64,000 nucleotides of DNA. Origin: Microbacterium sp. CSI-V. GTDB taxonomy: Bacteria; Actinomycetota; Actinomycetes; Actinomycetales; Microbacteriaceae. The stretch is taken from contig NZ_MTQM01000009.1 in assembly GCF_001984105.1 (NCBI RefSeq), positions 620,001 to 684,000 of the forward strand, given 5' to 3'. The position numbers and the translations under genes are program-made. The notes beneath the pieces were generated by a model. That model did not search any database. It saw only the letters and a program-made list of their open reading frames with translations, and was not told the origin of the DNA. Numbering within the stretch: the stretch's first letter is position 1; every line of letters begins with the position of its first letter. Positions 1 through 64,000 of the stretch are shown piece after piece.

Positions 1-480
1 ACCCGTGCGATCGGCCGCGTCCTCACGCAGCTCGTCGCGAGCGGACTGGCGGAGTCCGGTCCCGACGGGATCTCCCCGACCTCCACCGCCTCCGCGGGGG
101 ACGCCGTGGCCGCCGTGCGGGAACGCGACGCGTCCGAGGAACGCATCCGCGCCTCGCGCATCGAGATCATGCGCGGGTACGCGGAGACCGTCCGCTGCCG
201 CCGGCGTGCCCTGCTGGAGTACTTCGGCGTCGAGGCGGCCGAGCACTGCCGCACATGCGATCGGTGCGACGTCGTCGACGCCGCGCCCGTCCCGGCCGCG
301 GACGCCGAGCCGGACGAGCTCCGGGTCGACTCCACCGTCGACCACCACGAGTGGGGATCGGGCACGGTGATGGCTGTCGAGGCCGACCGACTCACGGTGT
401 TCTTCCCCGACCACGGCTACAAGGTGCTCGCCCGCGCCGCCTTCGACCGCGGCATCCTGGAGCTCGGCGACGCCGCGTAG
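1..480 (+). CDS. recQ: RecQ-type ATP-dependent DNA helicase, C-terminal part (5' end outside window)
   Basis: Only the last 159 residues are present, so helicase motifs cannot be checked. The segment around residues 55-95 matches the RecQ zinc-binding subdomain: a Cys in TVRCRRR, a conserved LLEYFG, then clustered cysteines in HCRTCDRCD. It is followed by a short basic/aromatic module (VDHHEWGSGTV to DHGYKVL) of the kind seen at the end of many actinobacterial RecQ proteins. RecQ enzymes unwind 3'-5' at recombination and repair intermediates. The gene ends at a TAG at 478-480, is convergent with the DoxX gene, and is followed by a long palindrome. Confidence 0.85.
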   Translation, partial: TRAIGRVLTQLVASGLAESGPDGISPTSTASAGDAVAAVRERDASEERIRASRIEIMRGYAETVRCRRRALLEYFGVEAAEHCRTCDRCDVVDAAPVPAADAEPDELRVDSTVDHHEWGSGTVMAVEADRLTVFFPDHGYKVLARAAFDRGILELGDAA

Positions 481-504
481 CGGGTCGCCGCTCGGTCAGC
501 GACC

Positions 505-572
505 GTTTGGGGCGCATTTCGCGCTTTGGGGCGCGGTATACCCCGCCCCAAAGCGCGGATCACGCCCCAAAC
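505..572. repeat. 68-bp nested palindrome between convergent genes
   Basis: Two nested perfect inverted repeats are visible. The outer arms are GTTTGGGGCG (505-514) and its complement (563-572). The inner arms are CGCGCTTTGGGGCG (520-533) and its complement (544-557). Both left arms carry the unit TTTGGGGCG, so the element looks built from a duplicated unit. It fills the gap between the recQ stop and the DoxX stop and could act as a bidirectional terminator, though it has no T tract. Confidence 0.85.
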
Positions 573-587
573 CCGCGACGCCCGGGG

Positions 588-992
588 TCACTCGCGCGTC
601 GACCACCACGCCCAGGCGATGAGCGGCACCTGCAGGAACAGTCGTACTAATCGCGCCCGGTCGGTGCTCAGGCCCGGCGCCGAACGACCGGTGCGCCACT
701 GGTGCACGTTGCCGGGGAACACGGCGACGAAGAACGCCGCGACCGCGGCACCGATGCGCCGACGTTCCCGGGGCAGGGCGACCAGTCCGACGCCGAGCAG
801 CACCTCGGCCGCCCCGGATGCCACCACGATCGCGTCCTTGTCGGTGTGCAGCACCCGCGTCGCCCAGTCCGGGACGACGATGCGGTATCCGCGACGCCCC
901 CAGGTCACGTGGCTGACTCCCGCGGCGATGAGCAGGGCGGCCAGCGCACCGCGCGCGACGGAACGGACGGGGACACCTCGACGTCGTGGCAT
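588..992 (-). CDS. DoxX-family small membrane protein
   Basis: This 134-aa protein has about four hydrophobic segments (around residues 13-27, 55-73, 80-92 and 115-130), which fits DoxX/DoxD-like proteins. The stretch AAEVLLGVGLVALPRERRRIGAA resembles the DoxX core, with a helix ending in a small-residue motif before a basic loop. Family members are inner-membrane proteins, often linked to redox or quinone chemistry. No catalytic residue can be assigned here. It is a single gene, convergent with recQ. A family assignment is reasonable; a specific role is not. Confidence 0.7.
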   Translation of the reverse strand: MPRRRGVPVRSVARGALAALLIAAGVSHVTWGRRGYRIVVPDWATRVLHTDKDAIVVASGAAEVLLGVGLVALPRERRRIGAAVAAFFVAVFPGNVHQWRTGRSAPGLSTDRARLVRLFLQVPLIAWAWWSTRE

Positions 993-1031
993 CCGGTCAG
1001 TCTGCCAGCCGCCGGGAACGACGGGGCCGCG

Positions 1032-1799
1032 TCAGAGCTGCGTCGGCCCCGTGCGCCGCACGAAGTCGATGTAGGCCTCCACGGTGTCGTCGGGGACGAT
1101 GGCCCGCAGCACCACCTCGTCGACCGCGGCGGTGTACGCCTCGAGCGCCCCCGCGAGCTCGGTGACATCGCGGATCGTCGTGTCGGCGGCATCCACGCCC
1201 ATCCGCGCGAAGTTCGCGGCGTAGTTCGGGAACGACGCGTACCGCGCGGTCTCGGCGTCGAGCCTGGCTCGGGCGGCGTCGACGATCGCCGTGCGCACGT
1301 ACACCGCGACGTAGGCTCCGGGCCCGAGCGACTCGGCCTGGGCTGCGGCCTCGGTGGGAGGCACCCAGTTCAACAGCACGCCCTCGGCCTCGTCGGCACC
1401 GAGACGGCGCATCTTCGGCCCGAGTGCGCCGACGAGAACCCGCGGGATCCCCGCCCCGTGCAGCACCCCGATCGCCTCGCGCACGCGGGCGAGGGCACCC
1501 TGCTTCGCCATGCCCGAGCCGATGCCGAGGGTGAGCCGGTCCAGCGGGAGGGCGAGGGATGCCACCTCTTCGGCGATCTCGGTGGCGGGTCGACGATCCA
1601 CGGGCACGACGCCCGTGGCCAGGCGGAGCGTCGACGTGACGCGGGCGGCCGCGGCGAGCGCCGCGAGTGCATCGCCGTCGGGGGTGTCGTTGATCCAGAG
1701 GGTGTGGAACCCCGCGGCCTCGACGGCGGGCGCGATCCCGGCGACGGCGTCGGGCCCGAGCGAGCCGGCGAGACCGATCGAGACGACTCCGCGGCTCAC
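1032..1799 (-). CDS. LLM class flavin-dependent oxidoreductase (short form)
   Basis: A 255-aa luciferase-like protein that probably uses reduced F420 or FMN on an unknown substrate. The fold shows in the N-terminal strand (VVSIGLAGSL), the AAGFHTLWINDTPDGDALAAL segment that replaces the usual E-E/D pair, TLRLATGVVPVDRR, the LPLDRLTLGIGSG strand and VLVGALGPKMRRLGAD. The start is a GTG at 1797-1799 that shares bases with the TGA of the upstream LLM gene (GTGA). The two are therefore translationally coupled. At 255 residues it is shorter than the usual 290-340. Confidence 0.85.
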   Translation of the reverse strand: MSRGVVSIGLAGSLGPDAVAGIAPAVEAAGFHTLWINDTPDGDALAALAAAARVTSTLRLATGVVPVDRRPATEIAEEVASLALPLDRLTLGIGSGMAKQGALARVREAIGVLHGAGIPRVLVGALGPKMRRLGADEAEGVLLNWVPPTEAAAQAESLGPGAYVAVYVRTAIVDAARARLDAETARYASFPNYAANFARMGVDAADTTIRDVTELAGALEAYTAAVDEVVLRAIVPDDTVEAYIDFVRRTGPTQL

Positions 1800-2677
1800 G
1801 AGACGCCCCCGGCGGCGGGCACCTCGACGGCGACCTGTCCAACGGCCGAGAAGAACACGTGCAGATCGACGTCGTCGGTCGGCAGCAGGACGACGTCGTC
1901 GACACCGGCGGCCTGGAAGCGCGCGACGCCCTCGGCGACGTCGCCGACGGATCCCGCGAGTGCCCGGTCGGCGGCATCCGGTCGGTCTTTCAGCACGGCG
2001 CCGACGCGCTCGGCCGCACCCGGCCCGAACGCGGTGAGGACGTAGGCCACGATGTCGGGACTGCCGTCGCGCCCCGCCTCGGCCCACCCGGCGCGGACGG
2101 TGCGGACGGCCTCGGCGATCTCATCGACCGTGTGCCGGCTGTCGAGGATGACGCCGTCGGCCACCGCCCCGGCGAGGTGCAGCGTCTTGGGCCCCTCGGC
2201 CGCGGCGTACACCCGGGGCGCGACCACCGGCGGCCAGTCGAGCGCCACGTCGCGCAGCCGCACGTACCGGCCTTCGGCGCTGACGGTGTCGCCGGCCAGG
2301 AGCCCGCGGAGGGCCGGCAGCTGCTCCTGCATGAGGGTCAGCGGCGAGGCGGCCTTCGCCCCGACCTGCCGCATCCAGTCCTGCACGCCGTGGCCGAAGC
2401 CGGGCAGCAGCCGCCCGGGGAACATGCGCTCGATCGTGGCGACCTCCATCGCGGAGGCGGCCACGTTGCGCAGCGGGAACGGCGCGATGCCCACGCCCAC
2501 GCGCAGGTGGTCGGTGGCGGCGAGCGCGGCGGTCGCGGCGGCCCACGCCGACGACCGGAAGCAGTCCTCCCACAGCCACAGCTCGGGCACCCCCTCGCCC
2601 TCGGCGACCCGCGCGGCCTCGCGCAGTTCCTCGGGCGGGTGCGGGTAGGGGCTGAAGATCGTGCCGATACGACTCAT
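1796..2677 (-). CDS. LLM class flavin-dependent oxidoreductase
   Basis: A 293-aa luciferase-like monooxygenase or F420-dependent oxidoreductase. It carries FSPYPHPPEELREAARVAEGEGVPELWLWED near the N-terminus, then LRVGVGIAPFPLRN, FPGRLLPGFGHGVQDWMRQVG and PPVVAPRVYAAAEGPKTLHLAG, the flavin/F420-binding pattern of the family. The start at 2677 (MSRIGT) is preferred over a longer frame because a CAGAGT -10-like hexamer lies six bases upstream, the leaderless layout common in this window. It forms an operon with the following shorter LLM gene, possibly a two-subunit enzyme. The substrate is unknown. Confidence 0.88.
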   Translation of the reverse strand: MSRIGTIFSPYPHPPEELREAARVAEGEGVPELWLWEDCFRSSAWAAATAALAATDHLRVGVGIAPFPLRNVAASAMEVATIERMFPGRLLPGFGHGVQDWMRQVGAKAASPLTLMQEQLPALRGLLAGDTVSAEGRYVRLRDVALDWPPVVAPRVYAAAEGPKTLHLAGAVADGVILDSRHTVDEIAEAVRTVRAGWAEAGRDGSPDIVAYVLTAFGPGAAERVGAVLKDRPDAADRALAGSVGDVAEGVARFQAAGVDDVVLLPTDDVDLHVFFSAVGQVAVEVPAAGGVS

Positions 2678-2713
2678 GCCCCTACTCTGCCGTGCCCCAC
2701 CGACATGCGGGAG

Positions 2714-2729
2714 GGATGCCACGGCATCC
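2714..2729. repeat. 16-bp element GGATGCC-AC-GGCATCC
   Basis: A near-perfect palindrome made of GGATGCC (2714-2720), two bases, and GGCATCC (2723-2729). The same 16-mer or its complement recurs at 2913-2928, 32695-32710 and 42945-42960. It lies upstream of the LLM operon, outside any gene. Confidence 0.8.
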
Positions 2730-2828
2730 GCCACACCTCCTGCGCACCGGCGTCAGGCCGGACGAAACGGCGCCGGCCGCAGCGGCGCGCAGGAGTCGTG
2801 CACGTCCCACGCCGCTCCGAAACGACGA

Positions 2829-2860
2829 AGGCCCCCGGAACCCGAGGGTTCCGAGGGCCT
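2829..2860 (-). terminator. Rho-independent-type hairpin downstream of the clp gene
   Basis: Arms at 2829-2843 (AGGCCCCCGGAACCC) and 2846-2860 (GGGTTCCGAGGGCCT) pair with one mismatch around a 2-base loop. The hairpin begins about 10 bases past the TGA of the Clp ATPase gene on the minus strand. Confidence 0.75.
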
Positions 2861-2870
2861 GACACCAGCC

Positions 2871-5399
<2,529 letters not shown>

Positions 5400-5416
5400 T
5401 TCCGTCTCCTGTGATA

Positions 5417-5437
5417 CGTGAGTGGAGTCGACTCAAG
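5417..5437 (-). promoter_or_regulatory. HspR operator (HAIR) 1
   Basis: CGTGAGT-N7-ACTCAAG matches the HspR-associated inverted repeat CTTGAGT-N7-ACTCAAG with one mismatch, at a half-site base. It lies 18 bp upstream of the TTG start of the ClpC-type gene. HspR is the DnaK-assisted heat-shock repressor of actinobacteria. Confidence 0.85.
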
Positions 5438-5444
5438 TTTCTTA

Positions 5445-5465
5445 CTTGAGTGGCTGCGTATCAAG
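5445..5465 (-). promoter_or_regulatory. HspR operator (HAIR) 2
   Basis: CTTGAGT-N7-TATCAAG has a perfect left half-site and two mismatches in the right. Its start is 28 bp from that of HAIR 1, so two HspR sites lie side by side in front of the clp gene. Confidence 0.78.
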
Positions 5466-5506
5466 TTCAACGGAGGGGCTCCGAGGATATTCCCGGCTCG
5501 CGCTCC

Positions 5507-6340
5507 CTAGGCGCGAAGCCGCGGATCCGGCTCGTTCCACAGCTCCACGGTCTGCAGCAACCAGAAGACCGCGAACAGCACGAGCGCCAGCGACTCCCCC
5601 AGGAACACCCAGGGCACGGGACGCGTGACATCCCCTCCCCCGATCGCCCGCACGAGCGTCGCCGCGAGCCCGACGAGGGCGATCAGGATGCCGAGCGCCA
5701 CCGCCGCGTACGCGGGGCGGAAGCGCTCCGGCGCGCGTTGCGGCCGCCACGCCGCGATCGCGGCCACCGCGCCGATGAGGAGGAAGAAGCCCACCGCGGC
5801 GGTGTTGTGCGCGAAGAGGAGGAACGCTCCGGGTGCGACGAACGCCCACGTCCCGAGCCCCAGGACCACGACCCCCACCGCCGCCGCGGTGAGGGCGACC
5901 CCGCGCGAGATCGTCCCCTGCACGATCGACAGCACCACACCCGCGACCACCCCGACCAGAACCACGGATGCCACGCTCACGCCGTTGTTGAGCACGGCGG
6001 GGAGGACCGCGGGCGGGACGCACCGCACGGCCTCCCCACACGCCTCGGCCTCCACGGTCGTGGGGACGACCGCGATCACGAGCGCCAGGACCGCGGCGAC
6101 GTCGAGCAGCCCCTGTTCGACGCTGTGCCCCGAGAGCGCGACGAACGCCGTCGCCACCACGAAGAGCCCCGCCACGAACATCGGTCCCGCCGGGGTGTAA
6201 TACGCCGCGCTGAGCGACGGCAACGACCCGGCCGTGATCCCCTCCACCGTGACCGCGACGGCCAGGAGCAGCGTCGCCGCGAGGATCGTCAGGCGCACGT
6301 ACCGGTAGGTGCGCTGCGTCGAGGTGGTGCGGATGCGCAT
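5507..6340 (-). CDS. Multi-pass membrane protein of unknown function
   Basis: A 277-aa protein with about seven or eight hydrophobic helices: LTILAATLLLAVAVTVEGITA, MFVAGLFVVATAFVAL, LLDVAAVLALVIAVV, ASVVLVGVVAGVVLSIV, GVALTAAAVGVVVLGL, VGFFLLIGAVAAIAAW, YAAVALGILIALVGLA and LGESLALVLFAVFWLL. The third loop contains a Cys pair (EACGEAVRCVPPA). The start is set at ATG 6338-6340; an in-frame GTG lies two codons upstream. It resembles DUF998-like actinobacterial membrane proteins only loosely, so no function is assigned. It is divergent from the EI24 gene. Confidence 0.65.
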   Translation of the reverse strand: MRIRTTSTQRTYRYVRLTILAATLLLAVAVTVEGITAGSLPSLSAAYYTPAGPMFVAGLFVVATAFVALSGHSVEQGLLDVAAVLALVIAVVPTTVEAEACGEAVRCVPPAVLPAVLNNGVSVASVVLVGVVAGVVLSIVQGTISRGVALTAAAVGVVVLGLGTWAFVAPGAFLLFAHNTAAVGFFLLIGAVAAIAAWRPQRAPERFRPAYAAVALGILIALVGLAATLVRAIGGGDVTRPVPWVFLGESLALVLFAVFWLLQTVELWNEPDPRLRA

Positions 6341-6397
6341 GCGCACATCTTGACAGCGGCCTCCGACGTTCCCCGGGACCTCTGCGAGAATGCCCGG

Positions 6398-7162
6398 ATG
6401 CGCGAGTTCCTCCACGGCGCCCGGATGCTCCTCCGCGGCCTCGGCCAGTGGCGCCGCTCCCCCGGCGCGATGGCGCTCGGCCTCATCCCCGGCTTCCTCG
6501 TCGGCCTCGTCTTCGGTGCGGCGCTCGTCGGCTGGGGCATCCTCCTCGGGGAGGTCGTGGACGACTGGACACCCTTCGCGAACACCTGGGATCCGCTGTG
6601 GGCCACCGTCCTTCGCACCGCGATCGCCGTCGCCTCCTTCGGGGCGGCCGCGTTCCTCGCGATCGTGTCGTTCACCGCCGTCACCCTCGCGGTCGGCGAA
6701 CCCTTCTACGACCGCATCTGGCGCGCCACCGAGCTCACCGCCACCGGCCGGGTCCCGGATGCCGACTACGGCTTCTGGCGCGCCGCCGGAGACGCGGTGC
6801 GCCTCATCGTGCGCGGCGCGTTCGCGGCGCTCGCCGCGTGGCTCCTCGGCCTCATCCCCTTCGTCGGCGGGGTCCTCGGGTTCGTCGTCGGCGTGCTGCT
6901 CACCGGCTGGCTCCTCGCCGACGAGCTGACTTCCCGCGCCCTCTCCGCCCGGGGGTTGGATCGCCGGGCACGCCGGGCGGTGCTGCGCGAGAACCGCGCG
7001 CGGGCCCTCGGCTTCGGCGTGGCGACGCAGCTGTGCTTCCTCGTCCCGCTCGGCGCCGTCGCCGTGATGCCGGCCGCGGTCGCCGGCAGCACGCTCTGGA
7101 CGCACGCGGCGCTCCGCGAGACGCCGGCCGCGGCGCACCGGACGCCCGACGCGGCACGATAG
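6398..7162 (+). CDS. EI24/CysZ-like membrane protein
   Basis: A 254-aa integral membrane protein of the EI24 family, related to the CysZ sulfate permease. It has an N-terminal amphipathic FLHGARMLLRGLGQWRRSPG, paired hydrophobic segments (ALGLIPGFLVGLVFGAALVG; AIAVASFGAAAFLAIVSFTAV), the conserved EPFYDRIWR, then LLGLIPFVGGVLGFVVGVLLTGWLLADEL. Family members form intramembrane hairpins and are linked to sulfate uptake, which is not shown here. The ATG at 6398 follows GAGAAT plus six bases, suggesting a leaderless transcript. Confidence 0.85.
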   Translation: MREFLHGARMLLRGLGQWRRSPGAMALGLIPGFLVGLVFGAALVGWGILLGEVVDDWTPFANTWDPLWATVLRTAIAVASFGAAAFLAIVSFTAVTLAVGEPFYDRIWRATELTATGRVPDADYGFWRAAGDAVRLIVRGAFAALAAWLLGLIPFVGGVLGFVVGVLLTGWLLADELTSRALSARGLDRRARRAVLRENRARALGFGVATQLCFLVPLGAVAVMPAAVAGSTLWTHAALRETPAAAHRTPDAAR

Positions 7163-7187
7163 CCTGGAGCGACCGAAGGGATCCCCT

Positions 7188-7337
7188 ATGTTCATCGTCT
7201 CGCTCATCCTGTTCATCGGCGGCATGCTGCTGTTCGGTCTGTCGTTCTCGACCGCCGTCCCCGCGCTCGTCTTCGCCCTCGGCATCCTGCTGGTCGCCGC
7301 GTCGCTGGCGCTGCCCTTCCACTTCGGCACCCGGTAA
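7188..7337 (+). CDS. Small two-helix membrane protein (49 aa)
   Basis: A 49-codon frame encodes two hydrophobic helices (MFIVSLILFIGGMLLFGLSF and ALVFALGILLVAASLALPF). An AAGGG ribosome-binding site lies about 10 bases upstream of the ATG. It sits 25 bases after the EI24 gene on the same strand and just before the methyltransferase, consistent with co-transcription. No family is recognised. The continuous hydrophobicity and ribosome-binding site favour a real small gene. Confidence 0.65.
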   Translation: MFIVSLILFIGGMLLFGLSFSTAVPALVFALGILLVAASLALPFHFGTR

Positions 7338-7414
7338 TCGCCGCCCACGCCGCCTCGGCGCCCTTCTCTCTCGACGACCTGCGCCGCTGGCCCGACCTCG
7401 AGGGTCCGGATCTG

Positions 7415-8458
7415 GTGGCGGTGGATGCCGCCGACCGCCTGATCCTCGACGAATCCGCCGCCGCGCGGGCGGACGTTTCCGACGGCGGGCTCGTCGTCAT
7501 CGACGACGCGTACGGCGCCCTCACCCTCGCCGCAGCCGCGGCCGGGGCGCGTGGCATCCGGGTCCATCAGGACGCCCTGACCGGTGAGCAGGCCCTGTCC
7601 GCCAACGCCGACCGCGCCGGGCTCGACGGAACCTTCACGCACCACGACCTGGATGCCGAGCTCGTCCGCGACGCGCGCGTCGTCCTGCTCCGTCTCCCCC
7701 GCGCCCTGCGCGCGCTCCACGACATCGCCGGGCTCATCGCCGCGCACGCGAACCCCGACGTCCTGGTGTTCGCCGGCGGGCGGCTGAAGTACATGACGCC
7801 CACGATGAACGACGTGCTGCGCGAGCACTTCACGCGCGTCGACGTCACGCACGCGCGGCAGAAGTCGCGCGTGCTGGTCGCCCGCGGTCCGCACGACGGC
7901 ATCGACCCGCAGCCGGAGCCCGCGACCGTCGACGGCCTCGAGGTGCGCGCCTTCGGCGGCGTCTTCGCCGGTGCGTCGATCGACATCGGCACGCGTCTTC
8001 TCCTGGCCCACCTCCCCGACCCGGTCGACGGCGCGATCGACTTCGCCTGCGGCACGGGAGTCGTGGCCGCGGCGTGGGCGCTGCGGCATCCGTCGGTCCG
8101 GGTCATCGCCACGGATCAGTCCGCGGTCGCGGTGGCGTCCGCCCGCGCGACAGCCGCGGCCAACGGGGTCGCCGACCGGGTCGAGGTCGTGCGCGACGAC
8201 CTGCTCGCTTCGCGGCCGGACGCGAGCGCGTCGCTCATCGCGCTGAACCCGCCGTTCCACACCGGAGGGGCGATCACCGAGGGCGTCGCACCGCGGATGT
8301 TCGCCGACGCGGCGCGCGTGCTCGCGCCCGGCGGAGAGCTGTGGGTCGTGTGGAACTCCGCACTGCAGTACCGTCCCGCACTCGAGCGCCTGGTCGGCCC
8401 GACGCGTCAGGTCGCGCGCGACCGCAAGTTCACGGTCACGGTCTCGACGCGGCGCTGA
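7415..8458 (+). CDS. Class I SAM-dependent methyltransferase, RsmC/RsmD-like
   Basis: A two-domain methyltransferase of about 347 aa, like RsmC/RlmG. A degenerate N-terminal MTase-like domain is followed by a catalytic domain with motif I IDFACGTGVVAAAWA, an acidic VIATDQSAV, and the NPPF motif (ALNPPFHTGG) typical of N2-guanine or N6-adenine RNA methyltransferases. The start is uncertain. GTG 7415 is the first usable in-frame codon, but the frame stays open upstream to about 7300 with protein-like sequence (FSLDDLRRWPDLEGPDLV) and no ATG, GTG or TTG. The true N-terminus may be longer. Confidence 0.85.
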   Translation: MAVDAADRLILDESAAARADVSDGGLVVIDDAYGALTLAAAAAGARGIRVHQDALTGEQALSANADRAGLDGTFTHHDLDAELVRDARVVLLRLPRALRALHDIAGLIAAHANPDVLVFAGGRLKYMTPTMNDVLREHFTRVDVTHARQKSRVLVARGPHDGIDPQPEPATVDGLEVRAFGGVFAGASIDIGTRLLLAHLPDPVDGAIDFACGTGVVAAAWALRHPSVRVIATDQSAVAVASARATAAANGVADRVEVVRDDLLASRPDASASLIALNPPFHTGGAITEGVAPRMFADAARVLAPGGELWVVWNSALQYRPALERLVGPTRQVARDRKFTVTVSTRR

Positions 8459-8469
8459 CCCTCACGCCT

Positions 8470-8783
8470 CTCGTCCCACTTGAGGCGGCGCGCGTCCCAC
8501 AAATCGTCGGTATTGACAGCCCAGAACCGCCGAAGCTGGGACACGGTCCCACCGCCGCAGCACCTCAGCGGCGCCCGCGACACCCCTCGTCCCACTTCCG
8601 ACGGCGCGCGTCCCACAAACCGTCGGTCTCCGCAGCCCAGAACCGCCGAAACTGGGACACGGTCCCACCGCCGCAGCACCTCAGCGGCGCCCGCGACACC
8701 CCTCGTCCCACTTCCGACGGCGCGCGTCCCACAAACCGTCGGTCTCCGCAGCCCAGAACCGCCGAAACTGGGACACGGTCCGG
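8470..8783. repeat. 116-bp tandem repeat, about 2.7 copies
   Basis: Units begin at 8470, 8586 and 8702 (CTCGTCCCACTT), an exact 116-bp period. Units 2 and 3 look identical over about 80 bp; unit 1 differs at a few clustered positions. Each unit contains small inverted repeats: CCGACGG/CCGTCGG (intact in units 2 and 3, broken in unit 1), CGCCGC/GCGGCG, and GTCCCA facing TGGGAC. The array fills the 365-base gap between two convergent genes and has no coding sign. Confidence 0.92.
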
Positions 8784-8823
8784 CAGCAGCCGGCAGCATC
8801 AGCCACTGCCGCCGCGACAATCC

Positions 8824-9288
8824 TCAGCCCTTGCCACCCGGCGGGCCGACGACCAGCAGCACCACGAAGATCAGCGCGACGACGACCGCGATCAGGATGC
8901 CGAGCACCCACGGCCGCCGCAGGAAGAACCGCAGCAACCGGTCGAGAGGCCGCTGGTCGCGCGGGTCGTCGCCCGCGTCGAGCCGCCACGCTCCGCGAAG
9001 CCGTCCGGTGCGGTGCAGCCACAGCTCGGTCGGCACGGTGGCGTACGGGATCACGGCGCTGACGATCGCGACAGCCGCCGGCCCGACACCCCAACGCTGA
9101 TTCAGCGCGACGAGCACCGCGGTCGCCCCGTACGCGAGGAAGACGAACCCGTGGATGCCACCCCCGATCGTCACCGCGATCGACAGGTCGGCGGTGGCGC
9201 GGAGGATGAGCCCCGCGATCAGCAGGGTCCACGAGATCGCCTCGGCGATCGCGAGCGTGCGAAACAGGGTCAGGGGCGTGCGGAACAC
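8824..9288 (-). CDS. DUF3817 family membrane protein
   Basis: A 154-aa protein with an N-terminal DUF3817-like domain. It starts LFRTLAIAEAISWTLLIAGLILR, then has GGGIHGFVFLAYGATAVLVAL with the conserved His-Gly between helices, a third helix, and VPTELWLHR. A basic linker leads to a final transmembrane segment (VLGILIAVVVALIFVVLLVV) and a Gly/Lys tail. Family members are small bacterial inner-membrane proteins of unknown role, often near MFS transporters. It is convergent with the methyltransferase across the tandem repeat. Confidence 0.82.
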   Translation of the reverse strand: MFRTPLTLFRTLAIAEAISWTLLIAGLILRATADLSIAVTIGGGIHGFVFLAYGATAVLVALNQRWGVGPAAVAIVSAVIPYATVPTELWLHRTGRLRGAWRLDAGDDPRDQRPLDRLLRFFLRRPWVLGILIAVVVALIFVVLLVVGPPGGKG

Positions 9289-9379
9289 GTCTCTCCTCGT
9301 TCGGGTGCGGGGCTTCCCACCCTACGGAAACGCCCCGGCGCCGACCCGCCGCACTGTTCGACGTCGAGGCAGCCCGCGC

Positions 9380-9499
9380 TCACTCGACCGGTTCGTCGTC
9401 GTGGTCCAGCGTCGGATCGGACTTCTCGCCCTGGGCCGCGGTGGACGTGTCGGGCTCGGGGCCGGGATCGATAGGTGGCATGTCGCGGTCGGCATCCAT
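9380..9499 (-). CDS. Small acidic hypothetical protein (39 aa)
   Basis: A 39-codon frame (MDADRDMPPIDPG to HDDEPVE), rich in Asp, Glu and Pro, is preceded by a GGTGGAG ribosome-binding site. It is divergent from the FUSC gene and lies upstream of the DUF3817 gene. It has no recognisable domain and probably no fold. The evidence is limited to the ribosome-binding site, position and acidic composition. Confidence 0.4.
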   Translation of the reverse strand: MDADRDMPPIDPGPEPDTSTAAQGEKSDPTLDHDDEPVE

Positions 9500-9571
9500 G
9501 GCTCCACCCCACCACAGCGGCGGACGGATGCCAGGGCCTTGACCTCCGCCCCCGCCGCGTAGGCTGGTCGG

Positions 9572-10594
9572 GTGGCGGAATCCCGGGGACGCGTGTGGAC
9601 CGGAGTCATCCGCATCGGCCCGCATCGCGGGGATCATCGCGTCGCCGCCCGTGCCGCCCTGAGCGTCGGCGTCCCCCTGCTGGTGCTGCTGCTCATCGGC
9701 CGGCTGGACCTCAGCGTCTACGCCTCGTTCGGGGCCTTCGCGGCGCTGTACGGGCGCCTCGACCCGCCGCGGACGCGTGTGCGGATGCAGGCCACCGCGG
9801 GCGGCGTCCTCGTGCTCTCGATGCTGCTCGGCACGCTGCTGTCGGCCGTGTCGGCTCCTCCGCTCGCGAGCGTGGTCGTCGTCGCCGTGCTCGCCGCGGC
9901 GGTGACGCTGTTCGCGTACCGGGCGCAGTGGCATCCGCCCGGTGCGCTCTTCACGGTGTTCGCCGCGGGAGCGTGCGCGAGCTTCCCGGCGACGGTCGCG
10001 ACGTTCGCCTTGGTGCTGCTGGTCGGCGTGAGCAGCGTGCTCTGGAGCCTGCTCGTGACGACGGCGTTCGTGCTCGCGCGACGCGGGTCGTGGCGGCGCC
10101 CGAAGCGCACCTCCCCGCCGATCGGCGCCGTCGCGTGGGAGATGACCGCGACGGTCGGAGTGGCTGCGCTCCTCGCCGGGATCGCGGGCGTCCTGCTCAT
10201 CGGGACGCACTGGTACTGGGCGATGGTCGGCGCGGTGGCCGCGGTCGGCGGCGCCCACGTGACCGCGCGGCTCATCCGCGGAACCCAGCGGCTCGTCGGC
10301 ACCCTCGTCGGCGTCCTGATCGCCGCGGGCCTGCTCGCGCTGCAGCTGCCCCCGTGGGCGATCCTCGTCGTGGCCGTGGCGATGCAAGTGGGCGCCGAGC
10401 TGTTCGTCGGCCGCAACTACGGCATCGCGATGGTGTTCATCACACCGCTCGCGCTCCTGATGATCTCGCTCGCCTCCCCCGCCACGCCCGACATGTTGCT
10501 GCGCGACCGCGTGCTCGAGACCGTGATCGGCGTGGCGGTCGGCACGATCGTCGCGATCGTCTCGGCCGCGCTGCGGCGTCGCTCGACCGCCTGA
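9572..10594 (+). CDS. FUSC family inner-membrane protein
   Basis: A 340-aa protein with two blocks of hydrophobic helices, the FUSC/aromatic-acid-exporter architecture. The first block holds RAALSVGVPLLVLLLIG, SVYASFGAFAALYGRLDPPRTR and the conserved RAQWHPPGALFTVFAAGACASF. The second holds ATVGVAALLAGIAGVLL, HWYWAMVGAVAAVGGAH and LIRGTQRLVGTLVGVLIAAGLL. FUSC proteins resemble AaeB-type exporters; the substrate is unknown. The GTG start at 9572 lies six bases after TAGGCT, indicating leaderless transcription. The ribokinase gene follows after 17 bases. Confidence 0.85.
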   Translation: MAESRGRVWTGVIRIGPHRGDHRVAARAALSVGVPLLVLLLIGRLDLSVYASFGAFAALYGRLDPPRTRVRMQATAGGVLVLSMLLGTLLSAVSAPPLASVVVVAVLAAAVTLFAYRAQWHPPGALFTVFAAGACASFPATVATFALVLLVGVSSVLWSLLVTTAFVLARRGSWRRPKRTSPPIGAVAWEMTATVGVAALLAGIAGVLLIGTHWYWAMVGAVAAVGGAHVTARLIRGTQRLVGTLVGVLIAAGLLALQLPPWAILVVAVAMQVGAELFVGRNYGIAMVFITPLALLMISLASPATPDMLLRDRVLETVIGVAVGTIVAIVSAALRRRSTA

Positions 10595-10611
10595 CCCCGA
10601 AGGAGACCCGG

Positions 10612-11457
10612 ATGCCGGGACCCACCCCCGTCGCCCTGACCGTCGTCGGCGCGATCAACGTCGACCTCACCGCGCGCGTTCAGCGTGCACCCGGCCCCGG
10701 CGAGACCGTTGCCGACGGGGTCCTCCAGCGCGGACCCGGCGGCAAGGGCGCGAACCAGGCCGTCGCGGCCGCGCGCCTCGGAGCCGAGGTGCGCCTGGTG
10801 GGCGCCGTGGGCGACGACCTCGACGGGCGCGGTGTGCGCGAGCAGCTGGCATCCGTCGGTGTCGACGCGTCGACCGTGCAGACGTCCGACGCCGCCACGG
10901 GCACCGCGCTGATCGTCGTGGATGCCACCGGCGAGAACTCGATCGTCGTGTGCGCGGGCGCGAACGCCGCGATCGACGCCGACGCCCTCGGGATCGAGCC
11001 CGGTTCCGCCGTCCTCGCGCAGTTGGAGGTGTCGGATGCGGTGATCTCCGCCGCCGCGGAGGTCGCCGGGTTCTTCGCCCTCAACGCCGCTCCCGCTCGT
11101 CCGCTCCCCGAAGGCGTGCTCGAGCGGGCCGACCTGGTGATCGTGAACGAGACGGAGTACGCCCAGCTCCCCGAGGTGCACGACGCTCCCCTGCTGTGCG
11201 TGACGCTCGGAGCCGAGGGCGCGCGGCTGTACCGGCACGGCGACCTCGTGGCATCCGCACCGGGGGTGTCGACGACCGTCCGCAACACCGTGGGCGCCGG
11301 CGACGCGTTCTGCGCGGCCTTGGTCGTCGGTCTGCTGCGCGGCGACGCCCCGTCGGACGCCCTCTCGCGGGCATGCGCGGTCGGCTCTGCCGCCGTCGCG
11401 GACGACGCGTCGCAACCCGCCCTCGAGACCCTCGACGCGTACGGGGTGTCCGGGTGA
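10612..11457 (+). CDS. rbsK: Ribokinase (PfkB family)
   Basis: A 281-aa PfkB carbohydrate kinase that phosphorylates ribose at O5. It has the N-terminal Gly motif GGKGANQAVAAARLG, the substrate-site VGAINVDLT, NETEY, and the C-terminal GAGDAFCAAL with catalytic Asp. RbsK proteins are usually near 300 aa. AAGGAG at 10600-10605 sets the ATG. Its stop overlaps the start of the nucleoside hydrolase (GTGA), so ribose released by the hydrolase would be used directly by this kinase. Confidence 0.88.
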   Translation: MPGPTPVALTVVGAINVDLTARVQRAPGPGETVADGVLQRGPGGKGANQAVAAARLGAEVRLVGAVGDDLDGRGVREQLASVGVDASTVQTSDAATGTALIVVDATGENSIVVCAGANAAIDADALGIEPGSAVLAQLEVSDAVISAAAEVAGFFALNAAPARPLPEGVLERADLVIVNETEYAQLPEVHDAPLLCVTLGAEGARLYRHGDLVASAPGVSTTVRNTVGAGDAFCAALVVGLLRGDAPSDALSRACAVGSAAVADDASQPALETLDAYGVSG

Positions 11458-12380
11458 GCCGCCGCCCGATCCTCGTCGATTGCGACACCGGCATCGACGA
11501 CGCCCTCGCCCTCGCCTACCTGCTGGCCGAGCCCGCGGTCGAGATCGTGGGCGTCACGACGGTCTCCGGGAACACGGATGCCTCCCGCGGCGCCGCCAAC
11601 ACTCTGACGCTGTTCGATCTCGCCGGGGTCCACGACATCCCCGTCGCCGTCGGGGCGCACCACTTCCGCGGGCGCGACTACGCCGGCGGCGCGCCGCACG
11701 TGCACGGCGAGGACGGCGTCGGCGGGATCGCGTGGGGCTCGGCCGAGCGCTCCCCCGATACTCGCGCCGCCGTCGAGCTCATCGACCACCTCGCCGCACG
11801 GTATCCGGACCTCACCGTCCTGGCCCTCGGTCCGCTCACGAACCTCGCCGCGTACGCCGAGACGCCCGGCGTCGCCGCGTTCGATCGGCTCGTCGTCATG
11901 GGCGGCGCGTTCGGCCACTCGGGCAACGTGACGGCGTGGGCGGAGGCGAACATCCACAACGACCCCGAGTCCGCCGCGGTCGTCTTCGCCCAGGACTGGG
12001 ACACCACCCTCGTCCCCCTCGACGTCACGATGACCCAGACCCTGGATGCCACCGACCTCGTGCGCCTCGAAGCGATCCCGGGCGCCGTCCCCCGAGCGCT
12101 GGCCATGATGCTGCCGGCTTACCTCGACTTCTACGAGGGCCGCGTCTTCCCCGACCGCCGCTGCGCGCTGCACGATCCGCTGGCGGCGATGGTCGCGGCG
12201 GGCGTGCTGCGCGGTGTGAGTGTCGCCGCGGGGCAGGTGGAGGTGCGGCTCGCAGGCGGCGAGCGGGGACGCACCGTGTCATCGCGCGCGTCCACGACGC
12301 AGCGGTGGGTGCGCGGCATGGAGGGCTCTGCAGTGGAGGTGCTGCTGGGGCGGCTCGAGGCGCGGGAGTGGCCCGGCTGA
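11454..12380 (+). CDS. Inosine/uridine-preferring nucleoside hydrolase
   Basis: A 308-aa hydrolase that splits nucleosides into base and ribose. The calcium-binding cluster DCDTGIDDALA is at the N-terminus (residues 9-19), followed by VGVTTVSGN, the G-VHGEDG segment, LALGPLTNLA and the AEANIHNDPE strand near residues 162-171, all family hallmarks. The GTG start overlaps the ribokinase TGA by three bases. Together the two genes form a nucleoside/ribose salvage unit. Confidence 0.92.
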   Translation: MSRRPILVDCDTGIDDALALAYLLAEPAVEIVGVTTVSGNTDASRGAANTLTLFDLAGVHDIPVAVGAHHFRGRDYAGGAPHVHGEDGVGGIAWGSAERSPDTRAAVELIDHLAARYPDLTVLALGPLTNLAAYAETPGVAAFDRLVVMGGAFGHSGNVTAWAEANIHNDPESAAVVFAQDWDTTLVPLDVTMTQTLDATDLVRLEAIPGAVPRALAMMLPAYLDFYEGRVFPDRRCALHDPLAAMVAAGVLRGVSVAAGQVEVRLAGGERGRTVSSRASTTQRWVRGMEGSAVEVLLGRLEAREWPG

Positions 12381-12454
12381 GCCGACCGTTGCGCGTTTCC
12401 GCCTCACAGCGCCATGATGTCCTCGTTCGCAGGAACTCCAACGGGGGAGGAACC

Positions 12455-12631
12455 ATGGCAGGCAAGTACGAGCTGTACACCGACAAGGCGGGCAAGTACC
12501 GCTTCCGGCTGAAGGCCTCGAACGGACAGGTCATCGCGTCGAGCGAGGCCTACGAGTCGAAGGCATCTGCGCAGAACGGCATCGCCTCGGTGAAGGCGAA
12601 TGCCGATTCGGAGACGGTCGATCTGACCTGA
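12455..12631 (+). CDS. YegP/DUF1508 family small protein
   Basis: A 58-aa protein with one DUF1508 repeat: KYELYTDKAGKYRFRLKASNGQVIASSEAYESKASAQNGIASVKANA. The E. coli homologue YegP has two such repeats in tandem. GGGGGAGG (about 12444-12450) is a strong ribosome-binding site. The family is widespread and of unknown role. A bidirectional hairpin terminator follows. Confidence 0.9.
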   Translation: MAGKYELYTDKAGKYRFRLKASNGQVIASSEAYESKASAQNGIASVKANADSETVDLT

Positions 12632-12646
12632 GCGTCGATACGACGA

Positions 12647-12678
12647 AGGGCCCCGTGCGATCGCTCGCGCGGGGCCCT
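12647..12678. terminator. Bidirectional terminator hairpin (yegP-like / nrdF)
   Basis: AGGGCCCCG (12647-12655) pairs with CGGGGCCCT (12670-12678) around a 14-base loop. It lies between two convergent stop codons (12631 and 12693). Confidence 0.8.
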
Positions 12679-12692
12679 CGGTCATGACCGGA

Positions 12693-13691
<999 letters not shown>

Positions 13692-13699
13692 TCAGCGGA

Positions 13700-15856
13700 T
13701 CAGAGCATGCACGAGACACACTCGGTCATGTCGGTGCCCTCGAGCGCCAGCTGACGGAGGCGGATGTAGTAGATCGTCTTGATGCCCTTCTTCCACGCGT
13801 AGATCTGGGCCTTGTTGATGTCGCGGGTGGTGACGGTGTCCTTGAAGAACAGCGTCAGCGACAGGCCCTGGTCCACGTGCTGCGTGGCGGCGGCGTACGT
13901 GTCGATGACCTTCTCGTAGCCGATCTCGTAGGCATCCTGGTAGTACTCCAGGTTGTCGTTCGTCATGAACGGCGCCGGGTAGTAGACGCGACCGAGCTTG
14001 CCTTCCTTGCGGATCTCGATCTTCGACGCGATCGGGTGGATCGAGCTCGTCGAGTTGTTGATGTACGAGATCGAGCCGGTCGGCGGCACGGCCTGGAGGT
14101 TCTGGTTGTAGATGCCGTGCTGCTGGACGGATGCCTTCAGCTCGCGCCAGTCGTCCTGCGTGGGGATCTGCACGCCGGCGAAGAGCTCCTTCGTCTTGGC
14201 CGTCTGCGGCTCCCACACCTGGTCGGTGTACTTGTCGAAGAACTCCCCCGACGCGTAGGTCGAGTTCTCGAAGCCGTCGAAGGCCGTGCCGCGCTCGATC
14301 GCGAGGCGGTTCGAGGCCCGCAGCGCGTGGAAGAGCACCGTGTAGAAGTAGATGTTCGTGAAGTCGATGCCCTCTTCGGAGCCGTAGTGGACGTGCTCGC
14401 GAGCGAGGTAGCCGTGCAGGTTCATCTGACCGAGGCCGATGGCGTGCGAACGGTCGTTGCCGTCTTCGATCGAGCGCACCGAGGCGATGTGACTCTGGAC
14501 GCTGACGGCGGTGAGGGCGCGGATCGCCGTCTCGACCGTGAGGCCCAGGTCGCCGCCGTCCATCGCCAGGGCGATGTTCATCGAGCCGAGGTTGCAGCTG
14601 ATGTCCTTGCCGATGGTGTCGTACGAGAGGTCCTCGTTGTACGTGGTCGGGGTGTTGACCTGGAGGATCTCCGAGCACAGGTTCGACATGTTGATGCGAC
14701 CGGCGATGGGGTTCGCCTTGTTCACCGTGTCCTCGAACATGATGTACGGGTAGCCCGACTCGAACTGGATCTCGGCGAGGGTCTGGAAGAACTCGCGCGC
14801 ATTGATCTTCGTCTTCTTGATGCGCGGGTCGTCGACCATCTCGCGGTACTTCTCGGTGACCGAGATGTCGCCGAACGGCTTGCCGTAGACCTTCTCGACG
14901 TCGTACGGCGAGAAGAGGTACATGTCCTCGCCGTTCTTGGCGAGCTCGAATGTGACGTCGGGGATGACGACACCGAGCGACAGCGTCTTGATGCGGATCT
15001 TCTCGTCGGCGTTCTCACGCTTGGTGTCGAGGAAGCGCAGGATGTCGGGGTGGTGCGCGTTGAGGTACACCGCGCCGGCGCCCTGGCGCGCGCCGAGCTG
15101 GTTGGCGTAGCTGAAGCTGTCTTCGAGGAGCTTCATCACGGGGATGATGCCGGAGGACTGGTTCTCGATCTGCTTGATCGGCGCACCCGCCTCGCGGATG
15201 TTCGACAGCAGCAGCGCGACGCCACCGCCGCGCTTGGAGAGCTGGAGGGCGGAGTTGATGCCGCGGGCGATCGACTCCATGTTGTCTTCGATGCGCAGCA
15301 GGAAGCACGACACGAGCTCGCCGCGCTGGGCCTTGCCGGCGTTGAGGAACGTCGGGGTCGCGGGCTGGAAACGACCGGAGATGATCTCGTCGACGAGCTG
15401 GACCGCGAGGCGCTGGTCACCGTCGGCGAGGGCGAGGGCGGTCATGACGACGCGGTCCTCGAAGCGCTCGAGGTAACGCTTGCCGTCGAAGGTCTTCAGC
15501 GTGTAGCTCGTGTAGTACTTGAACGCGCCGAGGAAGGTCTCGAAGCGAAACTTCGCCCCGTAGGCACGGTCGTTGAGCTCCTGGATGAAGTCCATGGAGT
15601 ACTTCGCGAGCACGGTGGGCTCGTAGTACTCCTTCTCGACGAGGTAGTCGAGACGCTCCTTCAGGGAGTGGAAGAAGACGGTGTTCTGGTTGACGTGCTG
15701 CAGGAAGTACTCCCGCGCAGCGCGCTTGTCGGCGTCGAACTGGATCTTCCCGTCGGCGTCGTACAGGTTCAGCATCGCGTTCAAGGCGTGGTAATCCAGC
15801 CCCTCGAAACGCACCTCGGTCTTGAAGTCCACGTCGCTCAGCCCTACTTCCACCAC
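13700..15856 (-). CDS. nrdE: Class Ib ribonucleoside-diphosphate reductase alpha subunit NrdE
   Basis: A catalytic subunit of about 718 aa. The active-site cysteines appear in [17 protein letters not shown] and [10 protein letters not shown], the radical loop in [13 protein letters not shown], and the C-terminal redox pair in TECVSCML. The start is placed at GTG 15856 (a second GTG is the next codon). Both overlap the 3' end of nrdI by about 10-13 bases, and an AGGA lies about 9 bases upstream. A longer upstream frame is rejected because it would run through nrdI. The subunit works with NrdF, NrdI (flavodoxin) and NrdH (reductant). Confidence 0.96.
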
Positions 15857-16278
15857 TGTTCCAATCCTTCGGTGACGTGCTCGACGTCTTCTGGTGTGCC
15901 GAATACTTCGATGCGATACAAGTGCGGCACGGAGCACTTGCGGCTGATGACGTCTCCGGCGAGGCAGAACGCGTCGCCGAAATTGGTGTTGCCCGCGGAG
16001 ATGACCCCGCGGATGTGACGTCGGTTGCGCTCCTCATTGAGGAAGCGGATGACTTGCTTGGGAACGGCGCCCTTCTCGACACCGCGGCCCACGCCCCCTC
16101 CGTAGGTGGGGGTGACCAGCACGAAGGGTTCGTCGACGTGGAGCGGCGGGTCGGTCGGTCGCAGGGGGATGCGGAGTGCCCGCTTGCCGAGCTTCTCGAT
16201 GAAACGTGCGGTGTTGCCCGACACGCTCGAGAAGTAGACGAGCAGCGGAGCCTCGGTCTCCGACAGGACAGCGCTCAT
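15844..16278 (-). CDS. nrdI: Flavodoxin-like NrdI, class Ib RNR maintenance protein
   Basis: A 144-aa flavodoxin that supplies oxidant for assembling the manganese-tyrosyl cofactor of NrdF. The FMN phosphate loop is [13 protein letters not shown], followed by [10 protein letters not shown] and [19 protein letters not shown], the conserved NrdI segments. The start is ATG 16278. It sits between nrdH (25 bases upstream) and nrdE (overlapping). Confidence 0.95.
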
Positions 16279-16303
16279 GAGAACCCTCTGAGCCCGTCGG
16301 GGA

Positions 16304-16537
16304 TCAGGCCAGGCGCGAAGCCAGCTCGTCGATCTTGTCGGGACGGAAGCCCGACCAGTGGTCCTCGTCGGTGATGACGACGGGGGCCTGCAGGTAGCCC
16401 AGCGACTTGACCTGCTCGAGGGCCGCGGGGTCTTCGGTGACGTCGAGCACGTTGTACTCGATGCCCTTCGAGTCGAGTGCGCGGTACGTCGCGTTGCACT
16501 GGACGCAGGAAGGCTTGGTGTAGACCGTGATCGCCAT
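16304..16537 (-). CDS. nrdH: Glutaredoxin-like NrdH, electron donor for class Ib RNR
   Basis: A 77-aa thioredoxin-fold protein with the redox motif CVQC (residues 11-14) in [24 protein letters not shown], the cis-Pro strand YLQAPVVI, and the C-terminal WSGFRPDKI segment characteristic of NrdH. GGGGAGAG lies upstream of the ATG. It is first in the nrdHIEF operon, downstream of an NrdR box pair. Confidence 0.96.
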
Positions 16538-16598
16538 TTCGTTCTCTCTCTCCCCTGGAAAATCTTCGTCCGGTCGCTCGGGGCGGGCCGGGAGCTCA

Positions 16599-16646
16599 AT
16601 ACTACATATGGGGACGGACATCGGGGGGAACCACAAGGGGTAGTAG
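16599..16646 (-). promoter_or_regulatory. NrdR box pair upstream of nrdH
   Basis: Box 1 (16599-16614, ATACTACATATGGGGA) matches every strongly conserved position of the NrdR consensus acaCwAtATaTwGtGt. Box 2 (16631-16646, CCACAAGGGGTAGTAG) matches about 9 of 16. Their starts are 32 bp apart, three helical turns, the usual spacing of NrdR pairs. NrdR represses RNR genes in response to ATP/dATP. Box 2 alone would be weak; the spacing supports it. Confidence 0.65.
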
Positions 16647-16660
16647 TTACACGGATGTGA

Positions 16661-16789
16661 TTTTCCACCGCTCTCCCCATGTACAACACAGGTTGTCCAC
16701 CATTTCATCCACAGGGAACGCACCGATTTCGACCTCGTCGACGCCCGTCGTTCCGCGGATCTCGCGCCTCCTTCCGGCATCCATCCACA
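16661..16789 (+). promoter_or_regulatory. Cluster of degenerate DnaA-box-like 9-mers
   Basis: Four same-strand 9-mers resemble TTATCCACA/TTGTCCACA: TTTTCCACC (16661), TTGTCCACC (16693), TCATCCACA (16705) and CCATCCACA (16781), each with one or two mismatches. They fill much of the 385-base gap between nrdH and the divergent MFS gene. Nothing coding is seen there. DnaA control of RNR genes is known in E. coli; here it is only a suggestion. Confidence 0.3.
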
Positions 16790-16922
16790 GCTCGGACGCT
16801 AGACGGGGGTTCCGACATCGCACAGGGGGTGGATATCTCACTTCGGCGTGTCGCGGCGTGTCGCTCGCAGGTGGATCGCATCGCCCGCTCGCCGTGTCGG
16901 AGGCACCCGGTACCGTGGTGCA

Positions 16923-18128
16923 GTGGCCGGCTACCGCGTACTCCTCAGAACCCCGGGCGTGGGGCGCATCATCGCCGCTCAGCTGACGGCTCGCTTCCCC
17001 AACGGCATGATCAGCCTCGCCGTGCTCCTGCACATCGAGCACGTCACCGGCTCCTACGGCGCCGCGGGTCTCGTGCTCGCCGCGACGAGCGTCGGCCAGG
17101 CGGTCGCCGGGCCGGTCACGAGCCGGTGGATGGGCCGCTGGGGCATGCGCCGCGTCCTCACGGTCACGCTCGTCTTCTGCGCGGCCGCGATCGCCGCGAT
17201 GGCACTGCTCGTCGTGCCGCTCCCGGTGTACATGGCCCTCGGCCTGATCGGCGGACTCTCCACTCCCCCGGTGCAGTCGGCCGTCCGCACCATCTACCCC
17301 AAGATGGTCCCGTCGTCGCAGCTGACCCCGCTCTACTCGCTCGACGCGTCGCTGCAGGAGATCATCTGGGTGCTCGCGCCCGTGATCATCACGCTCGTGG
17401 GCACCCAGGTGGGCACCGTCCCGGCGCTGCTGCTGATCGTCGTGATCCTCCTCGGCGGCGGTGCGTGGTTCATCCTCAGTCCCGAGGTGGGCCGCGTCCG
17501 CATCCCGCGGAGCCGCCGTGCCCTCGGCACGGTGCTCCGCAAGCCGCCGGTGATCCTCGCCACGGCGACCGGTTTCCTGTTGGTCGGCGCGTGCGCGGCG
17601 GTGGAGGCGGGCGTCGTCGCGACCTTCAACCACGGCGGTCTCGAGGCGGGCCTCATCCTCGCGGTCTTCGCCGTCGGCAGTCTCGCGGGTGGCCTCTCCT
17701 TCGGGCACATCCCCATCGGCCGGTGGGCCATGGCGCGGCGCTTCGCGATCGTCACGGTCGGCCTCACCCTCACGATCGTGTCGCTCAACGCGTGGTGGCT
17801 GGGGGCGACGCTCCTCGTCGCCGGCGCCGGCATCGCCCCTGCCCTGGCCGTGATGTTCGCCATGACCTCGGCCAGCGTGCGCTTCAGCGAGACCGCCGAG
17901 GCCTACGGCTGGATCGGCACGGGGCAGCTGATCGGCGCGGCGGCCGGTTCCGCCGTCGCGGGATTCCTGGTCGACGGCGTCGGGCCGCAGGGCGCGTACA
18001 TCGCCGCCGCCGGATTCGCCGCCACAGGACTCGTGGTGTCGGTGCTGTTCGTCCGCGGCTTCCCCGACCTGCGCCATCGCGACGCGAGCCCGATCCCCGA
18101 CACCGAACCGGTGCACACGATCACCTGA
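16923..18128 (+). CDS. MFS transporter
   Basis: A 401-aa major facilitator protein with about 12 hydrophobic helices. It starts VAGYRVLLRTPGVGRIIAAQLTARFPNGM and has a loop 2-3 motif (SRWMGRWGMRRVL). A central loop (EVGRVRIPRSRRALGTVLRKP) separates two six-helix halves. It has no substrate-specific signature. The GTG at 16923 is preferred because TACCGT ends six bases before it, although the frame is open further upstream. It is divergent from nrdHIEF. Confidence 0.85.
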   Translation: MAGYRVLLRTPGVGRIIAAQLTARFPNGMISLAVLLHIEHVTGSYGAAGLVLAATSVGQAVAGPVTSRWMGRWGMRRVLTVTLVFCAAAIAAMALLVVPLPVYMALGLIGGLSTPPVQSAVRTIYPKMVPSSQLTPLYSLDASLQEIIWVLAPVIITLVGTQVGTVPALLLIVVILLGGGAWFILSPEVGRVRIPRSRRALGTVLRKPPVILATATGFLLVGACAAVEAGVVATFNHGGLEAGLILAVFAVGSLAGGLSFGHIPIGRWAMARRFAIVTVGLTLTIVSLNAWWLGATLLVAGAGIAPALAVMFAMTSASVRFSETAEAYGWIGTGQLIGAAAGSAVAGFLVDGVGPQGAYIAAAGFAATGLVVSVLFVRGFPDLRHRDASPIPDTEPVHTIT

Positions 18129-18198
18129 CGCTCGCCCCGCACGCGGCGCGCCGGGCACGACGCGTCAGAGCGCGCCGACGCAGGATGCGTACGACGCG

Positions 18199-18603
18199 TC
18201 AGTGCAACCGGCGCAGCAGCTCCAGCACGGCGAGCGCGTAGGCGTCGGCGGGCTCGGGGTGATCGAAGACAAGCGTCGACCCGCCCACCGAGATCTCGAC
18301 CTCGTGCGTGTCGGACAGGCGCCGCAGTGACCGGAACGATGACCTCAGCATCTCGCGCAGCTGCGCCTCGGACGGCAGCCACAGTGCATCCTCGGTCGCC
18401 ACGGAGTCCAGCGCCCACTCGGTCGTGCCGTTGAACGCCAGGATCCGCCCCGTCGGGTACTCCCGCGGCTCCACCGTCATCTCGCTCACGGTGAAGATGT
18501 CCGCCTCGAACTCCGGCTCATTCAACTGGAACCGATCGCCCGAGCGCGGATGCCACACCAACCCGGCCTCGCGCAGAGCCAGGGCCATCTCGGTGGAGAT
18601 CAT
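18199..18603 (-). CDS. Hypothetical protein (134 aa)
   Basis: A soluble alpha/beta protein (MISTEMALALREAGLVWHPRSGDRF, VEPREYPTGRILAFNGTTEWALDSV, ALWLPSEAQLREML). It resembles conserved actinobacterial proteins that are sometimes labelled pilus assembly CpaE, without supporting motifs, so no function is given. The start is ATG 18603: CAGAAT ends seven bases upstream, identical to the arrangement before the next two plus-strand genes. An in-frame ATG three codons upstream overlaps that hexamer and is less likely. It is divergent from the alpha/beta hydrolase. Confidence 0.75.
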   Translation of the reverse strand: MISTEMALALREAGLVWHPRSGDRFQLNEPEFEADIFTVSEMTVEPREYPTGRILAFNGTTEWALDSVATEDALWLPSEAQLREMLRSSFRSLRRLSDTHEVEISVGGSTLVFDHPEPADAYALAVLELLRRLH

Positions 18604-18669
18604 GGCATCCATTCTGGGGGCGCGCGGGGCGCGCAGGGGCACGGCGACGCAGCCGACAGAATGGATGCC

Positions 18670-19422
18670 ATGCCTGCTCCCGTGACCCTCCCCCGCCTCT
18701 CGTGGGGCGATGTCGACCGCCCCGCCGTGCTCCTGGCCCACGGACTCGGGTCCGACGGCGCGCTCATGTGGCGCTTCGGGACGGCGCTCGCCGACGCGGG
18801 CCGGCACGCCGTCGCCGTCGACCTCCGCGGTCACGGCGACGCTCCGCGGGCCCTGGACTACACGCTCGCGGCGTACGGCGCCGACCTGGCAGCGACGCGC
18901 CCCGACCACGGCGGCGCGTGGGACGCGGTCGTCGGCCACTCGCTCGGCGGTGCCGCGGCGACCCTGGCCGCAGCCGCCGACCCGGACTGGACGCGGCGAC
19001 TGGTGCTCATCGATCCGGCGATCCTGCTCGCTGACCGCGACCGCGACATCGTGCGGGCGAGCCAAGAGCAGGCGTTCGCCGACCCGACCGTCACCGCCGT
19101 CCGGGCGCAGCACCCCGACTGGCATCCCGCCGACATCGAACTCAAGGCGCGGGCGACCCGGCGGGCCAGCCGGTGGGCGATCGAGCAGACGAGCCTGCAG
19201 AACACGACCTGGGACGCCCGCACGGCCGCGGCGGCCCTCACCGTCCCCACCCACGTGATCGGTGCCGACCCCGCCGTCCACTCGATCTTCACCGGCCCCC
19301 TCGCCGACGAGGTGCTGCAGAACCCCGTCGTGACCATGTCGGTCGTGACGGGTGCCGGGCACTCCCCGCACCGCGATCGCCCCGACGAGACCGTCGCGGC
19401 TCTCCTCGCCGCGCTCGGCTGA
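18670..19422 (+). CDS. Alpha/beta hydrolase
   Basis: A 250-aa hydrolase-fold protein. The oxyanion segment LLAHGLGSDG, the nucleophile elbow VVGHSLGG (Ser near residue 91) and the C-terminal GAGHSPHRD with catalytic His are visible; the acid is probably in VIGADPAVH. The substrate is unknown. CAGAAT plus GGATGCC immediately precedes the ATG, predicting a leaderless transcript. The acyl-CoA dehydrogenase follows with the same leader sequence, so the two may be expressed separately. Confidence 0.9.
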   Translation: MPAPVTLPRLSWGDVDRPAVLLAHGLGSDGALMWRFGTALADAGRHAVAVDLRGHGDAPRALDYTLAAYGADLAATRPDHGGAWDAVVGHSLGGAAATLAAAADPDWTRRLVLIDPAILLADRDRDIVRASQEQAFADPTVTAVRAQHPDWHPADIELKARATRRASRWAIEQTSLQNTTWDARTAAAALTVPTHVIGADPAVHSIFTGPLADEVLQNPVVTMSVVTGAGHSPHRDRPDETVAALLAALG

Positions 19423-19467
19423 CGTCCCACGGCCGCGATGTCGGGCCGGAGGACCAGAATGGATGCC

Positions 19468-20631
19468 ATGGCCTCCGCGTTCGACCCCGTTCGGTTCCTC
19501 CCCGACGACCTGCTCGCCCGACTTCGCGAACGCGCGCCGGTGCACGACCGCGACAACACGTTCCCGCACGACGACCTCGACGATCTGCGCGCCGCCGGGT
19601 ACCTCGGCATCCTGGCCCCCGAAGAGCTCGGCGGAGCGGGCCTGTCGCTCGCCGAGGCCGCGGTGCTGCAGCAGCGGCTCGCCGGGGCCGCCCCCGCCAC
19701 CGCGCTCGCGGTGAACATGCACCTGGTGTGGACCGGTGTCGCGAAGGTTCTGCGCGACCGGGGCCTCGACGACCTCGAGTTCGTGCTGCGCGGGGCCGCC
19801 GAGGGCGAGGTGTTCGCCTTCGGCATCAGCGAGGCCGGCAACGACCTCGTGCTGTTCGGCAGCGACACCGAGGCCGCACCCGACGGCGACGGCGGGTACC
19901 GGTTCACGGGCACCAAGATCTTCACGTCGCTCTCGCCGGTGTGGGATCACCTCGGTGTGCACGGGCTCGACACGACCTCCCCCGACGCACCCAAGATGGT
20001 GTTCGCGTTCCTCGACCGAGACGAGAGCATCGTCTCCCGCGACGACTGGAACACGATGGGCATGCGCGGCACGCAGAGCCGCACCACCGAACTGCACGGT
20101 GCCCACGCCCGGCCCGACCGCGTCGTGCGACGTCTCGACCCGGGCCCTCAGCCCGACCCGCTCGTCTTCGGCATCTTCGCGGTGTTCGAGATCCTCCTGG
20201 CCTCGGTGTACACGGGCATCGCGCGACGGGCGCTCGACCTCGCGGTCGACACGGCGCGGGCGCGCCGATCCAAGAAGACGGGGGCGAGCTACGCGGCCGA
20301 CCCCGACATCCGCTGGCGCATCGCCGACATGGCTCTCGCGTACGACGCCCTGCCCCCGCAGATCGCGGCGCTGAGCGACGACGTCGACGCGCGCGTCGAC
20401 CACGGCGCCCGATGGTTCTCGCTGCTCGCCGGACTCAAGCACCGCGCGGTCACCGCAGCGAAGAGCGTGGTCGACGACGCCATGCTGGTGGGCGGCGGGT
20501 CGTCGTACTTCGCGACCACAGAACTCAGCCGCCTGTACCGCGACGTGCTGGCCGGACAGTTCCACCCGTCCGACCCCGAATCCGCCCACTCCGCGCTCGC
20601 CACCGCCTGGCTCGGGCCGGTCGACGCGTGA
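19468..20631 (+). CDS. Acyl-CoA dehydrogenase family protein
   Basis: A 387-aa flavoenzyme of the acyl-CoA dehydrogenase/HpaH-like superfamily. It has an N-terminal helical domain (LPDDLLARLRERAPVHDR), LGILAPEELGGAGLSLAEAA, the middle beta domain (FAFGISEAGND, YRFTGTKIFTSLS), and the C-terminal helical bundle (AKSVVDDAMLVGGGSSYFATTELSRLYRDVLAGQFHPSD). No clear catalytic Glu was identified, so it may be a monooxygenase-type member. The start at 19468 follows CAGAAT-GGATGCC. Its stop overlaps the next ATG (TGATG). Confidence 0.85.
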   Translation: MASAFDPVRFLPDDLLARLRERAPVHDRDNTFPHDDLDDLRAAGYLGILAPEELGGAGLSLAEAAVLQQRLAGAAPATALAVNMHLVWTGVAKVLRDRGLDDLEFVLRGAAEGEVFAFGISEAGNDLVLFGSDTEAAPDGDGGYRFTGTKIFTSLSPVWDHLGVHGLDTTSPDAPKMVFAFLDRDESIVSRDDWNTMGMRGTQSRTTELHGAHARPDRVVRRLDPGPQPDPLVFGIFAVFEILLASVYTGIARRALDLAVDTARARRSKKTGASYAADPDIRWRIADMALAYDALPPQIAALSDDVDARVDHGARWFSLLAGLKHRAVTAAKSVVDDAMLVGGGSSYFATTELSRLYRDVLAGQFHPSDPESAHSALATAWLGPVDA

Positions 20632-21905
20632 TGGCCCGCACCCCGACGGCGCTGCTGAGCCCCGCCGATCAGGAACGCCGGCGGGCGTTGCGCCGCATGA
20701 AGGGCGTGGCGCTCGGGGCACTCCTGGCCATGGCGGTCGTGTTCGCCGTGGCGTTCGCGTTCCAGCGCGACGTCGAGTGGCTGCAGTACGTCCGTGCCGC
20801 GGCCGAGGGCGGCATGGTCGGCGCGCTCGCGGACTGGTTCGCCGTGACCGCCCTGTTCCGGCGGCCGCTCGGGCTGCCGATCCCGCACACGGCGATCATC
20901 CCGCGACGCAAGGACGAGATCGGGCAGCAGCTCGGGGAGTTCGTCGAGACCAACTTCCTCGAGGGCCACGTCGTGCGCACGAAGCTCGAGGCCACCCCGC
21001 TCGCCGCCCGCGCCGGCGCGTGGCTCGCCGACCCCGCGCACGCCGAACGGCTCGCCGCCGAGGGCGCCGCCCTCGCCACGAGCGTGCTGCGCGCGCTCAG
21101 CGACGACGACGTGCAGGGCCTCATCGAAGACCTCGCGCGCGAGCACCTGCTGGAGCCCGACTGGGGTCCGTCGGTGGGCGGCTGGCTCGAGCGCGTCGTC
21201 GCCGCCGATGCGCACCACGGCGCGGTCGACCTGGCGCTGGACAACATCGCGGTGTGGCTCGGCAACAACCGGGAGACGTTCCAGGGGCTCGTCTCGCGAC
21301 GCCTCCCCTCGTGGGTGCCGAGCCTCGCCCACCGCCTCGTCGACGACACCGTCTACCGCGAAGCCGTCGGGTTCGTGGATGCCGTCCGCGCAGACCCGCG
21401 CCACCAGGCGCGCATCGCGATCGACCAGTACCTGGCGCGACTCGCCGACAACCTCCAGCACGACCCGGCGACGAGGACGCGCCTGGAGGAGGCGAAGGCC
21501 TCGGTGTTCGACAGCCCCCGCGTCCGCGGCCTCGCCGCCGACGCGTGGAACACCGCGAAGACCGGCCTCCTGCGCTCGCTCGCCGATCCCGAGAGCGCCC
21601 TGCGCCGACGCGCGGCGGCCGCCCTCGCCGACGTCGGCGTGCGGCTGCAGAACGAGGAGTCGCTGCAACGCCGGGTGGACGGCTGGGTCACCGACGCCGC
21701 GGTGTTCCTCGTCGAGCGCTACCGGCACGACATCGCCTCGATCATCACCGACACGGTCGAGCGGTGGGATGCCGCCGAGACGACCGAGAAGATCGAGCTC
21801 ATGGTCGGCCGCGACCTGCAGTACATCCGGCTCAACGGCACGGTCGTGGGCGCTCTCGCGGGTCTCGCCATCTTCACGATCGCGCACCTCGCCTGGGGGT
21901 CCTGA
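20631..21905 (+). CDS. DUF445 family membrane-anchored protein
   Basis: A 424-aa protein of the DUF445 (YjiN) family. It has a basic N-terminus, one hydrophobic helix (VALGALLAMAVVFAVAFAF), and the family signature AAAEGGMVGALADWFAVTALFRRPLGLPIPHTAIIPRRKDEIG. A long helical region leads to a C-terminal DLQYIRLNGTVVGALAGLAIF segment and a second membrane helix. The function is unknown. Its ATG overlaps the acyl-CoA dehydrogenase TGA, indicating translational coupling. Confidence 0.92.
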   Translation: MARTPTALLSPADQERRRALRRMKGVALGALLAMAVVFAVAFAFQRDVEWLQYVRAAAEGGMVGALADWFAVTALFRRPLGLPIPHTAIIPRRKDEIGQQLGEFVETNFLEGHVVRTKLEATPLAARAGAWLADPAHAERLAAEGAALATSVLRALSDDDVQGLIEDLAREHLLEPDWGPSVGGWLERVVAADAHHGAVDLALDNIAVWLGNNRETFQGLVSRRLPSWVPSLAHRLVDDTVYREAVGFVDAVRADPRHQARIAIDQYLARLADNLQHDPATRTRLEEAKASVFDSPRVRGLAADAWNTAKTGLLRSLADPESALRRRAAAALADVGVRLQNEESLQRRVDGWVTDAAVFLVERYRHDIASIITDTVERWDAAETTEKIELMVGRDLQYIRLNGTVVGALAGLAIFTIAHLAWGS

Positions 21906-21965
21906 CGCGCAGACGCGGAACGAAACCTCCTGCCGCGGCCGCGCACCGGTCGGTACCCTGAGCGC

Positions 21966-22316
21966 GTGAGCTTCGGTTCGGGGACGGAGTCCCTCTTCGT
22001 GTACGGCACGCTCCAGCTGCCCGAGGTGCAGCTGGACACGTTCGGCCGCCTCCTCTCCGGAGAGGACGACGTGCTGCCCGGGTACCGGCTGGAGTGGGTG
22101 GAGATCGACGACGACCGAGTCGCCCAGCTCTCGGGGTTGGACTCCCATCCGATCCTCCGCCGGACCGACGACCCCCGCGACCGCGTGTTCGGTCGGGTGC
22201 TCGCCCTCACCCCCGAAGAACTGGATGCCGCGGACGAGTACGAGGTGTCGCTGTACCGCCGCGTGTCGGTGCAGCTGGCCAGCGGCATCCGGGCGTGGGT
22301 GTACGTCGGCCACTGA
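21966..22316 (+). CDS. Gamma-glutamylcyclotransferase-like (AIG2 family) protein
   Basis: A 116-aa protein with the GGCT fold: LFVYGTLQLPEVQLDTFGRLL at the N-terminus (the YGTL loop binds substrate) and DEYEVSLYRRVSVQLASG, with the likely catalytic Glu, near residue 92. Members cyclise gamma-glutamyl groups or trim related amides. The substrate is unknown. The GTG start at 21966 follows TACCCT by six bases. Confidence 0.88.
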   Translation: MSFGSGTESLFVYGTLQLPEVQLDTFGRLLSGEDDVLPGYRLEWVEIDDDRVAQLSGLDSHPILRRTDDPRDRVFGRVLALTPEELDAADEYEVSLYRRVSVQLASGIRAWVYVGH

Positions 22317-22461
22317 CGCCGCCCGCCGCGCGGGACACGCCGTCGACGTCAGCCCTCTTCTCGCGGGCCCCACCTGGATATCCTCATCTCGGATGACGGC
22401 TTCACCCCGCGCCAAGCGCGCTCCGCGTCCGACTCCTCCCTGGCAGCGAAGCGGAGAAACG

Positions 22462-22926
22462 ATGATCCAACTGATCCTGGCCCGGCACGCCAAATCGGAC
22501 TGGGCCGATGAGGGGCTCGACGACCACGACCGTCCGCTCAACGATCGCGGCCGACGGGACGCGCCGGCCATGGCCCGGTCGGTCCTGCGCCGCGGCGTGC
22601 GCCCAGAGGTGCTCCTCTCGAGCACCGCGGTGCGCGCCCGCAGCACCGCGGACGCGTTCGCCGAGGAGTTCGAGGTCGAGGTGACCGAGCGGCCCGAGCT
22701 CTACCTCGCCGAACCCGACGCCCTTCTGGATGCCGCCCGTGCCAGCGAGGCGCACGAGGTCATGCTCGTGGCGCACGACCCCGGCATGAGCGAACTGGTG
22801 TCGCGACTCGCCGATCGCGACGTGCGGATGGTCACGTCGGCCGTGGCGATCTTCACGTGGCACGAGGGCGACTGGAGCGACGTCGGGTCGACCGCGCCCG
22901 ACGAGTTCGAACTGCTCACCCCCTGA
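22462..22926 (+). CDS. SixA-like phosphohistidine phosphatase
   Basis: A 154-aa histidine phosphatase. The catalytic RHAKSDW motif is at residues 8-14, with LSSTAVRARSTAD and VAHDPGMSEL (second His) completing the site. SixA-type enzymes act on phosphohistidine or small phosphoesters. ATG 22462 has a GCGGAG ribosome-binding site. An in-frame ATG at 22393 would add 23 residues and has TATCCT eight bases before it, so a longer form is possible. Confidence 0.9.
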   Translation: MIQLILARHAKSDWADEGLDDHDRPLNDRGRRDAPAMARSVLRRGVRPEVLLSSTAVRARSTADAFAEEFEVEVTERPELYLAEPDALLDAARASEAHEVMLVAHDPGMSELVSRLADRDVRMVTSAVAIFTWHEGDWSDVGSTAPDEFELLTP

Positions 22927-22941
22927 GACGAGCTCGGGCCG

Positions 22942-23508
22942 TCAGACCGCGCCCGAGACTCCGAAAGCCCGCGCCAGGACGTCCTCCGGTCGGCCGTCGT
23001 CGTGTTCCGCCCACCAGGTGAGAGCCGCGCTCGCGACGGCGGCGAGCGCGTGGGCGCGCACGACGGCCGCGAGCTCGTCGGCTTCGGGATCGCGGCTGAC
23101 GAGGAATCGGCGGGTCTCATCGGTCACCGCCGTCAATCGAGGATCCGCGCGCAGATCGAGCGCCGGGGTGGCGCGGATGACCCGCAGGCGACGGCGGGTG
23201 ACCTCGATCTGTTCGTCGGGGAACGCCGAGGCGACGACGTAGGCGGACTGGAGGGCCCGCACGGCATCCCCGTCGTCGTCGGTCTCGAGCGCCGCCCGGA
23301 AGCGCGCGACGAACTCGTCGAGACCGCCCCAGACCAGCGAGGGCTTGCTCGGAAAGAGCCGGAACAGGGAGCGCCGGCTGACGTCCGCCTCGCGCGCGAC
23401 ATCGTCCATCGACACCGCGTCGAAGCCCTTCTCATCGAACAGTCGCAGGGCGACGAGCGAGACGGCATCCGGGGAGATCGTGCGCGGTCGACCGAGGGAA
23501 GAGGGCAT
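22942..23508 (-). CDS. TetR family transcriptional regulator
   Basis: A 188-aa regulator. The N-terminal DNA-binding domain is clear (VSLVALRLFDEKGFDAVSMDDVAREADVSRRSLFRLFPSKPSLVW, residues 16-60). The C-terminal ligand domain is all-helical (AVRAHALAAVASAALTWWAEHDDGRP). It is divergent from an SDR gene with 74 bases between, where GCACTCAGTGC is a likely operator. It probably controls itself and the SDR. The ligand is unknown. Confidence 0.92.
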   Translation of the reverse strand: MPSSLGRPRTISPDAVSLVALRLFDEKGFDAVSMDDVAREADVSRRSLFRLFPSKPSLVWGGLDEFVARFRAALETDDDGDAVRALQSAYVVASAFPDEQIEVTRRRLRVIRATPALDLRADPRLTAVTDETRRFLVSRDPEADELAAVVRAHALAAVASAALTWWAEHDDGRPEDVLARAFGVSGAV

Positions 23509-23520
23509 GGCATCCTTTCG

Positions 23521-23531
23521 GCACTCAGTGC
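23521..23531. promoter_or_regulatory. Candidate TetR operator between the TetR and SDR genes
   Basis: GCACTCAGTGC is a perfect palindrome (GCACT-C-AGTGC) next to TATAAC (23533-23538), a possible -10 for the SDR gene. Its position between divergent genes suits autoregulation. Confidence 0.55.
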
Positions 23532-23582
23532 TATAACGGTGCTGACGCGCCTCGCGCCATCCGATCTCGAGGAGGAGTTCTC

Positions 23583-24341
23583 ATGTCACCGTCATCCACC
23601 GGACGTTTCGCCGGCAAGACCATCATCGTCACCGGAGCGGGATCGGGCATCGGACGCGCCACGGCTCATCGGATCGCGCACGAGGGCGGGCGAGTCGTCG
23701 CCACCGACGTCGTCGAAGAGCGCCTCGACGCCCTGACCACGGAACTCGCGGGCCTGGACGTCGCCACGGTCGCGGGCGACGTTTCCTCCGCGGAAACGAT
23801 CGACTCCCTCCTGGCTGCCGCGGGCGACCGCATCGACGGGCTCGCCAACATCGCCGGGATCATGGACGGGTTCCTGCCGCCCAGCGAAGTCGACGACGCG
23901 ACGTGGGACCGTGTGTTCGCGGTCAACCTCACCGCTCCGATGCGCCTGACCCGCGCCGTCCTCCCCCGCATGATCGAGGCGGGGGCGGGCGCCATCGTCA
24001 CCGTGTCGTCCGAGGCGGGGCTGCGCGGCTCGGCGGCGGGCACCGCCTACACCTCGTCCAAGCACGCCGTGATCGGCTTCACCAAGAGCGTCGCGTTCTT
24101 CCACGGACCGCAGGGGATCCGCGCGAACGCCGTGGCACCCGGCGCGGTCGCGACGAACATCGAGGCGCCGATGCGCAGCGCCTACGCCGGATCCCGGATC
24201 GGGCCGATCCTCCAGACGATCGTGCCTCCCGTAGCGCAGGCCGAGCAGCTCGCCGCCGCGATCACCTGGCTGCTGAGCGACGATTCCACGAACGTCAACG
24301 GCGCGATCCTCCCGAGCGACGGCGGCTGGTCCGCGATCTGA
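23583..24341 (+). CDS. SDR family oxidoreductase
   Basis: A 252-aa classical short-chain dehydrogenase. It has the cofactor loop TGAGSGIG (residues 18-25), NIAGI (NNAG equivalent), the catalytic Ser in VTVSSEAG, YTSSK (Tyr and Lys of YxxxK), and AVAPGAV after it. VVATDVVEERLD with Asp after strand 2 suggests NAD preference. GAGGAG precedes the ATG. It is divergent from its probable TetR regulator. A long palindrome follows the stop. Confidence 0.93.
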   Translation: MSPSSTGRFAGKTIIVTGAGSGIGRATAHRIAHEGGRVVATDVVEERLDALTTELAGLDVATVAGDVSSAETIDSLLAAAGDRIDGLANIAGIMDGFLPPSEVDDATWDRVFAVNLTAPMRLTRAVLPRMIEAGAGAIVTVSSEAGLRGSAAGTAYTSSKHAVIGFTKSVAFFHGPQGIRANAVAPGAVATNIEAPMRSAYAGSRIGPILQTIVPPVAQAEQLAAAITWLLSDDSTNVNGAILPSDGGWSAI

Positions 24342-24358
24342 CACCCCCACCCGGGTCG

Positions 24359-24411
24359 AGTGTCCAAGACACGCCGATAGCCGCGCCGCGCATCGGCGTG
24401 TCTTGGACACT
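24359..24411. repeat. Perfect 20-bp-arm palindrome (TGTCCAAGACAC type)
   Basis: The left arm at 24359-24378 and right arm at 24392-24411 are exact complements around a 13-base loop. Each arm contains the smaller palindrome GTGTC-CAA-GACAC. It lies between the convergent SDR and LacI genes. A related copy is at 30888-30942. Confidence 0.92.
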
Positions 24412-24485
24412 GAAGCATCGCGGCCGGCGCACGCCGGCCGCCGCACGCGCCTGCCCACCCCGGCCCACGCGCCTCAGCGCGTCGC

Positions 24486-25490
24486 TCAGCGCACGACGAG
24501 GCGCGGTTCCACGAGCACGTGAGCCGCACCCGCCGTCGCGGGGCGCGGAGCCACGACCGTGCCCTCCTCGCCCATCAGCAGGTCGAGGGCACCGGATGCC
24601 ACGCGCTCGGGCAGCTGCTCGACACTCGAGAGCCCGAGCGCCTCGGCGGCGGGGGTGTTGTCGAAGCCGATGACGGGGATGTCCGCTCGCCCGGCGACGG
24701 TCGTGGCCAGGTGCGCGCCGATCGCGAGCGAGTCGCTCGCGCAGACGATCCCGTCCACGTCCGGGTCGAGCGCGAGACCCTCGGCGACGACGTCGCGCGC
24801 GAGGGCGACGTTGTCCTCCACGACCCACCGCGGACCCGCGGCCGCCCCGACGCTCTCGCGCCAGCCGCGCTCGCGCTCATCGCCCGTGCCGGAGCCGCGC
24901 GGCCACCCCAGGAACGCCACTCGCCGGGCACCCCCGGCGCGCAGGTGCTCCGTGGCCGCGAGCGTTCCGGCGGCGCCGTCGACGTCGACCCAGAGGTGCG
25001 CGGGGGCGGCGACGTCGTCCTCGCCCCACGGGCGCCCGAACGACACGAAGGGCAGTCCCCGCTCGTTGAGCCAGCCGGTGCGAGGATCCCCGTGGAAAGT
25101 GCCGGTGACGACGACGGCATCCACTTCTCCGCCCTCGAGCAGGTCGCCGAGGCGGTCGATCTCCTCCTCCGCGGTGCGCGCGGCATAGAGGAGGACCCGC
25201 ATGTCGCGCTCGCTCGCGCGCTCGGTGAGGGCGTGGACGAAGCGGTCGAGCACGACGCCCGCGATGCCGCCGGCGTACGGATCCAGGTGGATGCCGATGG
25301 TCGAGCTCCGACGCGTGCGCAGGCGCCTCGCGGCCGCGTGCGGGCGGTAACCCAGTTCGGCGATGGCCGCCTCCACGCGGATCCGCGTGGCTTCGCGCAC
25401 GATCGCCGGCGTGTTCACGACGTTCGACACCGTCTGCCGCGAGACCCCCGCGACCCGCGCGACGTCTTCGACGGTGGGGGCTTTCGTCAT
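24486..25490 (-). CDS. LacI family transcriptional regulator
   Basis: A 334-aa repressor. The N-terminal helix-turn-helix (TVEDVARVAGVSRQTVSNVVN) and hinge region (YRPHAAARRLRTRR) are clear, followed by a periplasmic-binding-like sugar domain (STIGIHLDPYAGGIAGVVLDRFV, VDAVVVTGTFHGDP, VDGIVCASDSLAIGAHLA, DIPVIGFDNTPAA). It is divergent from the sugar ABC operon with a 16-bp palindrome in between, so it is the probable local repressor. The effector is unknown. Confidence 0.93.
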   Translation of the reverse strand: MTKAPTVEDVARVAGVSRQTVSNVVNTPAIVREATRIRVEAAIAELGYRPHAAARRLRTRRSSTIGIHLDPYAGGIAGVVLDRFVHALTERASERDMRVLLYAARTAEEEIDRLGDLLEGGEVDAVVVTGTFHGDPRTGWLNERGLPFVSFGRPWGEDDVAAPAHLWVDVDGAAGTLAATEHLRAGGARRVAFLGWPRGSGTGDERERGWRESVGAAAGPRWVVEDNVALARDVVAEGLALDPDVDGIVCASDSLAIGAHLATTVAGRADIPVIGFDNTPAAEALGLSSVEQLPERVASGALDLLMGEEGTVVAPRPATAGAAHVLVEPRLVVR

Positions 25491-25538
25491 CCCGTCCTCC
25501 CGGTGTCTCGACGGTCATCGTAGGTCCGGCGCGACGGC

Positions 25539-25568
25539 TTGACAGCGCGGCCCGCCGCTCCGTACTTT
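25539..25568 (+). promoter_or_regulatory. Promoter of the sugar ABC operon
   Basis: TTGACA (25539-25544) and TACTTT (25563-25568) are separated by 18 bases. This places transcription start at about 25575, just upstream of the LacI operator. Confidence 0.65.
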
Positions 25569-25580
25569 AGTCGGACCGGA

Positions 25581-25596
25581 GTTTGAACGTTCAAAC
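25581..25596. promoter_or_regulatory. LacI-type operator
   Basis: GTTTGAACGTTCAAAC is a perfect 16-bp palindrome with the central CG typical of LacI-family sites. It lies just downstream of the predicted transcription start of the ABC operon, so bound repressor would block transcription. Confidence 0.82.
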
Positions 25597-25654
25597 TACC
25601 GACCCTCCGATCACATGCGGAGGGGTCGCATGCCTCATCGAAGGAGAGAGACAC

Positions 25655-26890
25655 ATGACACGGCACATCGCCCGCACCTGGCTCGGAGCCGGTGCACTCC
25701 TGGCCACCGGAGCCCTGACCCTGACCGGGTGCGGTTCGGGCTTCACCGATTCCGGCAGCGCCGAGCAGACCTCCGGCGGCTCGCTGTCGATCCTCATCGG
25801 CTCGTCGGGCGACGCCGAGACCCAGGCCGTCGAGGACGCCGTCGCCGCCTGGTCGAAGGAGTCCGGCGTCGATGCCCAGGTGCAGGTCGCGAACGACCTC
25901 CCCCAACAGCTCTCGCAGGGGTTCGCGGCCGGGTCGCCGCCGGACCTCTTCTACCTCGCCCCCGACGCCCTGGCCGGCTACGCCGCCAACGGATCGATCG
26001 CCCCCTACGGCGACGACCTCGCGAACAAGGGCGACTTCTACCCCTCGCTCGTCGACAACTTCACCGTCGACGGCCAGTTCTACTGCGCGCCGAAGGACTT
26101 CTCGACACTCGCCCTCGTCATCAACACCGACCTGTGGTCGGCGGCGGGGCTGACGGATGCCGACATCCCGACGACGTGGGACCAGCTGGCATCCGTCGCC
26201 CAGAAGCTCACGGCGGACGGACGCGTCGGTCTCGCGTTCGGCGCCGAGTACCAGCGCCTCGGCGCCTTCATGGCGCAGGCCGGGGGCGGGCTGCTGAGCG
26301 ACGGCAAGGCCATCGCCGACAGCGCGGCCAACGTCGAGGCACTGCAGTACGTCAAGACCCACCTCAACGACGGCAGCTTCGCCTTCGCGTCCGACGTGGG
26401 CGCCGGATGGGGCGGCGAGGCGTTCGGCACCCAGAAGTCCGCAATGACCATCGAGGGCAACTGGATCACCGGCGCCCTCACCGCCGACTACCCCGAAGTG
26501 AAGTACACCGTCGCCGAACTCCCCGCCGGTCCCGGCGGCAAGGGCACGCTGCAGTTCACCAACTGCTGGGGCATGGCCGCCGACAGCAAGAACCAGGACA
26601 ACGCCCGCGCCCTCGCCGAGTACCTCACCGGCACCGACCAGCAGCTCGCCTTCTCGAAGGCGTTCGGCCCGATGCCGTCGATCCAGTCGGCCGCCGATGC
26701 GTGGTCGAGCGCGAACCCGGACCTGACGGCGTTCCTCGCCGGGGCCGAGTACGCCCAGTTCCCGCCGAACATCGCGGGCGCGGCCGACGTCATCACCGAC
26801 TTCAACGCCCAGCTGGAGTCGCTGAAGACCGGTGACCCGCAGTCGATCCTCACCACGGTGCAGGGCAACCTCGAGGCGATCGCCAAGTAG
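25655..26890 (+). CDS. Sugar ABC transporter substrate-binding lipoprotein
   Basis: A 411-aa extracellular binding protein. The signal peptide ends in lipobox LTGC (Cys near residue 26). A family 1 solute-binding fold follows (GGSLSILIGSSGDAETQAVEDAVAAWSKESG, PPDLFYLAPDALAGY, VINTDLWSAAGL, AMTIEGNWITGALTADYP). An AAGGAGAG ribosome-binding site precedes the ATG. It is first in an operon with two permeases and a glucosidase. No ATPase is encoded nearby, so an unlinked shared ATPase (MsiK/MalK type) is expected. The sugar is probably an oligosaccharide. Confidence 0.93.
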   Translation: MTRHIARTWLGAGALLATGALTLTGCGSGFTDSGSAEQTSGGSLSILIGSSGDAETQAVEDAVAAWSKESGVDAQVQVANDLPQQLSQGFAAGSPPDLFYLAPDALAGYAANGSIAPYGDDLANKGDFYPSLVDNFTVDGQFYCAPKDFSTLALVINTDLWSAAGLTDADIPTTWDQLASVAQKLTADGRVGLAFGAEYQRLGAFMAQAGGGLLSDGKAIADSAANVEALQYVKTHLNDGSFAFASDVGAGWGGEAFGTQKSAMTIEGNWITGALTADYPEVKYTVAELPAGPGGKGTLQFTNCWGMAADSKNQDNARALAEYLTGTDQQLAFSKAFGPMPSIQSAADAWSSANPDLTAFLAGAEYAQFPPNIAGAADVITDFNAQLESLKTGDPQSILTTVQGNLEAIAK

Positions 26891-26902
26891 GCGCGACCGC
26901 CC

Positions 26903-28012
26903 ATGACCGCTCTCACCACCGCGCCCCGCCGCGCCGGGTCCTCCTCCACGGGGATCCGGCGCGGCGAGGCCGCCGCCGGCTGGCTCTTCACCGCCCCGGT
27001 GCTGATCATCCTCGGCGTGTTCCTCCTCGTCCCGGTGCTCATGGCGCTGTGGGTGAGCTTCTCCGACTGGACCGGCCGCGGAAGCCCCTTCTCGTCGAAC
27101 GTGAACTTCGTCGGCCTCGACAACTACGCCGCGGTGACCACCGGCGGTGGACTCGCCGAGCGCGACTTCGGCACGGCCCTCCGCAACAACGCCTGGTACG
27201 TCCTCCTCGTCGTGCCGCTGCAGACCGCGCTCTCGCTCTTCCTCGCCGTGCTCGTCAACCGCGCGGTGCTGCGCGGCCGCGGATTCTTCCGCACGGCGTT
27301 CTACTTCCCCTCCGTCACCAGCTCCGTCGCCATCACGGTGCTGTGGCTGTTCCTTTTCTCCACCTCGGGCGCCGTCAACGAGGCGCTGTCGTGGCTGGGG
27401 ATCAACGGTCCCAACTGGTTCAGCGACCCGTCCGGCATCGTGCACAACGCCCTCGCGTCGATCGGCGTCGCGAACGGCCCCGCCGCCCTGACCGGGAACA
27501 CGTTCCTCGGCGTGTCGTGGTGGGACTGGCTGGGCGGCCCGTCCGTAGCGATGTCGGCGTTCATCCTCATGGCGGTCTTCACGACGTCGGGAACGTTCAT
27601 GCTGCTGTTCATCGCGGGCCTCCAGAACATCGGCGGCGACGTGCAGGAGGCCGCGATGATGGACGGCGCGAACGGGTGGCAGCGCTTCTGGCGCGTCACG
27701 CTCCCCCAGCTCCGACCCGTCCTCTTCACGGTGCTGACCCTCGGGCTCATCGGCACCTGGCAGGTCTTCGACCAGATCTACACCGGCACCCAGGGCGGCC
27801 CGGGCAAGACGACCCTCACCCCCGCGTACCTCAGCTACTCCTCGGCGTTCCTCTCTCAGGAGTGGGGCCAGGGTGCGGCGATCGCGTTCGTGCTGTTCGT
27901 GATCATCGTCGTCCTGACGATCCTGCAGCGATGGGTACTGCGAGAGCGCCCCGTCTCGCGTCGACGCGCGCGACAGTACGAAGTGCGCACCCCGAAGGGA
28001 GGCACGCGATGA
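26903..28012 (+). CDS. Sugar ABC transporter permease (MalF type)
   Basis: A 369-aa integral membrane subunit. Hydrophobic helices begin with AGWLFTAPVLIILGVFLLVPVLMALWVSFSDWTG. The cytoplasmic EAA loop is visible (EAAMMDGANGWQRFWRVTLPQLRP). It is slightly longer than the usual 290-330 aa because of an extracytoplasmic region around residues 165-205. It starts 12 bases after the binding protein stop and overlaps the second permease by an ATGA. Confidence 0.93.
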   Translation: MTALTTAPRRAGSSSTGIRRGEAAAGWLFTAPVLIILGVFLLVPVLMALWVSFSDWTGRGSPFSSNVNFVGLDNYAAVTTGGGLAERDFGTALRNNAWYVLLVVPLQTALSLFLAVLVNRAVLRGRGFFRTAFYFPSVTSSVAITVLWLFLFSTSGAVNEALSWLGINGPNWFSDPSGIVHNALASIGVANGPAALTGNTFLGVSWWDWLGGPSVAMSAFILMAVFTTSGTFMLLFIAGLQNIGGDVQEAAMMDGANGWQRFWRVTLPQLRPVLFTVLTLGLIGTWQVFDQIYTGTQGGPGKTTLTPAYLSYSSAFLSQEWGQGAAIAFVLFVIIVVLTILQRWVLRERPVSRRRARQYEVRTPKGGTR

Positions 28013-28926
28013 CCGCCACGGCATCCCCCGAGGTCACCGTCGCCGCCGAGCAGGTCGTCGGCGGCCCGCGGAGCAAGCCCGCGAAGCACCGCATGTCAGG
28101 CAAGGCGCTGCGCTGGCAGATCGCGCTCTACGCCCTGCTGTGCGTGCTCGCGCTGATCTACATCTACCCGTTCCTGGTCCAGGTGGCGACGTCGTTCAAG
28201 CCGGATGCCGTCGCCGCCGCCGACCCGATCTCGCTCGTGCCGCAGCCCTTCACGTGGGCCGCGTACGAACGCCTGTTCCTGCGGTCGGACTTCCCGGTGT
28301 GGTTCGCCAACTCGGCGGTCGTGACGGTGTTCGTGACCCTGGGGCGGGTGTTCTTCAACTCCCTCGCCGGTTACGCCCTCGCCCGTCTGCAGTTCCGGGG
28401 GCGCGGTCTGGTGTTCGCCGCCCTCGTCGCGGTCATGGCGGTCCCGGCGGTGGTGCTGCTCATCCCGAAGTTCCTGGTGATCAACCAGCTCGGCATCTAC
28501 GACTCGTACGCGGGCATGATCCTGCCGCTGTTGGTGGATGCCGCGGGCGTGTTCATCATGAAGAACTTCTTCGAGTCGATCCCCCCGTCCGTCGAGGAGC
28601 AGGCGCGCATCGACGGGGCCAGCACGTTCCGCATCTTCTGGTCGGTCGTCCTGCCCATGGCGCGCCCGGCCCTGATCACGATCGTCATCCTGTCGTTCCA
28701 GGGATCGTGGAACGAACTGAGCCACTTCGTCATCTCCACCCAGTCCCCCGAGCTCACCACCCTGACCAAGGGCGTCGCCTCGCTCGCGAGCGGGCAGCTC
28801 AGCCAGGGCAGCCAGTACCCCCTCAAGCTCGCGGCCGCGGCCATCATGACGATTCCGGTCGCCGTGGTGTTCTTCGTGTTCCAGCGCCGCATCATGAACG
28901 CCAGTGAAGGAGCCGTCAAAGAATGA
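28009..28926 (+). CDS. Sugar ABC transporter permease (MalG type)
   Basis: A 305-aa permease with six helices. It has LYALLCVLALIYIYPFLVQVATSFK, the conserved NSLAGYALARLQFRG, and an EAA-type loop SVEEQARIDGASTFRIFWSVVLPMARPAL. Both ends overlap neighbours by ATGA, so the permeases and the glucosidase are translated as a coupled unit. It pairs with the MalF-type subunit to form the channel. Confidence 0.93.
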   Translation: MTATASPEVTVAAEQVVGGPRSKPAKHRMSGKALRWQIALYALLCVLALIYIYPFLVQVATSFKPDAVAAADPISLVPQPFTWAAYERLFLRSDFPVWFANSAVVTVFVTLGRVFFNSLAGYALARLQFRGRGLVFAALVAVMAVPAVVLLIPKFLVINQLGIYDSYAGMILPLLVDAAGVFIMKNFFESIPPSVEEQARIDGASTFRIFWSVVLPMARPALITIVILSFQGSWNELSHFVISTQSPELTTLTKGVASLASGQLSQGSQYPLKLAAAAIMTIPVAVVFFVFQRRIMNASEGAVKE

Positions 28927-30881
28927 CCACCGCACCCGCCGCCTCGACGGACGCGACGCCCACCCGCACCCCCGCCGACCCCGCGCCGCTGCAGCCGCTG
29001 CTCAGCGACGCCGTGATCGTGTTGCGGGCCCCGACGCAGGTGTGGTCCGACCGCGACGGTGCGGTGGGTACGGCCGCCGTGCACGGGATCTACCACGGCG
29101 ACGTCCGACACGTTCGGTCGATGTCCGTCTCGTGCGACGACTCCGCCCTCGAGTGGATCTCAACCGCCCCCGACGGCCCCTCGCGGATCGTGTTCGGCGG
29201 GGTCCTGCGCGGCGTCGACGACACGACCCCCGATCCGAAGGTGCGGCTGCTGCGTGAGCGCAACGTGGCCGACGGGCGAGTGACGGAGACGTGGACGCTC
29301 CGCTCCCGCGTGGACGCACCGATCCGCACCACGCTGCGCCTGCGCCTCCAGCCGGAGTTCGCTCTGCTGCACGAGGTGAAGTCCGGGCACGCGCGGCCTC
29401 AGCCGACCGATGTCGCGATCGACGCGGGCTCGGCGCGCGTGTCCGCCGGTTCGCGGGGGCTCGAGTTCACCGCGGCCGGCGCTGACGTGGCATCCGATTC
29501 GGAGTTCGTCGAGGCGACCTGGGAGGTCGAGGTCCCCGCCTTCGGCGAGACCGCCGTGAGATGGGAGCTCGCGCTGCGCGACGACACGCTCGTCGTCGGT
29601 GGGGCCGCCGCTCCGGCGCGCTGGGATGCCGCGGCCGTCGCATCCCGCGTCTCCGACCCCCGCCTCGCCCGGTGGCTCACGACCGCGCTCGGTGACCTGG
29701 ACGCCCTGCGTCTCGTGCTCCCCGACGACCCGGAGGACGAGTTCTTCGCCGCCGGCGCACCGTGGTTCTTCACGCTCTTCGGCCGGGATTCCCTGTGGGC
29801 GGCGCGCCTCGCGCTTCCGCTGGACCGCGACATCGCGGCATCCACTCTCCGCGTGCTCGCGCGACTGCAGGGGACGACCGACGACCCGCAGACCGCGCAG
29901 GAGCCGGGCAAGATCCTGCACGAGCTGCGCTCGTCGTCGCTGGAGATCCCCAGCGAGGGCATCTCCCTGCCGCCGCGGTACTACGGCAGCGTCGACTCCA
30001 CTCCCCTGTGGATCTGCTTGCTCGCCGACGCGTGGCGCGCCGGGCTCCCCGCCGACGAGGTCCGGGCGCTGCTGCCGGCGCTCCGCGGTGCTCTCGGGGG
30101 GATCCGCGACAGCGGCGACAGCGACGGCGACGGCTTCCTCGACTACATCGACCGTCTCGGAACGGGCCTGGCGAACCAGGGCTGGAAGGACTCGGGCGAC
30201 TCGATCCAGTGGCGGGACGGCACGCTCGCCGACGGTCCGATCGCCCTGTGCGAGGTGCAGGCCTACGCGTACGAGGCCGCTCTCGCCGGTGCGGAACTGC
30301 TCGAGGAGTTCGGCGACGACGGCGACACGGCCGACATCGCGTTCTGGCGCGAGTGGGCAGCCGACCTGAGGACGCGCTTCGCCGCCGCCTACTGGATCCA
30401 GACCCCCGAGGGTCGTTATCCGGCCGTCGCCCTCGACCGCGAGAAGCGACCGGTCGACACCCTCACGAGCAATATCGGTCACCTCATCGGCACGGGAATC
30501 CTGGATGCCGACGACGAGGCGCACATCGCGGAGCTGCTGCGGGGCCCCTCGATGTCGAGCGGATACGGCATCCGGACGATGTCGACGCAGGCCGCGGGCT
30601 ACTGGCCGCTGTCGTACCACGGGGGCAGCGTGTGGGTGCACGACACCGCGATCGCCGTCCACGGCATGCGGCGCGCGGGACTGCTCGACCCGGCCCGCGC
30701 GGTCGTCGAGGAACTGCTGGACGCTGCCGAGGGCTTCGCGTACCGCGTGCCCGAGCTGCACTCCGGCGACCCGCGCTCCGAGACGTCGGTTCCGACGCCG
30801 TATCCCGCCGCCTGCCGCCCGCAGGCCTGGTCGGCGGCGGCCGCGGTGGTGTGCCTCACGGTGCTCGGTGCCGCGGACTGA
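28923..30881 (+). CDS. Amylo-alpha-1,6-glucosidase-like glycoside hydrolase
   Basis: A 652-aa protein with an N-terminal glycogen-debranching-type beta domain (LSDAVIVLRAPTQVWSDRDGAVGTAAVHGIYHGDVRHV) and a C-terminal (alpha/alpha)6 barrel typical of GH63/GH133-like enzymes. Visible motifs are AGAPWFFTLFGRDSLWAARLALP (catalytic acid region), GWKDSGDSI and the late VWVHDTAIAVHGMRRAG. No signal peptide is seen, so it probably acts inside the cell on imported oligosaccharides. It is last in the ABC operon, joined by ATGA. Confidence 0.9.
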   Translation: MTTAPAASTDATPTRTPADPAPLQPLLSDAVIVLRAPTQVWSDRDGAVGTAAVHGIYHGDVRHVRSMSVSCDDSALEWISTAPDGPSRIVFGGVLRGVDDTTPDPKVRLLRERNVADGRVTETWTLRSRVDAPIRTTLRLRLQPEFALLHEVKSGHARPQPTDVAIDAGSARVSAGSRGLEFTAAGADVASDSEFVEATWEVEVPAFGETAVRWELALRDDTLVVGGAAAPARWDAAAVASRVSDPRLARWLTTALGDLDALRLVLPDDPEDEFFAAGAPWFFTLFGRDSLWAARLALPLDRDIAASTLRVLARLQGTTDDPQTAQEPGKILHELRSSSLEIPSEGISLPPRYYGSVDSTPLWICLLADAWRAGLPADEVRALLPALRGALGGIRDSGDSDGDGFLDYIDRLGTGLANQGWKDSGDSIQWRDGTLADGPIALCEVQAYAYEAALAGAELLEEFGDDGDTADIAFWREWAADLRTRFAAAYWIQTPEGRYPAVALDREKRPVDTLTSNIGHLIGTGILDADDEAHIAELLRGPSMSSGYGIRTMSTQAAGYWPLSYHGGSVWVHDTAIAVHGMRRAGLLDPARAVVEELLDAAEGFAYRVPELHSGDPRSETSVPTPYPAACRPQAWSAAAAVVCLTVLGAAD

Positions 30882-30887
30882 CGCGTT

Positions 30888-30942
30888 CGGTGTCCAGGAC
30901 ACGCGGATGCCGCTCCGGCGCGTCGGCGTGTCTTGGACACCG
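30888..30942. repeat. Palindrome related to the 24359-24411 element
   Basis: Arms 30888-30904 (CGGTGTCCAGGACACGC) and 30926-30942 pair with a single G-T mismatch. The sequence shares GTGTCC...GGACAC and a GC-rich loop with the copy 6.5 kb upstream. It again lies between convergent genes (glucosidase and YbaK). Confidence 0.9.
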
Positions 30943-30998
30943 AGTCTTCTTGGCGGGATCGGGCGCGGCGAGGAAGCGCCCGGCCGCAGCGCGTCGTG

Positions 30999-31475
30999 TC
31001 AGGCGACGGGCACGACCGTGCCGCCGGTCAGCCGCACCAGCTCGTCGAAGGTCAGCGGGAACACCGTCTGCGGGGTCCCTCCGGCAGCCCAGATCCGCGG
31101 GTAGGCCGCGAGGTCTTCGTCGACGATCGTCGTCAGAGGCGCGGGATGCCCGGTCGGGGCGACCCCGCCGATCGGCTGACCAGTCGCGGCGAGGACCTGT
31201 TCGGGCGTCGCCCGACGGATGCCACCGCGCCCGAGCCGGGCCGCGAGTGCCGCCGTGTCGACGCGGTGCGCGCCGCTGGTCATCACGAGCAGCGGTTCAC
31301 CGTCGCTCCAGAACACGAGGCTGTTCGCGATCGCGCCGACCTCGACGCCGAGCGCCTCGGCGGCGAGGACCGCGGTGTGCGCGGCGGCGGGGAGGACGAC
31401 GATCTCCCCCGTGATCCCGGCGCGCTCCAGCGCGGCGGCGACGAGGCGGCTGCGGGCGGAAAGCGACTCGCTCAT
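30999..31475 (-). CDS. YbaK/EbsC-type aminoacyl-tRNA deacylase
   Basis: A 158-aa editing-domain protein related to the ProRS INS domain. It has EIVVLPAAAHTAVLAAEALGVEVGAIANSLVFWSDGEPLLVMTSGAHRVD, then GQPIGGVAPTGHPAPLTTIVDEDL and the C-terminal IWAAGGTPQTVFPLTFDELVRLTGG. The lysine common at the YbaK active site appears replaced in NSLVFW. It probably hydrolyses mischarged tRNA. The ATG at 31475 follows TATGCT by six bases, so a leaderless mRNA is likely. Confidence 0.9.
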   Translation of the reverse strand: MSESLSARSRLVAAALERAGITGEIVVLPAAAHTAVLAAEALGVEVGAIANSLVFWSDGEPLLVMTSGAHRVDTAALAARLGRGGIRRATPEQVLAATGQPIGGVAPTGHPAPLTTIVDEDLAAYPRIWAAGGTPQTVFPLTFDELVRLTGGTVVPVA

Positions 31476-31525
31476 CGCGCCAGCATAGGGTGCTCGCCCC
31501 TGCCGCCTCGGCGCGTCAGAATGGA

Positions 31526-31555
31526 CGTGGATGCCGCAACGCCGCGGCATCCACG
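31526..31555 (+). promoter_or_regulatory. 12-bp-stem hairpin at the 5' end of the dehydrogenase mRNA
   Basis: CGTGGATGCCGC (31526-31537) and GCGGCATCCACG (31544-31555) are exact complements with a 6-base loop. CAGAAT (31517-31522) is a possible -10, which would place the hairpin at the very start of the transcript, 39 bases ahead of the ATG. The stem is built on GGATGCC/GGCATCC. Confidence 0.6.
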
Positions 31556-31593
31556 ACAGAGCCGCCCACAAGGCGACCGACCAAAGGATCGCG

Positions 31594-32667
31594 ATGACCA
31601 ACGCCCTTCCCCTGCCCGATTTCGCCCACGAGCGCGTGGAGGCGGTGACGGGACGCCGGAGCGGCCTGTTCATCGCCGTCGCGCTGCACTCCTCGGTGCT
31701 CGGCTCCGCTCTCGGCGGCGCCCGCCTCTGGACGTACCCGCACTGGAACGACGCCCTCGGCGACGCCCTGCGCCTGTCGGCCGCGATGACGTTGAAGAAC
31801 GCCGCGGCCGGTCTCGACGCGGGCGGCGGGAAATCGGTCATCGGTCTCCCCGAGGGGACCGTGCTCGACGCCGATCGCCGTCGCGCCGCTTTCCTCGACC
31901 TCGGCGACGCGGTCGAGAGCCTGGGGGGCCTGTACCGGACCGCGGAAGACGTGGGCTCCACCACGGAGGACATGCTCGTCGTGAGCGAGCGCACCGCGCA
32001 CGTGGTCGGGCTCCCCGACGCGGTCGGCGGATCGGGAGAGCCGGCGGGACCCACGAGCCTCGGCGTGTACGCGTCGCTCATGGCGACTCTCGAGCGCGCC
32101 ACCGGATCGGGCGACGTCAGCGGTCGGCGCATCACCGTCGCCGGTCTCGGGCAGGTGGGAGGCCGTCTGGCCGCGCGCCTCGCCACCGAGGGGGCGGTGC
32201 TCACCGTCACCGACGTCAACCCCGCCAAGCGGGCTCTGGCCGCCGAGCTCGGCGCCGCGTGGGTCGAGCCGGGCGAGGTGCACCTCGTGCCCGCCGATGT
32301 GTTCGTGCCGGCCGGGATCGGCGGCGTCCTGACTGACGACGTCATCGACGCGCTCGACGCGCGCGCGGTGTGCGGTCCCGCCAACAACCCGCTCGCCGAC
32401 CGTTCCGGAGCCGACCGACTCGCCGCCCGCGGCGTGCTCTACGCCCCCGACTTCGTGGTGAACGCCGGCGGTGTCATCTACCTCGACCTCGTGGCCAAGC
32501 GTCTCGGCTCGCGCGACGAGATCATGGGCCGCGTCGCGGGGATCGGCGACACGCTGCGCCGCGTGTTCGATGAGGCGGAGTCCCGCGGCGTGACGCCGCT
32601 CGCGGCAGCCGAGGGCCTCGCCGCCGAACGCCTGCGCGTGGGCGCCGCATCCGACGCCCTGGTCTGA
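31594..32667 (+). CDS. Leu/Val/Glu/Phe dehydrogenase family protein
   Basis: A 357-aa NAD-dependent amino-acid dehydrogenase. The N-terminal domain contains the catalytic-Lys motif AGGGKSVIGLP and AMTLKNAAAGLD. The C-terminal Rossmann domain has VAGLGQVGGRLAARLATEGAVLTVTDVN. CGPANNPLAD and FVVNAGGVI match leucine/valine dehydrogenases. It deaminates branched-chain amino acids reversibly. AAAGGA precedes the ATG. It is divergent from YbaK. Confidence 0.92.
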   Translation: MTNALPLPDFAHERVEAVTGRRSGLFIAVALHSSVLGSALGGARLWTYPHWNDALGDALRLSAAMTLKNAAAGLDAGGGKSVIGLPEGTVLDADRRRAAFLDLGDAVESLGGLYRTAEDVGSTTEDMLVVSERTAHVVGLPDAVGGSGEPAGPTSLGVYASLMATLERATGSGDVSGRRITVAGLGQVGGRLAARLATEGAVLTVTDVNPAKRALAAELGAAWVEPGEVHLVPADVFVPAGIGGVLTDDVIDALDARAVCGPANNPLADRSGADRLAARGVLYAPDFVVNAGGVIYLDLVAKRLGSRDEIMGRVAGIGDTLRRVFDEAESRGVTPLAAAEGLAAERLRVGAASDALV

Positions 32668-32685
32668 TCCGCACCGGAAACACGG

Positions 32686-32719
32686 AAGGACCCCGGATGC
32701 CACGGCATCCGGGGTCCTT
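32686..32719. terminator. Bidirectional terminator hairpin (dehydrogenase / lsr2)
   Basis: A 16-bp perfect stem, AAGGACCCCGGATGCC with its complement at 32704-32719, around a 2-base loop, between two convergent stops. The stem tip contains the recurring 16-mer GGATGCC-AC-GGCATCC. Confidence 0.88.
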
Positions 32720-32727
32720 CTCTGCTC

Positions 32728-33066
32728 TCAGTGGGCTGCGTCGTACGCCTCGAGAACCGTCGCGGAGATGCGCCCCCGCGCATTGATCGAATAGCCGTTC
32801 TCTTCGGCCCACGCACGCACGTCGCCGAGGTCGCGCGCGGATTCCGAACGAGTCTTCGTCGCCCGTCGAGCGGGGGCGGGGACGGAACCGAGTCCACGGC
32901 CGGCGGAGACGAAGGGCTCGAACGCGGCGCGGAGCTTCGCCGCATTCTCCGGAGAGAGATCGATTTCGTACGCACGCCCCTCGACCGAGAAATGAATCGT
33001 GGTCCCGTCGTCGATGACCGATCCGTCGAGATCGTCGATGAGTTGCGTGATCTGCTTTTTCGCCAT
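32728..33066 (-). CDS. lsr2: Lsr2-type nucleoid-associated protein (copy A)
   Basis: A 112-aa H-NS-like xenogeneic silencer. The N-terminal oligomerisation domain is MAKKQITQLIDDLDGSVIDDGTTIHFSVEGRAYEIDLSPENAAKLRAAFEPFV. The C-terminal DNA-binding domain is VRAWAEENGYSINARGRISATVLEAYDAAH with the RGR minor-groove loop. The start is ATG 33066, seven bases after TAGAAT. A second Lsr2 gene lies 850 bases away on the same strand, with an acetolactate decarboxylase gene between. Confidence 0.95.
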   Translation of the reverse strand: MAKKQITQLIDDLDGSVIDDGTTIHFSVEGRAYEIDLSPENAAKLRAAFEPFVSAGRGLGSVPAPARRATKTRSESARDLGDVRAWAEENGYSINARGRISATVLEAYDAAH

Positions 33067-33148
33067 GGTTCGCATTCTATGACCCGAGCATGACCATATT
33101 CAGTGAAGGATGCGTGACTTCACCCGGGTGATAACCCCACCGAACTGG

Positions 33149-33865
33149 TCAGTCATTCGGGGAAGAACGCGGTTCTCCACCCTCGATCGCCGTGATCCGA
33201 TGGTCTTCGCCATGCGACAGTTCGTGCGACAGAAAGTCCGCGTCGAGCGGAAGGCGAAGCGCGAACTGCGCGAATGCGGAAACCCGCAGAAGTGCGTCGT
33301 CGACGGTCACGTCCAGGACATGACCACCCATCTGGCGGTCGTCGCTGAGGAAATGCAGATGCAGCGCCGCGACCGTGATGCCCTGGTAGATACGGGGCAT
33401 CCAGAACCCGACGACGACACCGGCGATGCCGGAGACCTCCGTCTCGATCTGCTCCGCCGCGACCTCCGCCAGCGGCCGGAGCGGCGGCTCCTGCCGAGCG
33501 GTGACGCGGGTGCGGATCCGCGCCATCGCTCCGTCGATCCGGACGGCGTGGAACAGGTTCCGGCTGAGGAGTCGCGCCTCGACCGCGGAGGTCAGGCCGG
33601 CGAGGTCCACGCCCCGCAGAGCCTCGCCGGGGCTGTCGCCGAGCGTGCACACGTCCACGAACGGCAGAATTTCGTCCGCTCGCATACGCCGGGGAGGCAC
33701 CCCCGCCGTGCACTCGAACGCCTCGCCGTCGATGACGAGGACTTCTCCGCCGAGCCCCTCGCAGCAGCCGATTCCGGTATCGCCCCACCCGAGCATCTCG
33801 GAGACGGAGACGCCGGAGGAGTACACACCGCCCAGGAGGGCGTCGAGCACCGCGAATTGCGTCAC
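33149..33865 (-). CDS. Alpha-acetolactate decarboxylase
   Basis: A 238-aa enzyme converting acetolactate to acetoin. Family motifs are in order: FAVLDALLGGVYSSGVSVSEMLGWGDTGIG, GEVLVIDGEAF, LFHAVRIDG, VVVGFWMPRIYQGITVAALHLHFLSDDRQMGGHVLD. The HxH and the later His are the zinc ligands. GGGAG precedes a GTG start. No acetolactate synthase or alsR-like regulator is adjacent; instead it sits between two lsr2 genes on the same strand. The enzyme assignment is strong; the context is unusual. Confidence 0.9.
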   Translation of the reverse strand: MTQFAVLDALLGGVYSSGVSVSEMLGWGDTGIGCCEGLGGEVLVIDGEAFECTAGVPPRRMRADEILPFVDVCTLGDSPGEALRGVDLAGLTSAVEARLLSRNLFHAVRIDGAMARIRTRVTARQEPPLRPLAEVAAEQIETEVSGIAGVVVGFWMPRIYQGITVAALHLHFLSDDRQMGGHVLDVTVDDALLRVSAFAQFALRLPLDADFLSHELSHGEDHRITAIEGGEPRSSPND

Positions 33866-33917
33866 CGCTCCCGGACGCAGCGGAGTTCCGCCTTCGCCCC
33901 GGACCGGTTCGGCATTC

Positions 33918-34265
33918 TCAGGAATTGGCGGCGCCGTAGGCCTCGAGGACCGAAGCAGGAATACGACCGCGGTCGCTCACGGTGTGTCCGTTCGCACGAG
34001 CCCATTCGCGGACGGCAGCGAGATCGATATCGCTGGAACGGCGCGCGGAGCGCGCGCGGCGCGGCGCCGAGGTGGTCCGGCCGGCCGGGCGGGCGGCGTC
34101 GACGAACGGCGCGACGGCCGCGTAGAACTTGTCGGCATTCCGGTCGGACAGGTCGATTTCGTACGACCGGCCTTCGACCGAGAAAGTGATCTGCTTTCCG
34201 TCGCCCTCTTCGAGGACGGTTCCGTCGAGATCGTCAACCAGATGCGTGATGTGCTTAATTGCCAT
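33918..34265 (-). CDS. Lsr2-type nucleoid-associated protein (copy B)
   Basis: A 115-aa second Lsr2 protein. It has [55 protein letters not shown], a basic linker rich in Arg/Ala ([16 protein letters not shown]), and the RGR-containing DNA-binding domain [27 protein letters not shown]. It differs from copy A across its length, so it is not a recent duplicate. TATGGT lies nine bases before the ATG. The decarboxylase starts 52 bases downstream of its stop and may be co-transcribed. Confidence 0.94.
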
Positions 34266-34425
34266 GGTGAGAGAACCATACACCTTTTCCCTATTCACCC
34301 CCGGGCGTTTACGGGTGTGCTAGCGCAGTGCCGCGCGAAGAGCCAGCGATAGGCGTGCGCCCGCGAAGGCACTATCCTCCCGAGGTGGCGTTCGCTCCTG
34401 GAACGCCGGACGGAGGAAGTGTCGC

Positions 34426-35925
34426 GTGAGTCTTTTCCGCACGAAGTCGGTGGAGCAATCCATCGCCGATACCGATGAGCCGGAGTTCCGGCTGAAGAAG
34501 TCCCTGAGCGCTCTCGACCTCACGGTCTTCGGCGTCGGCGTCGTCATCGGCGCCGGTATCTTCACGCTCACCGGACGCGCCGCGCACGAAGTCGCCGGCC
34601 CCGCGATCGTCCTCAGTTTCGTCGTGGCCGCCATCGCCTGCGGACTCGCGGCGATGTGTTACGCCGAGTTCGCGTCGACCGTGCCCGTGTCGGGGTCGGC
34701 GTACACCTTCTCCTACGCGTCGCTCGGCGAGCTGTTCGCCTGGATCATCGGATGGGACCTGATCCTGGAGATGTTCCTCGGGGCGAGCGTCGTCGCGCAG
34801 GGATGGAGCGCGTATCTCGGCGCCTTCCTCGGACAGCTCGGGATCGTCCTGCCCCCCGAGGTCTCCTACGGCGGGGTGATCGACCTTCCCGCGGTGCTGC
34901 TCGTCCTGGTGCTCGGCGGTCTCATGACCGTCGGCATCAAGGAGTCGCTGCGCGTCAACCTGGTGCTCGTGGCCGTGAAGCTCTTCATCGTCCTGTTCGT
35001 GATCATCGCCGGTCTGATGTTCATCAACCCCGCGAACTACCAGCCGTTCGTCCCCGCGAGCGAGCCGACCGAGGCCGCTTCGGGCCTCACGCAGCCCCTG
35101 CTGCAGTTCCTCTCGGGGCTCGAGCCGGCGACCTTCGGCGTGGGAGGCATCCTGGCGGGGGCCGCACTGGTGTTCTTCGCGTACATCGGCTTCGACGTCG
35201 TCGCGACCACCGCCGAGGAGACGAAGAAGCCGCAGCGCGACATGCCGATCGGCATCATCGCGTCGCTCGTGATCTGCACGATCCTCTACTGCGCCGTCGC
35301 CCTCGTCGTGACGGGCATGGTGTCGTACCGCGACCTCGATCCCGCGGCCGCTCTCGCGAACGCCTTCGTCTACCACGGGCAGGGATGGATGGCGACGGTG
35401 ATCTCCGCCGGTGCGGTCGCCGGTCTCACCACGGTCGTGCTGACCCTTCTCATCGGCGCGACCCGCATCATTTTCGCCATGTCGCGCGACGGTCTGCTCC
35501 CCCAGCGTCTCGCGAAGGTGCACCCCCGCTTCCGCACCCCGTGGGTGATCTCGATCGTCGTGACGCTCATCGTGGCGGTCGTCGCCGGCGTCACGCCGGT
35601 GGGGGTGCTCGAGGAGATGGTCAACATCGGGACGCTGTCGGCCTTCGTCCTCGTCTCGGTGGGCGTGATCGTCCTCCGGCGCACGCGCCCCGATCTGAAG
35701 CGCGGATTCCGCGTGCCCCTGAACCCGGTGCTTCCGATCCTGTCGGCCCTGATCTGCACGTACCTGATGCTCAACCTGTCGGTCGAGACCTGGCTGCGGT
35801 TCCTGATCTGGCTCGCGCTGGGCTTCGTGGTCTACTTCGCGTACTCGCGCCGTCACGCGCGCGTCGGCACGGGAGACCTGCTCGACCCGTCGGTGCCGCG
35901 GGTGGTCGGTCCGCCGAAGCAGTAA
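34426..35925 (+). CDS. APC family amino-acid permease (cationic amino-acid transporter type)
   Basis: A 499-aa transporter with 12 or more hydrophobic helices. It starts LKKSLSALDLTVFGVGVVIGAGIFTLTGRAAHEVAGPAIVLSFVVAAIACGLAAMCYAEFASTVPVSGSAYTFSYASLGELFAWIIGWDLILE, the CAT-subfamily signature with the GAGIF loop in helix 1. Later it has FFAYIGFDVVATTAEETKKPQRDMPIGI. GGAGGAAG precedes the GTG start. The substrate is not determinable. A GGATGCC-based hairpin follows. Confidence 0.93.
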   Translation: MSLFRTKSVEQSIADTDEPEFRLKKSLSALDLTVFGVGVVIGAGIFTLTGRAAHEVAGPAIVLSFVVAAIACGLAAMCYAEFASTVPVSGSAYTFSYASLGELFAWIIGWDLILEMFLGASVVAQGWSAYLGAFLGQLGIVLPPEVSYGGVIDLPAVLLVLVLGGLMTVGIKESLRVNLVLVAVKLFIVLFVIIAGLMFINPANYQPFVPASEPTEAASGLTQPLLQFLSGLEPATFGVGGILAGAALVFFAYIGFDVVATTAEETKKPQRDMPIGIIASLVICTILYCAVALVVTGMVSYRDLDPAAALANAFVYHGQGWMATVISAGAVAGLTTVVLTLLIGATRIIFAMSRDGLLPQRLAKVHPRFRTPWVISIVVTLIVAVVAGVTPVGVLEEMVNIGTLSAFVLVSVGVIVLRRTRPDLKRGFRVPLNPVLPILSALICTYLMLNLSVETWLRFLIWLALGFVVYFAYSRRHARVGTGDLLDPSVPRVVGPPKQ

Positions 35926-35936
35926 CCCTCGGACAC

Positions 35937-35972
35937 CGGATGCCGCGCCCCCACGCCGGGGCGCGGCATCCG
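35937..35972. terminator. Bidirectional terminator hairpin (permease / MmyB-type regulator)
   Basis: CGGATGCCGCGCCCC (35937-35951) pairs perfectly with 35958-35972 around a 6-base loop, between convergent stops at 35925 and 35978. The outer stem is GGATGCC/GGCATCC. Confidence 0.85.
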
Positions 35973-35977
35973 TCGTC

Positions 35978-36823
35978 TCAGCCCGCCGGGAAACGCTGGA
36001 CGCCGAGGACTCCGAGCAGGCGGATCTTCTCCTCCGCCTCGCTGCGCGGCTCCGGGGTCAGCACCAGCAGCGCCTGAGCGCGGTCCTCGGTGAACAGCAC
36101 CTGGCAGTCGACCTCGATGTCGCCGAGTTCGGGATGCACGAGCACCTTGTGATCGGCGAAGCGCTGGGCGACCTCCTGGCGCTCCCACAGCGCGCGGAAC
36201 TCTTCACTGCGGGGCAGCAACTCGGCGACGAGCTCGCCCGCGGTCGAGCAGGGGCCGAGCAGACCGTAGGCGGCACGGAGACCCGCCACGATTGCCCTGC
36301 TCTGGCGTTCACGGTCGTGAGCGGGGTAGATCTCGCGGTCCCCGCACGGCGGCACGAACCACCGCCACGCCTCGAACCGCGCCCATCCGCGCGCGCCGAC
36401 GTGGTCGCCCAGCAGCGCGATGCCGAGTGCGTTCTGCGCCAGCGTCTCACCGAGGTGGGAGATGATCAGGGCCGGAGTGTCCGACAGGCGCGCGAAGACG
36501 CGCTGCAGCGCCGGCGAGACGTGATCGGCGCGCCCGAGCCGATCGGGCACGGCGTGACCGGCGAGACGGAAGAGGTAGTCGCGTTCGTCGCGACTCAGGC
36601 GCAGTGCCCGCGCGAGCGCGGCGAGCACGGTCGTGCTCGGCTGCGGACCCCGCTGCTGCTCGAGGCGCGTGTAGTAGTCGACCGACATCGCGGCCGCGGC
36701 GGCCACCTCTTCGCGCCGCAGACCCGCCGTCCGACGCCGCGCGCCCTCCGTCATGCCGATGTCGCCGGGTCGCAGCGCCTCCCGCCGCGCGCGGAGGAAG
36801 TCGGCCATGCCACTTCGGTCCAT
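35978..36823 (-). CDS. XRE-type regulator with MmyB-like ligand domain
   Basis: A 281-aa regulator. The N-terminal helix-turn-helix is RTAGLRREEVAAAAAMSVDYYTRLEQQRGPQPSTTVLAALARAL. The C-terminal domain is MmyB-like, a PAS-type fold (SPALQRVFARLSDTPALIISHLGETLAQNALGIALLGD, EFRALWERQEVA, HPELGDIEVDCQVLF). The start is ATG 36823, with CAGGAT six bases before it. Divergent MmyB-type regulator/SDR pairs are a known actinobacterial arrangement, which this reproduces. Confidence 0.93.
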   Translation of the reverse strand: MDRSGMADFLRARREALRPGDIGMTEGARRRTAGLRREEVAAAAAMSVDYYTRLEQQRGPQPSTTVLAALARALRLSRDERDYLFRLAGHAVPDRLGRADHVSPALQRVFARLSDTPALIISHLGETLAQNALGIALLGDHVGARGWARFEAWRWFVPPCGDREIYPAHDRERQSRAIVAGLRAAYGLLGPCSTAGELVAELLPRSEEFRALWERQEVAQRFADHKVLVHPELGDIEVDCQVLFTEDRAQALLVLTPEPRSEAEEKIRLLGVLGVQRFPAG

Positions 36824-36850
36824 GCCTCCATCCTGCGCGCACAGTGGCTC

Positions 36851-36896
36851 GGCATCCAGGGATCGACGGTCCCCCGATCGAGGGAACCTGGATGCC
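36851..36896. promoter_or_regulatory. Candidate operator of the MmyB-type regulator/SDR pair
   Basis: GGCATCCAGG (36851-36860) and CCTGGATGCC (36887-36896) form a perfect inverted repeat enclosing a second symmetric core (TCCC-CCGATCGA-GGGA, about 36869-36884). It occupies the 101-base space between the two divergent starts. Confidence 0.6.
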
Positions 36897-36924
36897 ACTC
36901 GGCCCCCGAGCCGAGACTGACGAC

Positions 36925-37683
36925 ATGAACATCACCGGAAACACCGTCTTCATCCCCGGGGCCACGAGCGGGATCGGCCTCGCCCTCGCGGAGCGACTGG
37001 TCGCCGCCGGCAACACCGTCATCGTCGGCGGACGCCGGCAGGAGCGGCTCGATGAGATCGCCCGCACCCACCCGGGCGTCGACACCGTCCGCATCGACAC
37101 GGCCGACGCGGCATCCATCTCGGAGGTGACGCGCGAGGTGATCTCGCGGCATCCGGGGCTGAACACGCTCATCGCGATGGCGGGCGTCATGCGCGTGGAG
37201 GACTGGCGGGAGGGATCCGCCGTCCTCGCGACCGCCGAGGAGACCGTGACGACGAACGTGCTCGGCCCGCTCCGCCTCATCGCCGCCCTCCTCCCCCACC
37301 TGCAGCGGCAGCAGGAGGCCACGATCATGACGGTGTCGTCCGGGCTGGCGTTCGTCCCCCTGCGGGCGACCCCGACCTACAACGCGACGAAGGCCGCCAT
37401 CCACATGTTCAGCGAGTCCCTGCGGCTGCAACTCGAGGGCACGTCCGTGGCGGTGGTCGAGCTGGAGCCGCCGTCCGTCGCGACCGACCTGCTCCCCGGT
37501 CAGCGGGAGAGCTCGTTCGCCATGCCGCTGGAGGAGTTCGCCGACGAGGTCATGGCGATCCTCCGCGAGCAGCCGGACGCCACCGAGATCCAGGTCGAAC
37601 GAGTCGGGTTCCTCCGGCACGCCGAGGCGCGCGGCGACTACGCCGAGACGGTCCGGGCGCTCAACGCCGCCGACCCCCACTGA
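36925..37683 (+). CDS. SDR family oxidoreductase (DltE-like)
   Basis: A 252-aa classical SDR. It has the cofactor loop PGATSGIG, VIVGGRRQERLDE with Arg residues after strand 2 (suggesting NADPH), AMAGV in place of NNAG, the catalytic Ser in MTVSSGLA, and YNATKAAIH (Tyr, Lys). It carries the ELEPPSVATDL segment common in DltE-like members. It is divergent from and probably controlled by the MmyB-type regulator. The substrate is unknown. Confidence 0.92.
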   Translation: MNITGNTVFIPGATSGIGLALAERLVAAGNTVIVGGRRQERLDEIARTHPGVDTVRIDTADAASISEVTREVISRHPGLNTLIAMAGVMRVEDWREGSAVLATAEETVTTNVLGPLRLIAALLPHLQRQQEATIMTVSSGLAFVPLRATPTYNATKAAIHMFSESLRLQLEGTSVAVVELEPPSVATDLLPGQRESSFAMPLEEFADEVMAILREQPDATEIQVERVGFLRHAEARGDYAETVRALNAADPH

Positions 37684-37766
37684 CCTCGCGGCATCCCCCG
37701 GGCCGGGGACTGTCACGTCCGTCCCCTAGGGTGAAGGGAAACGACGATCATGGTCCGGGGGGCTTC

Positions 37767-38816
37767 ATGGGGATCGCACGCACATGGGTCTTCCCGATCC
37801 TGCGCCTGCTTCTGGTGGCGGTCATCGCCGTCGCGCTGATCAAACTGGCCTTCTTCCCGGACGGCCCGGCCGAGGCCGACCCGGCTCAACCGACCGGGAC
37901 GATCGTCGAGCCGCGCGTGCCCGTGACATCGGGCACGATCACCAACGACGTCGTGATCACGGCGACGGTGTCGGCCGATCCCGCGGTGCCTCTGAGATCG
38001 ACCGCCGGCGGGACCGTCAACAAGATCTTCGTCTCCCAGGGAGCCACCGTCTCGGCGGGCGACGTGATCTTCAACGTCAAGGTCCCGATCGAACGCGACC
38101 CGGCCGACAGCGTGGATGCCGAGGGCAACCCGAAGCCGGCGATCTTCCGCTACGAAGATGTCGTGGCGCCCATCGCGGGGACCCTGAGTTCCCTGTCCGT
38201 CATCGCAGGGCAGGAGCTCACCGTCGGAGCGGCCGCCGGGAACGTCGCTCCCCCGTCGTTCTCCGTCTCGGGCAACCTCGAGCCGGCGCAGCAGTACCGC
38301 CTCCTCAACCGCCCCGGCGACGCGTCGGTCACGATCACCGGGGGTCCGGCGGCTTTCACCTGCACGAACCTGCGCATCACGACTCCTCTCGCCGGCAGCT
38401 CGACGGACGAGTCCGCGTCGTCGGCGGGCGGCGGCGGCGCGGGATCCGGCTCGACGACGGGTTCGGGCACGACGGCGACGTGCGCGGTGCCGGGTGACGT
38501 CACCGTCTTCGCAGGCCTCGCGGCGGAGATGACGATCTCGGGCGGCAGCGCCGAGAACGTGCTCGTGGTCCCCACCACCGCCGTCCGCGGTGCGGCGCAG
38601 AGCGGCACCGTCTGGGTGTCGACCCCGGACGGCGCAGCCGAGGAGCGCGCGGTGGCCCTCGGCCTCACCGACGGGACTCAGGTACAGATCACCGACGGGC
38701 TCACCGAGGGCGAAGAGGTCCTCGAGTTCGCCCCGGGCGCGATGGCGACGACTCCGGACGGGTGCACCGCGTACCCCGACGGGTCGATGTTCTGCGAATC
38801 GGCTCTGCAGCCGTGA
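37767..38816 (+). CDS. Periplasmic adaptor-like subunit of a MacB-type ABC system
   Basis: A 349-aa protein with one N-terminal membrane anchor (FPILRLLLVAVIAVALIKLAFF). An HlyD/MacA-like beta-lipoyl region follows (STAGGTVNKIFVSQGATVSAGDVIFNVKV, VVAPIAGTLSSLSVIAGQELTVG), then a Ser/Gly-rich disordered insert near residues 210-235 and a beta-barrel/permuted domain (VLVVPTTAVRGAAQSGTVWV). ATG 37767 follows GGGGGG; TAGGGT about 35 bases upstream may be the -10. It heads a three-gene operon with an ABC ATPase and permease. Confidence 0.88.
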   Translation: MGIARTWVFPILRLLLVAVIAVALIKLAFFPDGPAEADPAQPTGTIVEPRVPVTSGTITNDVVITATVSADPAVPLRSTAGGTVNKIFVSQGATVSAGDVIFNVKVPIERDPADSVDAEGNPKPAIFRYEDVVAPIAGTLSSLSVIAGQELTVGAAAGNVAPPSFSVSGNLEPAQQYRLLNRPGDASVTITGGPAAFTCTNLRITTPLAGSSTDESASSAGGGGAGSGSTTGSGTTATCAVPGDVTVFAGLAAEMTISGGSAENVLVVPTTAVRGAAQSGTVWVSTPDGAAEERAVALGLTDGTQVQITDGLTEGEEVLEFAPGAMATTPDGCTAYPDGSMFCESALQP

Positions 38817-39601
38817 GCCTGCTGGAACTGCGCGAGGTCACTCGCACGGTCCTCCCGCCGGACCAGCCGGCGCTGACGATCCTGTCGGGCGTCGACCTCA
38901 CCATCGAACCGCGCGATCACGTGTCGATCGTCGGCCGTTCGGGCTCGGGGAAGTCCACCCTCCTGAATCTCCTCGGGCTTCTCGACCTGCCCACCAGCGG
39001 CGAGATCACGTTCGATGACGCACCCGTCCGCCGCCTGTCGACGGCGCGCCGCGACCGGCTGCGGGGCGCGGCGATCGGGTTCGTCTTCCAGCAGTTCAAC
39101 CTGCTGCAGGGGCGGACCGCCCTCGAGAACGTCACGATGCCGTTGCTGTACTCCAGCGGCCGAACGTTCTGGCGGCGCACGAAGATCGCCGCCGACATGC
39201 TCGACCTCGTCGGTCTCGGACACCGCCTCCACAGCATGCCCGACCGCCTGTCCGGCGGCGAGCAGCAGCGCGTCGCGATCGCGCGGTCGCTCGTGCGCGG
39301 GCCCCGGCTGATCCTCGCCGACGAACCCACCGGCGCCCTCGACCTCGACACGGGTCAGAGCGTGATGGAGCTCATCGACGAGGTCGCCGAGCGCACGGGA
39401 GCCGCCCAGGTCGTCATCACGCACGACCCGATGATCGCGCGCCGCGCCCGCCGGCATTTCCGCCTCGATCGCGGCATCCTCACCCCTGTCGACGACCCGA
39501 CGCTCGAACCGCGCACGCGCCGCGAGGTCCGCGAGATGGCACCCGCCGAGGCCGCCGACGTCGAGACCGATGTCGACGCCGTCGTCGGGGAAGCCGGCTG
39601 A
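38813..39601 (+). CDS. ABC transporter ATP-binding protein (MacB/LolD type)
   Basis: A 262-aa ATPase. Walker A GRSGSGKST (about 42-50), Q-loop FVFQQFNLL, signature LSGGEQQRVAIARSL, Walker B LILADEPTGALD and switch His VITHD are all intact. A charged C-terminal tail follows. The GTG start overlaps the adaptor TGA; its stop overlaps the permease ATG (TGATG). The three proteins form a tightly coupled MacAB-like export or mechanotransmission complex. Confidence 0.95.
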   Translation: MSLLELREVTRTVLPPDQPALTILSGVDLTIEPRDHVSIVGRSGSGKSTLLNLLGLLDLPTSGEITFDDAPVRRLSTARRDRLRGAAIGFVFQQFNLLQGRTALENVTMPLLYSSGRTFWRRTKIAADMLDLVGLGHRLHSMPDRLSGGEQQRVAIARSLVRGPRLILADEPTGALDLDTGQSVMELIDEVAERTGAAQVVITHDPMIARRARRHFRLDRGILTPVDDPTLEPRTRREVREMAPAEAADVETDVDAVVGEAG

Positions 39602-40887
39602 TGCGCGCGGTGTCGAGCCTCGTCGGCTCGCTTCTCGAAGCGTGGCAGGAGGTGCGGGTCCACCGCACCCGCGTGCTGCTGTCGCTCATCGGGGTCGCCG
39701 TCGCGGTGTGCTCGCTCACGACCGTCGTCGCCCTCGGCGCGATCGTCCAGCAGGCTAACCAGGAGATGAGCGAACGGCAGAGCGGCCGCCCGGCGAGCCT
39801 GAACGTCTCGGCATTCCGAAACGACGGCGAGATCGATCCGACGCGAATGGATGCCGCGTGGAACGACGTCGTGCAGCGCTACGGGATCTCGTTCGCGACA
39901 CGCGCGCAGCAGACGTCGCAGATGGTCCCGTTCGTCAGCGGGGTCGCCCAGGTCGCGACACAGGCGGTCGATCAGCCGTACGGCGAAATGCACCGCGTGC
40001 GGATGCTCGAGGGCGAGTGGTTCACCCCGACGGATGCCGAGCAGCTGGCGCCGCGACTCATCGTCAACGAGGTGTTCTGGGACCGGATGGGCCGCCCCGA
40101 TCTGTCCACCCACCCCGTCGTGGCGCTCGGCGGTCAGGCGGTGCCCGGCGCGGCATCCGGGATCCCGCCGGGAGGGACGACCGCGGTCGTCGTGGGGGTC
40201 ACGCCCTCGTCGACCTGGGACACCGAACCCTCGATGTTCATGCTCGCGGACCAGGCGGAGGCGGTGCAGGCGGCCGCGATCGGGCGCAGCGGGGCCGACG
40301 CGGCTGCGAGCTCACCGTACGGCGGGGCGCCGCAGTCGCAGTACGAGATGTGGGTGCCGCCCGAGCTGGCCGACCAGCTCGCGACGCTCGTCACGCGCGA
40401 CCTCACGGCGGCCCTCGGCGACGGCACTCAGGTGAATGTGAGCCGTCAGGACTGGGCCACCTACGGCGACGACCCGTTCCTGGTGACCAAGATGGTCGTG
40501 ATCGGCATCGCCGTGCTCGTCCTGCTCCTCGGCGCCCTCGGGCTGGTGAACATCGCGCTCGTGACGGTCAAGCAGCGCGTGCGCGAAATCGGTATCCGAC
40601 GCAGTTTCGGCGCCACCGCGGGGCGGGTGTTCTTCGCGGTGATGATGGAGAGCGTCGTCGCCACGGTCGTGGCCGGAGCCGCGGGGGTGATGGCATCCAT
40701 CCTCATCGTGCAATCGCCATGGCTGCGTGACCTCATCGGGCAGGGCATGGTGAGCGACTTCCCGCCCTTCCCCGTGGATGCCGCGATCACCGGACTGGCG
40801 GCGGCGACCGCCGTCGGAGCGCTCGCGGGTCTGCTGCCCGCGCTCGTCGCGGTGCGGGTGAAGGTCATCGACGCGATCCGGTACTGA
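39601..40887 (+). CDS. FtsX/MacB-like ABC transporter permease
   Basis: A 428-aa permease with the MacB topology. An N-terminal helix (VLLSLIGVAVAVCSLTTVVALGAIVQQ) is followed by a large extracytoplasmic domain of about 240 residues and three C-terminal helices (MVVIGIAVLVLLLGALGLVNIALVTVKQRVREIGIRRSFGATAGRVFF...). The VREIGIRRSFGAT segment is the conserved cytoplasmic coupling loop. The substrate may be a peptide, drug or lipid. A 15-bp-arm palindrome follows. Confidence 0.93.
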   Translation: MRAVSSLVGSLLEAWQEVRVHRTRVLLSLIGVAVAVCSLTTVVALGAIVQQANQEMSERQSGRPASLNVSAFRNDGEIDPTRMDAAWNDVVQRYGISFATRAQQTSQMVPFVSGVAQVATQAVDQPYGEMHRVRMLEGEWFTPTDAEQLAPRLIVNEVFWDRMGRPDLSTHPVVALGGQAVPGAASGIPPGGTTAVVVGVTPSSTWDTEPSMFMLADQAEAVQAAAIGRSGADAAASSPYGGAPQSQYEMWVPPELADQLATLVTRDLTAALGDGTQVNVSRQDWATYGDDPFLVTKMVVIGIAVLVLLLGALGLVNIALVTVKQRVREIGIRRSFGATAGRVFFAVMMESVVATVVAGAAGVMASILIVQSPWLRDLIGQGMVSDFPPFPVDAAITGLAAATAVGALAGLLPALVAVRVKVIDAIRY

Positions 40888-40911
40888 ACTCCCACCGGCT
40901 GGCGCGACGCT

Positions 40912-40957
40912 CGTTGCGCCTGGGCGACCCCCAAAAATCATCCGCCCAGGCGCAACG
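40912..40957. repeat. 15-bp-arm palindrome downstream of the ABC permease
   Basis: CGTTGCGCCTGGGCG (40912-40926) and its exact complement (40943-40957) enclose ACCCCCAAAAATCATC. Unlike the other long palindromes here, it lies between two same-direction genes, where it probably ends the ABC operon. Confidence 0.88.
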
Positions 40958-41000
40958 GGCCTGAGCACACGGTACTGAGACGCGAGTCCGATGTCCAGTT

Positions 41001-41019
41001 TTGGAATGCCAAGTTCCAA
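41001..41019. promoter_or_regulatory. Candidate autoregulatory operator of the TetR gene
   Basis: TTGGAA-N7-TTCCAA is a perfect inverted repeat in an unusually AT-rich leader 30 bases before the likely TetR start. Nearby TATCGA and ATATCGG may form further half-sites. Confidence 0.5.
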
Positions 41020-41048
41020 GTATCGAGATTGTGATGTTGAATATCGGA

Positions 41049-41831
41049 ATGAGTTCTTCAGGGTGGGGCGCCCCCGGGCGCAGCAGCAGACAGTCGGCGG
41101 ACGAGACGCGACAAGCGGCTCTGACGACCGCGCTGTCCATGCTGACGCAGTCGGGACTGACCGTCAGCCTGGAGCACTTGAGCATCGAGGACCTCATCCG
41201 GACGGCGGGTCTCCCCCGCAGCACCTTCTACCGGCTCTGGCCCGCCAAGGAACGGTTCTTCGCCGACCTGCTGGTCGAGTTGGCGACATCGTCGGAGTCG
41301 CACGACGCGATGTTCTATCCCGGGACGCAGGTGGCAGCCAACGACGTCATCACTGCCAACCAGCATCTGCTCGTGTCCCACGAGGGGCGCGTGGCGGTCC
41401 TGCGCGAGGCCGTCCGGGTCGCCGGTCGCATGAACTTCGAGCACTTCAGCGAGTCGGTGGGCTGGCGCACGCACGTGACGCTCGTCACATCGGCGAGCAG
41501 CCTCGCCGACGAGGACACGCGCTCGCGTCTGGTCCAAGCCTTGCAGCAGACCGAGAACATGTTCATCGCGCGCACCGCGGAGTTCTACGGCGCGGCCTTG
41601 AGCGGACTCGGATTCTCCTTCCTCCCCGGCGCTTCCGCGGAGCTGCTCGCCGGGCTCGGTGCCGCTGTCGTGGAAGGCCTCGCCCAGCGGCGTCTCGTGA
41701 ACCCCGATCTGGCCGACACCATCATCACGAAGCCGGGCCTCGACGGAGAACCCGTCGAATGGCACCCCGCCGCGCTCGGCTTCTGGGGCATCCTCGAGGG
41801 CCTCGTCGACCTCGAGCCGCACGAGAGCTGA
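41049..41831 (+). CDS. TetR family transcriptional regulator
   Basis: A 260-aa regulator. The DNA-binding domain is RQAALTTALSMLTQSGLTVSLEHLSIEDLIRTAGLPRSTFYRLWPAKERFFADLL (about residues 18-72). A long helical ligand domain follows. ATG 41049 (MSSSGW) is chosen; ATG 41034 would add five residues and is also possible. It stands alone after the MacB-like operon, so its target may be itself or that operon. Confidence 0.9.
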   Translation: MSSSGWGAPGRSSRQSADETRQAALTTALSMLTQSGLTVSLEHLSIEDLIRTAGLPRSTFYRLWPAKERFFADLLVELATSSESHDAMFYPGTQVAANDVITANQHLLVSHEGRVAVLREAVRVAGRMNFEHFSESVGWRTHVTLVTSASSLADEDTRSRLVQALQQTENMFIARTAEFYGAALSGLGFSFLPGASAELLAGLGAAVVEGLAQRRLVNPDLADTIITKPGLDGEPVEWHPAALGFWGILEGLVDLEPHES

Positions 41832-41983
41832 GGCGATCGACGACCGCCCTCACCGCCGGGTGCGCGTGTCACTCCGGACCCTGAGGCGACGGTCGAGGGG
41901 CTCGCGAGGTGAACACCGGGGTGAGCGCGCGGGGCCGCGAGCAGCGAGCCCCTAGGTTCGGGCTGTCCACCCGAAGGAGTCCC

Positions 41984-42913
41984 GTGTCGATCTCGCCCTC
42001 CCCCGCAGCCGCAGTCGCACCCGCGTTCCAGAGCCGTCGTCGACCCGAACGACGTCGCGTGCTGCAGCTCATCCTCGGCGTCGTCGTCTACGCGGTCTCG
42101 CAGGTGGCGATGACGGCCGGCGCCGTGCTGGTGTTCGGGCTGATGAGCTCGGGCGACGCGAGTGCCACGGTCGGCGAGATCCTCGCCGCCGCCGGTCCCG
42201 CGGCACCCACGGGGTTCCTCGTGGGTGCCGCGGTCAGCGTGCTCGGGTTCTTCCTCGTCGTGCGGTTCGTGTCCCGCCGCCGTGTCGCGGAGTTCTCCCT
42301 CCCCGGGGCGGGCCGCGAGTTCGGCTGGGGGCTGCTCATCGGTGTCGGCATCGTGGCTGCGGCCGTCGGCATCCTGGCCCTGCTGACGGTCTACCGCGTC
42401 GTGAGCGTCCAGGTGGGCCTGGGCATCGTGACGGGCCTGATGTTCGGGATCGGTCCGGCCGTGATGGAGGAGATCTTCTTCCGCGGATTCCTGCTGCGGA
42501 TCCTGGATGACTGGGTGGGCTCGTGGGGCGCGCTGATCGTCGTGAGCGTCCTGTTCGCGCTCGTGCACGCGCTCAGCTCCCCCGCCGGCCCGATCGCGGC
42601 TCTGTTCGTCCTCATCTCGGCGAGCCTCGCGCTCAACATGGCGTGGTTCCTCACGCGGCGCCTGTGGATGCCGATCGCCCTCCACCTCGGCCTCAACGCC
42701 GCGCAGGGTGCGCTGTTCGGTCTGCACGTCTCCGGCAACGCCACCGGACAGGGCCTGTTCACCGCCGACCTCGTCGGACCCGATCTGCTCACCGGAGGCG
42801 CGGTGGGCGGCGAGGGTTCGCTGCCGTTCCTCCTGGTGGCCCTCGGCGTGGGGATCGTGCTGACGGTGGTCGCGGTGCGGCGCGGTGTGATGCTCCCCCG
42901 CGTGCGGCGCTGA
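41984..42913 (+). CDS. CPBP family intramembrane metalloprotease
   Basis: A 309-aa protein with about eight membrane helices and the three CPBP (Abi/Rce1-like) motifs: VMEEIFFRGFLLRI (EExxxR), VLFALVHALSS (FxxxH) and IALHLGLNAAQG (HxxxN). These form the intramembrane glutamate/histidine site. AAGGAG at 41974-41979 sets the GTG start, rejecting a longer open frame from 41909. Roles range from peptide processing to protein maturation; the substrate is unknown. Confidence 0.92.
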   Translation: MSISPSPAAAVAPAFQSRRRPERRRVLQLILGVVVYAVSQVAMTAGAVLVFGLMSSGDASATVGEILAAAGPAAPTGFLVGAAVSVLGFFLVVRFVSRRRVAEFSLPGAGREFGWGLLIGVGIVAAAVGILALLTVYRVVSVQVGLGIVTGLMFGIGPAVMEEIFFRGFLLRILDDWVGSWGALIVVSVLFALVHALSSPAGPIAALFVLISASLALNMAWFLTRRLWMPIALHLGLNAAQGALFGLHVSGNATGQGLFTADLVGPDLLTGGAVGGEGSLPFLLVALGVGIVLTVVAVRRGVMLPRVRR

Positions 42914-42937
42914 TCGAGGGATTGCCCCCTACGACGA

Positions 42938-42967
42938 GGGCCCCGGATGCCGTGGCATCCGGGGCCC
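42938..42967. terminator. Bidirectional terminator hairpin (CPBP protease / azoR)
   Basis: A 14-bp perfect stem (GGGCCCCGGATGCC and complement) around a 2-base loop, between convergent stops at 42913 and 42983. It contains the recurring 16-mer (GGATGCC-GT-GGCATCC). Confidence 0.88.
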
Positions 42968-42982
42968 CGCGGGGACCAGTCC

Positions 42983-43639
42983 TCAGTCGGTCGGCGCGCC
43001 CTTCGACGCCGCGAGCTCGCGACCGTACGTCACCGCGTCCCCCTCGGCCTTGAGCTTGAGCGCCAGAGCGGTGTCGGCGAACGCGTCGAGCGCCGGGTTG
43101 ACCCCGACGAGCGTGAACGGACGCTCGACGACACGGAGGTCGAGCCCCCAGACGTCCTCGAGCACGCGGCGCAGCCAGCCGGTCGAGTGGTCCCAGCCCT
43201 CCTTGGGCGTCCCGGGTGCGTAGTTGCCGCCGAGCACCGTCACCAGCGTCGCGGGCTTGCCCTGCAGCGCCGTGCCCTGCGGGTCGATGCGGGGGTCGGT
43301 GTACGCGAGGTCGAACCAGGTCTTGAAGTGCTGCGAGACGCCGTAGTTGTACAGCGGGACGGCGAACAGCAGCGCCTCGGCGCCGATGAGCTCGTCGGCG
43401 AACGTCGTCGCGAGGGCCTGCGCCTCGCGCTGGCCCGCGGTTCGCTCCTCATCCGCGACGAATTTCGCCGTGACGGCGTCGGCCCACGCGGTCGCCGGAA
43501 CCGGTGCGGTGGCGAGATCGCGCCGCGTCACGCCCGAGTCGGGGTGCGCGTCGACCCATTCCTGCTCGACGAGATCGGCGAGCGACCGGCTCGCGCTCGA
43601 GGCGGGGAGGATGCTGGCATCCAGGCGGAACAGGGACAT
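42983..43639 (-). CDS. FMN-dependent NADH-azoreductase (AzoR family)
   Basis: A 218-aa flavodoxin-fold oxidoreductase. It has the N-terminal LFRLDASILPASSASRSLADLVEQEW (phosphate loop region), the LFAVPLYNYGVSQHFKTWFDLAYTDPR flavin-site segment characteristic of AzoR, and VTVLGGNY. It reduces quinones or azo compounds using NAD(P)H. It is divergent from an HxlR-family gene with a palindrome between them, so it is likely induced by electrophiles or quinones. Confidence 0.9.
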   Translation of the reverse strand: MSLFRLDASILPASSASRSLADLVEQEWVDAHPDSGVTRRDLATAPVPATAWADAVTAKFVADEERTAGQREAQALATTFADELIGAEALLFAVPLYNYGVSQHFKTWFDLAYTDPRIDPQGTALQGKPATLVTVLGGNYAPGTPKEGWDHSTGWLRRVLEDVWGLDLRVVERPFTLVGVNPALDAFADTALALKLKAEGDAVTYGRELAASKGAPTD

Positions 43640-43665
43640 GGGTCTCCAATCAGAAAGTGAGAGCC

Positions 43666-43680
43666 ACTCTGTAAAACAGA
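43666..43680. promoter_or_regulatory. Candidate HxlR operator
   Basis: CTCTGT-AAA-ACAGAG is a perfect inverted repeat in the 78-base gap between azoR and the HxlR gene. A TAGGCT -10 for hxlR lies at 43706-43711. Confidence 0.65.
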
Positions 43681-43717
43681 GCGACTAGCCAGACTGTAGC
43701 ACGGGTAGGCTGGAGGG

Positions 43718-44059
43718 GTGACGGAAAGTCCGGATGCCGAGATCAGCGCCTGCGATGCCGCGGTGACGCTCGCCTTCTCGGTGCTCGGCAAGCGCTGGAA
43801 CGGCATGATCCTGTCGTCGCTCGGCGCGGGCGCGACGACCTTCGTCGGTCTCCGCCGCGCCGTCTCCGGGATCAGCGACGCCGTGCTCTCCGACCGCCTC
43901 GCGGAGCTCGCGGCGACCGGCCTCACCGTCCGCACGGTCGACGCCGGCCCGCCCGTCTCGGTGTCCTACGACCTGACCGACGCGGGGCGTCGCGTGCTGC
44001 CCGTGCTGGATCAGCTCGGCGCCTGGGCACGGGAGAACCTGGCGCCGGCAGAGCGCTGA
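43718..44059 (+). CDS. HxlR family winged-helix regulator
   Basis: A 113-aa regulator: VLGKRWNGMILSSLGAGATTFVGLRRAVSGISDAVLSDRLAELAATGLTVRTVDAGPPVSVSYDLTDAGRRVLPVLDQLGAWA is a complete HxlR winged helix. An early CDAA retains the Cys (near residue 10) that acts as a sensor in quinone- and diamide-responsive members such as YodB/QorR. The GTG start lies six bases after TAGGCT. It probably represses the divergent azoR. Confidence 0.93.
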   Translation: MTESPDAEISACDAAVTLAFSVLGKRWNGMILSSLGAGATTFVGLRRAVSGISDAVLSDRLAELAATGLTVRTVDAGPPVSVSYDLTDAGRRVLPVLDQLGAWARENLAPAER

Positions 44060-44078
44060 CCCTCCCCGGGAACGAGAA

Positions 44079-44106
44079 CGGCGCCCCTCCCGAAGGAGAG
44101 GCGCCG
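44079..44106 (+). terminator. Terminator hairpin after the HxlR gene
   Basis: CGGCGCCCCTCC (44079-44090) pairs with GGAGAGGCGCCG (44095-44106) with one mismatch around CGAA. Confidence 0.75.
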
Positions 44107-44118
44107 CACGTTGTTCGG

Positions 44119-44191
44119 TGGACCTGAGGGGATTCGAACCCCTGACCTCCTCGATGCGAACGAGGCGCGCTACCAACTGCGCCACAGGCCC
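44119..44191 (-). tRNA. tRNA-Ala (CGC)
   Basis: The minus strand folds as a 73-nt cloverleaf. Acceptor GGGCCTG pairs with CAGGTCC, the anticodon loop is TTCGCAT (anticodon CGC) closed by CCTCG/CGAGG, and the T arm is GGGGTTCGAATCCCC. The CCA end is not encoded. Confidence 0.96.
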
Positions 44192-44269
44192 GGACAACTC
44201 CACAACACTATCACGCACCCCTCGCCCCGACCGACCGGGGCGGTCTCCCGGGCGTGCCGCGCCGAGTGC

Positions 44270-45316
44270 TTACTGACCCGACGCGCGACGCTGCAGCAGC
44301 TGGCGCACGTGGTCTTCGATCTCGGAGTCATCGACGTAGCCCATCGCCGCGTACGGCGATGCGGCGGCGGGGCGGGCGACCTCGATCGGCGTCGGGGCCT
44401 GCGCCTCGGCGATCTCGCGGGCGACCTGCTCGCGTGCGGCGGCGCGCAGAGCCTCGCGGGCGAGCTGCTCCTCGACGACCGCCGCAGCGCGCGAGCCGGC
44501 CGAGGCGACGAGCGGACGCGGGAGCTCCCGCGGCGTCCACGTCGGGCGGGGCGCTGGGGCGACCGCACCGAAATCCTGCACCTCGACCGCTCCGCGCTCC
44601 ACCGCGATCGCGACCGGTCGGGCGGACGCCCGAGCCGCGATGCGCGACAACCGCTGCAGCACGACGAGGGCGAGCACGACGGCCACTCCTCCGGCGATGA
44701 GCAGCACCGGGGCCGCTCCGAGGTACACCTGGATGCCACCGACCACCGCGGCCGCGAGGCCCAGGCCCGCGAAGGTCGTCGTGGCGAGACGGAAACGACG
44801 ACGTGCACGGGCGCGGCGGAGTTCGGGACGGGCGACGGCGGCCGCACGTTCGGCGTGTGCGCGTTCCACGGCGGCGGCCTGCTCGGCACGCGTCTTCTCG
44901 AGGGCGGCGGCACGCTCGGCCTTCGCGACCTCGACGGCGGCTGCGCGCTCGGCGCGGGCCAACTCGAGAGCGGCCGCGCGCTGCTCCTTCACGAGATCGC
45001 GGTCACGGGCCGCTTCCAGGCGGGCGACCGCCAGCCGGGCCTTCGCCTCGGCGAGATCCGTCTGCGCCTTGTGCGCCTGCACCTGACGTGCGATCTTCTG
45101 CTGCTGGTGGGCCGTGCGAGCGGTGAGCTCGAGGTGGACCTCACGCGGCGTCTCCGCGGTTTCCGCGAGAACACGCAGCGCCTGGTTCAGACGCACCGCG
45201 TTGCGCTCCGCCGACGTGAAACGGTGACGGCTCTGCCACGACGGGAGCAGATACACCAACCACAGCGCGACCGCGACGAAGACGATCACCCCGCCGCCGA
45301 GAACCTGTCCACCCAT
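44270..45316 (-). CDS. Membrane protein with hendecad coiled-coil repeats
   Basis: A 348-aa protein of unknown function. An N-terminal membrane helix (VLGGGVIVFVAVALWLVYLLP) leads to a long cytoplasmic helix with five 11-residue repeats of the type A-x-A-E-R-A-A-A-x-E-x (residues about 112-166). Two membrane helices (ATTTFAGLGLAAAVVGGIQVYL; PVLLIAGGVAVVLALVVL) and an Ala/Pro-rich tail ending in a helix (SEIEDHVRQLLQRRASGQ) follow. Eleven-residue periodicity indicates a nearly straight coiled coil. The ATG follows TACCGT by six bases. Confidence 0.8.
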   Translation of the reverse strand: MGGQVLGGGVIVFVAVALWLVYLLPSWQSRHRFTSAERNAVRLNQALRVLAETAETPREVHLELTARTAHQQQKIARQVQAHKAQTDLAEAKARLAVARLEAARDRDLVKEQRAAALELARAERAAAVEVAKAERAAALEKTRAEQAAAVERAHAERAAAVARPELRRARARRRFRLATTTFAGLGLAAAVVGGIQVYLGAAPVLLIAGGVAVVLALVVLQRLSRIAARASARPVAIAVERGAVEVQDFGAVAPAPRPTWTPRELPRPLVASAGSRAAAVVEEQLAREALRAAAREQVAREIAEAQAPTPIEVARPAAASPYAAMGYVDDSEIEDHVRQLLQRRASGQ

Positions 45317-45382
45317 GGCACAACGGTAGGTCACGACGAGGTCACACCTCGGCATCCGTCCGCGTGTCGCGCCCGCGGATCG

Positions 45383-46006
45383 CTACAGCCGGTCGCCCGG
45401 CGGTACCTGGGCCGCACCCGGCGGCACCTGACCCCGCTCCCAGCGGTCGAGGACGCCGTGCGGCACCTCCTCGCGCACGAGGGCGAACGCGTAGTGGTCG
45501 CGCCAATCGCCGTCGATGTGGATGTATCGGCGGCGGAGACCTTCGTAGCGGAAACCGAGCTTCTCGACCACGCGCAGGCTCGCGTGGTTCTCGGGCCGGA
45601 TGCAGATCTCGACGCGGTGGAGGTTCAGCTCGGTGAAGCACACGTCGGTCGCCAACGCAACGCTGACCGTCGTGATGTTGCGACCGGCGAACTCCTCCGC
45701 CACCCAGTACCCGATCGTCGCCGAAGCCAGCGATCCGCGGGACACGCCCCACACGTTGAGCTGGCCGGCGACCTCGTCGTCCCACTCCATGACGAAGGGG
45801 ACGCCGAGGCCGTCGCGGTACTGCTGGAGAAGGCGCCGGATACCCAGGCGCATGTCGAACGAGACGGGCCCGTCGGGGCTCGTCGCCTCCCACGGCCGCA
45901 GCCACGAGCGGTTGTCGATCAGCTGCTGCTGGAGGACGCGCGCGTCGCGGTTGCGAATGAGACGGATCGACACCTCGCCGTGCCGTCGTGGGACGGAGAG
46001 ATCCAT
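45383..46006 (-). CDS. GNAT family N-acetyltransferase (RimJ/RimL type)
   Basis: A 207-aa acetyltransferase. RLIRNRDARVLQQQLIDNRSWLRPWEAT, GYWVAEEFAGRNITTVSVALATDVCFTELNLHRVEICIRPENHASLRVVEKLGFRYEGLRRRYIHIDGDWRDHYAFAL is the full RimJ pattern, including acetyl-CoA-binding NxAS and EGLRR. It probably acetylates N-termini of a ribosomal or other protein. It starts 14 bases after the galU stop and is likely co-transcribed. Confidence 0.93.
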   Translation of the reverse strand: MDLSVPRRHGEVSIRLIRNRDARVLQQQLIDNRSWLRPWEATSPDGPVSFDMRLGIRRLLQQYRDGLGVPFVMEWDDEVAGQLNVWGVSRGSLASATIGYWVAEEFAGRNITTVSVALATDVCFTELNLHRVEICIRPENHASLRVVEKLGFRYEGLRRRYIHIDGDWRDHYAFALVREEVPHGVLDRWERGQVPPGAAQVPPGDRL

Positions 46007-46020
46007 GGCATCCCGTCGGG

Positions 46021-46911
46021 TCAGAGACCCGCCGCGAACTCCTTGAACCACGGACGCAGGGCCGGCCCCAGGTCTTCGCGGTCGGAAGCGAGCTGGACGA
46101 TGGCCTTGATGTAGTCGACGCGGTCGCCCGTGTCGTAGCGACGCCCACGGAAGACGACGCCGTACACGCCGCCGCCGTCGCCGCCGCCGTTCGCGAGCTC
46201 TTCGAGCGCGTCGGTCAGCTGGATCTCGCCACCCTTGCCGGGCTGGGTGTGCTCGAGGATGCCGAACACGTCGGGGCCGAGGACGTAGCGGCCGATGATG
46301 GCGAGGTTCGAGGGGGCGTCCTCGGCCTTGGGCTTCTCGACGAGCTGCGTCACCTTGACGACACCGTCGTCTTCGGTGGGCTCGACCGCCGCGACACCGT
46401 AGAGGTGGATGTGCTCGGGGTCGACCTCCATGAGGGCGATCACCGTGGCGTTGCGCTTGGTGTACTCGGCGAGCATCTGCTCGAGCAGCGGGTCGCGCTC
46501 GTCGATGAGGTCGTCGCCGAGGAGGACGGCGAAGGGGTGGTCGCCGACGTGGCTGCGGGCACGGAGAACGGCGTGACCGAGACCCTTCGGCTCGCCCTGG
46601 CGGACCATGTGAACGTCGGCGAGGTCGGACGAGTGCTCGACCTTGGCGAGCTTGTCGTGGTCGCCCTTCTCGCGCAGCTTCGACTCGAGCTCCGGCATCG
46701 AGTCGAAGTGATTGGCGATGTTGTTCTTGTTGCGGCCGATGATGATGAGGACGTCATCGATGCCGGCCGCCGTGGCCTCTTCGACCACGTACTGGATGGC
46801 GGGCTTGTCGACGACCGGAAGCATCTCCTTCGGCATGGCCTTGGTGGCCGGAAGGAAGCGAGTACCGAGTCCAGCGGCCGGGATCACGGCCTTGAAGGGC
46901 TTGTTAGGCAT
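46021..46911 (-). CDS. galU: UTP-glucose-1-phosphate uridylyltransferase
   Basis: A 296-aa nucleotidyltransferase that makes UDP-glucose. It has the N-terminal AVIPAAGLGTRFLPATKAMPKEMLPVVDKPAIQYVVEEA, VLLGDDLID (metal and UTP site), GVAAVEPTEDDGVVKVTQLVEKPK and GGEIQLTDAL. ATG 46911 is chosen over 46917 because TAGGGT lies exactly six bases upstream. The RimJ-like gene follows in the same operon. Confidence 0.96.
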   Translation of the reverse strand: MPNKPFKAVIPAAGLGTRFLPATKAMPKEMLPVVDKPAIQYVVEEATAAGIDDVLIIIGRNKNNIANHFDSMPELESKLREKGDHDKLAKVEHSSDLADVHMVRQGEPKGLGHAVLRARSHVGDHPFAVLLGDDLIDERDPLLEQMLAEYTKRNATVIALMEVDPEHIHLYGVAAVEPTEDDGVVKVTQLVEKPKAEDAPSNLAIIGRYVLGPDVFGILEHTQPGKGGEIQLTDALEELANGGGDGGGVYGVVFRGRRYDTGDRVDYIKAIVQLASDREDLGPALRPWFKEFAAGL

Positions 46912-46977
46912 GCGCATACCCTACTGGTGACATGCGACAGCGCTGTTACCGATTGCGCACGCACGTACACTTACTGC

Positions 46978-47574
46978 ATGCCCGACAGCATCGAGCAGGC
47001 CAAGCGCGCTCTGCGTGCGGATCTGCGCGAACGACGCCAGACCGTCTCCGCCCACGGGCGCGAGGTCGCCGAGGCCGGCGTCAAAGAGCAACTCGACGCC
47101 CTCGTCGAGCACCTGGGCGCGCGCAGCATCTCGTGCTTCCTGTCGACGACGACCGAACCCGGCACGCACGCCTTCGTGGCCGGCGCGGTGGCCCGTGGCA
47201 TCCGGGTGCTGCTCCCCATCACGCGCGAAGACGGCCTGCTTGACTGGGCGGTGGCCACCCCCGACGCCCAGATCGCCGAGGGGCTGTTCGGACTCCCCGA
47301 GCCCGTCGGCGACGTCCTCGGCCCGATCGCCGTCAACGACGTCGACCTCCTCGTCATCCCGGCGGCCGCCGTCGACCGTCGCGGGATGCGTCTCGGCTGG
47401 GGCCGCGGTTACTTCGACAAGACCATCGGGTCGATGGAGAAGTGCCCGCCCGTGTACGCCGTGATCTTCGATTCCGAGTTCGTCGACGACGTCCCGCGCG
47501 ATGTGCACGACCAGCCCGTCTCGGGCATCGTGACCCCCACGCGCACGGTCGCGATCGACCGCTCCGCAGCCTGA
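46978..47574 (+). CDS. 5-formyltetrahydrofolate cyclo-ligase
   Basis: A 198-aa enzyme that converts 5-formyl-THF to 5,10-methenyl-THF with ATP. It has the N-terminal AKRALRADLRERR, the conserved CFLSTTTEPGTH, and the C-terminal ATP loop RRGMRLGWGRGYFDKT followed by VYAVIFDSEFVDDVPRDVHDQPV. It is divergent from galU. TACACT six bases before the ATG marks a leaderless start. The FmdB gene follows after 18 bases. Confidence 0.95.
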   Translation: MPDSIEQAKRALRADLRERRQTVSAHGREVAEAGVKEQLDALVEHLGARSISCFLSTTTEPGTHAFVAGAVARGIRVLLPITREDGLLDWAVATPDAQIAEGLFGLPEPVGDVLGPIAVNDVDLLVIPAAAVDRRGMRLGWGRGYFDKTIGSMEKCPPVYAVIFDSEFVDDVPRDVHDQPVSGIVTPTRTVAIDRSAA

Positions 47575-47592
47575 ACACCCGAAGGAACGCCA

Positions 47593-47871
47593 ATGCCCAC
47601 CTACGCCTATGCCTGCAAGCAGTGCGGTCACCGCTTCGACGCGGTCCAGTCCTTCTCGGACGCCGCCCTCACCGAATGCCCCGAATGCGGCGGTGAGCTG
47701 CGCAAGCAGTACGGCTCGATCGGCGTGACGTTCAACGGCTCGGGCTTCTACCGCACCGACTCCCGCGGGTCGAATGCGTCGTCCTCCGGCGCGGCATCCG
47801 GCACCTCGGGGGGATCTTCGACATCATCGACCTCTGAGTCGACGAAGACCGCGTCCACCCCGGCATCCTGA
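47593..47871 (+). CDS. FmdB family zinc-ribbon protein
   Basis: A 92-aa protein with an FmdB-type zinc ribbon: MPTYAYACKQCGHRFDAVQSF...LTECPECGGELRKQYGSIGVTFNGSGFYRTD, two CxxC pairs (residues about 8-11 and 29-32). The last 35 residues are almost entirely Ser, Thr, Gly and Ala, a disordered tail. It probably regulates or accompanies nucleic acids; the exact role is unknown. AAGGA precedes the ATG. Confidence 0.92.
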   Translation: MPTYAYACKQCGHRFDAVQSFSDAALTECPECGGELRKQYGSIGVTFNGSGFYRTDSRGSNASSSGAASGTSGGSSTSSTSESTKTASTPAS

Positions 47872-47912
47872 CTTCGCCGAATCCTGCGACGCGGCGGAAA
47901 GGGAGCCACGTC

Positions 47913-48329
47913 GTGATCCAGGGATTCAAGGAGTTCATCCTCCGCGGAAACGTCATCGACCTCGCGGTGGCGGTCGTCATCGGAGCCGCGTTCACCGCGG
48001 TCGTCAACGCCATCGTCAGTGCGATCATCAACCCGCTGGTCGAGATCTTCTACGTGCCTGACGAGAACGGTCAGCTCGGACCGAGCATCACCGGGCTCTA
48101 CGGCCAGACGGTCACCTTCCCGCTCGGCACCCTGATCACGGCCGTGATCAGCTTCTTCGCCGTCGCGCTGGTGGTGTACTTCGTCTTCGTCTTCCCGATG
48201 AACCGCTGGAAGGCGCGCGCGGCGGCCCGCGTCGGCGTGGTCGAGAACGCCGACGAGCCGAAGCTCCCCACCGAGCAGGAACTGCTCGTGCAGATCCGCG
48301 ACCTGCTGGAGCGTCAGCCCCGCGCCTGA
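47913..48329 (+). CDS. mscL: Large-conductance mechanosensitive channel MscL
   Basis: A 138-aa two-helix channel subunit that releases solutes on osmotic downshock. The N-terminal amphipathic helix GFKEFILRGNVIDLAVAVVIGAAFTAVVNAIVSAIINPLVEI includes the hydrophobic gate. A periplasmic loop and the second helix (GTLITAVISFFAVALVVYFVFVFP) follow, then a helical bundle tail (PTEQELLVQIRDLLERQ). GGGAG precedes the GTG start. A 67-bp palindrome lies directly after. Confidence 0.97.
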   Translation: MIQGFKEFILRGNVIDLAVAVVIGAAFTAVVNAIVSAIINPLVEIFYVPDENGQLGPSITGLYGQTVTFPLGTLITAVISFFAVALVVYFVFVFPMNRWKARAAARVGVVENADEPKLPTEQELLVQIRDLLERQPRA

Positions 48330-48345
48330 GTCGGCGCACCCTCAC

Positions 48346-48412
48346 CGAGAAACGCTTCTCGCGGCGGGAAACGGCACGTCACGCCGTTTCCCACCGCGGG
48401 AAGCGTTTCTCG
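48346..48412. repeat. 67-bp nested palindrome (GAAACG unit)
   Basis: Outer arms CGAGAAACGCTTC (48346-48358) and its complement (48400-48412), middle CGCGG/CCGCG, and inner arms GGGAAACGGC (48366-48375) and its complement (48383-48392) with a 7-base loop. The unit GAAACG appears in both arms. It lies between convergent mscL and the 83-aa gene; the rest of the 175-base gap is GC-rich with no gene seen. Confidence 0.9.
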
Positions 48413-48504
48413 CATGCGGGCGGCGAGCGCGGGCGGCGGCGGCGACCGTAGCCGGCACGCCCCGGCGGCGGCGTCCGTAGGCGTGGTCCCCGCCGGCGCC
48501 GGTG

Positions 48505-48756
48505 TCAGTAGTGCGGCGGGACGTCGCGCAGCAGCTGCGCGTCGTTGGGACCGGATGCCGCGGGCGCGGCGGGGCGCTCCCGGGTGGTGTCGTCCCCGGG
48601 CACCGGTTCCGGGCTCGTGCCGGGTGCGGGGAGCAGACGTGCGCGCCGCGCACCCCGCACGCGGACGATCGGCTGCCGGATCTCGGCCGAAGCTGGCGCA
48701 GCCGTGTCCGGCACGTCGGGATCGGTGGCATCCGGGGTCGGGGCCACCGCACTCAC
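48505..48756 (-). CDS. Hypothetical Pro/Asp-rich protein (83 aa) coupled to the helicase-like gene
   Basis: An 83-aa, probably disordered protein (MSAVAPTPDATDPDVPDTAAP at the start). It has one ordered-looking segment, IRQPIVRVRGARRARLLP, and a tail ending AQLLRDVPPHY. No family is recognised. Its GTG start shares bases with the TGA of the large helicase-like gene (GTGA), which argues strongly that it is real and co-translated. The basic IVRVRG patch could contact nucleic acid or the partner protein; that is speculation. Confidence 0.65.
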   Translation of the reverse strand: MSAVAPTPDATDPDVPDTAAPASAEIRQPIVRVRGARRARLLPAPGTSPEPVPGDDTTRERPAAPAASGPNDAQLLRDVPPHY

Positions 48757-51700
48757 CCGTTCAGGTCGAGGGGTTCGGTGGTCGTGCCAGGGGCGGCGGA
48801 GTCGTCCGGGGCGGCGCCGAGGAGCTCTGCGATCCGGGATGCCACACCCGCGGGGTCGCTGTACAGGTCGAACGCGTGGACGCGCACATAGTGCCAGCCC
48901 AGGCGACGAAGGATCTGCGGGCGCAGACGCAGGGTCTCGCGCAGCGACTCCCCGATCGTCTCGGGGTCGCTCTCCGCCACCACGGCCTTGCCGCCATAGC
49001 GGGCGACCAGGGGCAGCAGGCCGCGGTAGTCGAGGTCGACCTCGATGCCGAGACGTCGCAGCTCGCGGGCGAGCGCACGGGTGAGCGGATCCGCCAGATC
49101 CTCCAGACGCGCGTCGCGACCGCGCCCGGCCAGGTTGCCGAGGATCCCCATGAGGGTCGCGGCGCCGTGCTCGAGGCGGCCGTCGTCGAACGCCGACGGA
49201 CGGATCGACGAGACGATCACCATGGACCGACGGGCACGCGTCATCCCGACGGTGAGGAGCCGCTCGCCGTCCGGGGTCGAGAGGTCGCCGAAGTCGCTCA
49301 GCACGCGGCCGTGGCGCGTGAGCCCGAAGCCGAGCGAGAACACGACGCGGTCGCGGCTCTCGGCCACGGACTCCTCGAGCGTCAGCACGGCGAAAGGCTC
49401 GGCGGCATCCCGCGAGACGAACGCGGCGACATCGGAACGCCCGGCGAGTGCCGCCTCCACCGCCGCGCGGACACGCTCGGCGTGCCTGCGGCTAGCGGTG
49501 ACTACCATGAGCGACTCGGAGGCGCGGTTCACCGCGTGCTCGACCACCAGGGTCACCACGCGGGCGACCTCGGCATCCGGGCTCTCCACGGCGCCGCTGA
49601 CCGGGTCGGGCGCGCCGACGCCGTTCTCGACGTAGTCGACGCTCAGACTGCCGCGACCCAGGAACGAGCCGGCCCACGGCAACGACACGATCTCGCCGCC
49701 ATAGAACGCGTCGTTGACGAGCTGCGCGAGGTCTTCGCCGCCCGCGCGGTAGCTGCGGGTCAGCGTCTCGACGGGCAGCAGCTCGGCGATCCGCTCGAAC
49801 ACCGACACCCCGTCGAATGGAACGTCGTCGGCCTCGTCGTCCACGGCCGGCGCGAGCGACGCGCTGACCCGGAACGGCGTGGGCTTCTGCACGACGGGGT
49901 CGCCGAACAGCACGACCTGGCGGGCCCGGAGGAGCGCCGGCGCCGCCTCCGCGAGACACAGGGCCGCGGCATCCGCGATGATCACCGCGTCGAAAGCGAG
50001 ATCGATCGGGACGTCGGGAACCTCGTACGGGGATGCCAACCACACCGGCGCGAGCGTGCGGAGCAGCGTGGGCGCGGCATCCGAGATCTCCTGCGCGGTG
50101 TGCAGGCCGTCCTTGAGCGAGCTCTTCAGCGCTGCCGCTTCGTCGGGATGATCGACGATGCCGATGCGCCACTGCTTCGCGAGTTCGGCCGCAAGAACCG
50201 GACCGGCCGCCGCCGCGTGCGCCTCGTCGACGAGTCGGAAGTCGCGCTCGAGGCGATCGACCACCGTGGTGTTCGCGCCCAGGAGCGCGCGATCCGTGCG
50301 CAGGAGGTGTTCGAGCGCCGACTGCCACCACGCGAACTCGAGCTCGTCGCCGACCCGGTCCTCCGGAACGTGGCGCACCGACAGCTCCACGAGGAGCTGC
50401 TCGAGTCCGAGCCGGGCGAGTTCACCGCGCAGCTGCGCGCGCTCGACGAGGTTGTCGAAGAACGTCGATTCGGCTGCGAGACCGGCGAGCGTGCGCACGA
50501 GGACCTGGACCGGGAGCGTCGCGAGCCGGTCGGAGCCCTGGCGGCCGAGGATCTGGTCGAGCTCGCCCAGCATCGCATCCACCCGCTGCCAGCCGACGTG
50601 GACGTCAGCGAGTCCGAGCGGCACCTCGGGTGTGACTCCCGCGTCGACGACGCGCTGCCACTCGGTGCGCTGCTGCTGGATGCGCACGAGCGCCTCGTAC
50701 ATGTCGGGTACGTGGACGCCGGGCCGCACGTACTCCTTCGACAGTCGCTTGAGGCGACGACGGTTGGGGCCACTCATCGCCGAGGAGTCGCGGCGCGGCG
50801 AGTGCGCGTCGATGAGCTCCGCGAGCGGACGCTCGAACACGGTCGGGCTGAAGCGATCGAGCGACTCGCGGATCCCCTGCAGCAGCTTGAGGTAGGCGCC
50901 GAGCTCGGAGACGGTCTGGAACGGACGCATCCGCGTCTGCGCGATGAGCTCGTACCCACGCTCGAGGAGGCGCGGGACGTCCTGCGCGTGCAGCTTGCCG
51001 GCCAGGTCGTGCGCGGCACGGGCGTCTTCGGTCCGCGTGAAGCTCACGCCGTACCAGGGCGAGTCGTCGGGGCCGAAGCGGAACTCGCCCAGCCGCGCCG
51101 CGGTGGCCAGGGCCTTCGCGGCCGCGTCGCGCCGACCGGCGAGCCGCTCCAGGGTGGCGAGATCGAATCGCGCCGACGTGGAGGGAGCCGGGGAAAGGGA
51201 TGCCAACGCGGTCAGGGCCCGGAGCACGTCGAGTGTCGACACGCCCAGCGCCAGGTGCGGCTCGGTGACGGCGGACCGGTAGTCGCGCAGCACCGCGCGC
51301 AGGCGCACGAGCGCGTCGTCGATCTCGGAGACCTTGGGCTGCTCGGCCTTCTCGTTGCGACCGATCGCACGGATGAGGTCGCGGCGCACGTGGGTCGGAG
51401 ACACCGCAAGGCCCGTCAGACCGACACCGGCGAGGCGGTGACGGATGCCGTCGAGCGTGGAGCGGCGCGCACTGACCACCAGCACGCGCTTGCCGGCGTG
51501 CACGCACTGGCCGATCGCGTTGATGACCGTCTGGGTGCCGCCCGTACCGGGAAGCGTGTGGACCGCGAGCGAGTGACCGGCGGCGATCCGGGCGAGGACG
51601 CGTTCCTGCTCGGCATCCGCGTCGAGAAGAAGGGTGTCGGCCGCGGGGGTGCGCTCGTCGGGGCTCGTGACCACCGGATCGGCGCGACGGACCGTGATCC

Positions 51701-52484
51701 GGGCACGATCGTCGGGGTGCCCGGCGAGGGCGTTGAGCAGCGGATCGTCGAGGTGCTCCGCGGCGCGCGCCATGCCGGAGCCGACGTCGGCGAACGACGA
51801 GATGACCAGGCGCGGGTGCACCACGAACGTCGGGACGTGCGTCGTCAGCCGGCGAAGGTGGTCGATGACCGGCTGCGGCTTGAAGACGCCCTGGTCGTAC
51901 GCGAGGCCCGCGAGGGCCGTGCTGTCGACCGAGATACCGAGATGCGTGCGGAAGGCGCGCGCCAATTCGGGGTTCATCACGAAGGCGCCGTGCAGCTTGA
52001 GCTCGAAGTCGCCGTTGTGGCGGCGGATGGCGAGCGGCCGCAGCAGCACGGGGGCCGACCACTCCACTCCCCCGATCTTCCACGCGGCGAGCCCCACGGC
52101 CAGGTGCACCGGCTCGAGACCGCGCGCGGTGCGCAGTTCGACGTTCTTCGCCGTGATGCGCTCGGCGGCGATCCGCGCGGTGCGCAACGCCACCTCGTCG
52201 CGGAAGAGGTTGGAGAGCAGAGTGGCGCGACCGGTGATGAACTGCGGCAGGGAGCCGGGGTGCGCCTTGGTGATGTCGATCCCCGCGTCGACCGCGTCGT
52301 CGAACCGCAGGAGCGTGGAACGACCGCCGAGGGCGGCCGCTTCCGTGCGGATGCGGTCGCGTTCGGGGTCGGCGACGTGACGAACCACGATGCCGGGCTC
52401 CGACAGTCGCAGCTCGCCCGGATCGATCGACGTCGGAACGTCGCCTTCGGCGCCCGTCACGACGCCGTCCTCAGCTCGCCACAC
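48753..52484 (-). CDS. DUF4011/SF1 helicase-like protein with degenerate ATPase motifs
   Basis: A 1243-aa protein. The N-terminal region (about 35-190: LPQFITGRATLLSNLF to APVLLRPLAIRR and NPELARAFRTHLGI) matches DUF4011. An SF1 helicase core and a C-terminal nuclease-like domain (LRRLGIEVDLDYRG to LGWHYVRVHAFDLYSDP) follow. Walker A reads PGTGGTQT, where PGTGKTQT is expected, so the Lys is lost. Walker B reads VIIADAAALC, where VIxDEAS is expected. Motif VI (LTVGMTRARRSM) persists. The nuclease core lacks the usual Asp. GTG 52484 follows TAGTCT by seven bases. The protein is full length and unbroken, so loss of catalysis looks selected. Confidence 0.85.
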   Translation of the reverse strand: MWRAEDGVVTGAEGDVPTSIDPGELRLSEPGIVVRHVADPERDRIRTEAAALGGRSTLLRFDDAVDAGIDITKAHPGSLPQFITGRATLLSNLFRDEVALRTARIAAERITAKNVELRTARGLEPVHLAVGLAAWKIGGVEWSAPVLLRPLAIRRHNGDFELKLHGAFVMNPELARAFRTHLGISVDSTALAGLAYDQGVFKPQPVIDHLRRLTTHVPTFVVHPRLVISSFADVGSGMARAAEHLDDPLLNALAGHPDDRARITVRRADPVVTSPDERTPAADTLLLDADAEQERVLARIAAGHSLAVHTLPGTGGTQTVINAIGQCVHAGKRVLVVSARRSTLDGIRHRLAGVGLTGLAVSPTHVRRDLIRAIGRNEKAEQPKVSEIDDALVRLRAVLRDYRSAVTEPHLALGVSTLDVLRALTALASLSPAPSTSARFDLATLERLAGRRDAAAKALATAARLGEFRFGPDDSPWYGVSFTRTEDARAAHDLAGKLHAQDVPRLLERGYELIAQTRMRPFQTVSELGAYLKLLQGIRESLDRFSPTVFERPLAELIDAHSPRRDSSAMSGPNRRRLKRLSKEYVRPGVHVPDMYEALVRIQQQRTEWQRVVDAGVTPEVPLGLADVHVGWQRVDAMLGELDQILGRQGSDRLATLPVQVLVRTLAGLAAESTFFDNLVERAQLRGELARLGLEQLLVELSVRHVPEDRVGDELEFAWWQSALEHLLRTDRALLGANTTVVDRLERDFRLVDEAHAAAAGPVLAAELAKQWRIGIVDHPDEAAALKSSLKDGLHTAQEISDAAPTLLRTLAPVWLASPYEVPDVPIDLAFDAVIIADAAALCLAEAAPALLRARQVVLFGDPVVQKPTPFRVSASLAPAVDDEADDVPFDGVSVFERIAELLPVETLTRSYRAGGEDLAQLVNDAFYGGEIVSLPWAGSFLGRGSLSVDYVENGVGAPDPVSGAVESPDAEVARVVTLVVEHAVNRASESLMVVTASRRHAERVRAAVEAALAGRSDVAAFVSRDAAEPFAVLTLEESVAESRDRVVFSLGFGLTRHGRVLSDFGDLSTPDGERLLTVGMTRARRSMVIVSSIRPSAFDDGRLEHGAATLMGILGNLAGRGRDARLEDLADPLTRALARELRRLGIEVDLDYRGLLPLVARYGGKAVVAESDPETIGESLRETLRLRPQILRRLGWHYVRVHAFDLYSDPAGVASRIAELLGAAPDDSAAPGTTTEPLDLNG

Positions 52485-52660
52485 ACCTGCCAGACTAAGC
52501 CGGGCACCCGCAGAAGGCGCGCAGCGGGCCCGAGTTTCGCGGGATTGCGCGACACGCCGCGCGGATCGGCGGTTCCTCCCCCGACGGAGAAATCGGCGGA
52601 CCGTCCACCGATCTGACTCGGAGCCCGGCGCGGTCTCGGGCGCGTGATGAGGATGAGGGA

Positions 52661-53182
52661 ATGAGCACAGCCACCAGCACCGTCTACGACGGCCCGTTCG
52701 CCCCGATCCTGCTGACCTTCGTCGACGACGCGCTCGTCCATCTCGACGTCGCGCACGACGGCGTCGACGTCGCCCGCGCCGAGATCGCGCACCGTCTCGG
52801 TGTCGTCCCCGACCCCGATCCCGCCCACGACGCGCTCGCACAGCTGGACGAGTACTTCGACGGGCGACGCCGGACCTTCGAGATCCCGCTCGACTGGCGT
52901 CTGGTGGGCGGCTTCACGCGCGCGGCGTTGCAGGCGACCCGACGTATCCCCTACGGCGAGGTCGCCTCGTACGGCGAGGTCGCGATCATGGCGGGCTCAC
53001 CGGGTGCGGCGCGCGCGGTGGGCACGGCGTGCGCGAACACGCCGTTCTCGATCGTCGTGCCCGTCCATCGCGTCGTGCGTGCGGACGGCTCCATCGGCGA
53101 GTACGGCGGTCATCCCGAGGTGAAGCACTTCCTGCTCGACCTCGAGAACGGCGTCGCCGACAGATTGCGCGCCCCGGCGTAG
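52661..53182 (+). CDS. MGMT/Ogt homologue lacking the acceptor cysteine (alkyltransferase-like)
   Basis: A 173-aa protein with an MGMT N-terminal domain and a complete C-terminal DNA-binding domain: GGFTRAALQATRRIPYGEVASYGEVAIMAGSPGAARAVGTACANTPFSIVVPVHRVVRADGSIGEYGG...KHFLLDLE. The active-site PCHRV is PVHRV (GTC at about 53063, residue 135). The base-flipping Tyr and the Arg finger in RAVG remain. It should bind O6-alkylguanine but not accept the alkyl group, as in alkyltransferase-like proteins, where Trp or Ala usually replaces Cys. GAGGGA precedes the ATG. It is divergent from the helicase-like gene. Confidence 0.88.
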   Translation: MSTATSTVYDGPFAPILLTFVDDALVHLDVAHDGVDVARAEIAHRLGVVPDPDPAHDALAQLDEYFDGRRRTFEIPLDWRLVGGFTRAALQATRRIPYGEVASYGEVAIMAGSPGAARAVGTACANTPFSIVVPVHRVVRADGSIGEYGGHPEVKHFLLDLENGVADRLRAPA

Positions 53183-53305
53183 GGAGCGCGAGGGCGCAGG
53201 CGGGCGGGGATTCGCACCCCGGCACCGACGTTCGCGCCCCGGCGTAGGGAGCGCGAGGGCGCGGGCGGGCGGGACTCGCGCCTCGGCACCGACGGTCGCG
53301 CCCCG
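53168..53305. repeat. About 65-bp tandem repeat that includes the stop codon of the MGMT homologue
   Basis: Units begin CGCGCCCCGG at 53168, 53233 and 53297 (two full copies and a short third). The first unit begins inside the MGMT-like coding sequence and supplies its last codons and TAG. Copies share CGTAGGGAGCGCGAGGGCGC and GGCACCGACG with small differences. The rest of the gap to 53427 holds no gene. Confidence 0.88.
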
Positions 53306-53427
53306 GACCGGTGTCGCTTGGACGTCGCCGGCGGTTGCGGCACGGATCGGGTCTCGCTTCGCGGCGCCGACGCGTCCCCGCCACCCCGGCCCGACACATG
53401 GCCGGACCCGGGCGGCGGAGAACACCG

Positions 53428-55044
53428 TCAGTGACTCGACGCCTTCTCGGCACCGAAGCCCGTGAGAGAACGAACGTCCATCTCGGCCGCCTTCCGCGGG
53501 TCCTCCTTGCGGGTCGAGGTGATCGAGCCGAGCCATCCGAGCAGGAACCCGAGCGGGATCGACACGATGCCCGGATTGTTCAGCGGCCAGATCGCGACTC
53601 CCGCGTTCGCGAAGACACTCGTCGGCGTGCCCCAGAACACCGGCGACAGGAAGATCAGCACCAGCGCCGACCCCAGTCCCCCGTACATGCTCCACACGGC
53701 ACCGCGGGTGCTGAACCTCCGCCAGAAGAGCGAGTACAGGATCGTGGGCAGGTTCGCCGAGGCGGCGACGGCGAAGGCGAGCGCCACGAGGAACGCGACG
53801 TTCTGACCCTGCACGCCGATGCCACCCACGATGGCGAGGATGCCGATGACGACCACGGTCCGACGCGCGACCTTGACCTCGCCGTCCGGGGGGACGTTCC
53901 CCTTCTTCACGACGTTCGCGTAGATGTCGTGCGCGAACGACGCGGCCGCGGTGATCGTGAGACCCGCCACCACCGCCAGGATCGTCGCGAACGCCACCGC
54001 CGAAATGAACCCGAGCAGGATCGGGCCGCCCAGCGCGAGCGCGAGCAGCGGCGCCGCCGCATTCACGCCGCCGGGAGCCGCCAGGATCGCCTCCGGGCCG
54101 ACCAGGGCACCGGCGCCGTAGCCGAGCACCAGAGTCAGGAGGTAGAACAGGCCGATCAGCCAGATCGCCCACACGACGGATCGGCGCGCCTCCTTGGCGG
54201 TCGGCACCGTGTAGAACCGCATGAGCACGTGCGGGAGACCCGCCGTTCCGAGCACGAGCGCGAGGGCGAGCGAGATGAAGTCCCACGGGTTCGCGCCGTA
54301 CTGCAGGCCGGGTCCGAGGATCGCCTCTCCCTTCGGCGATGCCGCGACCGCGCTCTCGAGCAGCGTGTTCAGGTTGAACCCGTTGATCGCGAGCACCCAG
54401 ATCGTCATGACGACGGCGCCGCCGATCAGGAGGAACGCCTTGACGATCTGCACCCAGGTGGTGCCCTTCATGCCGCCGATCAGCACGTAGACGATCATCA
54501 GGATGCCGACGACCGCGACGACGATCGACTGCCCCACGCGCTCGGTGATGCCGAGCAGCAGCGAGACGAGGCCGCCCGCCCCCGCCATCTGCGCGAGCAG
54601 ATAGAAGAAGCACACCGCCAGCGTCGTGATCGCCGCGGCCATCCGGACGGGACGTTCCTTCAGGCGGAACGACAGCACGTCGGCCATCGTGAACTTGCCC
54701 GTGTTGCGCATGAGCTCGGCGACGAGCAGAAGCGCCACCAGCCACGCCACCAGGAAGCCCACCGAGTACAGGAACCCGTCGTATCCGTTGATCGCGATGG
54801 CCCCGCAGATTCCGAGGAACGACGCCGCCGAGAGGTAGTCGCCGGCGATGGCGAACCCGTTCTGCGGCCCGGTGAACGACCGCCCCGCCGCGTAGTAGTC
54901 CGCGGCGGTCTTGCTGTTGCGACTGGCGCGGATGACGATGAATAGTGTCACCGCCACGAACGCCCCGAAGATCGAGATGTTCAGGATCGGGTTGTTCTCG
55001 ACCGTCTGCACGGCGGCGTGCACGGTACCGAAGACCTCGTTCAC
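53428..55044 (-). CDS. Cation/acetate-type sodium:solute symporter (ActP family)
   Basis: A 538-aa SSS-family transporter with about 13 helices. Family hallmarks are TAADYYAAGRSFTGPQNGFAIAGDYLSAASFLGICGAIAINGYDGFLYSVGFLVAWLVALLLVAELMRNTGKFTMADVLSFRL, AVCFFYLLAQMAGAGGLVSLLLGI and LGTAGLPHVLMRFYTVPTAKEARRSV. It probably takes up acetate or another monocarboxylate with Na+. The GTG start overlaps the DUF485 stop (GTGA). DUF485-ActP is a common operon. Confidence 0.94.
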   Translation of the reverse strand: MNEVFGTVHAAVQTVENNPILNISIFGAFVAVTLFIVIRASRNSKTAADYYAAGRSFTGPQNGFAIAGDYLSAASFLGICGAIAINGYDGFLYSVGFLVAWLVALLLVAELMRNTGKFTMADVLSFRLKERPVRMAAAITTLAVCFFYLLAQMAGAGGLVSLLLGITERVGQSIVVAVVGILMIVYVLIGGMKGTTWVQIVKAFLLIGGAVVMTIWVLAINGFNLNTLLESAVAASPKGEAILGPGLQYGANPWDFISLALALVLGTAGLPHVLMRFYTVPTAKEARRSVVWAIWLIGLFYLLTLVLGYGAGALVGPEAILAAPGGVNAAAPLLALALGGPILLGFISAVAFATILAVVAGLTITAAASFAHDIYANVVKKGNVPPDGEVKVARRTVVVIGILAIVGGIGVQGQNVAFLVALAFAVAASANLPTILYSLFWRRFSTRGAVWSMYGGLGSALVLIFLSPVFWGTPTSVFANAGVAIWPLNNPGIVSIPLGFLLGWLGSITSTRKEDPRKAAEMDVRSLTGFGAEKASSH

Positions 55045-55391
55045 GATTCACCCCGCTCGGCGCGCTCGAGCTCTTCGCGTAGTTGCTCTGCCCCCGGGTC
55101 GAGGCGGCGGTTCGCGTAGGCGACGTAACCCATGGTGATCGCGAACGTCGTGACGAACTGTCCGAGCCCGAACACCAGACCCACCGTGACGGCGCCGAAC
55201 ACCGGCTGCGCCATGAAGTCCGGCGCGAACGACGACAGCAGCACGTACACGAAGTACCAGACGAGGAACGCCGCGGCCATGGGGAAGACGAAGCTGCGCT
55301 GACGCCTCTTCAGTTCCCGGAACGGGGCGGACTCCTCGACCGCGATGTAGTCGACGCCGCGCGGGGCGCCGTCGATCCTTCTATCCGTCAT
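55041..55391 (-). CDS. DUF485 family membrane protein
   Basis: A 116-aa protein with two helices: RSFVFPMAAAFLVWYFVYVLLSSFAPDFMAQPVFGAVTVGLVFGLGQFVTTFAITMGYVAYANRRLDP. This is the DUF485 (YjcH-like) pattern. AAGGAGG precedes the ATG. It lies directly upstream of and overlaps the ActP-type gene. YjcH is co-transcribed with actP in E. coli. Its role in transport is unclear. Confidence 0.94.
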   Translation of the reverse strand: MTDRRIDGAPRGVDYIAVEESAPFRELKRRQRSFVFPMAAAFLVWYFVYVLLSSFAPDFMAQPVFGAVTVGLVFGLGQFVTTFAITMGYVAYANRRLDPGAEQLREELERAERGES

Positions 55392-55413
55392 GTGGCCTCC
55401 TTGCCTCATGAGA

Positions 55414-55433
55414 CCGGTGCCATGCGGCACCGG
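55414..55433. promoter_or_regulatory. Inverted repeat between the DUF485-actP operon and the LuxR gene
   Basis: CCGGTGCC-ATGC-GGCACCGG is a perfect palindrome 23 bases upstream of the DUF485 start. It is a candidate site for the adjacent GAF-LuxR regulator. Confidence 0.55.
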
Positions 55434-55530
55434 ACGGGGGGAAAACACCGGGTCGGAGAACCTTCCCGATGGTAGGGTCGACGCTACGAAAGGCGGCGAC
55501 GCAGCCGTCACCCCCGGAAGTAGGTAGTTC

Positions 55531-56382
55531 GTGGGAGCACCGGCCGCACTCCGTGACGACGCGACGCTCGTGTCGCACGCGGTGACCGAGCTCGCCCGCC
55601 GCACGCACTTCCCCGTCGCCTTCGGCGGTCTCGAGCACGACGGCGCCGTCCACGTCTCCACGATCGTCGGGGCGCGCACGCGCAGCATCGAGGGGCTCGT
55701 CGTCCACGCCGAGCGCGGCCTCGGTGGTCGGGCGCTCGTCGAACGGCGCCCACGGCTGGCCCTGGACTACCGCAACGCCCGCACCATCACCCATGACTAC
55801 GACCGCGCGATCCTCGGCGAGGGCATCGCGACGCTGTTCGCCGTACCCGTGCTGGTCCGCGGCAGCGCCCGGGGCGTCCTGTACTGCGGCTCGTGGGCGC
55901 AGGCCCCGCTCGGTGAGCGCGAGGCGCGGCCGGCGTTCGACGTCGCCGGCGAGCTCGGTACGGAACTGCGCGTGCGCGACGAGGTCGACCGACGCCTCGC
56001 CGCCGCGACGCCCGGCGACGACGGCCTGAGCGCCGGCGCGCGGGAGGAGATCCGGCAGAGCTACGCCCAGCTCCGCAGCATCGCCGCGACGGTCCACGAC
56101 GACGGCGTGCGCCGACGGCTGGAGGAACTCGAACAACGCCTCGCCGCACTCTCCGGCGATGTGTCGATCGACCCGGAGGGGGCCGGCATCCACCTCTCCC
56201 GCCGCGAGCTCGATGTGCTCTCCTGCGCTGCGGTGGGTGCCACCAACGGTGAGATCGCGGCATCCCTCGCCCTCCGCGAAACCACCGTGAAGTCGTATCT
56301 CGCATCCGCGATGTCCAAGCTGGATGCCTCGACCCGGCATGCCGCCGTCGCCCGGGCGCGCCGGGTCGGTCTGCTGCCGTGA
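55531..56382 (+). CDS. GAF-domain LuxR-type transcriptional regulator
   Basis: A 283-aa regulator. A GAF-like sensor domain (about residues 12-150, TRSIEGLVVHAERGLGGRALVERRPRLALDYRNARTITHDYDRAILGEGIATLFAVPVLVRGSARGVLYCG) is followed by a helical linker and a C-terminal LuxR helix-turn-helix (LSRRELDVLSCAAVGATNGEIAASLALRETTVKSYLASAMSKLDASTRHAAVARARR). Regulators of this type often sit beside acetate/ActP genes in actinobacteria. It probably controls the divergent DUF485-actP operon. The GTG follows GGAAGTAGG. Confidence 0.9.
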   Translation: MGAPAALRDDATLVSHAVTELARRTHFPVAFGGLEHDGAVHVSTIVGARTRSIEGLVVHAERGLGGRALVERRPRLALDYRNARTITHDYDRAILGEGIATLFAVPVLVRGSARGVLYCGSWAQAPLGEREARPAFDVAGELGTELRVRDEVDRRLAAATPGDDGLSAGAREEIRQSYAQLRSIAATVHDDGVRRRLEELEQRLAALSGDVSIDPEGAGIHLSRRELDVLSCAAVGATNGEIAASLALRETTVKSYLASAMSKLDASTRHAAVARARRVGLLP

Positions 56383-56505
56383 CGCGCTGAAGAAGCCCCT
56401 GGACGGTCCGTGGGTATCCCCTGGGAATGGCGCTGAGAGCTTGAGACGGGCTCGCATTCTCGGCATCGTGGCTGGCCCCTGACGTCGACACAGAAGGAGA
56501 GCCAC

Positions 56506-56790
56506 ATGCTGACGCTCACCGAAGAGGCCACCACCGCCGTCAAGACCATCGCCGCCCAGTTGCCCGATGCCGCCCAGGGCGGCGTGCGCATCGAGGGTGC
56601 CGGATCGCCCGATTCGCAGTTCCGCCTGTCGGTCGTCGACGGCCCCGAGCCCGAAGACGCCGTCGTGGAAAACTCCGGTGCGCGCGTCTTCCTCGACGCC
56701 GACGCCGCCCAGGTGCTGGATGACCGCGTGCTCGACGCGCAGGTCGACGGCCAGGGCTCCGTGCAGTTCGCGGTGACCGCCCAGGCCTGA
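56506..56790 (+). CDS. HesB/IscA-like protein without cysteines
   Basis: A 94-aa protein with the A-type carrier fold pattern (MLTLTEEATTAVKTIAAQ, GGVRIEGAG, FRLSVVDGPEPEDAVVENSGARVFLDADAAQVLDDRVLDAQVD). True IscA proteins carry three cysteines for the Fe-S cluster; this sequence has none at all. It therefore cannot bind a cluster the usual way. Similar cysteine-free HesB-like proteins occur in actinobacteria with no known role. AAGGAGAG precedes the ATG. It stands alone with its own terminator. Confidence 0.85.
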   Translation: MLTLTEEATTAVKTIAAQLPDAAQGGVRIEGAGSPDSQFRLSVVDGPEPEDAVVENSGARVFLDADAAQVLDDRVLDAQVDGQGSVQFAVTAQA

Positions 56791-56799
56791 CGCCGTTCG

Positions 56800-56830
56800 A
56801 CGATGCCCCGGCTGCGCGCCGGGGCATCGT
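56800..56830 (+). terminator. Terminator hairpin after the HesB-like gene
   Basis: ACGATGCCCCGG and its exact complement (12-bp stem) around a 7-base loop, starting 10 bases past the stop. Confidence 0.85.
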
Positions 56831-56893
56831 CGTGTCCGGGGGCGGGTGCGTCCCCGCCACGGAGGCCGGGGCGTCCGCGAGGGAGGAGTGATC

Positions 56894-56969
56894 TGGTGCC
56901 CCCGACAGGATTCGAACCTGCGACGCCCGCGTTAGGAGTGCGGCGCTCTATCCCCTGAGCTACGGAGGC
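56894..56969 (-). tRNA. tRNA-Arg (CCT)
   Basis: The minus strand gives a 76-nt tRNA with an encoded CCA. The acceptor GCCTCCG pairs with CGGGGGC with one G-T pair, the D arm is standard, the anticodon loop CTCCTAA gives CCT, and the T arm is GCAGGTTCGAATCCTGT. One mismatch (A-C) lies at the base of the anticodon loop. Confidence 0.95.
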
Positions 56970-56985
56970 GGGACTGGCCTCCAGC

Positions 56986-57720
56986 CTACTGCGGGCCCGC
57001 CGGAGCTCCGGCGCGCAGGCGCTCGGCGAGCGCCTCGTCCCACTCCCCCGGCTCCGACAGCACTGCTTCGCGCACGTCCACGCCGTCGAGACCCACTGTC
57101 GCGACGCAGAGGAGAAGCGACTCGAGGACGACGTCGTCATGCGCGTCCCGCCGCAGCACCGACGCCGACGGGTCAGCCGTGGAAGCGGCGACCACGTCGA
57201 GCCACGGTCCCCACCATTCGTCGCCGGGCGCGATTCCCGCCCGGCGGAAGTCGTCGAGCCAGCGGCCGATCCGCGGCGTCGCCCGATCGTCGGGCGCGTG
57301 ATGGGCGATCATGTGCGTGCCGGGGGCGAGCCGGGTGCGCCGGGCCGCGAGACCGTCCCATTCCACGACGGTGGCGCCGTCGGCATCCACCTCCACCAGG
57401 TTGAACCCGCGTGTGGGCGGATCCTGCGGGAGCATCCCCGCCACGGACTGCAGCGGGATGCCGCCCCGACTGACCACCTCCGCGTCGGAGCGTTGCGATA
57501 TATCTTCGCGGTTCAGCAGCACCGCCAGGCGCCGGGCGGCCGGATCGATCGCGAGCCACGCCCCGCCGGCGCGGTCGTCGCGGACGCCGCGCACCCCGGG
57601 CTGTTCGGGCCACCAGGGTCCGAGACCCCGCCACGGACGATGCCGGTCCTCGTCACGGACGGCCAGGATCCGGACGGGCCGGCCGCTCTCGCTCGGGACG
57701 TCGACGACCACGGTGCACAT
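56986..57720 (-). CDS. NRDE (TANGO2-like) family protein
   Basis: A 244-aa protein with the N-terminal MCTVVVDV (Cys2, typical of the family and of Ntn-like enzymes), ILAVRDEDRHRPWRGLGPWWPEQPGVRGVRDDRAGGAWLAI (the NRDE-type motif appears here as VRDED), LAVLLNRE, and GFNLVEVDADGATVVEWDG. TANGO2 homologues are linked to heme or lipid handling in eukaryotes; the bacterial role is unknown. TAGCGT lies seven bases before the ATG. Confidence 0.87.
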   Translation of the reverse strand: MCTVVVDVPSESGRPVRILAVRDEDRHRPWRGLGPWWPEQPGVRGVRDDRAGGAWLAIDPAARRLAVLLNREDISQRSDAEVVSRGGIPLQSVAGMLPQDPPTRGFNLVEVDADGATVVEWDGLAARRTRLAPGTHMIAHHAPDDRATPRIGRWLDDFRRAGIAPGDEWWGPWLDVVAASTADPSASVLRRDAHDDVVLESLLLCVATVGLDGVDVREAVLSEPGEWDEALAERLRAGAPAGPQ

Positions 57721-57814
57721 TGCGTCCACGCTACCCGCGCGGGAACGCGTGCCGGGCGGTGCGGCGACCGTCACGGGGCGCCGCGGATCGGCATCCACCT
57801 GGAAGACTGGGCCC

Positions 57815-59017
57815 ATGTTCGTCGTCGTGGGAGTGACCGGGGGCATCGCCGCCTACAAGACCGTCGGGCTGGTCCGACTGCTGGTGAAGGCGGGGCACGA
57901 CGTACACGTCGTCCCCACCGACGACGCCCTGCGTTTCGTCGGTCTGCCGACGTGGGAGGCGATCAGCCGCAACCCGGTCATGACATCGGTGCACGACGAC
58001 GTCGCCCGCGTCCGCCACGTCGCCCTCGGCCAGGCGGCCGACCTCGTGATCGTCGCGCCCGCCACGGCGAACACGCTCGCGTCGATGACCGCGGGCCTCG
58101 CGTCCGACCTCCTCGGGACCACGCTCCTCGCGACGACCGCACCGGTCGTGGTCGCCCCGGCGATGCACACCGAGATGTGGCGCCACCCCGCGACCGCGCA
58201 CAACATGGACGTCCTCCGCGCCCGCGGCGTGCACGTCGTCGGACCGGCGGACGGCGCGCTCACCGGCGGTGACAGCGGCCCCGGACGCATGTCGGAGCCC
58301 GAGGAGATCGTCGCCGCCGGGCTCGCCCTCGTGGAACGCCCGCGCGACCTCGCCGGCCTCTCGGTGCTCGTCAGCGCGGGAGGCACCCGCGAACCGATCG
58401 ACCCGGTGCGGTACCTCGGCAACCGGTCGAGCGGGCGCCAGGGTGTCGCGATCGCGCGCGCCGCCGCGGCTCGCGGTGCGACCGTGACGCTCGTCGCCGC
58501 GCACCTCGACGGCGACGTCCGCCCCGATCCGCGCGTCGAGGTGATCTCCGTGGGCACCGCCGACGAGCTCGGACGGGCGATGGATGCCACGGCCCCCGAC
58601 GCCGACGTCATCGTCATGGCCGCGGCGGTCGCCGACTACTCCGTCGCCGCGGTGTCGGAGCACAAGCTCCGCAAGCAGGAGTCCCCCGGCACACTCACGC
58701 TCGACCTGGTCGAGAACCGCGACGTCGTGGCGGGGCTCGTGGCCACACGCCGACCCGGCCAGACGATCGTGGCGTTCGCCGCCGAGACCGTCGACAGCGA
58801 GCAGGAGCTCCTCGAGCGCGCCCGCGCCAAAGCTGCACGCAAGGGCGTCGACCTCCTCGCCGCGAACGCCGTGGGGTGGACGCAGGGCTTCGAGTCCGCC
58901 GACAACGCCCTCACGATCGTGGGGCGCGACGGTGACGTCGTGTCGGTGGCATCCGGGACGAAGGACGACACCGCTCACGCGCTCCTCGACGCCGTTCTGA
59001 CGGCGCGGACGCGCTGA
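57815..59017 (+). CDS. coaBC: Bifunctional phosphopantothenoylcysteine decarboxylase/synthetase (CoaBC)
   Basis: A 400-aa fusion enzyme for two steps of coenzyme A synthesis. The CoaC flavoprotein domain (about 1-180) has VVVGVTGGIAAYKTVGLVRLL, APATANTLASMTAGLASDLL and APAMHTEMWRHPATAHN. The CoaB domain (about 185-400) has VLVSAGGTREPIDPVRYLGNRSSGRQG, MAAAVADYSV (CTP site) and HKLRKQESPGTLTLDLVENRDVV. The ATG lies six bases after AAGACT. Length and motifs are typical. Confidence 0.96.
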   Translation: MFVVVGVTGGIAAYKTVGLVRLLVKAGHDVHVVPTDDALRFVGLPTWEAISRNPVMTSVHDDVARVRHVALGQAADLVIVAPATANTLASMTAGLASDLLGTTLLATTAPVVVAPAMHTEMWRHPATAHNMDVLRARGVHVVGPADGALTGGDSGPGRMSEPEEIVAAGLALVERPRDLAGLSVLVSAGGTREPIDPVRYLGNRSSGRQGVAIARAAAARGATVTLVAAHLDGDVRPDPRVEVISVGTADELGRAMDATAPDADVIVMAAAVADYSVAAVSEHKLRKQESPGTLTLDLVENRDVVAGLVATRRPGQTIVAFAAETVDSEQELLERARAKAARKGVDLLAANAVGWTQGFESADNALTIVGRDGDVVSVASGTKDDTAHALLDAVLTARTR

Positions 59018-59032
59018 TCCGGAGCGGTGTCC

Positions 59033-60034
59033 TCAGTACCCTCCGGTGGAGTACTGCAGCTGCTCGAGGATCGGGACGATCGCGCTGAACAGCGCCACGA
59101 TCCAGATCGATACGGCGATGATCGTCACCAGCGTCACCGCGATCCACCCCCAGACCGGAGCGAGACCCTTGCCGGTCTGGCGCCGCAGGATGACCGCGCG
59201 TCCGATGACGTACACACCGACGCTGGAGATGACGAGGACGGTGAAACTCCACGCCCAGTGGAAGGGCTTCTGGATGCCGCGGGCGCGCAGCTGACGCCAG
59301 TCCAGGAACGCGAACAGCACCGTCAGGGCGACGATGATGAGGCTGAAGATGGACGTGCCGGCCGTCACCGCCAGGGACGACGACGCCAGGTAGGGGGCCT
59401 GCTCGGGGTAGGCCGAGGCGTAGACGGACTCCTGGACGTAGGTCTGCCAGTCGAAGAGGAACAGCGTCGACACGGACAGCAGCGGAAGCGCGACGGCGAG
59501 CCAGATCCAGACCGTGTTCGTCGAGACGTCGGCGCGAGCGGGCGCGGCAGCCGCGGGAGCCGCGGGAGCCGTCGGGTAGCCGGGAGCCGTCGGGTAGCCG
59601 GGAGCGACCGGGGCGCCGGGCCCCGTCGGTGTTGCCGCGCCGGGCTGAGCCGGGGCGCCGGGGTAGGCCGGGGCACCGGGATAGGCGGGGGCACCGGGGT
59701 AGGCGGGCACTGCGGCGCCTGCGGAGACGGGGGGCGTCGGCGGGACGGGCTGGGCCACCGGCGGGGTGTCCGCGGCCTGCGCCTCGGGCGCGGCCTCGGG
59801 CGCAACGGGGGCATCGGCCGCGGGTGCGTCGACCGCGGGGGCGGCGACCGGCGCGGCGGTCTCGGGGGCATCGGCCGGCGCGGCGGGCGCGGACTCCGGT
59901 GCGTCCGGAGCCGCGGGAGCCTCGGCGGAGGGCCGCACGTCGTCGGTCCACGCCGTGCCGTTCCACCGGCGCAGTCCGCCGCTTCCCGCGGGGTCGGGGT
60001 ACCAGCCGTCGGGCGGAGTGGGCGTGTCGGTCAT
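59033..60034 (-). CDS. DUF2510 protein with Ala/Pro-rich repeats and four membrane helices
   Basis: A 333-aa protein. The N-terminal DUF2510 motif (PPDGWYPDPAGSGGLRRWNGTAWTDDVRP) is followed by about 110 residues of low-complexity Ala/Pro/Gly with repeats (AYPGAP three times, APGYPT twice). Four hydrophobic helices end the protein (WIWLAVALPLLSVSTLFLF; ISIFSLIIVALTVLFAFL-type; FTVLVISSVGVYVIGRAV; WIAVTLVTIIAVSIWIVALFSAIV). It is a membrane protein with a disordered cytoplasmic region. AGGGGGAA precedes the ATG. The function is unknown. Confidence 0.85.
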   Translation of the reverse strand: MTDTPTPPDGWYPDPAGSGGLRRWNGTAWTDDVRPSAEAPAAPDAPESAPAAPADAPETAAPVAAPAVDAPAADAPVAPEAAPEAQAADTPPVAQPVPPTPPVSAGAAVPAYPGAPAYPGAPAYPGAPAQPGAATPTGPGAPVAPGYPTAPGYPTAPAAPAAAAPARADVSTNTVWIWLAVALPLLSVSTLFLFDWQTYVQESVYASAYPEQAPYLASSSLAVTAGTSIFSLIIVALTVLFAFLDWRQLRARGIQKPFHWAWSFTVLVISSVGVYVIGRAVILRRQTGKGLAPVWGWIAVTLVTIIAVSIWIVALFSAIVPILEQLQYSTGGY

Positions 60035-60098
60035 GTCGTTCCCCCTGTGATGCGTCGGCATGGCGTGAATCCCCCGAGTCTAGTGAAGGCCTCCGTCC

Positions 60099-63000
60099 TC
60101 ACCGGAAGTCCCGGGAGGCGTGCGACACACCCACGCGGAGATCCGTGAATCCGTCGGCGACCACGTTCGTGACCCCCTCGACCGATCTCTCGAGCATGCC
60201 CCGCACGATGAGCGCGGGCGATTCCCGCACGATCCGTCGATACCGGTTCCACACCCCCACCGAGCACACGATGTTCATGAGGCCGTGCTCGTCCTCGAGG
60301 TTGAGGAACGTGATCCCGGATGCCGTCGCCGGCCGTTGCCGATGCGTGACGAGTCCCGCCACCTCGACCCGGCGGTCGGTCTCGGCCGACCGCAGTTCGC
60401 GCGAGGTGAGCACACCGCGGGCGTCGAGGGCGGAACGGAAATGCGTGAGCGGATGGTCGTCGGTGGAGAGCCCCGTGGCCCACAGGTCGGCGGCGAGCAC
60501 CTCGTAGCTCGACGGATCGGTGAACAACGGCGGCTGCACGAACGCCACCGAGTCCGGTAGGAACTCGGGCCGGTCCTGCGCCGCCGACCCCGACAGCCAG
60601 ATCGCCTCGCGTCGCGAGTGCCCGAGGCATTCGAACGCCCCGGCGGTGGCGAGTGCCTCGAGCTGGGCGGTGACGAGGCCCGTCCGGCGCACCAGATCGC
60701 GCAGGTCGCGGTACGCACCGCCGCTCTCGCGTTCGGCGACGATGCGTTCGGCGACCTTCACCCCGATGCCGGTGACACCGGCGAGCCCCATCCGCACCGC
60801 GAACGCCCCGTCCCGCCGGTGCGCCTCGGTCTCGTCGGGGGCCGAGCGGTCGAAATCCCCCGTCGGGGGCTGGTCGGCGCACGCGCACGCGTCGAGTCCG
60901 GTCGCGGGGCGGCGGCGATCGGCATCCGGCCCTCCGGTCTCGTCGTCGAGCGGCTCGAGGCCGGCTTCGACCCCCGACCGCAGCAGGTCGGGGCGACGCA
61001 CCCGCACCCCGTGGCGGCGGGCGTCGGCGGTCAGCGTCGCGGGCGAGTAGAACCCCATCGGCTGCGCGCGCAGCAGCCCCGCGAGGAACGCCGCCGGATA
61101 GTGCAGCTTGATCCACGAGCTGGCGTAGACCAGCAGGGCGAACGAGAGCGAGTGCGACTCGGCGAACCCGAAGTTCGCGAACGCCTGGATCTTCGCGTAC
61201 AGCTCGTCGGCGACCGCGCCGACGAGGTTGTTCTCGGCCATGCCGGCGTAGAGCTTCTCGCGCAGCGAATCGATGCGCTCGAGCCCGCGTTTCGACCCCA
61301 TCGCACGCCGCAGCAGGTCGGCATCCTCGGCGGAGCAGTTGCCCACCGCGACGGCCATCTGCATGAGCTGTTCCTGGAACACCGGGACGCCCATCGTCCG
61401 TTCGAGCACCGGACGCAGCCTCTCGTGCACGTAGGTGATCGGCTCCTGCCCGAGCTTGCGGCGCACGAAGGGGTGCACGGCACCGCCCTGGATGGGCCCC
61501 GGGCGGATCAGGGCGATCTGCACCACGAGGTCGTAGAAGCGCCGGGGCTGCAGACGCGGCAACAGCCCCATCTGCGCGCGGGACTCCACCTGGAACACCC
61601 CGATCGAGTCGGCGCGGCACAGCATGTCGTAGACCGCTTTCTCCTCCTTCGGCAGCGTCGACAGCTCCCAGTGCTCGCCCGTGGCATCCCGGATCAGGTC
61701 GAAGCAGTACTGCAGCGCCGCGAGCATGCCGAGCCCCAGCAGGTCGAACTTCACCAGCCCCATCCAGGCGGCGTCGTCCTTGTCCCACTGGATCACGGTG
61801 CGGTTGTCCATGCGGGCGTGCTCGATCGGCACGACCTCGCCGACGGGCCGGTCGGTGAGCACCATGCCGCCGGAATGGATGCCGAGATGCCGCGGCGCCT
61901 TCAGCAGCTCGGCCGCGAACTCGATGACCTCGTCGGGGATGTCGTGATCGGCGCCGGTCTCGAGCGTCGCCCCCCACCGTTCGACCTGTTTCGACCAGGC
62001 GTCCTGCTGGCCCGGGGAATGCCCCAGGGCGCGGGCCATGTCGCGCACGGCGTTCTTGGGTCGGTATTGGATGACGTTGGCGACCTGCGCCGCGCGGTCG
62101 CGGCCGTAGGTCTCGTACACCCACTGGATGATCTCTTCGCGACGATCGGAGTCGAAGTCGACATCGATGTCGGGCTCTTCGTCGCGCAGGCTCGACAGGA
62201 AGCGTTCGAACGGCAGGCGGTAGAAGATCGAGTCGACCGCGGTGATGTCGAGCAGGTAGCAGACGGCGCTGTTGGCCGCCGATCCCCGCCCCTGGCACAG
62301 GATGCCGCGCCGCCGTGCCTCGGCCACGATCCCGTAGACGATGAGGAAATACCCGGGGAAGTCCTTCATCTCGATGACGGCGAGTTCGCGCTCGATGCGA
62401 TCGCGATCGTCGGCGGAGAGGTGGGGATACTTCCGCGGTACGGCCTCCCACACCAGGTGCCGCAGCCACGACATCGGCGTGTGCCCCTCGGGGACGGTCT
62501 GCTTCGGAAGCGCGGGCTTGGCTCGCCGCAGCGGGAAGGCGAGCTCGTCGGCGAGCGAGACGGTCCGCGCCACCGCTCCCGGGTAGCGCGCGAACCGCGC
62601 GGCCATCTCGGCCCCCGAGCGCAGGTGCGCCCCGGCGTGCGCGGGCAGCCACCCGTCGAGTTCGTCGAGACTGCGGTTGGCGCGTACGGCGGCGACCGCC
62701 GCGGCCAGCAGCTCCTTCTTCGGTGCGGCGTAGTGGACGTTGTTCGTGGCGAGCACGGGGAGCCCGCGTTCGGCGGCGAGCGCGGCGAGCAGGTCGTTGT
62801 GGGCCGAATCCAGCGGAGAGCCGTGGTCCATGAGCTCGACGTGTACGGCGGCGGGTCCGAACAGATCGACCAGACGATCGAGCGCGCGAGCGGCTCCGGC
62901 CGGACCCTCGGATGCCAGGGCCCGACGCACCGCCCCCTTCCGGCATCCGGTGAGGATCGCCCACTGCGGATCCGCGGGGCCGCCGGCGCGTTCGGCCAGA

Positions 63001-63533
63001 TCGGCGAGGTCGTAGACCGGTCGCCCCTTCTCGCCGCCGGCGAGCTGGGCGTGCGTGATCGCCGCGGCGAGCCGGTGGTACCCCTCTTCGCCGCGGGCGA
63101 GCACGAGCAGATGCGAACCGGTGGGATCGGGTTGACCGTTCTGCGGCCCCGGGAGCCCGAGCGAGAGCTCGGCGCCGAAGACGGTGCGGACGGTGCGCGC
63201 CTCGGCTGCCTCGGCGAACCGGACGATGCCGTAGAAACCGTCGTGATCGGTGAGCGCGAGCGCGTGGAGACCGAGCTTCTCGGCCTCTTCGACGAGCTCT
63301 TCGGGCGAGGACGCCCCGTCGAGGAAGGAGTACGACGAGTGCGCGTGCAGTTCGGCGTACGGGACGGCGTCGACGGGACGCTCGATGGCGGGGGGAACGT
63401 AGGGCCCGCGCTTGTGCGACCACGCGGGGCTGTCGCCGCCGTCGCCGTTCGCCGGTGTCGAGGCCGGTCGCCTCGTGTCACTCAGCGCCCGTTCGAGTTC
63501 CGACCACTTCACCGGCGGATTGTGGAAGCCCAT
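60099..63533 (-). CDS. dnaE2: Error-prone DNA polymerase III alpha DnaE2
   Basis: A 1144-aa C-family polymerase for damage-induced mutagenesis. The PHP domain ([42 protein letters not shown], about 59-102) keeps its metal residues. The polymerase core includes [20 protein letters not shown] and the catalytic [19 protein letters not shown]. An OB fold near the end is [35 protein letters not shown]. It lacks the long beta-binding tail of DnaE1, as expected. It starts 42 bases after the imuB stop, forming the ImuB-DnaE2 mutasome pair. Confidence 0.96.
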   Translation of the reverse strand: [1144 protein letters not shown]

Positions 63534-63575
63534 CAGCCCTCCCCCGTCCGCCGGGTGCGCGCGACCCGGGGTCGG

Positions 63576-64000
63576 TCAGTCATAACGCCCCTCCGCTCGC
63601 CATTCGCCCTCTTCGACGACGAGCAGCCACGCGCCGCCGTCGGCGTCGACCACCTGGAAGCGGTGGGCGCGGCGCCGGCGCAGCGGATCCCACCCGCGTT
63701 CGCTGATCGGCCAGGGCCCCGCCCACTCGCGGATCCGCACCCGGCGCCCGCCGGCGTCGAGGACCGCCGGCGGGGCGCTCAGCGCGTCCCGCTCCCCCAC
63801 GGTGACCGACGCCCCCGCGATGTCGGTGACCTCGACCAGTCGCGGCTCGGGATACACGGTGGCCGGCAGCGGGTCGGGGAGACTTCCCGGCCAGGGCCGG
63901 GCACGGTCTTTCGCCGTGACCGCGCGGTCCCCCCACGGCACCAGCACCTGCCGCTCGGCCAGCCAGCGGCCCCCGCCGATGACGGGGGTGACGACGGCGC
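63576..64000 (-). CDS. Y-family polymerase homologue ImuB, C-terminal end (5' part outside window)
   Basis: Only the last ~140 residues are visible: AVVTPVIGGGRWLAERQVLVPWGDR, then VEVTDIAGASVTVGERDALSAPPAVL, VRIREWAGPWPISERGWDPLRRRRAHRFQVVDADGGAWLLVVEEGEWRAEGRYD. This is the typical ImuB tail (WAGPWPISERWW-like motif), which contacts DnaE2 and the clamp. The polymerase domain and any imuA lie beyond position 64000. Together with dnaE2 it is probably SOS-regulated. Confidence 0.88.
   Translation of the reverse strand, partial: AVVTPVIGGGRWLAERQVLVPWGDRAVTAKDRARPWPGSLPDPLPATVYPEPRLVEVTDIAGASVTVGERDALSAPPAVLDAGGRRVRIREWAGPWPISERGWDPLRRRRAHRFQVVDADGGAWLLVVEEGEWRAEGRYD

What the first reader, a model, noticed from the sequence alone, without database searches (positions are those of the whole stretch)
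52661..53182. MGMT homologue with Val in place of the alkyl-acceptor Cys
Known alkyltransferase-like proteins carry Trp (sometimes Ala) at this position. Val with an otherwise complete DNA-binding domain, including Tyr and Arg finger, would be a new variant.
Basis: partly seen in the sequence, partly recalled or inferred. Interest (0 to 1): 0.6.

Follow-up and report, generated by a model that had tools for sequence, protein, structure and literature searches.

The report
Genus-wide cysteine-less alkyltransferase homologue
Every Microbacterium genome examined carries a full-length relative of a DNA-repair enzyme that has lost the cysteine needed for repair and a second key residue, yet the gene is nearly always kept intact, so the protein probably senses or binds damaged DNA rather than mending it.

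Summary
The 173-aa ORF at 52661-53182 is a two-domain MGMT/Ogt homologue with PVHR (GTC, 53063-53065) in place of PCHR. It is neither a sequencing error nor a lone oddity: all 35 Microbacterium genomes of one search carry the gene, with Val (30) or Ala (5) there; one copy is frameshifted. A careful tree puts the Val/Ala proteins in one clade with a PCHR protein as sister. More than one residue changed. The Asn hinge (human N137) is Thr/Ser in 53 of 53 Val/Ala proteins and Asn in 44 of 44 Cys proteins; human P140 is Ser/Thr in 53 of 53. Tyr114, Arg128, His146, Lys165 and Glu172 are kept in all 53; mean dN/dS is 0.13-0.35. Losing both Cys and hinge is what alkyltransferase-like (ATL) proteins did, but these keep the N-terminal domain that ATLs lack, without Trp. 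It is an independent, full-length, ATL-like derivative of Ogt. Most likely mechanism (inferred): non-catalytic binding of O6-alkylguanine and hand-over to excision repair, beside a separate PCHR enzyme seen in 34 of 35 genomes. Against this, the protein is acidic and its DNA-binding domain has lost most excess positive charge. New variant of a known kind.

The parts
52661..53182 (+). Cys-less two-domain MGMT/Ogt homologue (173 aa)
   Evidence: AlphaFold2 model pLDDT 93.4, pTM 0.86; aligned to M. tuberculosis OGT-DNA complex 4wx9, Z 21.5, rmsd 1.6 over 150 residues
52679..52894 (+). N-terminal ribonuclease-like domain (PF02870, residues 7-78)
52913..53149 (+). DNA-binding / active-site domain (PF01035, residues 85-163)
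52970..52972 (+). Tyr104 (human Y114), base-flipping Tyr, kept 53/53
53012..53014 (+). Arg118 (human R128), arginine finger, kept 53/53
53030..53032 (+). Cys124 (human M134), only Cys of the protein; Cys in 53/53 Val/Ala rows
53039..53041 (+). Thr127 in place of the Asn hinge (human N137)
53048..53050 (+). Ser130 in place of pocket Pro (human P140)
53063..53065 (+). Val135 in place of the acceptor Cys (human C145)
53144..53146 (+). Glu162 (human E172), triad Glu, kept 53/53
48753..52457 (-). Divergently transcribed neighbour: SF1-helicase-like protein with a weak C-terminal REase-like match (start codon not settled); neighbour only, no functional link shown

Best explanation
A full-length Ogt-type alkyltransferase gene in the ancestor of Microbacterium (or acquired by it) lost its alkyl-acceptor Cys (to Val, later to Ala in one branch) together with the Asn hinge, and was then kept as a non-catalytic protein. 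Most likely it still flips O6-alkylated guanine into its pocket using Tyr104 and Arg118, cannot dealkylate it, and acts as a damage flag for UvrA-dependent excision repair, as ATL proteins do. The genome keeps a separate PCHR alkyltransferase for direct repair. Shown: loss of Cys and hinge, one clade, genus-wide retention under purifying selection, a predicted two-domain fold, presence of a PCHR paralogue and of UvrA. Inferred: no alkyl transfer, the direction of change (Cys to Val to Ala), lesion binding, hand-over to excision repair.
For: Val/Ala at the acceptor in 35 of 35 Microbacterium genomes. Val/Ala rows form one clade, 100/92 support, in 100% of 200 bootstrap trees, with the four diagnostic columns removed. 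Asn hinge T43/S10 in 53 of 53 Val/Ala rows against N in 44 of 44 Cys rows. E. coli YbaZ (the E. coli ATL) also lacks the Asn (Leu there) and has PWHR, and a review states that ATLs lack the Asn hinge (PMC10779285 section 3.5). Tyr114, Arg128, His146, Arg147, Lys165 and Glu172 equivalents kept 53 of 53. Mean dN/dS 0.13-0.35 in five Val/Ala sets against 0.19 and 0.27 in two Cys sets (hand-chosen sets); the DNA-binding domain is tighter than the N domain in all five. PCHR copy in 34 of 35 genomes (the 35th, G030, was not examined). Full-length UvrA in the own genome.
Against: Charge: the Val/Ala C-terminal domain has median net charge +1 (29 rows) against +5 (49 Cys rows), and whole-protein pI is 4.9 against 8.8. 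The 33 PCHR copies read in the same genus lie between +1 and +8 (median +5) against a median of 0 for 54 Val/Ala loci on a second measure, so this is not merely genome composition (the 54 include near-duplicates). E. coli YbaZ is +4, pI 9.9. So DNA binding may be weak or need a partner. ATL-specific features (Trp, C-terminal extension, no N domain) are absent. No gene link to excision repair was found; the neighbour is a core family gene.
Confidence: 0.5

Rival explanations
1. Pseudoenzyme with a new role that no longer depends on binding O6-alkylguanine in DNA, for example a regulator or a protein partner. The fold is kept, but the pocket and DNA surface serve another ligand or a protein contact.
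For: Loss of most of the excess positive charge of the DNA-binding domain; the human Gly161 position is His35/Arg14/Asn2/Gln1/Asp1 of 53 where all 44 Cys rows have Gly, and the human P140 position is Ser/Thr, so the active-site loop and pocket are remodelled.
Against: Base-flipping Tyr and Arg finger are invariant in 53 of 53, which would be odd if DNA were not flipped; the C domain is more constrained than the N domain.
Confidence: 0.33
2. Relocated acceptor: the conserved Cys124 (human M134 position, recalled to line the guanine pocket) takes the alkyl group instead of residue 135.
For: Cys124 is the only Cys of the window protein and is Cys in 53 of 53 Val/Ala rows, although the site is Cys in only 13 of the 26 non-Microbacterium relatives read.
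Against: Cys at this site is common among PCHR relatives (24 of 25 near ones) and is present in the outer neighbours L075 and L076 on the tree (weak node, 48/88), so it is probably inherited, not gained with the Cys loss; the sister L056 has Met, so the history is not settled. From recalled structure the site faces the ring, not the O6-alkyl group. No coordinates were available to measure it.
Confidence: 0.06
3. Lesion shield: it binds O6-alkylguanine without recruiting repair and merely competes with the PCHR enzyme, or tunes its access.
For: Same sequence evidence as the best explanation; no partner has been identified.
Against: Hard to reconcile with genus-wide retention unless it is beneficial (inference).
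Confidence: 0.09
4. Decaying gene or sequencing artefact.
For: One copy (G001) is split by a frameshift.
Against: 34 of 35 genomes have a copy without that defect; dN/dS 0.13-0.35; invariant functional residues.
Confidence: 0.02

Closest known systems
Ogt/AGT (methylated-DNA--[protein]-cysteine S-methyltransferase), e.g. M. tuberculosis OGT 4wx9; TIGR00589
   Same: Two-domain fold, Z 21.5, rmsd 1.6 over 150 residues, 39% identity; TIGR00589 86.6 bits, cut-off 46.4; Tyr, Arg finger, His, Lys165, Glu172 kept.
   Different: No acceptor Cys (Val/Ala), no Asn hinge, Ser for P140; acidic.
ATL proteins: E. coli YbaZ (L214), S. pombe Atl1 (3gx4)
   Same: Acceptor Cys lost, Asn hinge lost, Tyr and Arg finger kept.
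   Different: Val/Ala not Trp; N-terminal domain present; no C-terminal extension; acidic not basic; in the C domain far closer to PCHR Ogt (58 of 82 identical to L056, 28 of 65 to YbaZ). Structural match to 3gx4 covers only the C domain (Z 7.3).
T. thermophilus TTHA1564
   Same: Annotated as an ATL in an organism without other agt homologue (PMC7216122 passage); interacts with an excision-repair protein (title in a reference list). Recalled, not checked: Ala at the acceptor.
   Different: Its domain make-up and residue could not be checked here, so it is a possible precedent for part of this finding.
Solirubrobacterales MAG protein L056 (PCHR)
   Same: Nearest relative on the tree (98/86), shares Ser at the P140 position.
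   Different: Has Cys and Asn hinge; presumed active.

Membership tests
AGT/Ogt alkyltransferase (enzyme) | Homology to PF01035 and two-domain fold | tested here: met
   (fold from a predicted model)
AGT/Ogt alkyltransferase (enzyme) | PCHR acceptor Cys | tested here: not met
   Val/Ala in 53 of 53 rows of the clade
AGT/Ogt alkyltransferase (enzyme) | Asn hinge | tested here: not met
   Thr/Ser in 53 of 53; Asn in 44 of 44 Cys rows
AGT/Ogt alkyltransferase (enzyme) | Alkyl transfer | not testable with these tools
   needs an assay
ATL protein | No acceptor Cys | tested here: met
ATL protein | Tyr and Arg finger kept | tested here: met
   53 of 53
ATL protein | Asn hinge absent | tested here: met
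   53 of 53; YbaZ has Leu; PMC10779285 section 3.5
ATL protein | No N-terminal domain (PMC10779285 section 3.5) | tested here: not met
   PF02870 present; fold match over residues 3-173
ATL protein | Trp at the acceptor (most ATLs) | tested here: not met
   Val/Ala
ATL protein | C-terminal extension loop | tested here: not met
   The YbaZ tail has no counterpart in the alignment; sequence alignment only
ATL protein | Tight O6-alkylguanine binding and UvrA contact | not testable with these tools
   UvrA is present in the own genome; interaction not testable

The most novel reading that the evidence does not exclude
A second, independent evolution of an ATL-type damage flag from a complete two-domain Ogt, by joint loss of the acceptor Cys and the Asn hinge, fixed at the base of Microbacterium, with Val then Ala instead of Trp. 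The retained N-terminal domain and acidic surface would make it recruit repair in a way different from known ATLs.
Probability: 0.45. Interest if true: 0.6.

Novelty: new variant of a known kind. Interest (0 to 1): 0.45.

Why it matters
If true, the Cys-to-sensor switch in the alkyltransferase family happened more than once, and the joint loss of the Asn hinge marks it as a rule rather than an accident. It offers a natural series (Cys relative, Val, Ala) in one fold to test what makes an enzyme into a damage flag. In practice, the protein passes the TIGR00589 cut-off and so is likely to be annotated, across a genus, as a methyltransferase that it cannot be by the usual mechanism.

Tried and rejected
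Sequencing error or pseudogene: rejected for the clade.

But the helicase-like gene is in 149 of 150 Microbacteriaceae genomes, and the 28 non-Microbacterium loci of it that I read show no alkyltransferase homologue in their 1.5-kb flanks. So it was there first, and adjacency is no evidence of joint function.

Spread beyond Microbacterium: the P-V/A-HR pattern in 396 genomes of the phylum gave 6 with a match, 4 of them Microbacterium; the other two (L092, L097) hold no homologue above the score cut-off used. A PVHR match in G085 (L089) lies in an antiporter-like gene by my reading and holds no homologue above the cut-off. A profile search of 396 genomes (355 with a match): of the 30 loci it gave, 26 are not Microbacterium and all 26 have Cys and the Asn hinge; lower-ranked matches were not read. 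The patterns demand HRV-x-R-x-DG, and the pattern with any residue at the acceptor matched only 131 of 299 genomes of the family, so other non-Cys types could be missed. Other phyla were not surveyed, apart from the few distant loci and the plasmid and phage listings, whose acceptor residues I did not read except for H39.

Val-type loci L047, L053 and L055 come from MAGs labelled otherwise, but their helicase-like neighbour carries the Microbacterium-type motif (HGRVLSDFGDL, PDGERLLTVG), so I count them as Microbacterium or close kin.

SOS-type boxes: in 112 upstream regions no exact GAAC-N4-GTTC; 9 loci have it with one mismatch, the window's own region among them (twice, as L003 and L093) and two Cys loci; not pursued.

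Rows dropped before counts: 112 proteins were at hand, 16 left out (near-identical loci, doubles of the window's and another genome's copy, the frameshifted L111, the short L055, and L105, picked up by a wrong motif) and the window added, giving 97. The 78-row tree is a chosen subset plus 26 phylum loci, with 4 columns removed. The 97-row tree kept the acceptor column. The charge list also shows +7 for the fragment of the frameshifted G001 copy, read in a stretch that takes in out-of-frame letters.

Papers: searches. No held paper joins 'alkyltransferase-like' with 'valine' and 'active site cysteine' or with 'actinobacteria', nor 'Microbacterium' with the terms. The library is open-licence only, so absence is weak. 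Four key ATL papers were not held. Passages of PMC3788762 and PMC3950489 added nothing on the acceptor residue.

Full report
What is there. The ORF 52661-53182 (+) encodes 173 aa with both domains of an Ogt-type alkyltransferase. Residue 135, where the alkyl-acceptor Cys belongs, is Val (GTC, 53063-53065). The AlphaFold2 model, made from a 38-row alignment, has pLDDT 93.4 and pTM 0.86. It aligns along its length with M. tuberculosis OGT: the DNA complex 4wx9 at Z 21.5, rmsd 1.6 over 150 residues. The known ATL structures match only its C-terminal domain (3gx4, Z 7.3; 2kif, Z 7.8).

It is conserved. One search covered the own genome, 34 of the same genus and 23 of the order; 56 of 58 matched. 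In all 35 Microbacterium genomes the best homologue has Val (30) or Ala (5: G008, G013, G015, G018, G025) at the site (recount). In a sample of 299 genomes of the family, the pattern P-x-HRV-x-R-x-DG matched in 131 genomes and gave Val in 6 of 6 Microbacterium genomes. Outside that genus the matches were Cys except for one Val match that is chance (G085) and six with Pro, Arg, Glu or Asp, of which I checked only L062 (no homologue above the cut-off). In 396 genomes of the phylum, the 26 non-Microbacterium loci that a profile search gave among its best all have Cys.

It forms one clade. A careful tree of 78 proteins, with columns 124, 127, 130 and 135 removed, gives a Val/Ala clade with support 100/92, present in 100% of 200 bootstrap trees. 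Its sister is a PCHR protein from a Solirubrobacterales MAG (98/86), itself on a long branch. The 97-row tree needs two changes in all: between Cys and Val, and between Val and Ala. The direction is inferred.

More than the Cys changed. Human numbering follows the alignment. Asn137, the hinge, is Thr (43) or Ser (10) in 53 of 53 Val/Ala rows and Asn in 44 of 44 Cys rows. Pro140 is Ser (52) or Thr (1); three of the 44 Cys rows, L056 among them, also have Ser there. Gly161 is His, Arg, Asn, Gln or Asp in all 53 and Gly in 44 of 44. Tyr114, Arg128, His146, Arg147, Lys165 and Glu172 are kept in 53 of 53. In the phylum sample the 26 Cys loci read all have the Asn. E. coli YbaZ, the E. coli ATL, read here from a plasmid record between ybaA and ybaY, has PWHR and Leu at the hinge (the name YbaZ is recalled from its place between these genes, the record calls it MGMT family protein). 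The review by Tessmer and Margison (PMC10779285; outline with abstract, passages, the first part of section 3, section 3.5 and section 4 seen) says that ATLs lack the N-terminal domain, mostly carry Trp, and lack the Asn hinge. So the joint loss of Cys and hinge parallels ATLs, but in a two-domain protein.

It is under selection. Mean dN/dS in five sets of Val/Ala genes is 0.13, 0.23, 0.35, 0.13 and 0.23, and in two Cys sets 0.27 and 0.19 (NG86, hand-chosen sets). The C-terminal domain is lower than the N-terminal one in all five (one set one gene smaller).

Against simple DNA binding. The Val/Ala C domain has median net charge +1 (range -1 to 4, 29 rows) against +5 (2 to 11, 49 Cys rows); whole-protein pI is 4.92 against 8.77. 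On a second measure, 54 Val/Ala loci (near-duplicates included) have median 0 (range -2 to 5), while the 33 PCHR copies read in Microbacterium lie between 1 and 8, 24 of them between 4 and 6. YbaZ is +4. This is the main result against an ATL-like role.

Setting. A PCHR paralogue was seen in 34 of 35 Microbacterium genomes: 33 (own included), G010 through L112; G030, 77% complete with one match, was not examined. UvrA is full length in the own genome. The gene lies divergent from a helicase-like gene in 36 of 37 Microbacterium genomes whose flanks were read. That neighbour is a core gene of the family (149 of 150) and stands without an alkyltransferase homologue in 28 other loci, so I draw no functional link.

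Mechanism. Shown: residues, predicted fold, one clade, retention. Follows from established knowledge of the family: without the acceptor Cys the usual transfer cannot occur. Inferred: lesion binding and hand-over to UvrA. Confidence 0.5; the strongest rival is a repurposed protein that no longer depends on lesion DNA (0.33).

Novelty. I found no description of a Val-type or genus-wide full-length Cys-less homologue in the held papers, but the main ATL papers are not held, and T. thermophilus TTHA1564, recalled to have Ala, could be a partial precedent.

Noticed in passing
window 48753-52457 (-); L033-L055, L118-L147: Helicase-like core gene of Microbacteriaceae (149 of 150 genomes). Its Walker A Lys is replaced by Gly (LPGTGGTQT) in all 50 loci of 53 in which the long frame was found, and no Walker B DE pair was found in them. 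It looks like a conserved pseudo-helicase; sub-cut-off matches to REase MTES_1575 and NCBIfam ProA/Hhe, and a match to PADLOC PDC-S37.
   Followed up: partly
G001:C5:1191200-1192900 (L111, L212): The Cys-less gene of one Microbacterium genome is split by a frameshift; the Val and Thr signature is still readable.
   Followed up: partly
L055 (JAGQTK010000002.1), also L047 and L053: MAG contigs labelled Microthrixaceae or Actinomycetes carry the Val-type gene and a helicase-like neighbour with Microbacterium-type motifs; at least the Microthrixaceae label may be a binning or naming error.
   Followed up: partly
L095 (G220): A strongly diverged Val-type copy (branch 0.66, Thr at position 130); the only one whose flank was read that shows no helicase-like gene beside it.
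   Followed up: no
G016:C44:4600-5451 (L213): A short contig of a Microbacterium MAG holds fragments of the Val-type gene on both strands, beside the intact copy on another contig (L010); perhaps an assembly artefact.
   Followed up: no
G000:C4:213827-216082: A second UvrA-like gene in the own genome, below the uvrA cut-off in pieces.
   Followed up: no
window 52661-53182: The protein exceeds the TIGR00589 cut-off (86.6 against 46.4 bits), so automatic annotation would probably call it a cysteine methyltransferase although the acceptor Cys is missing.
   Followed up: no
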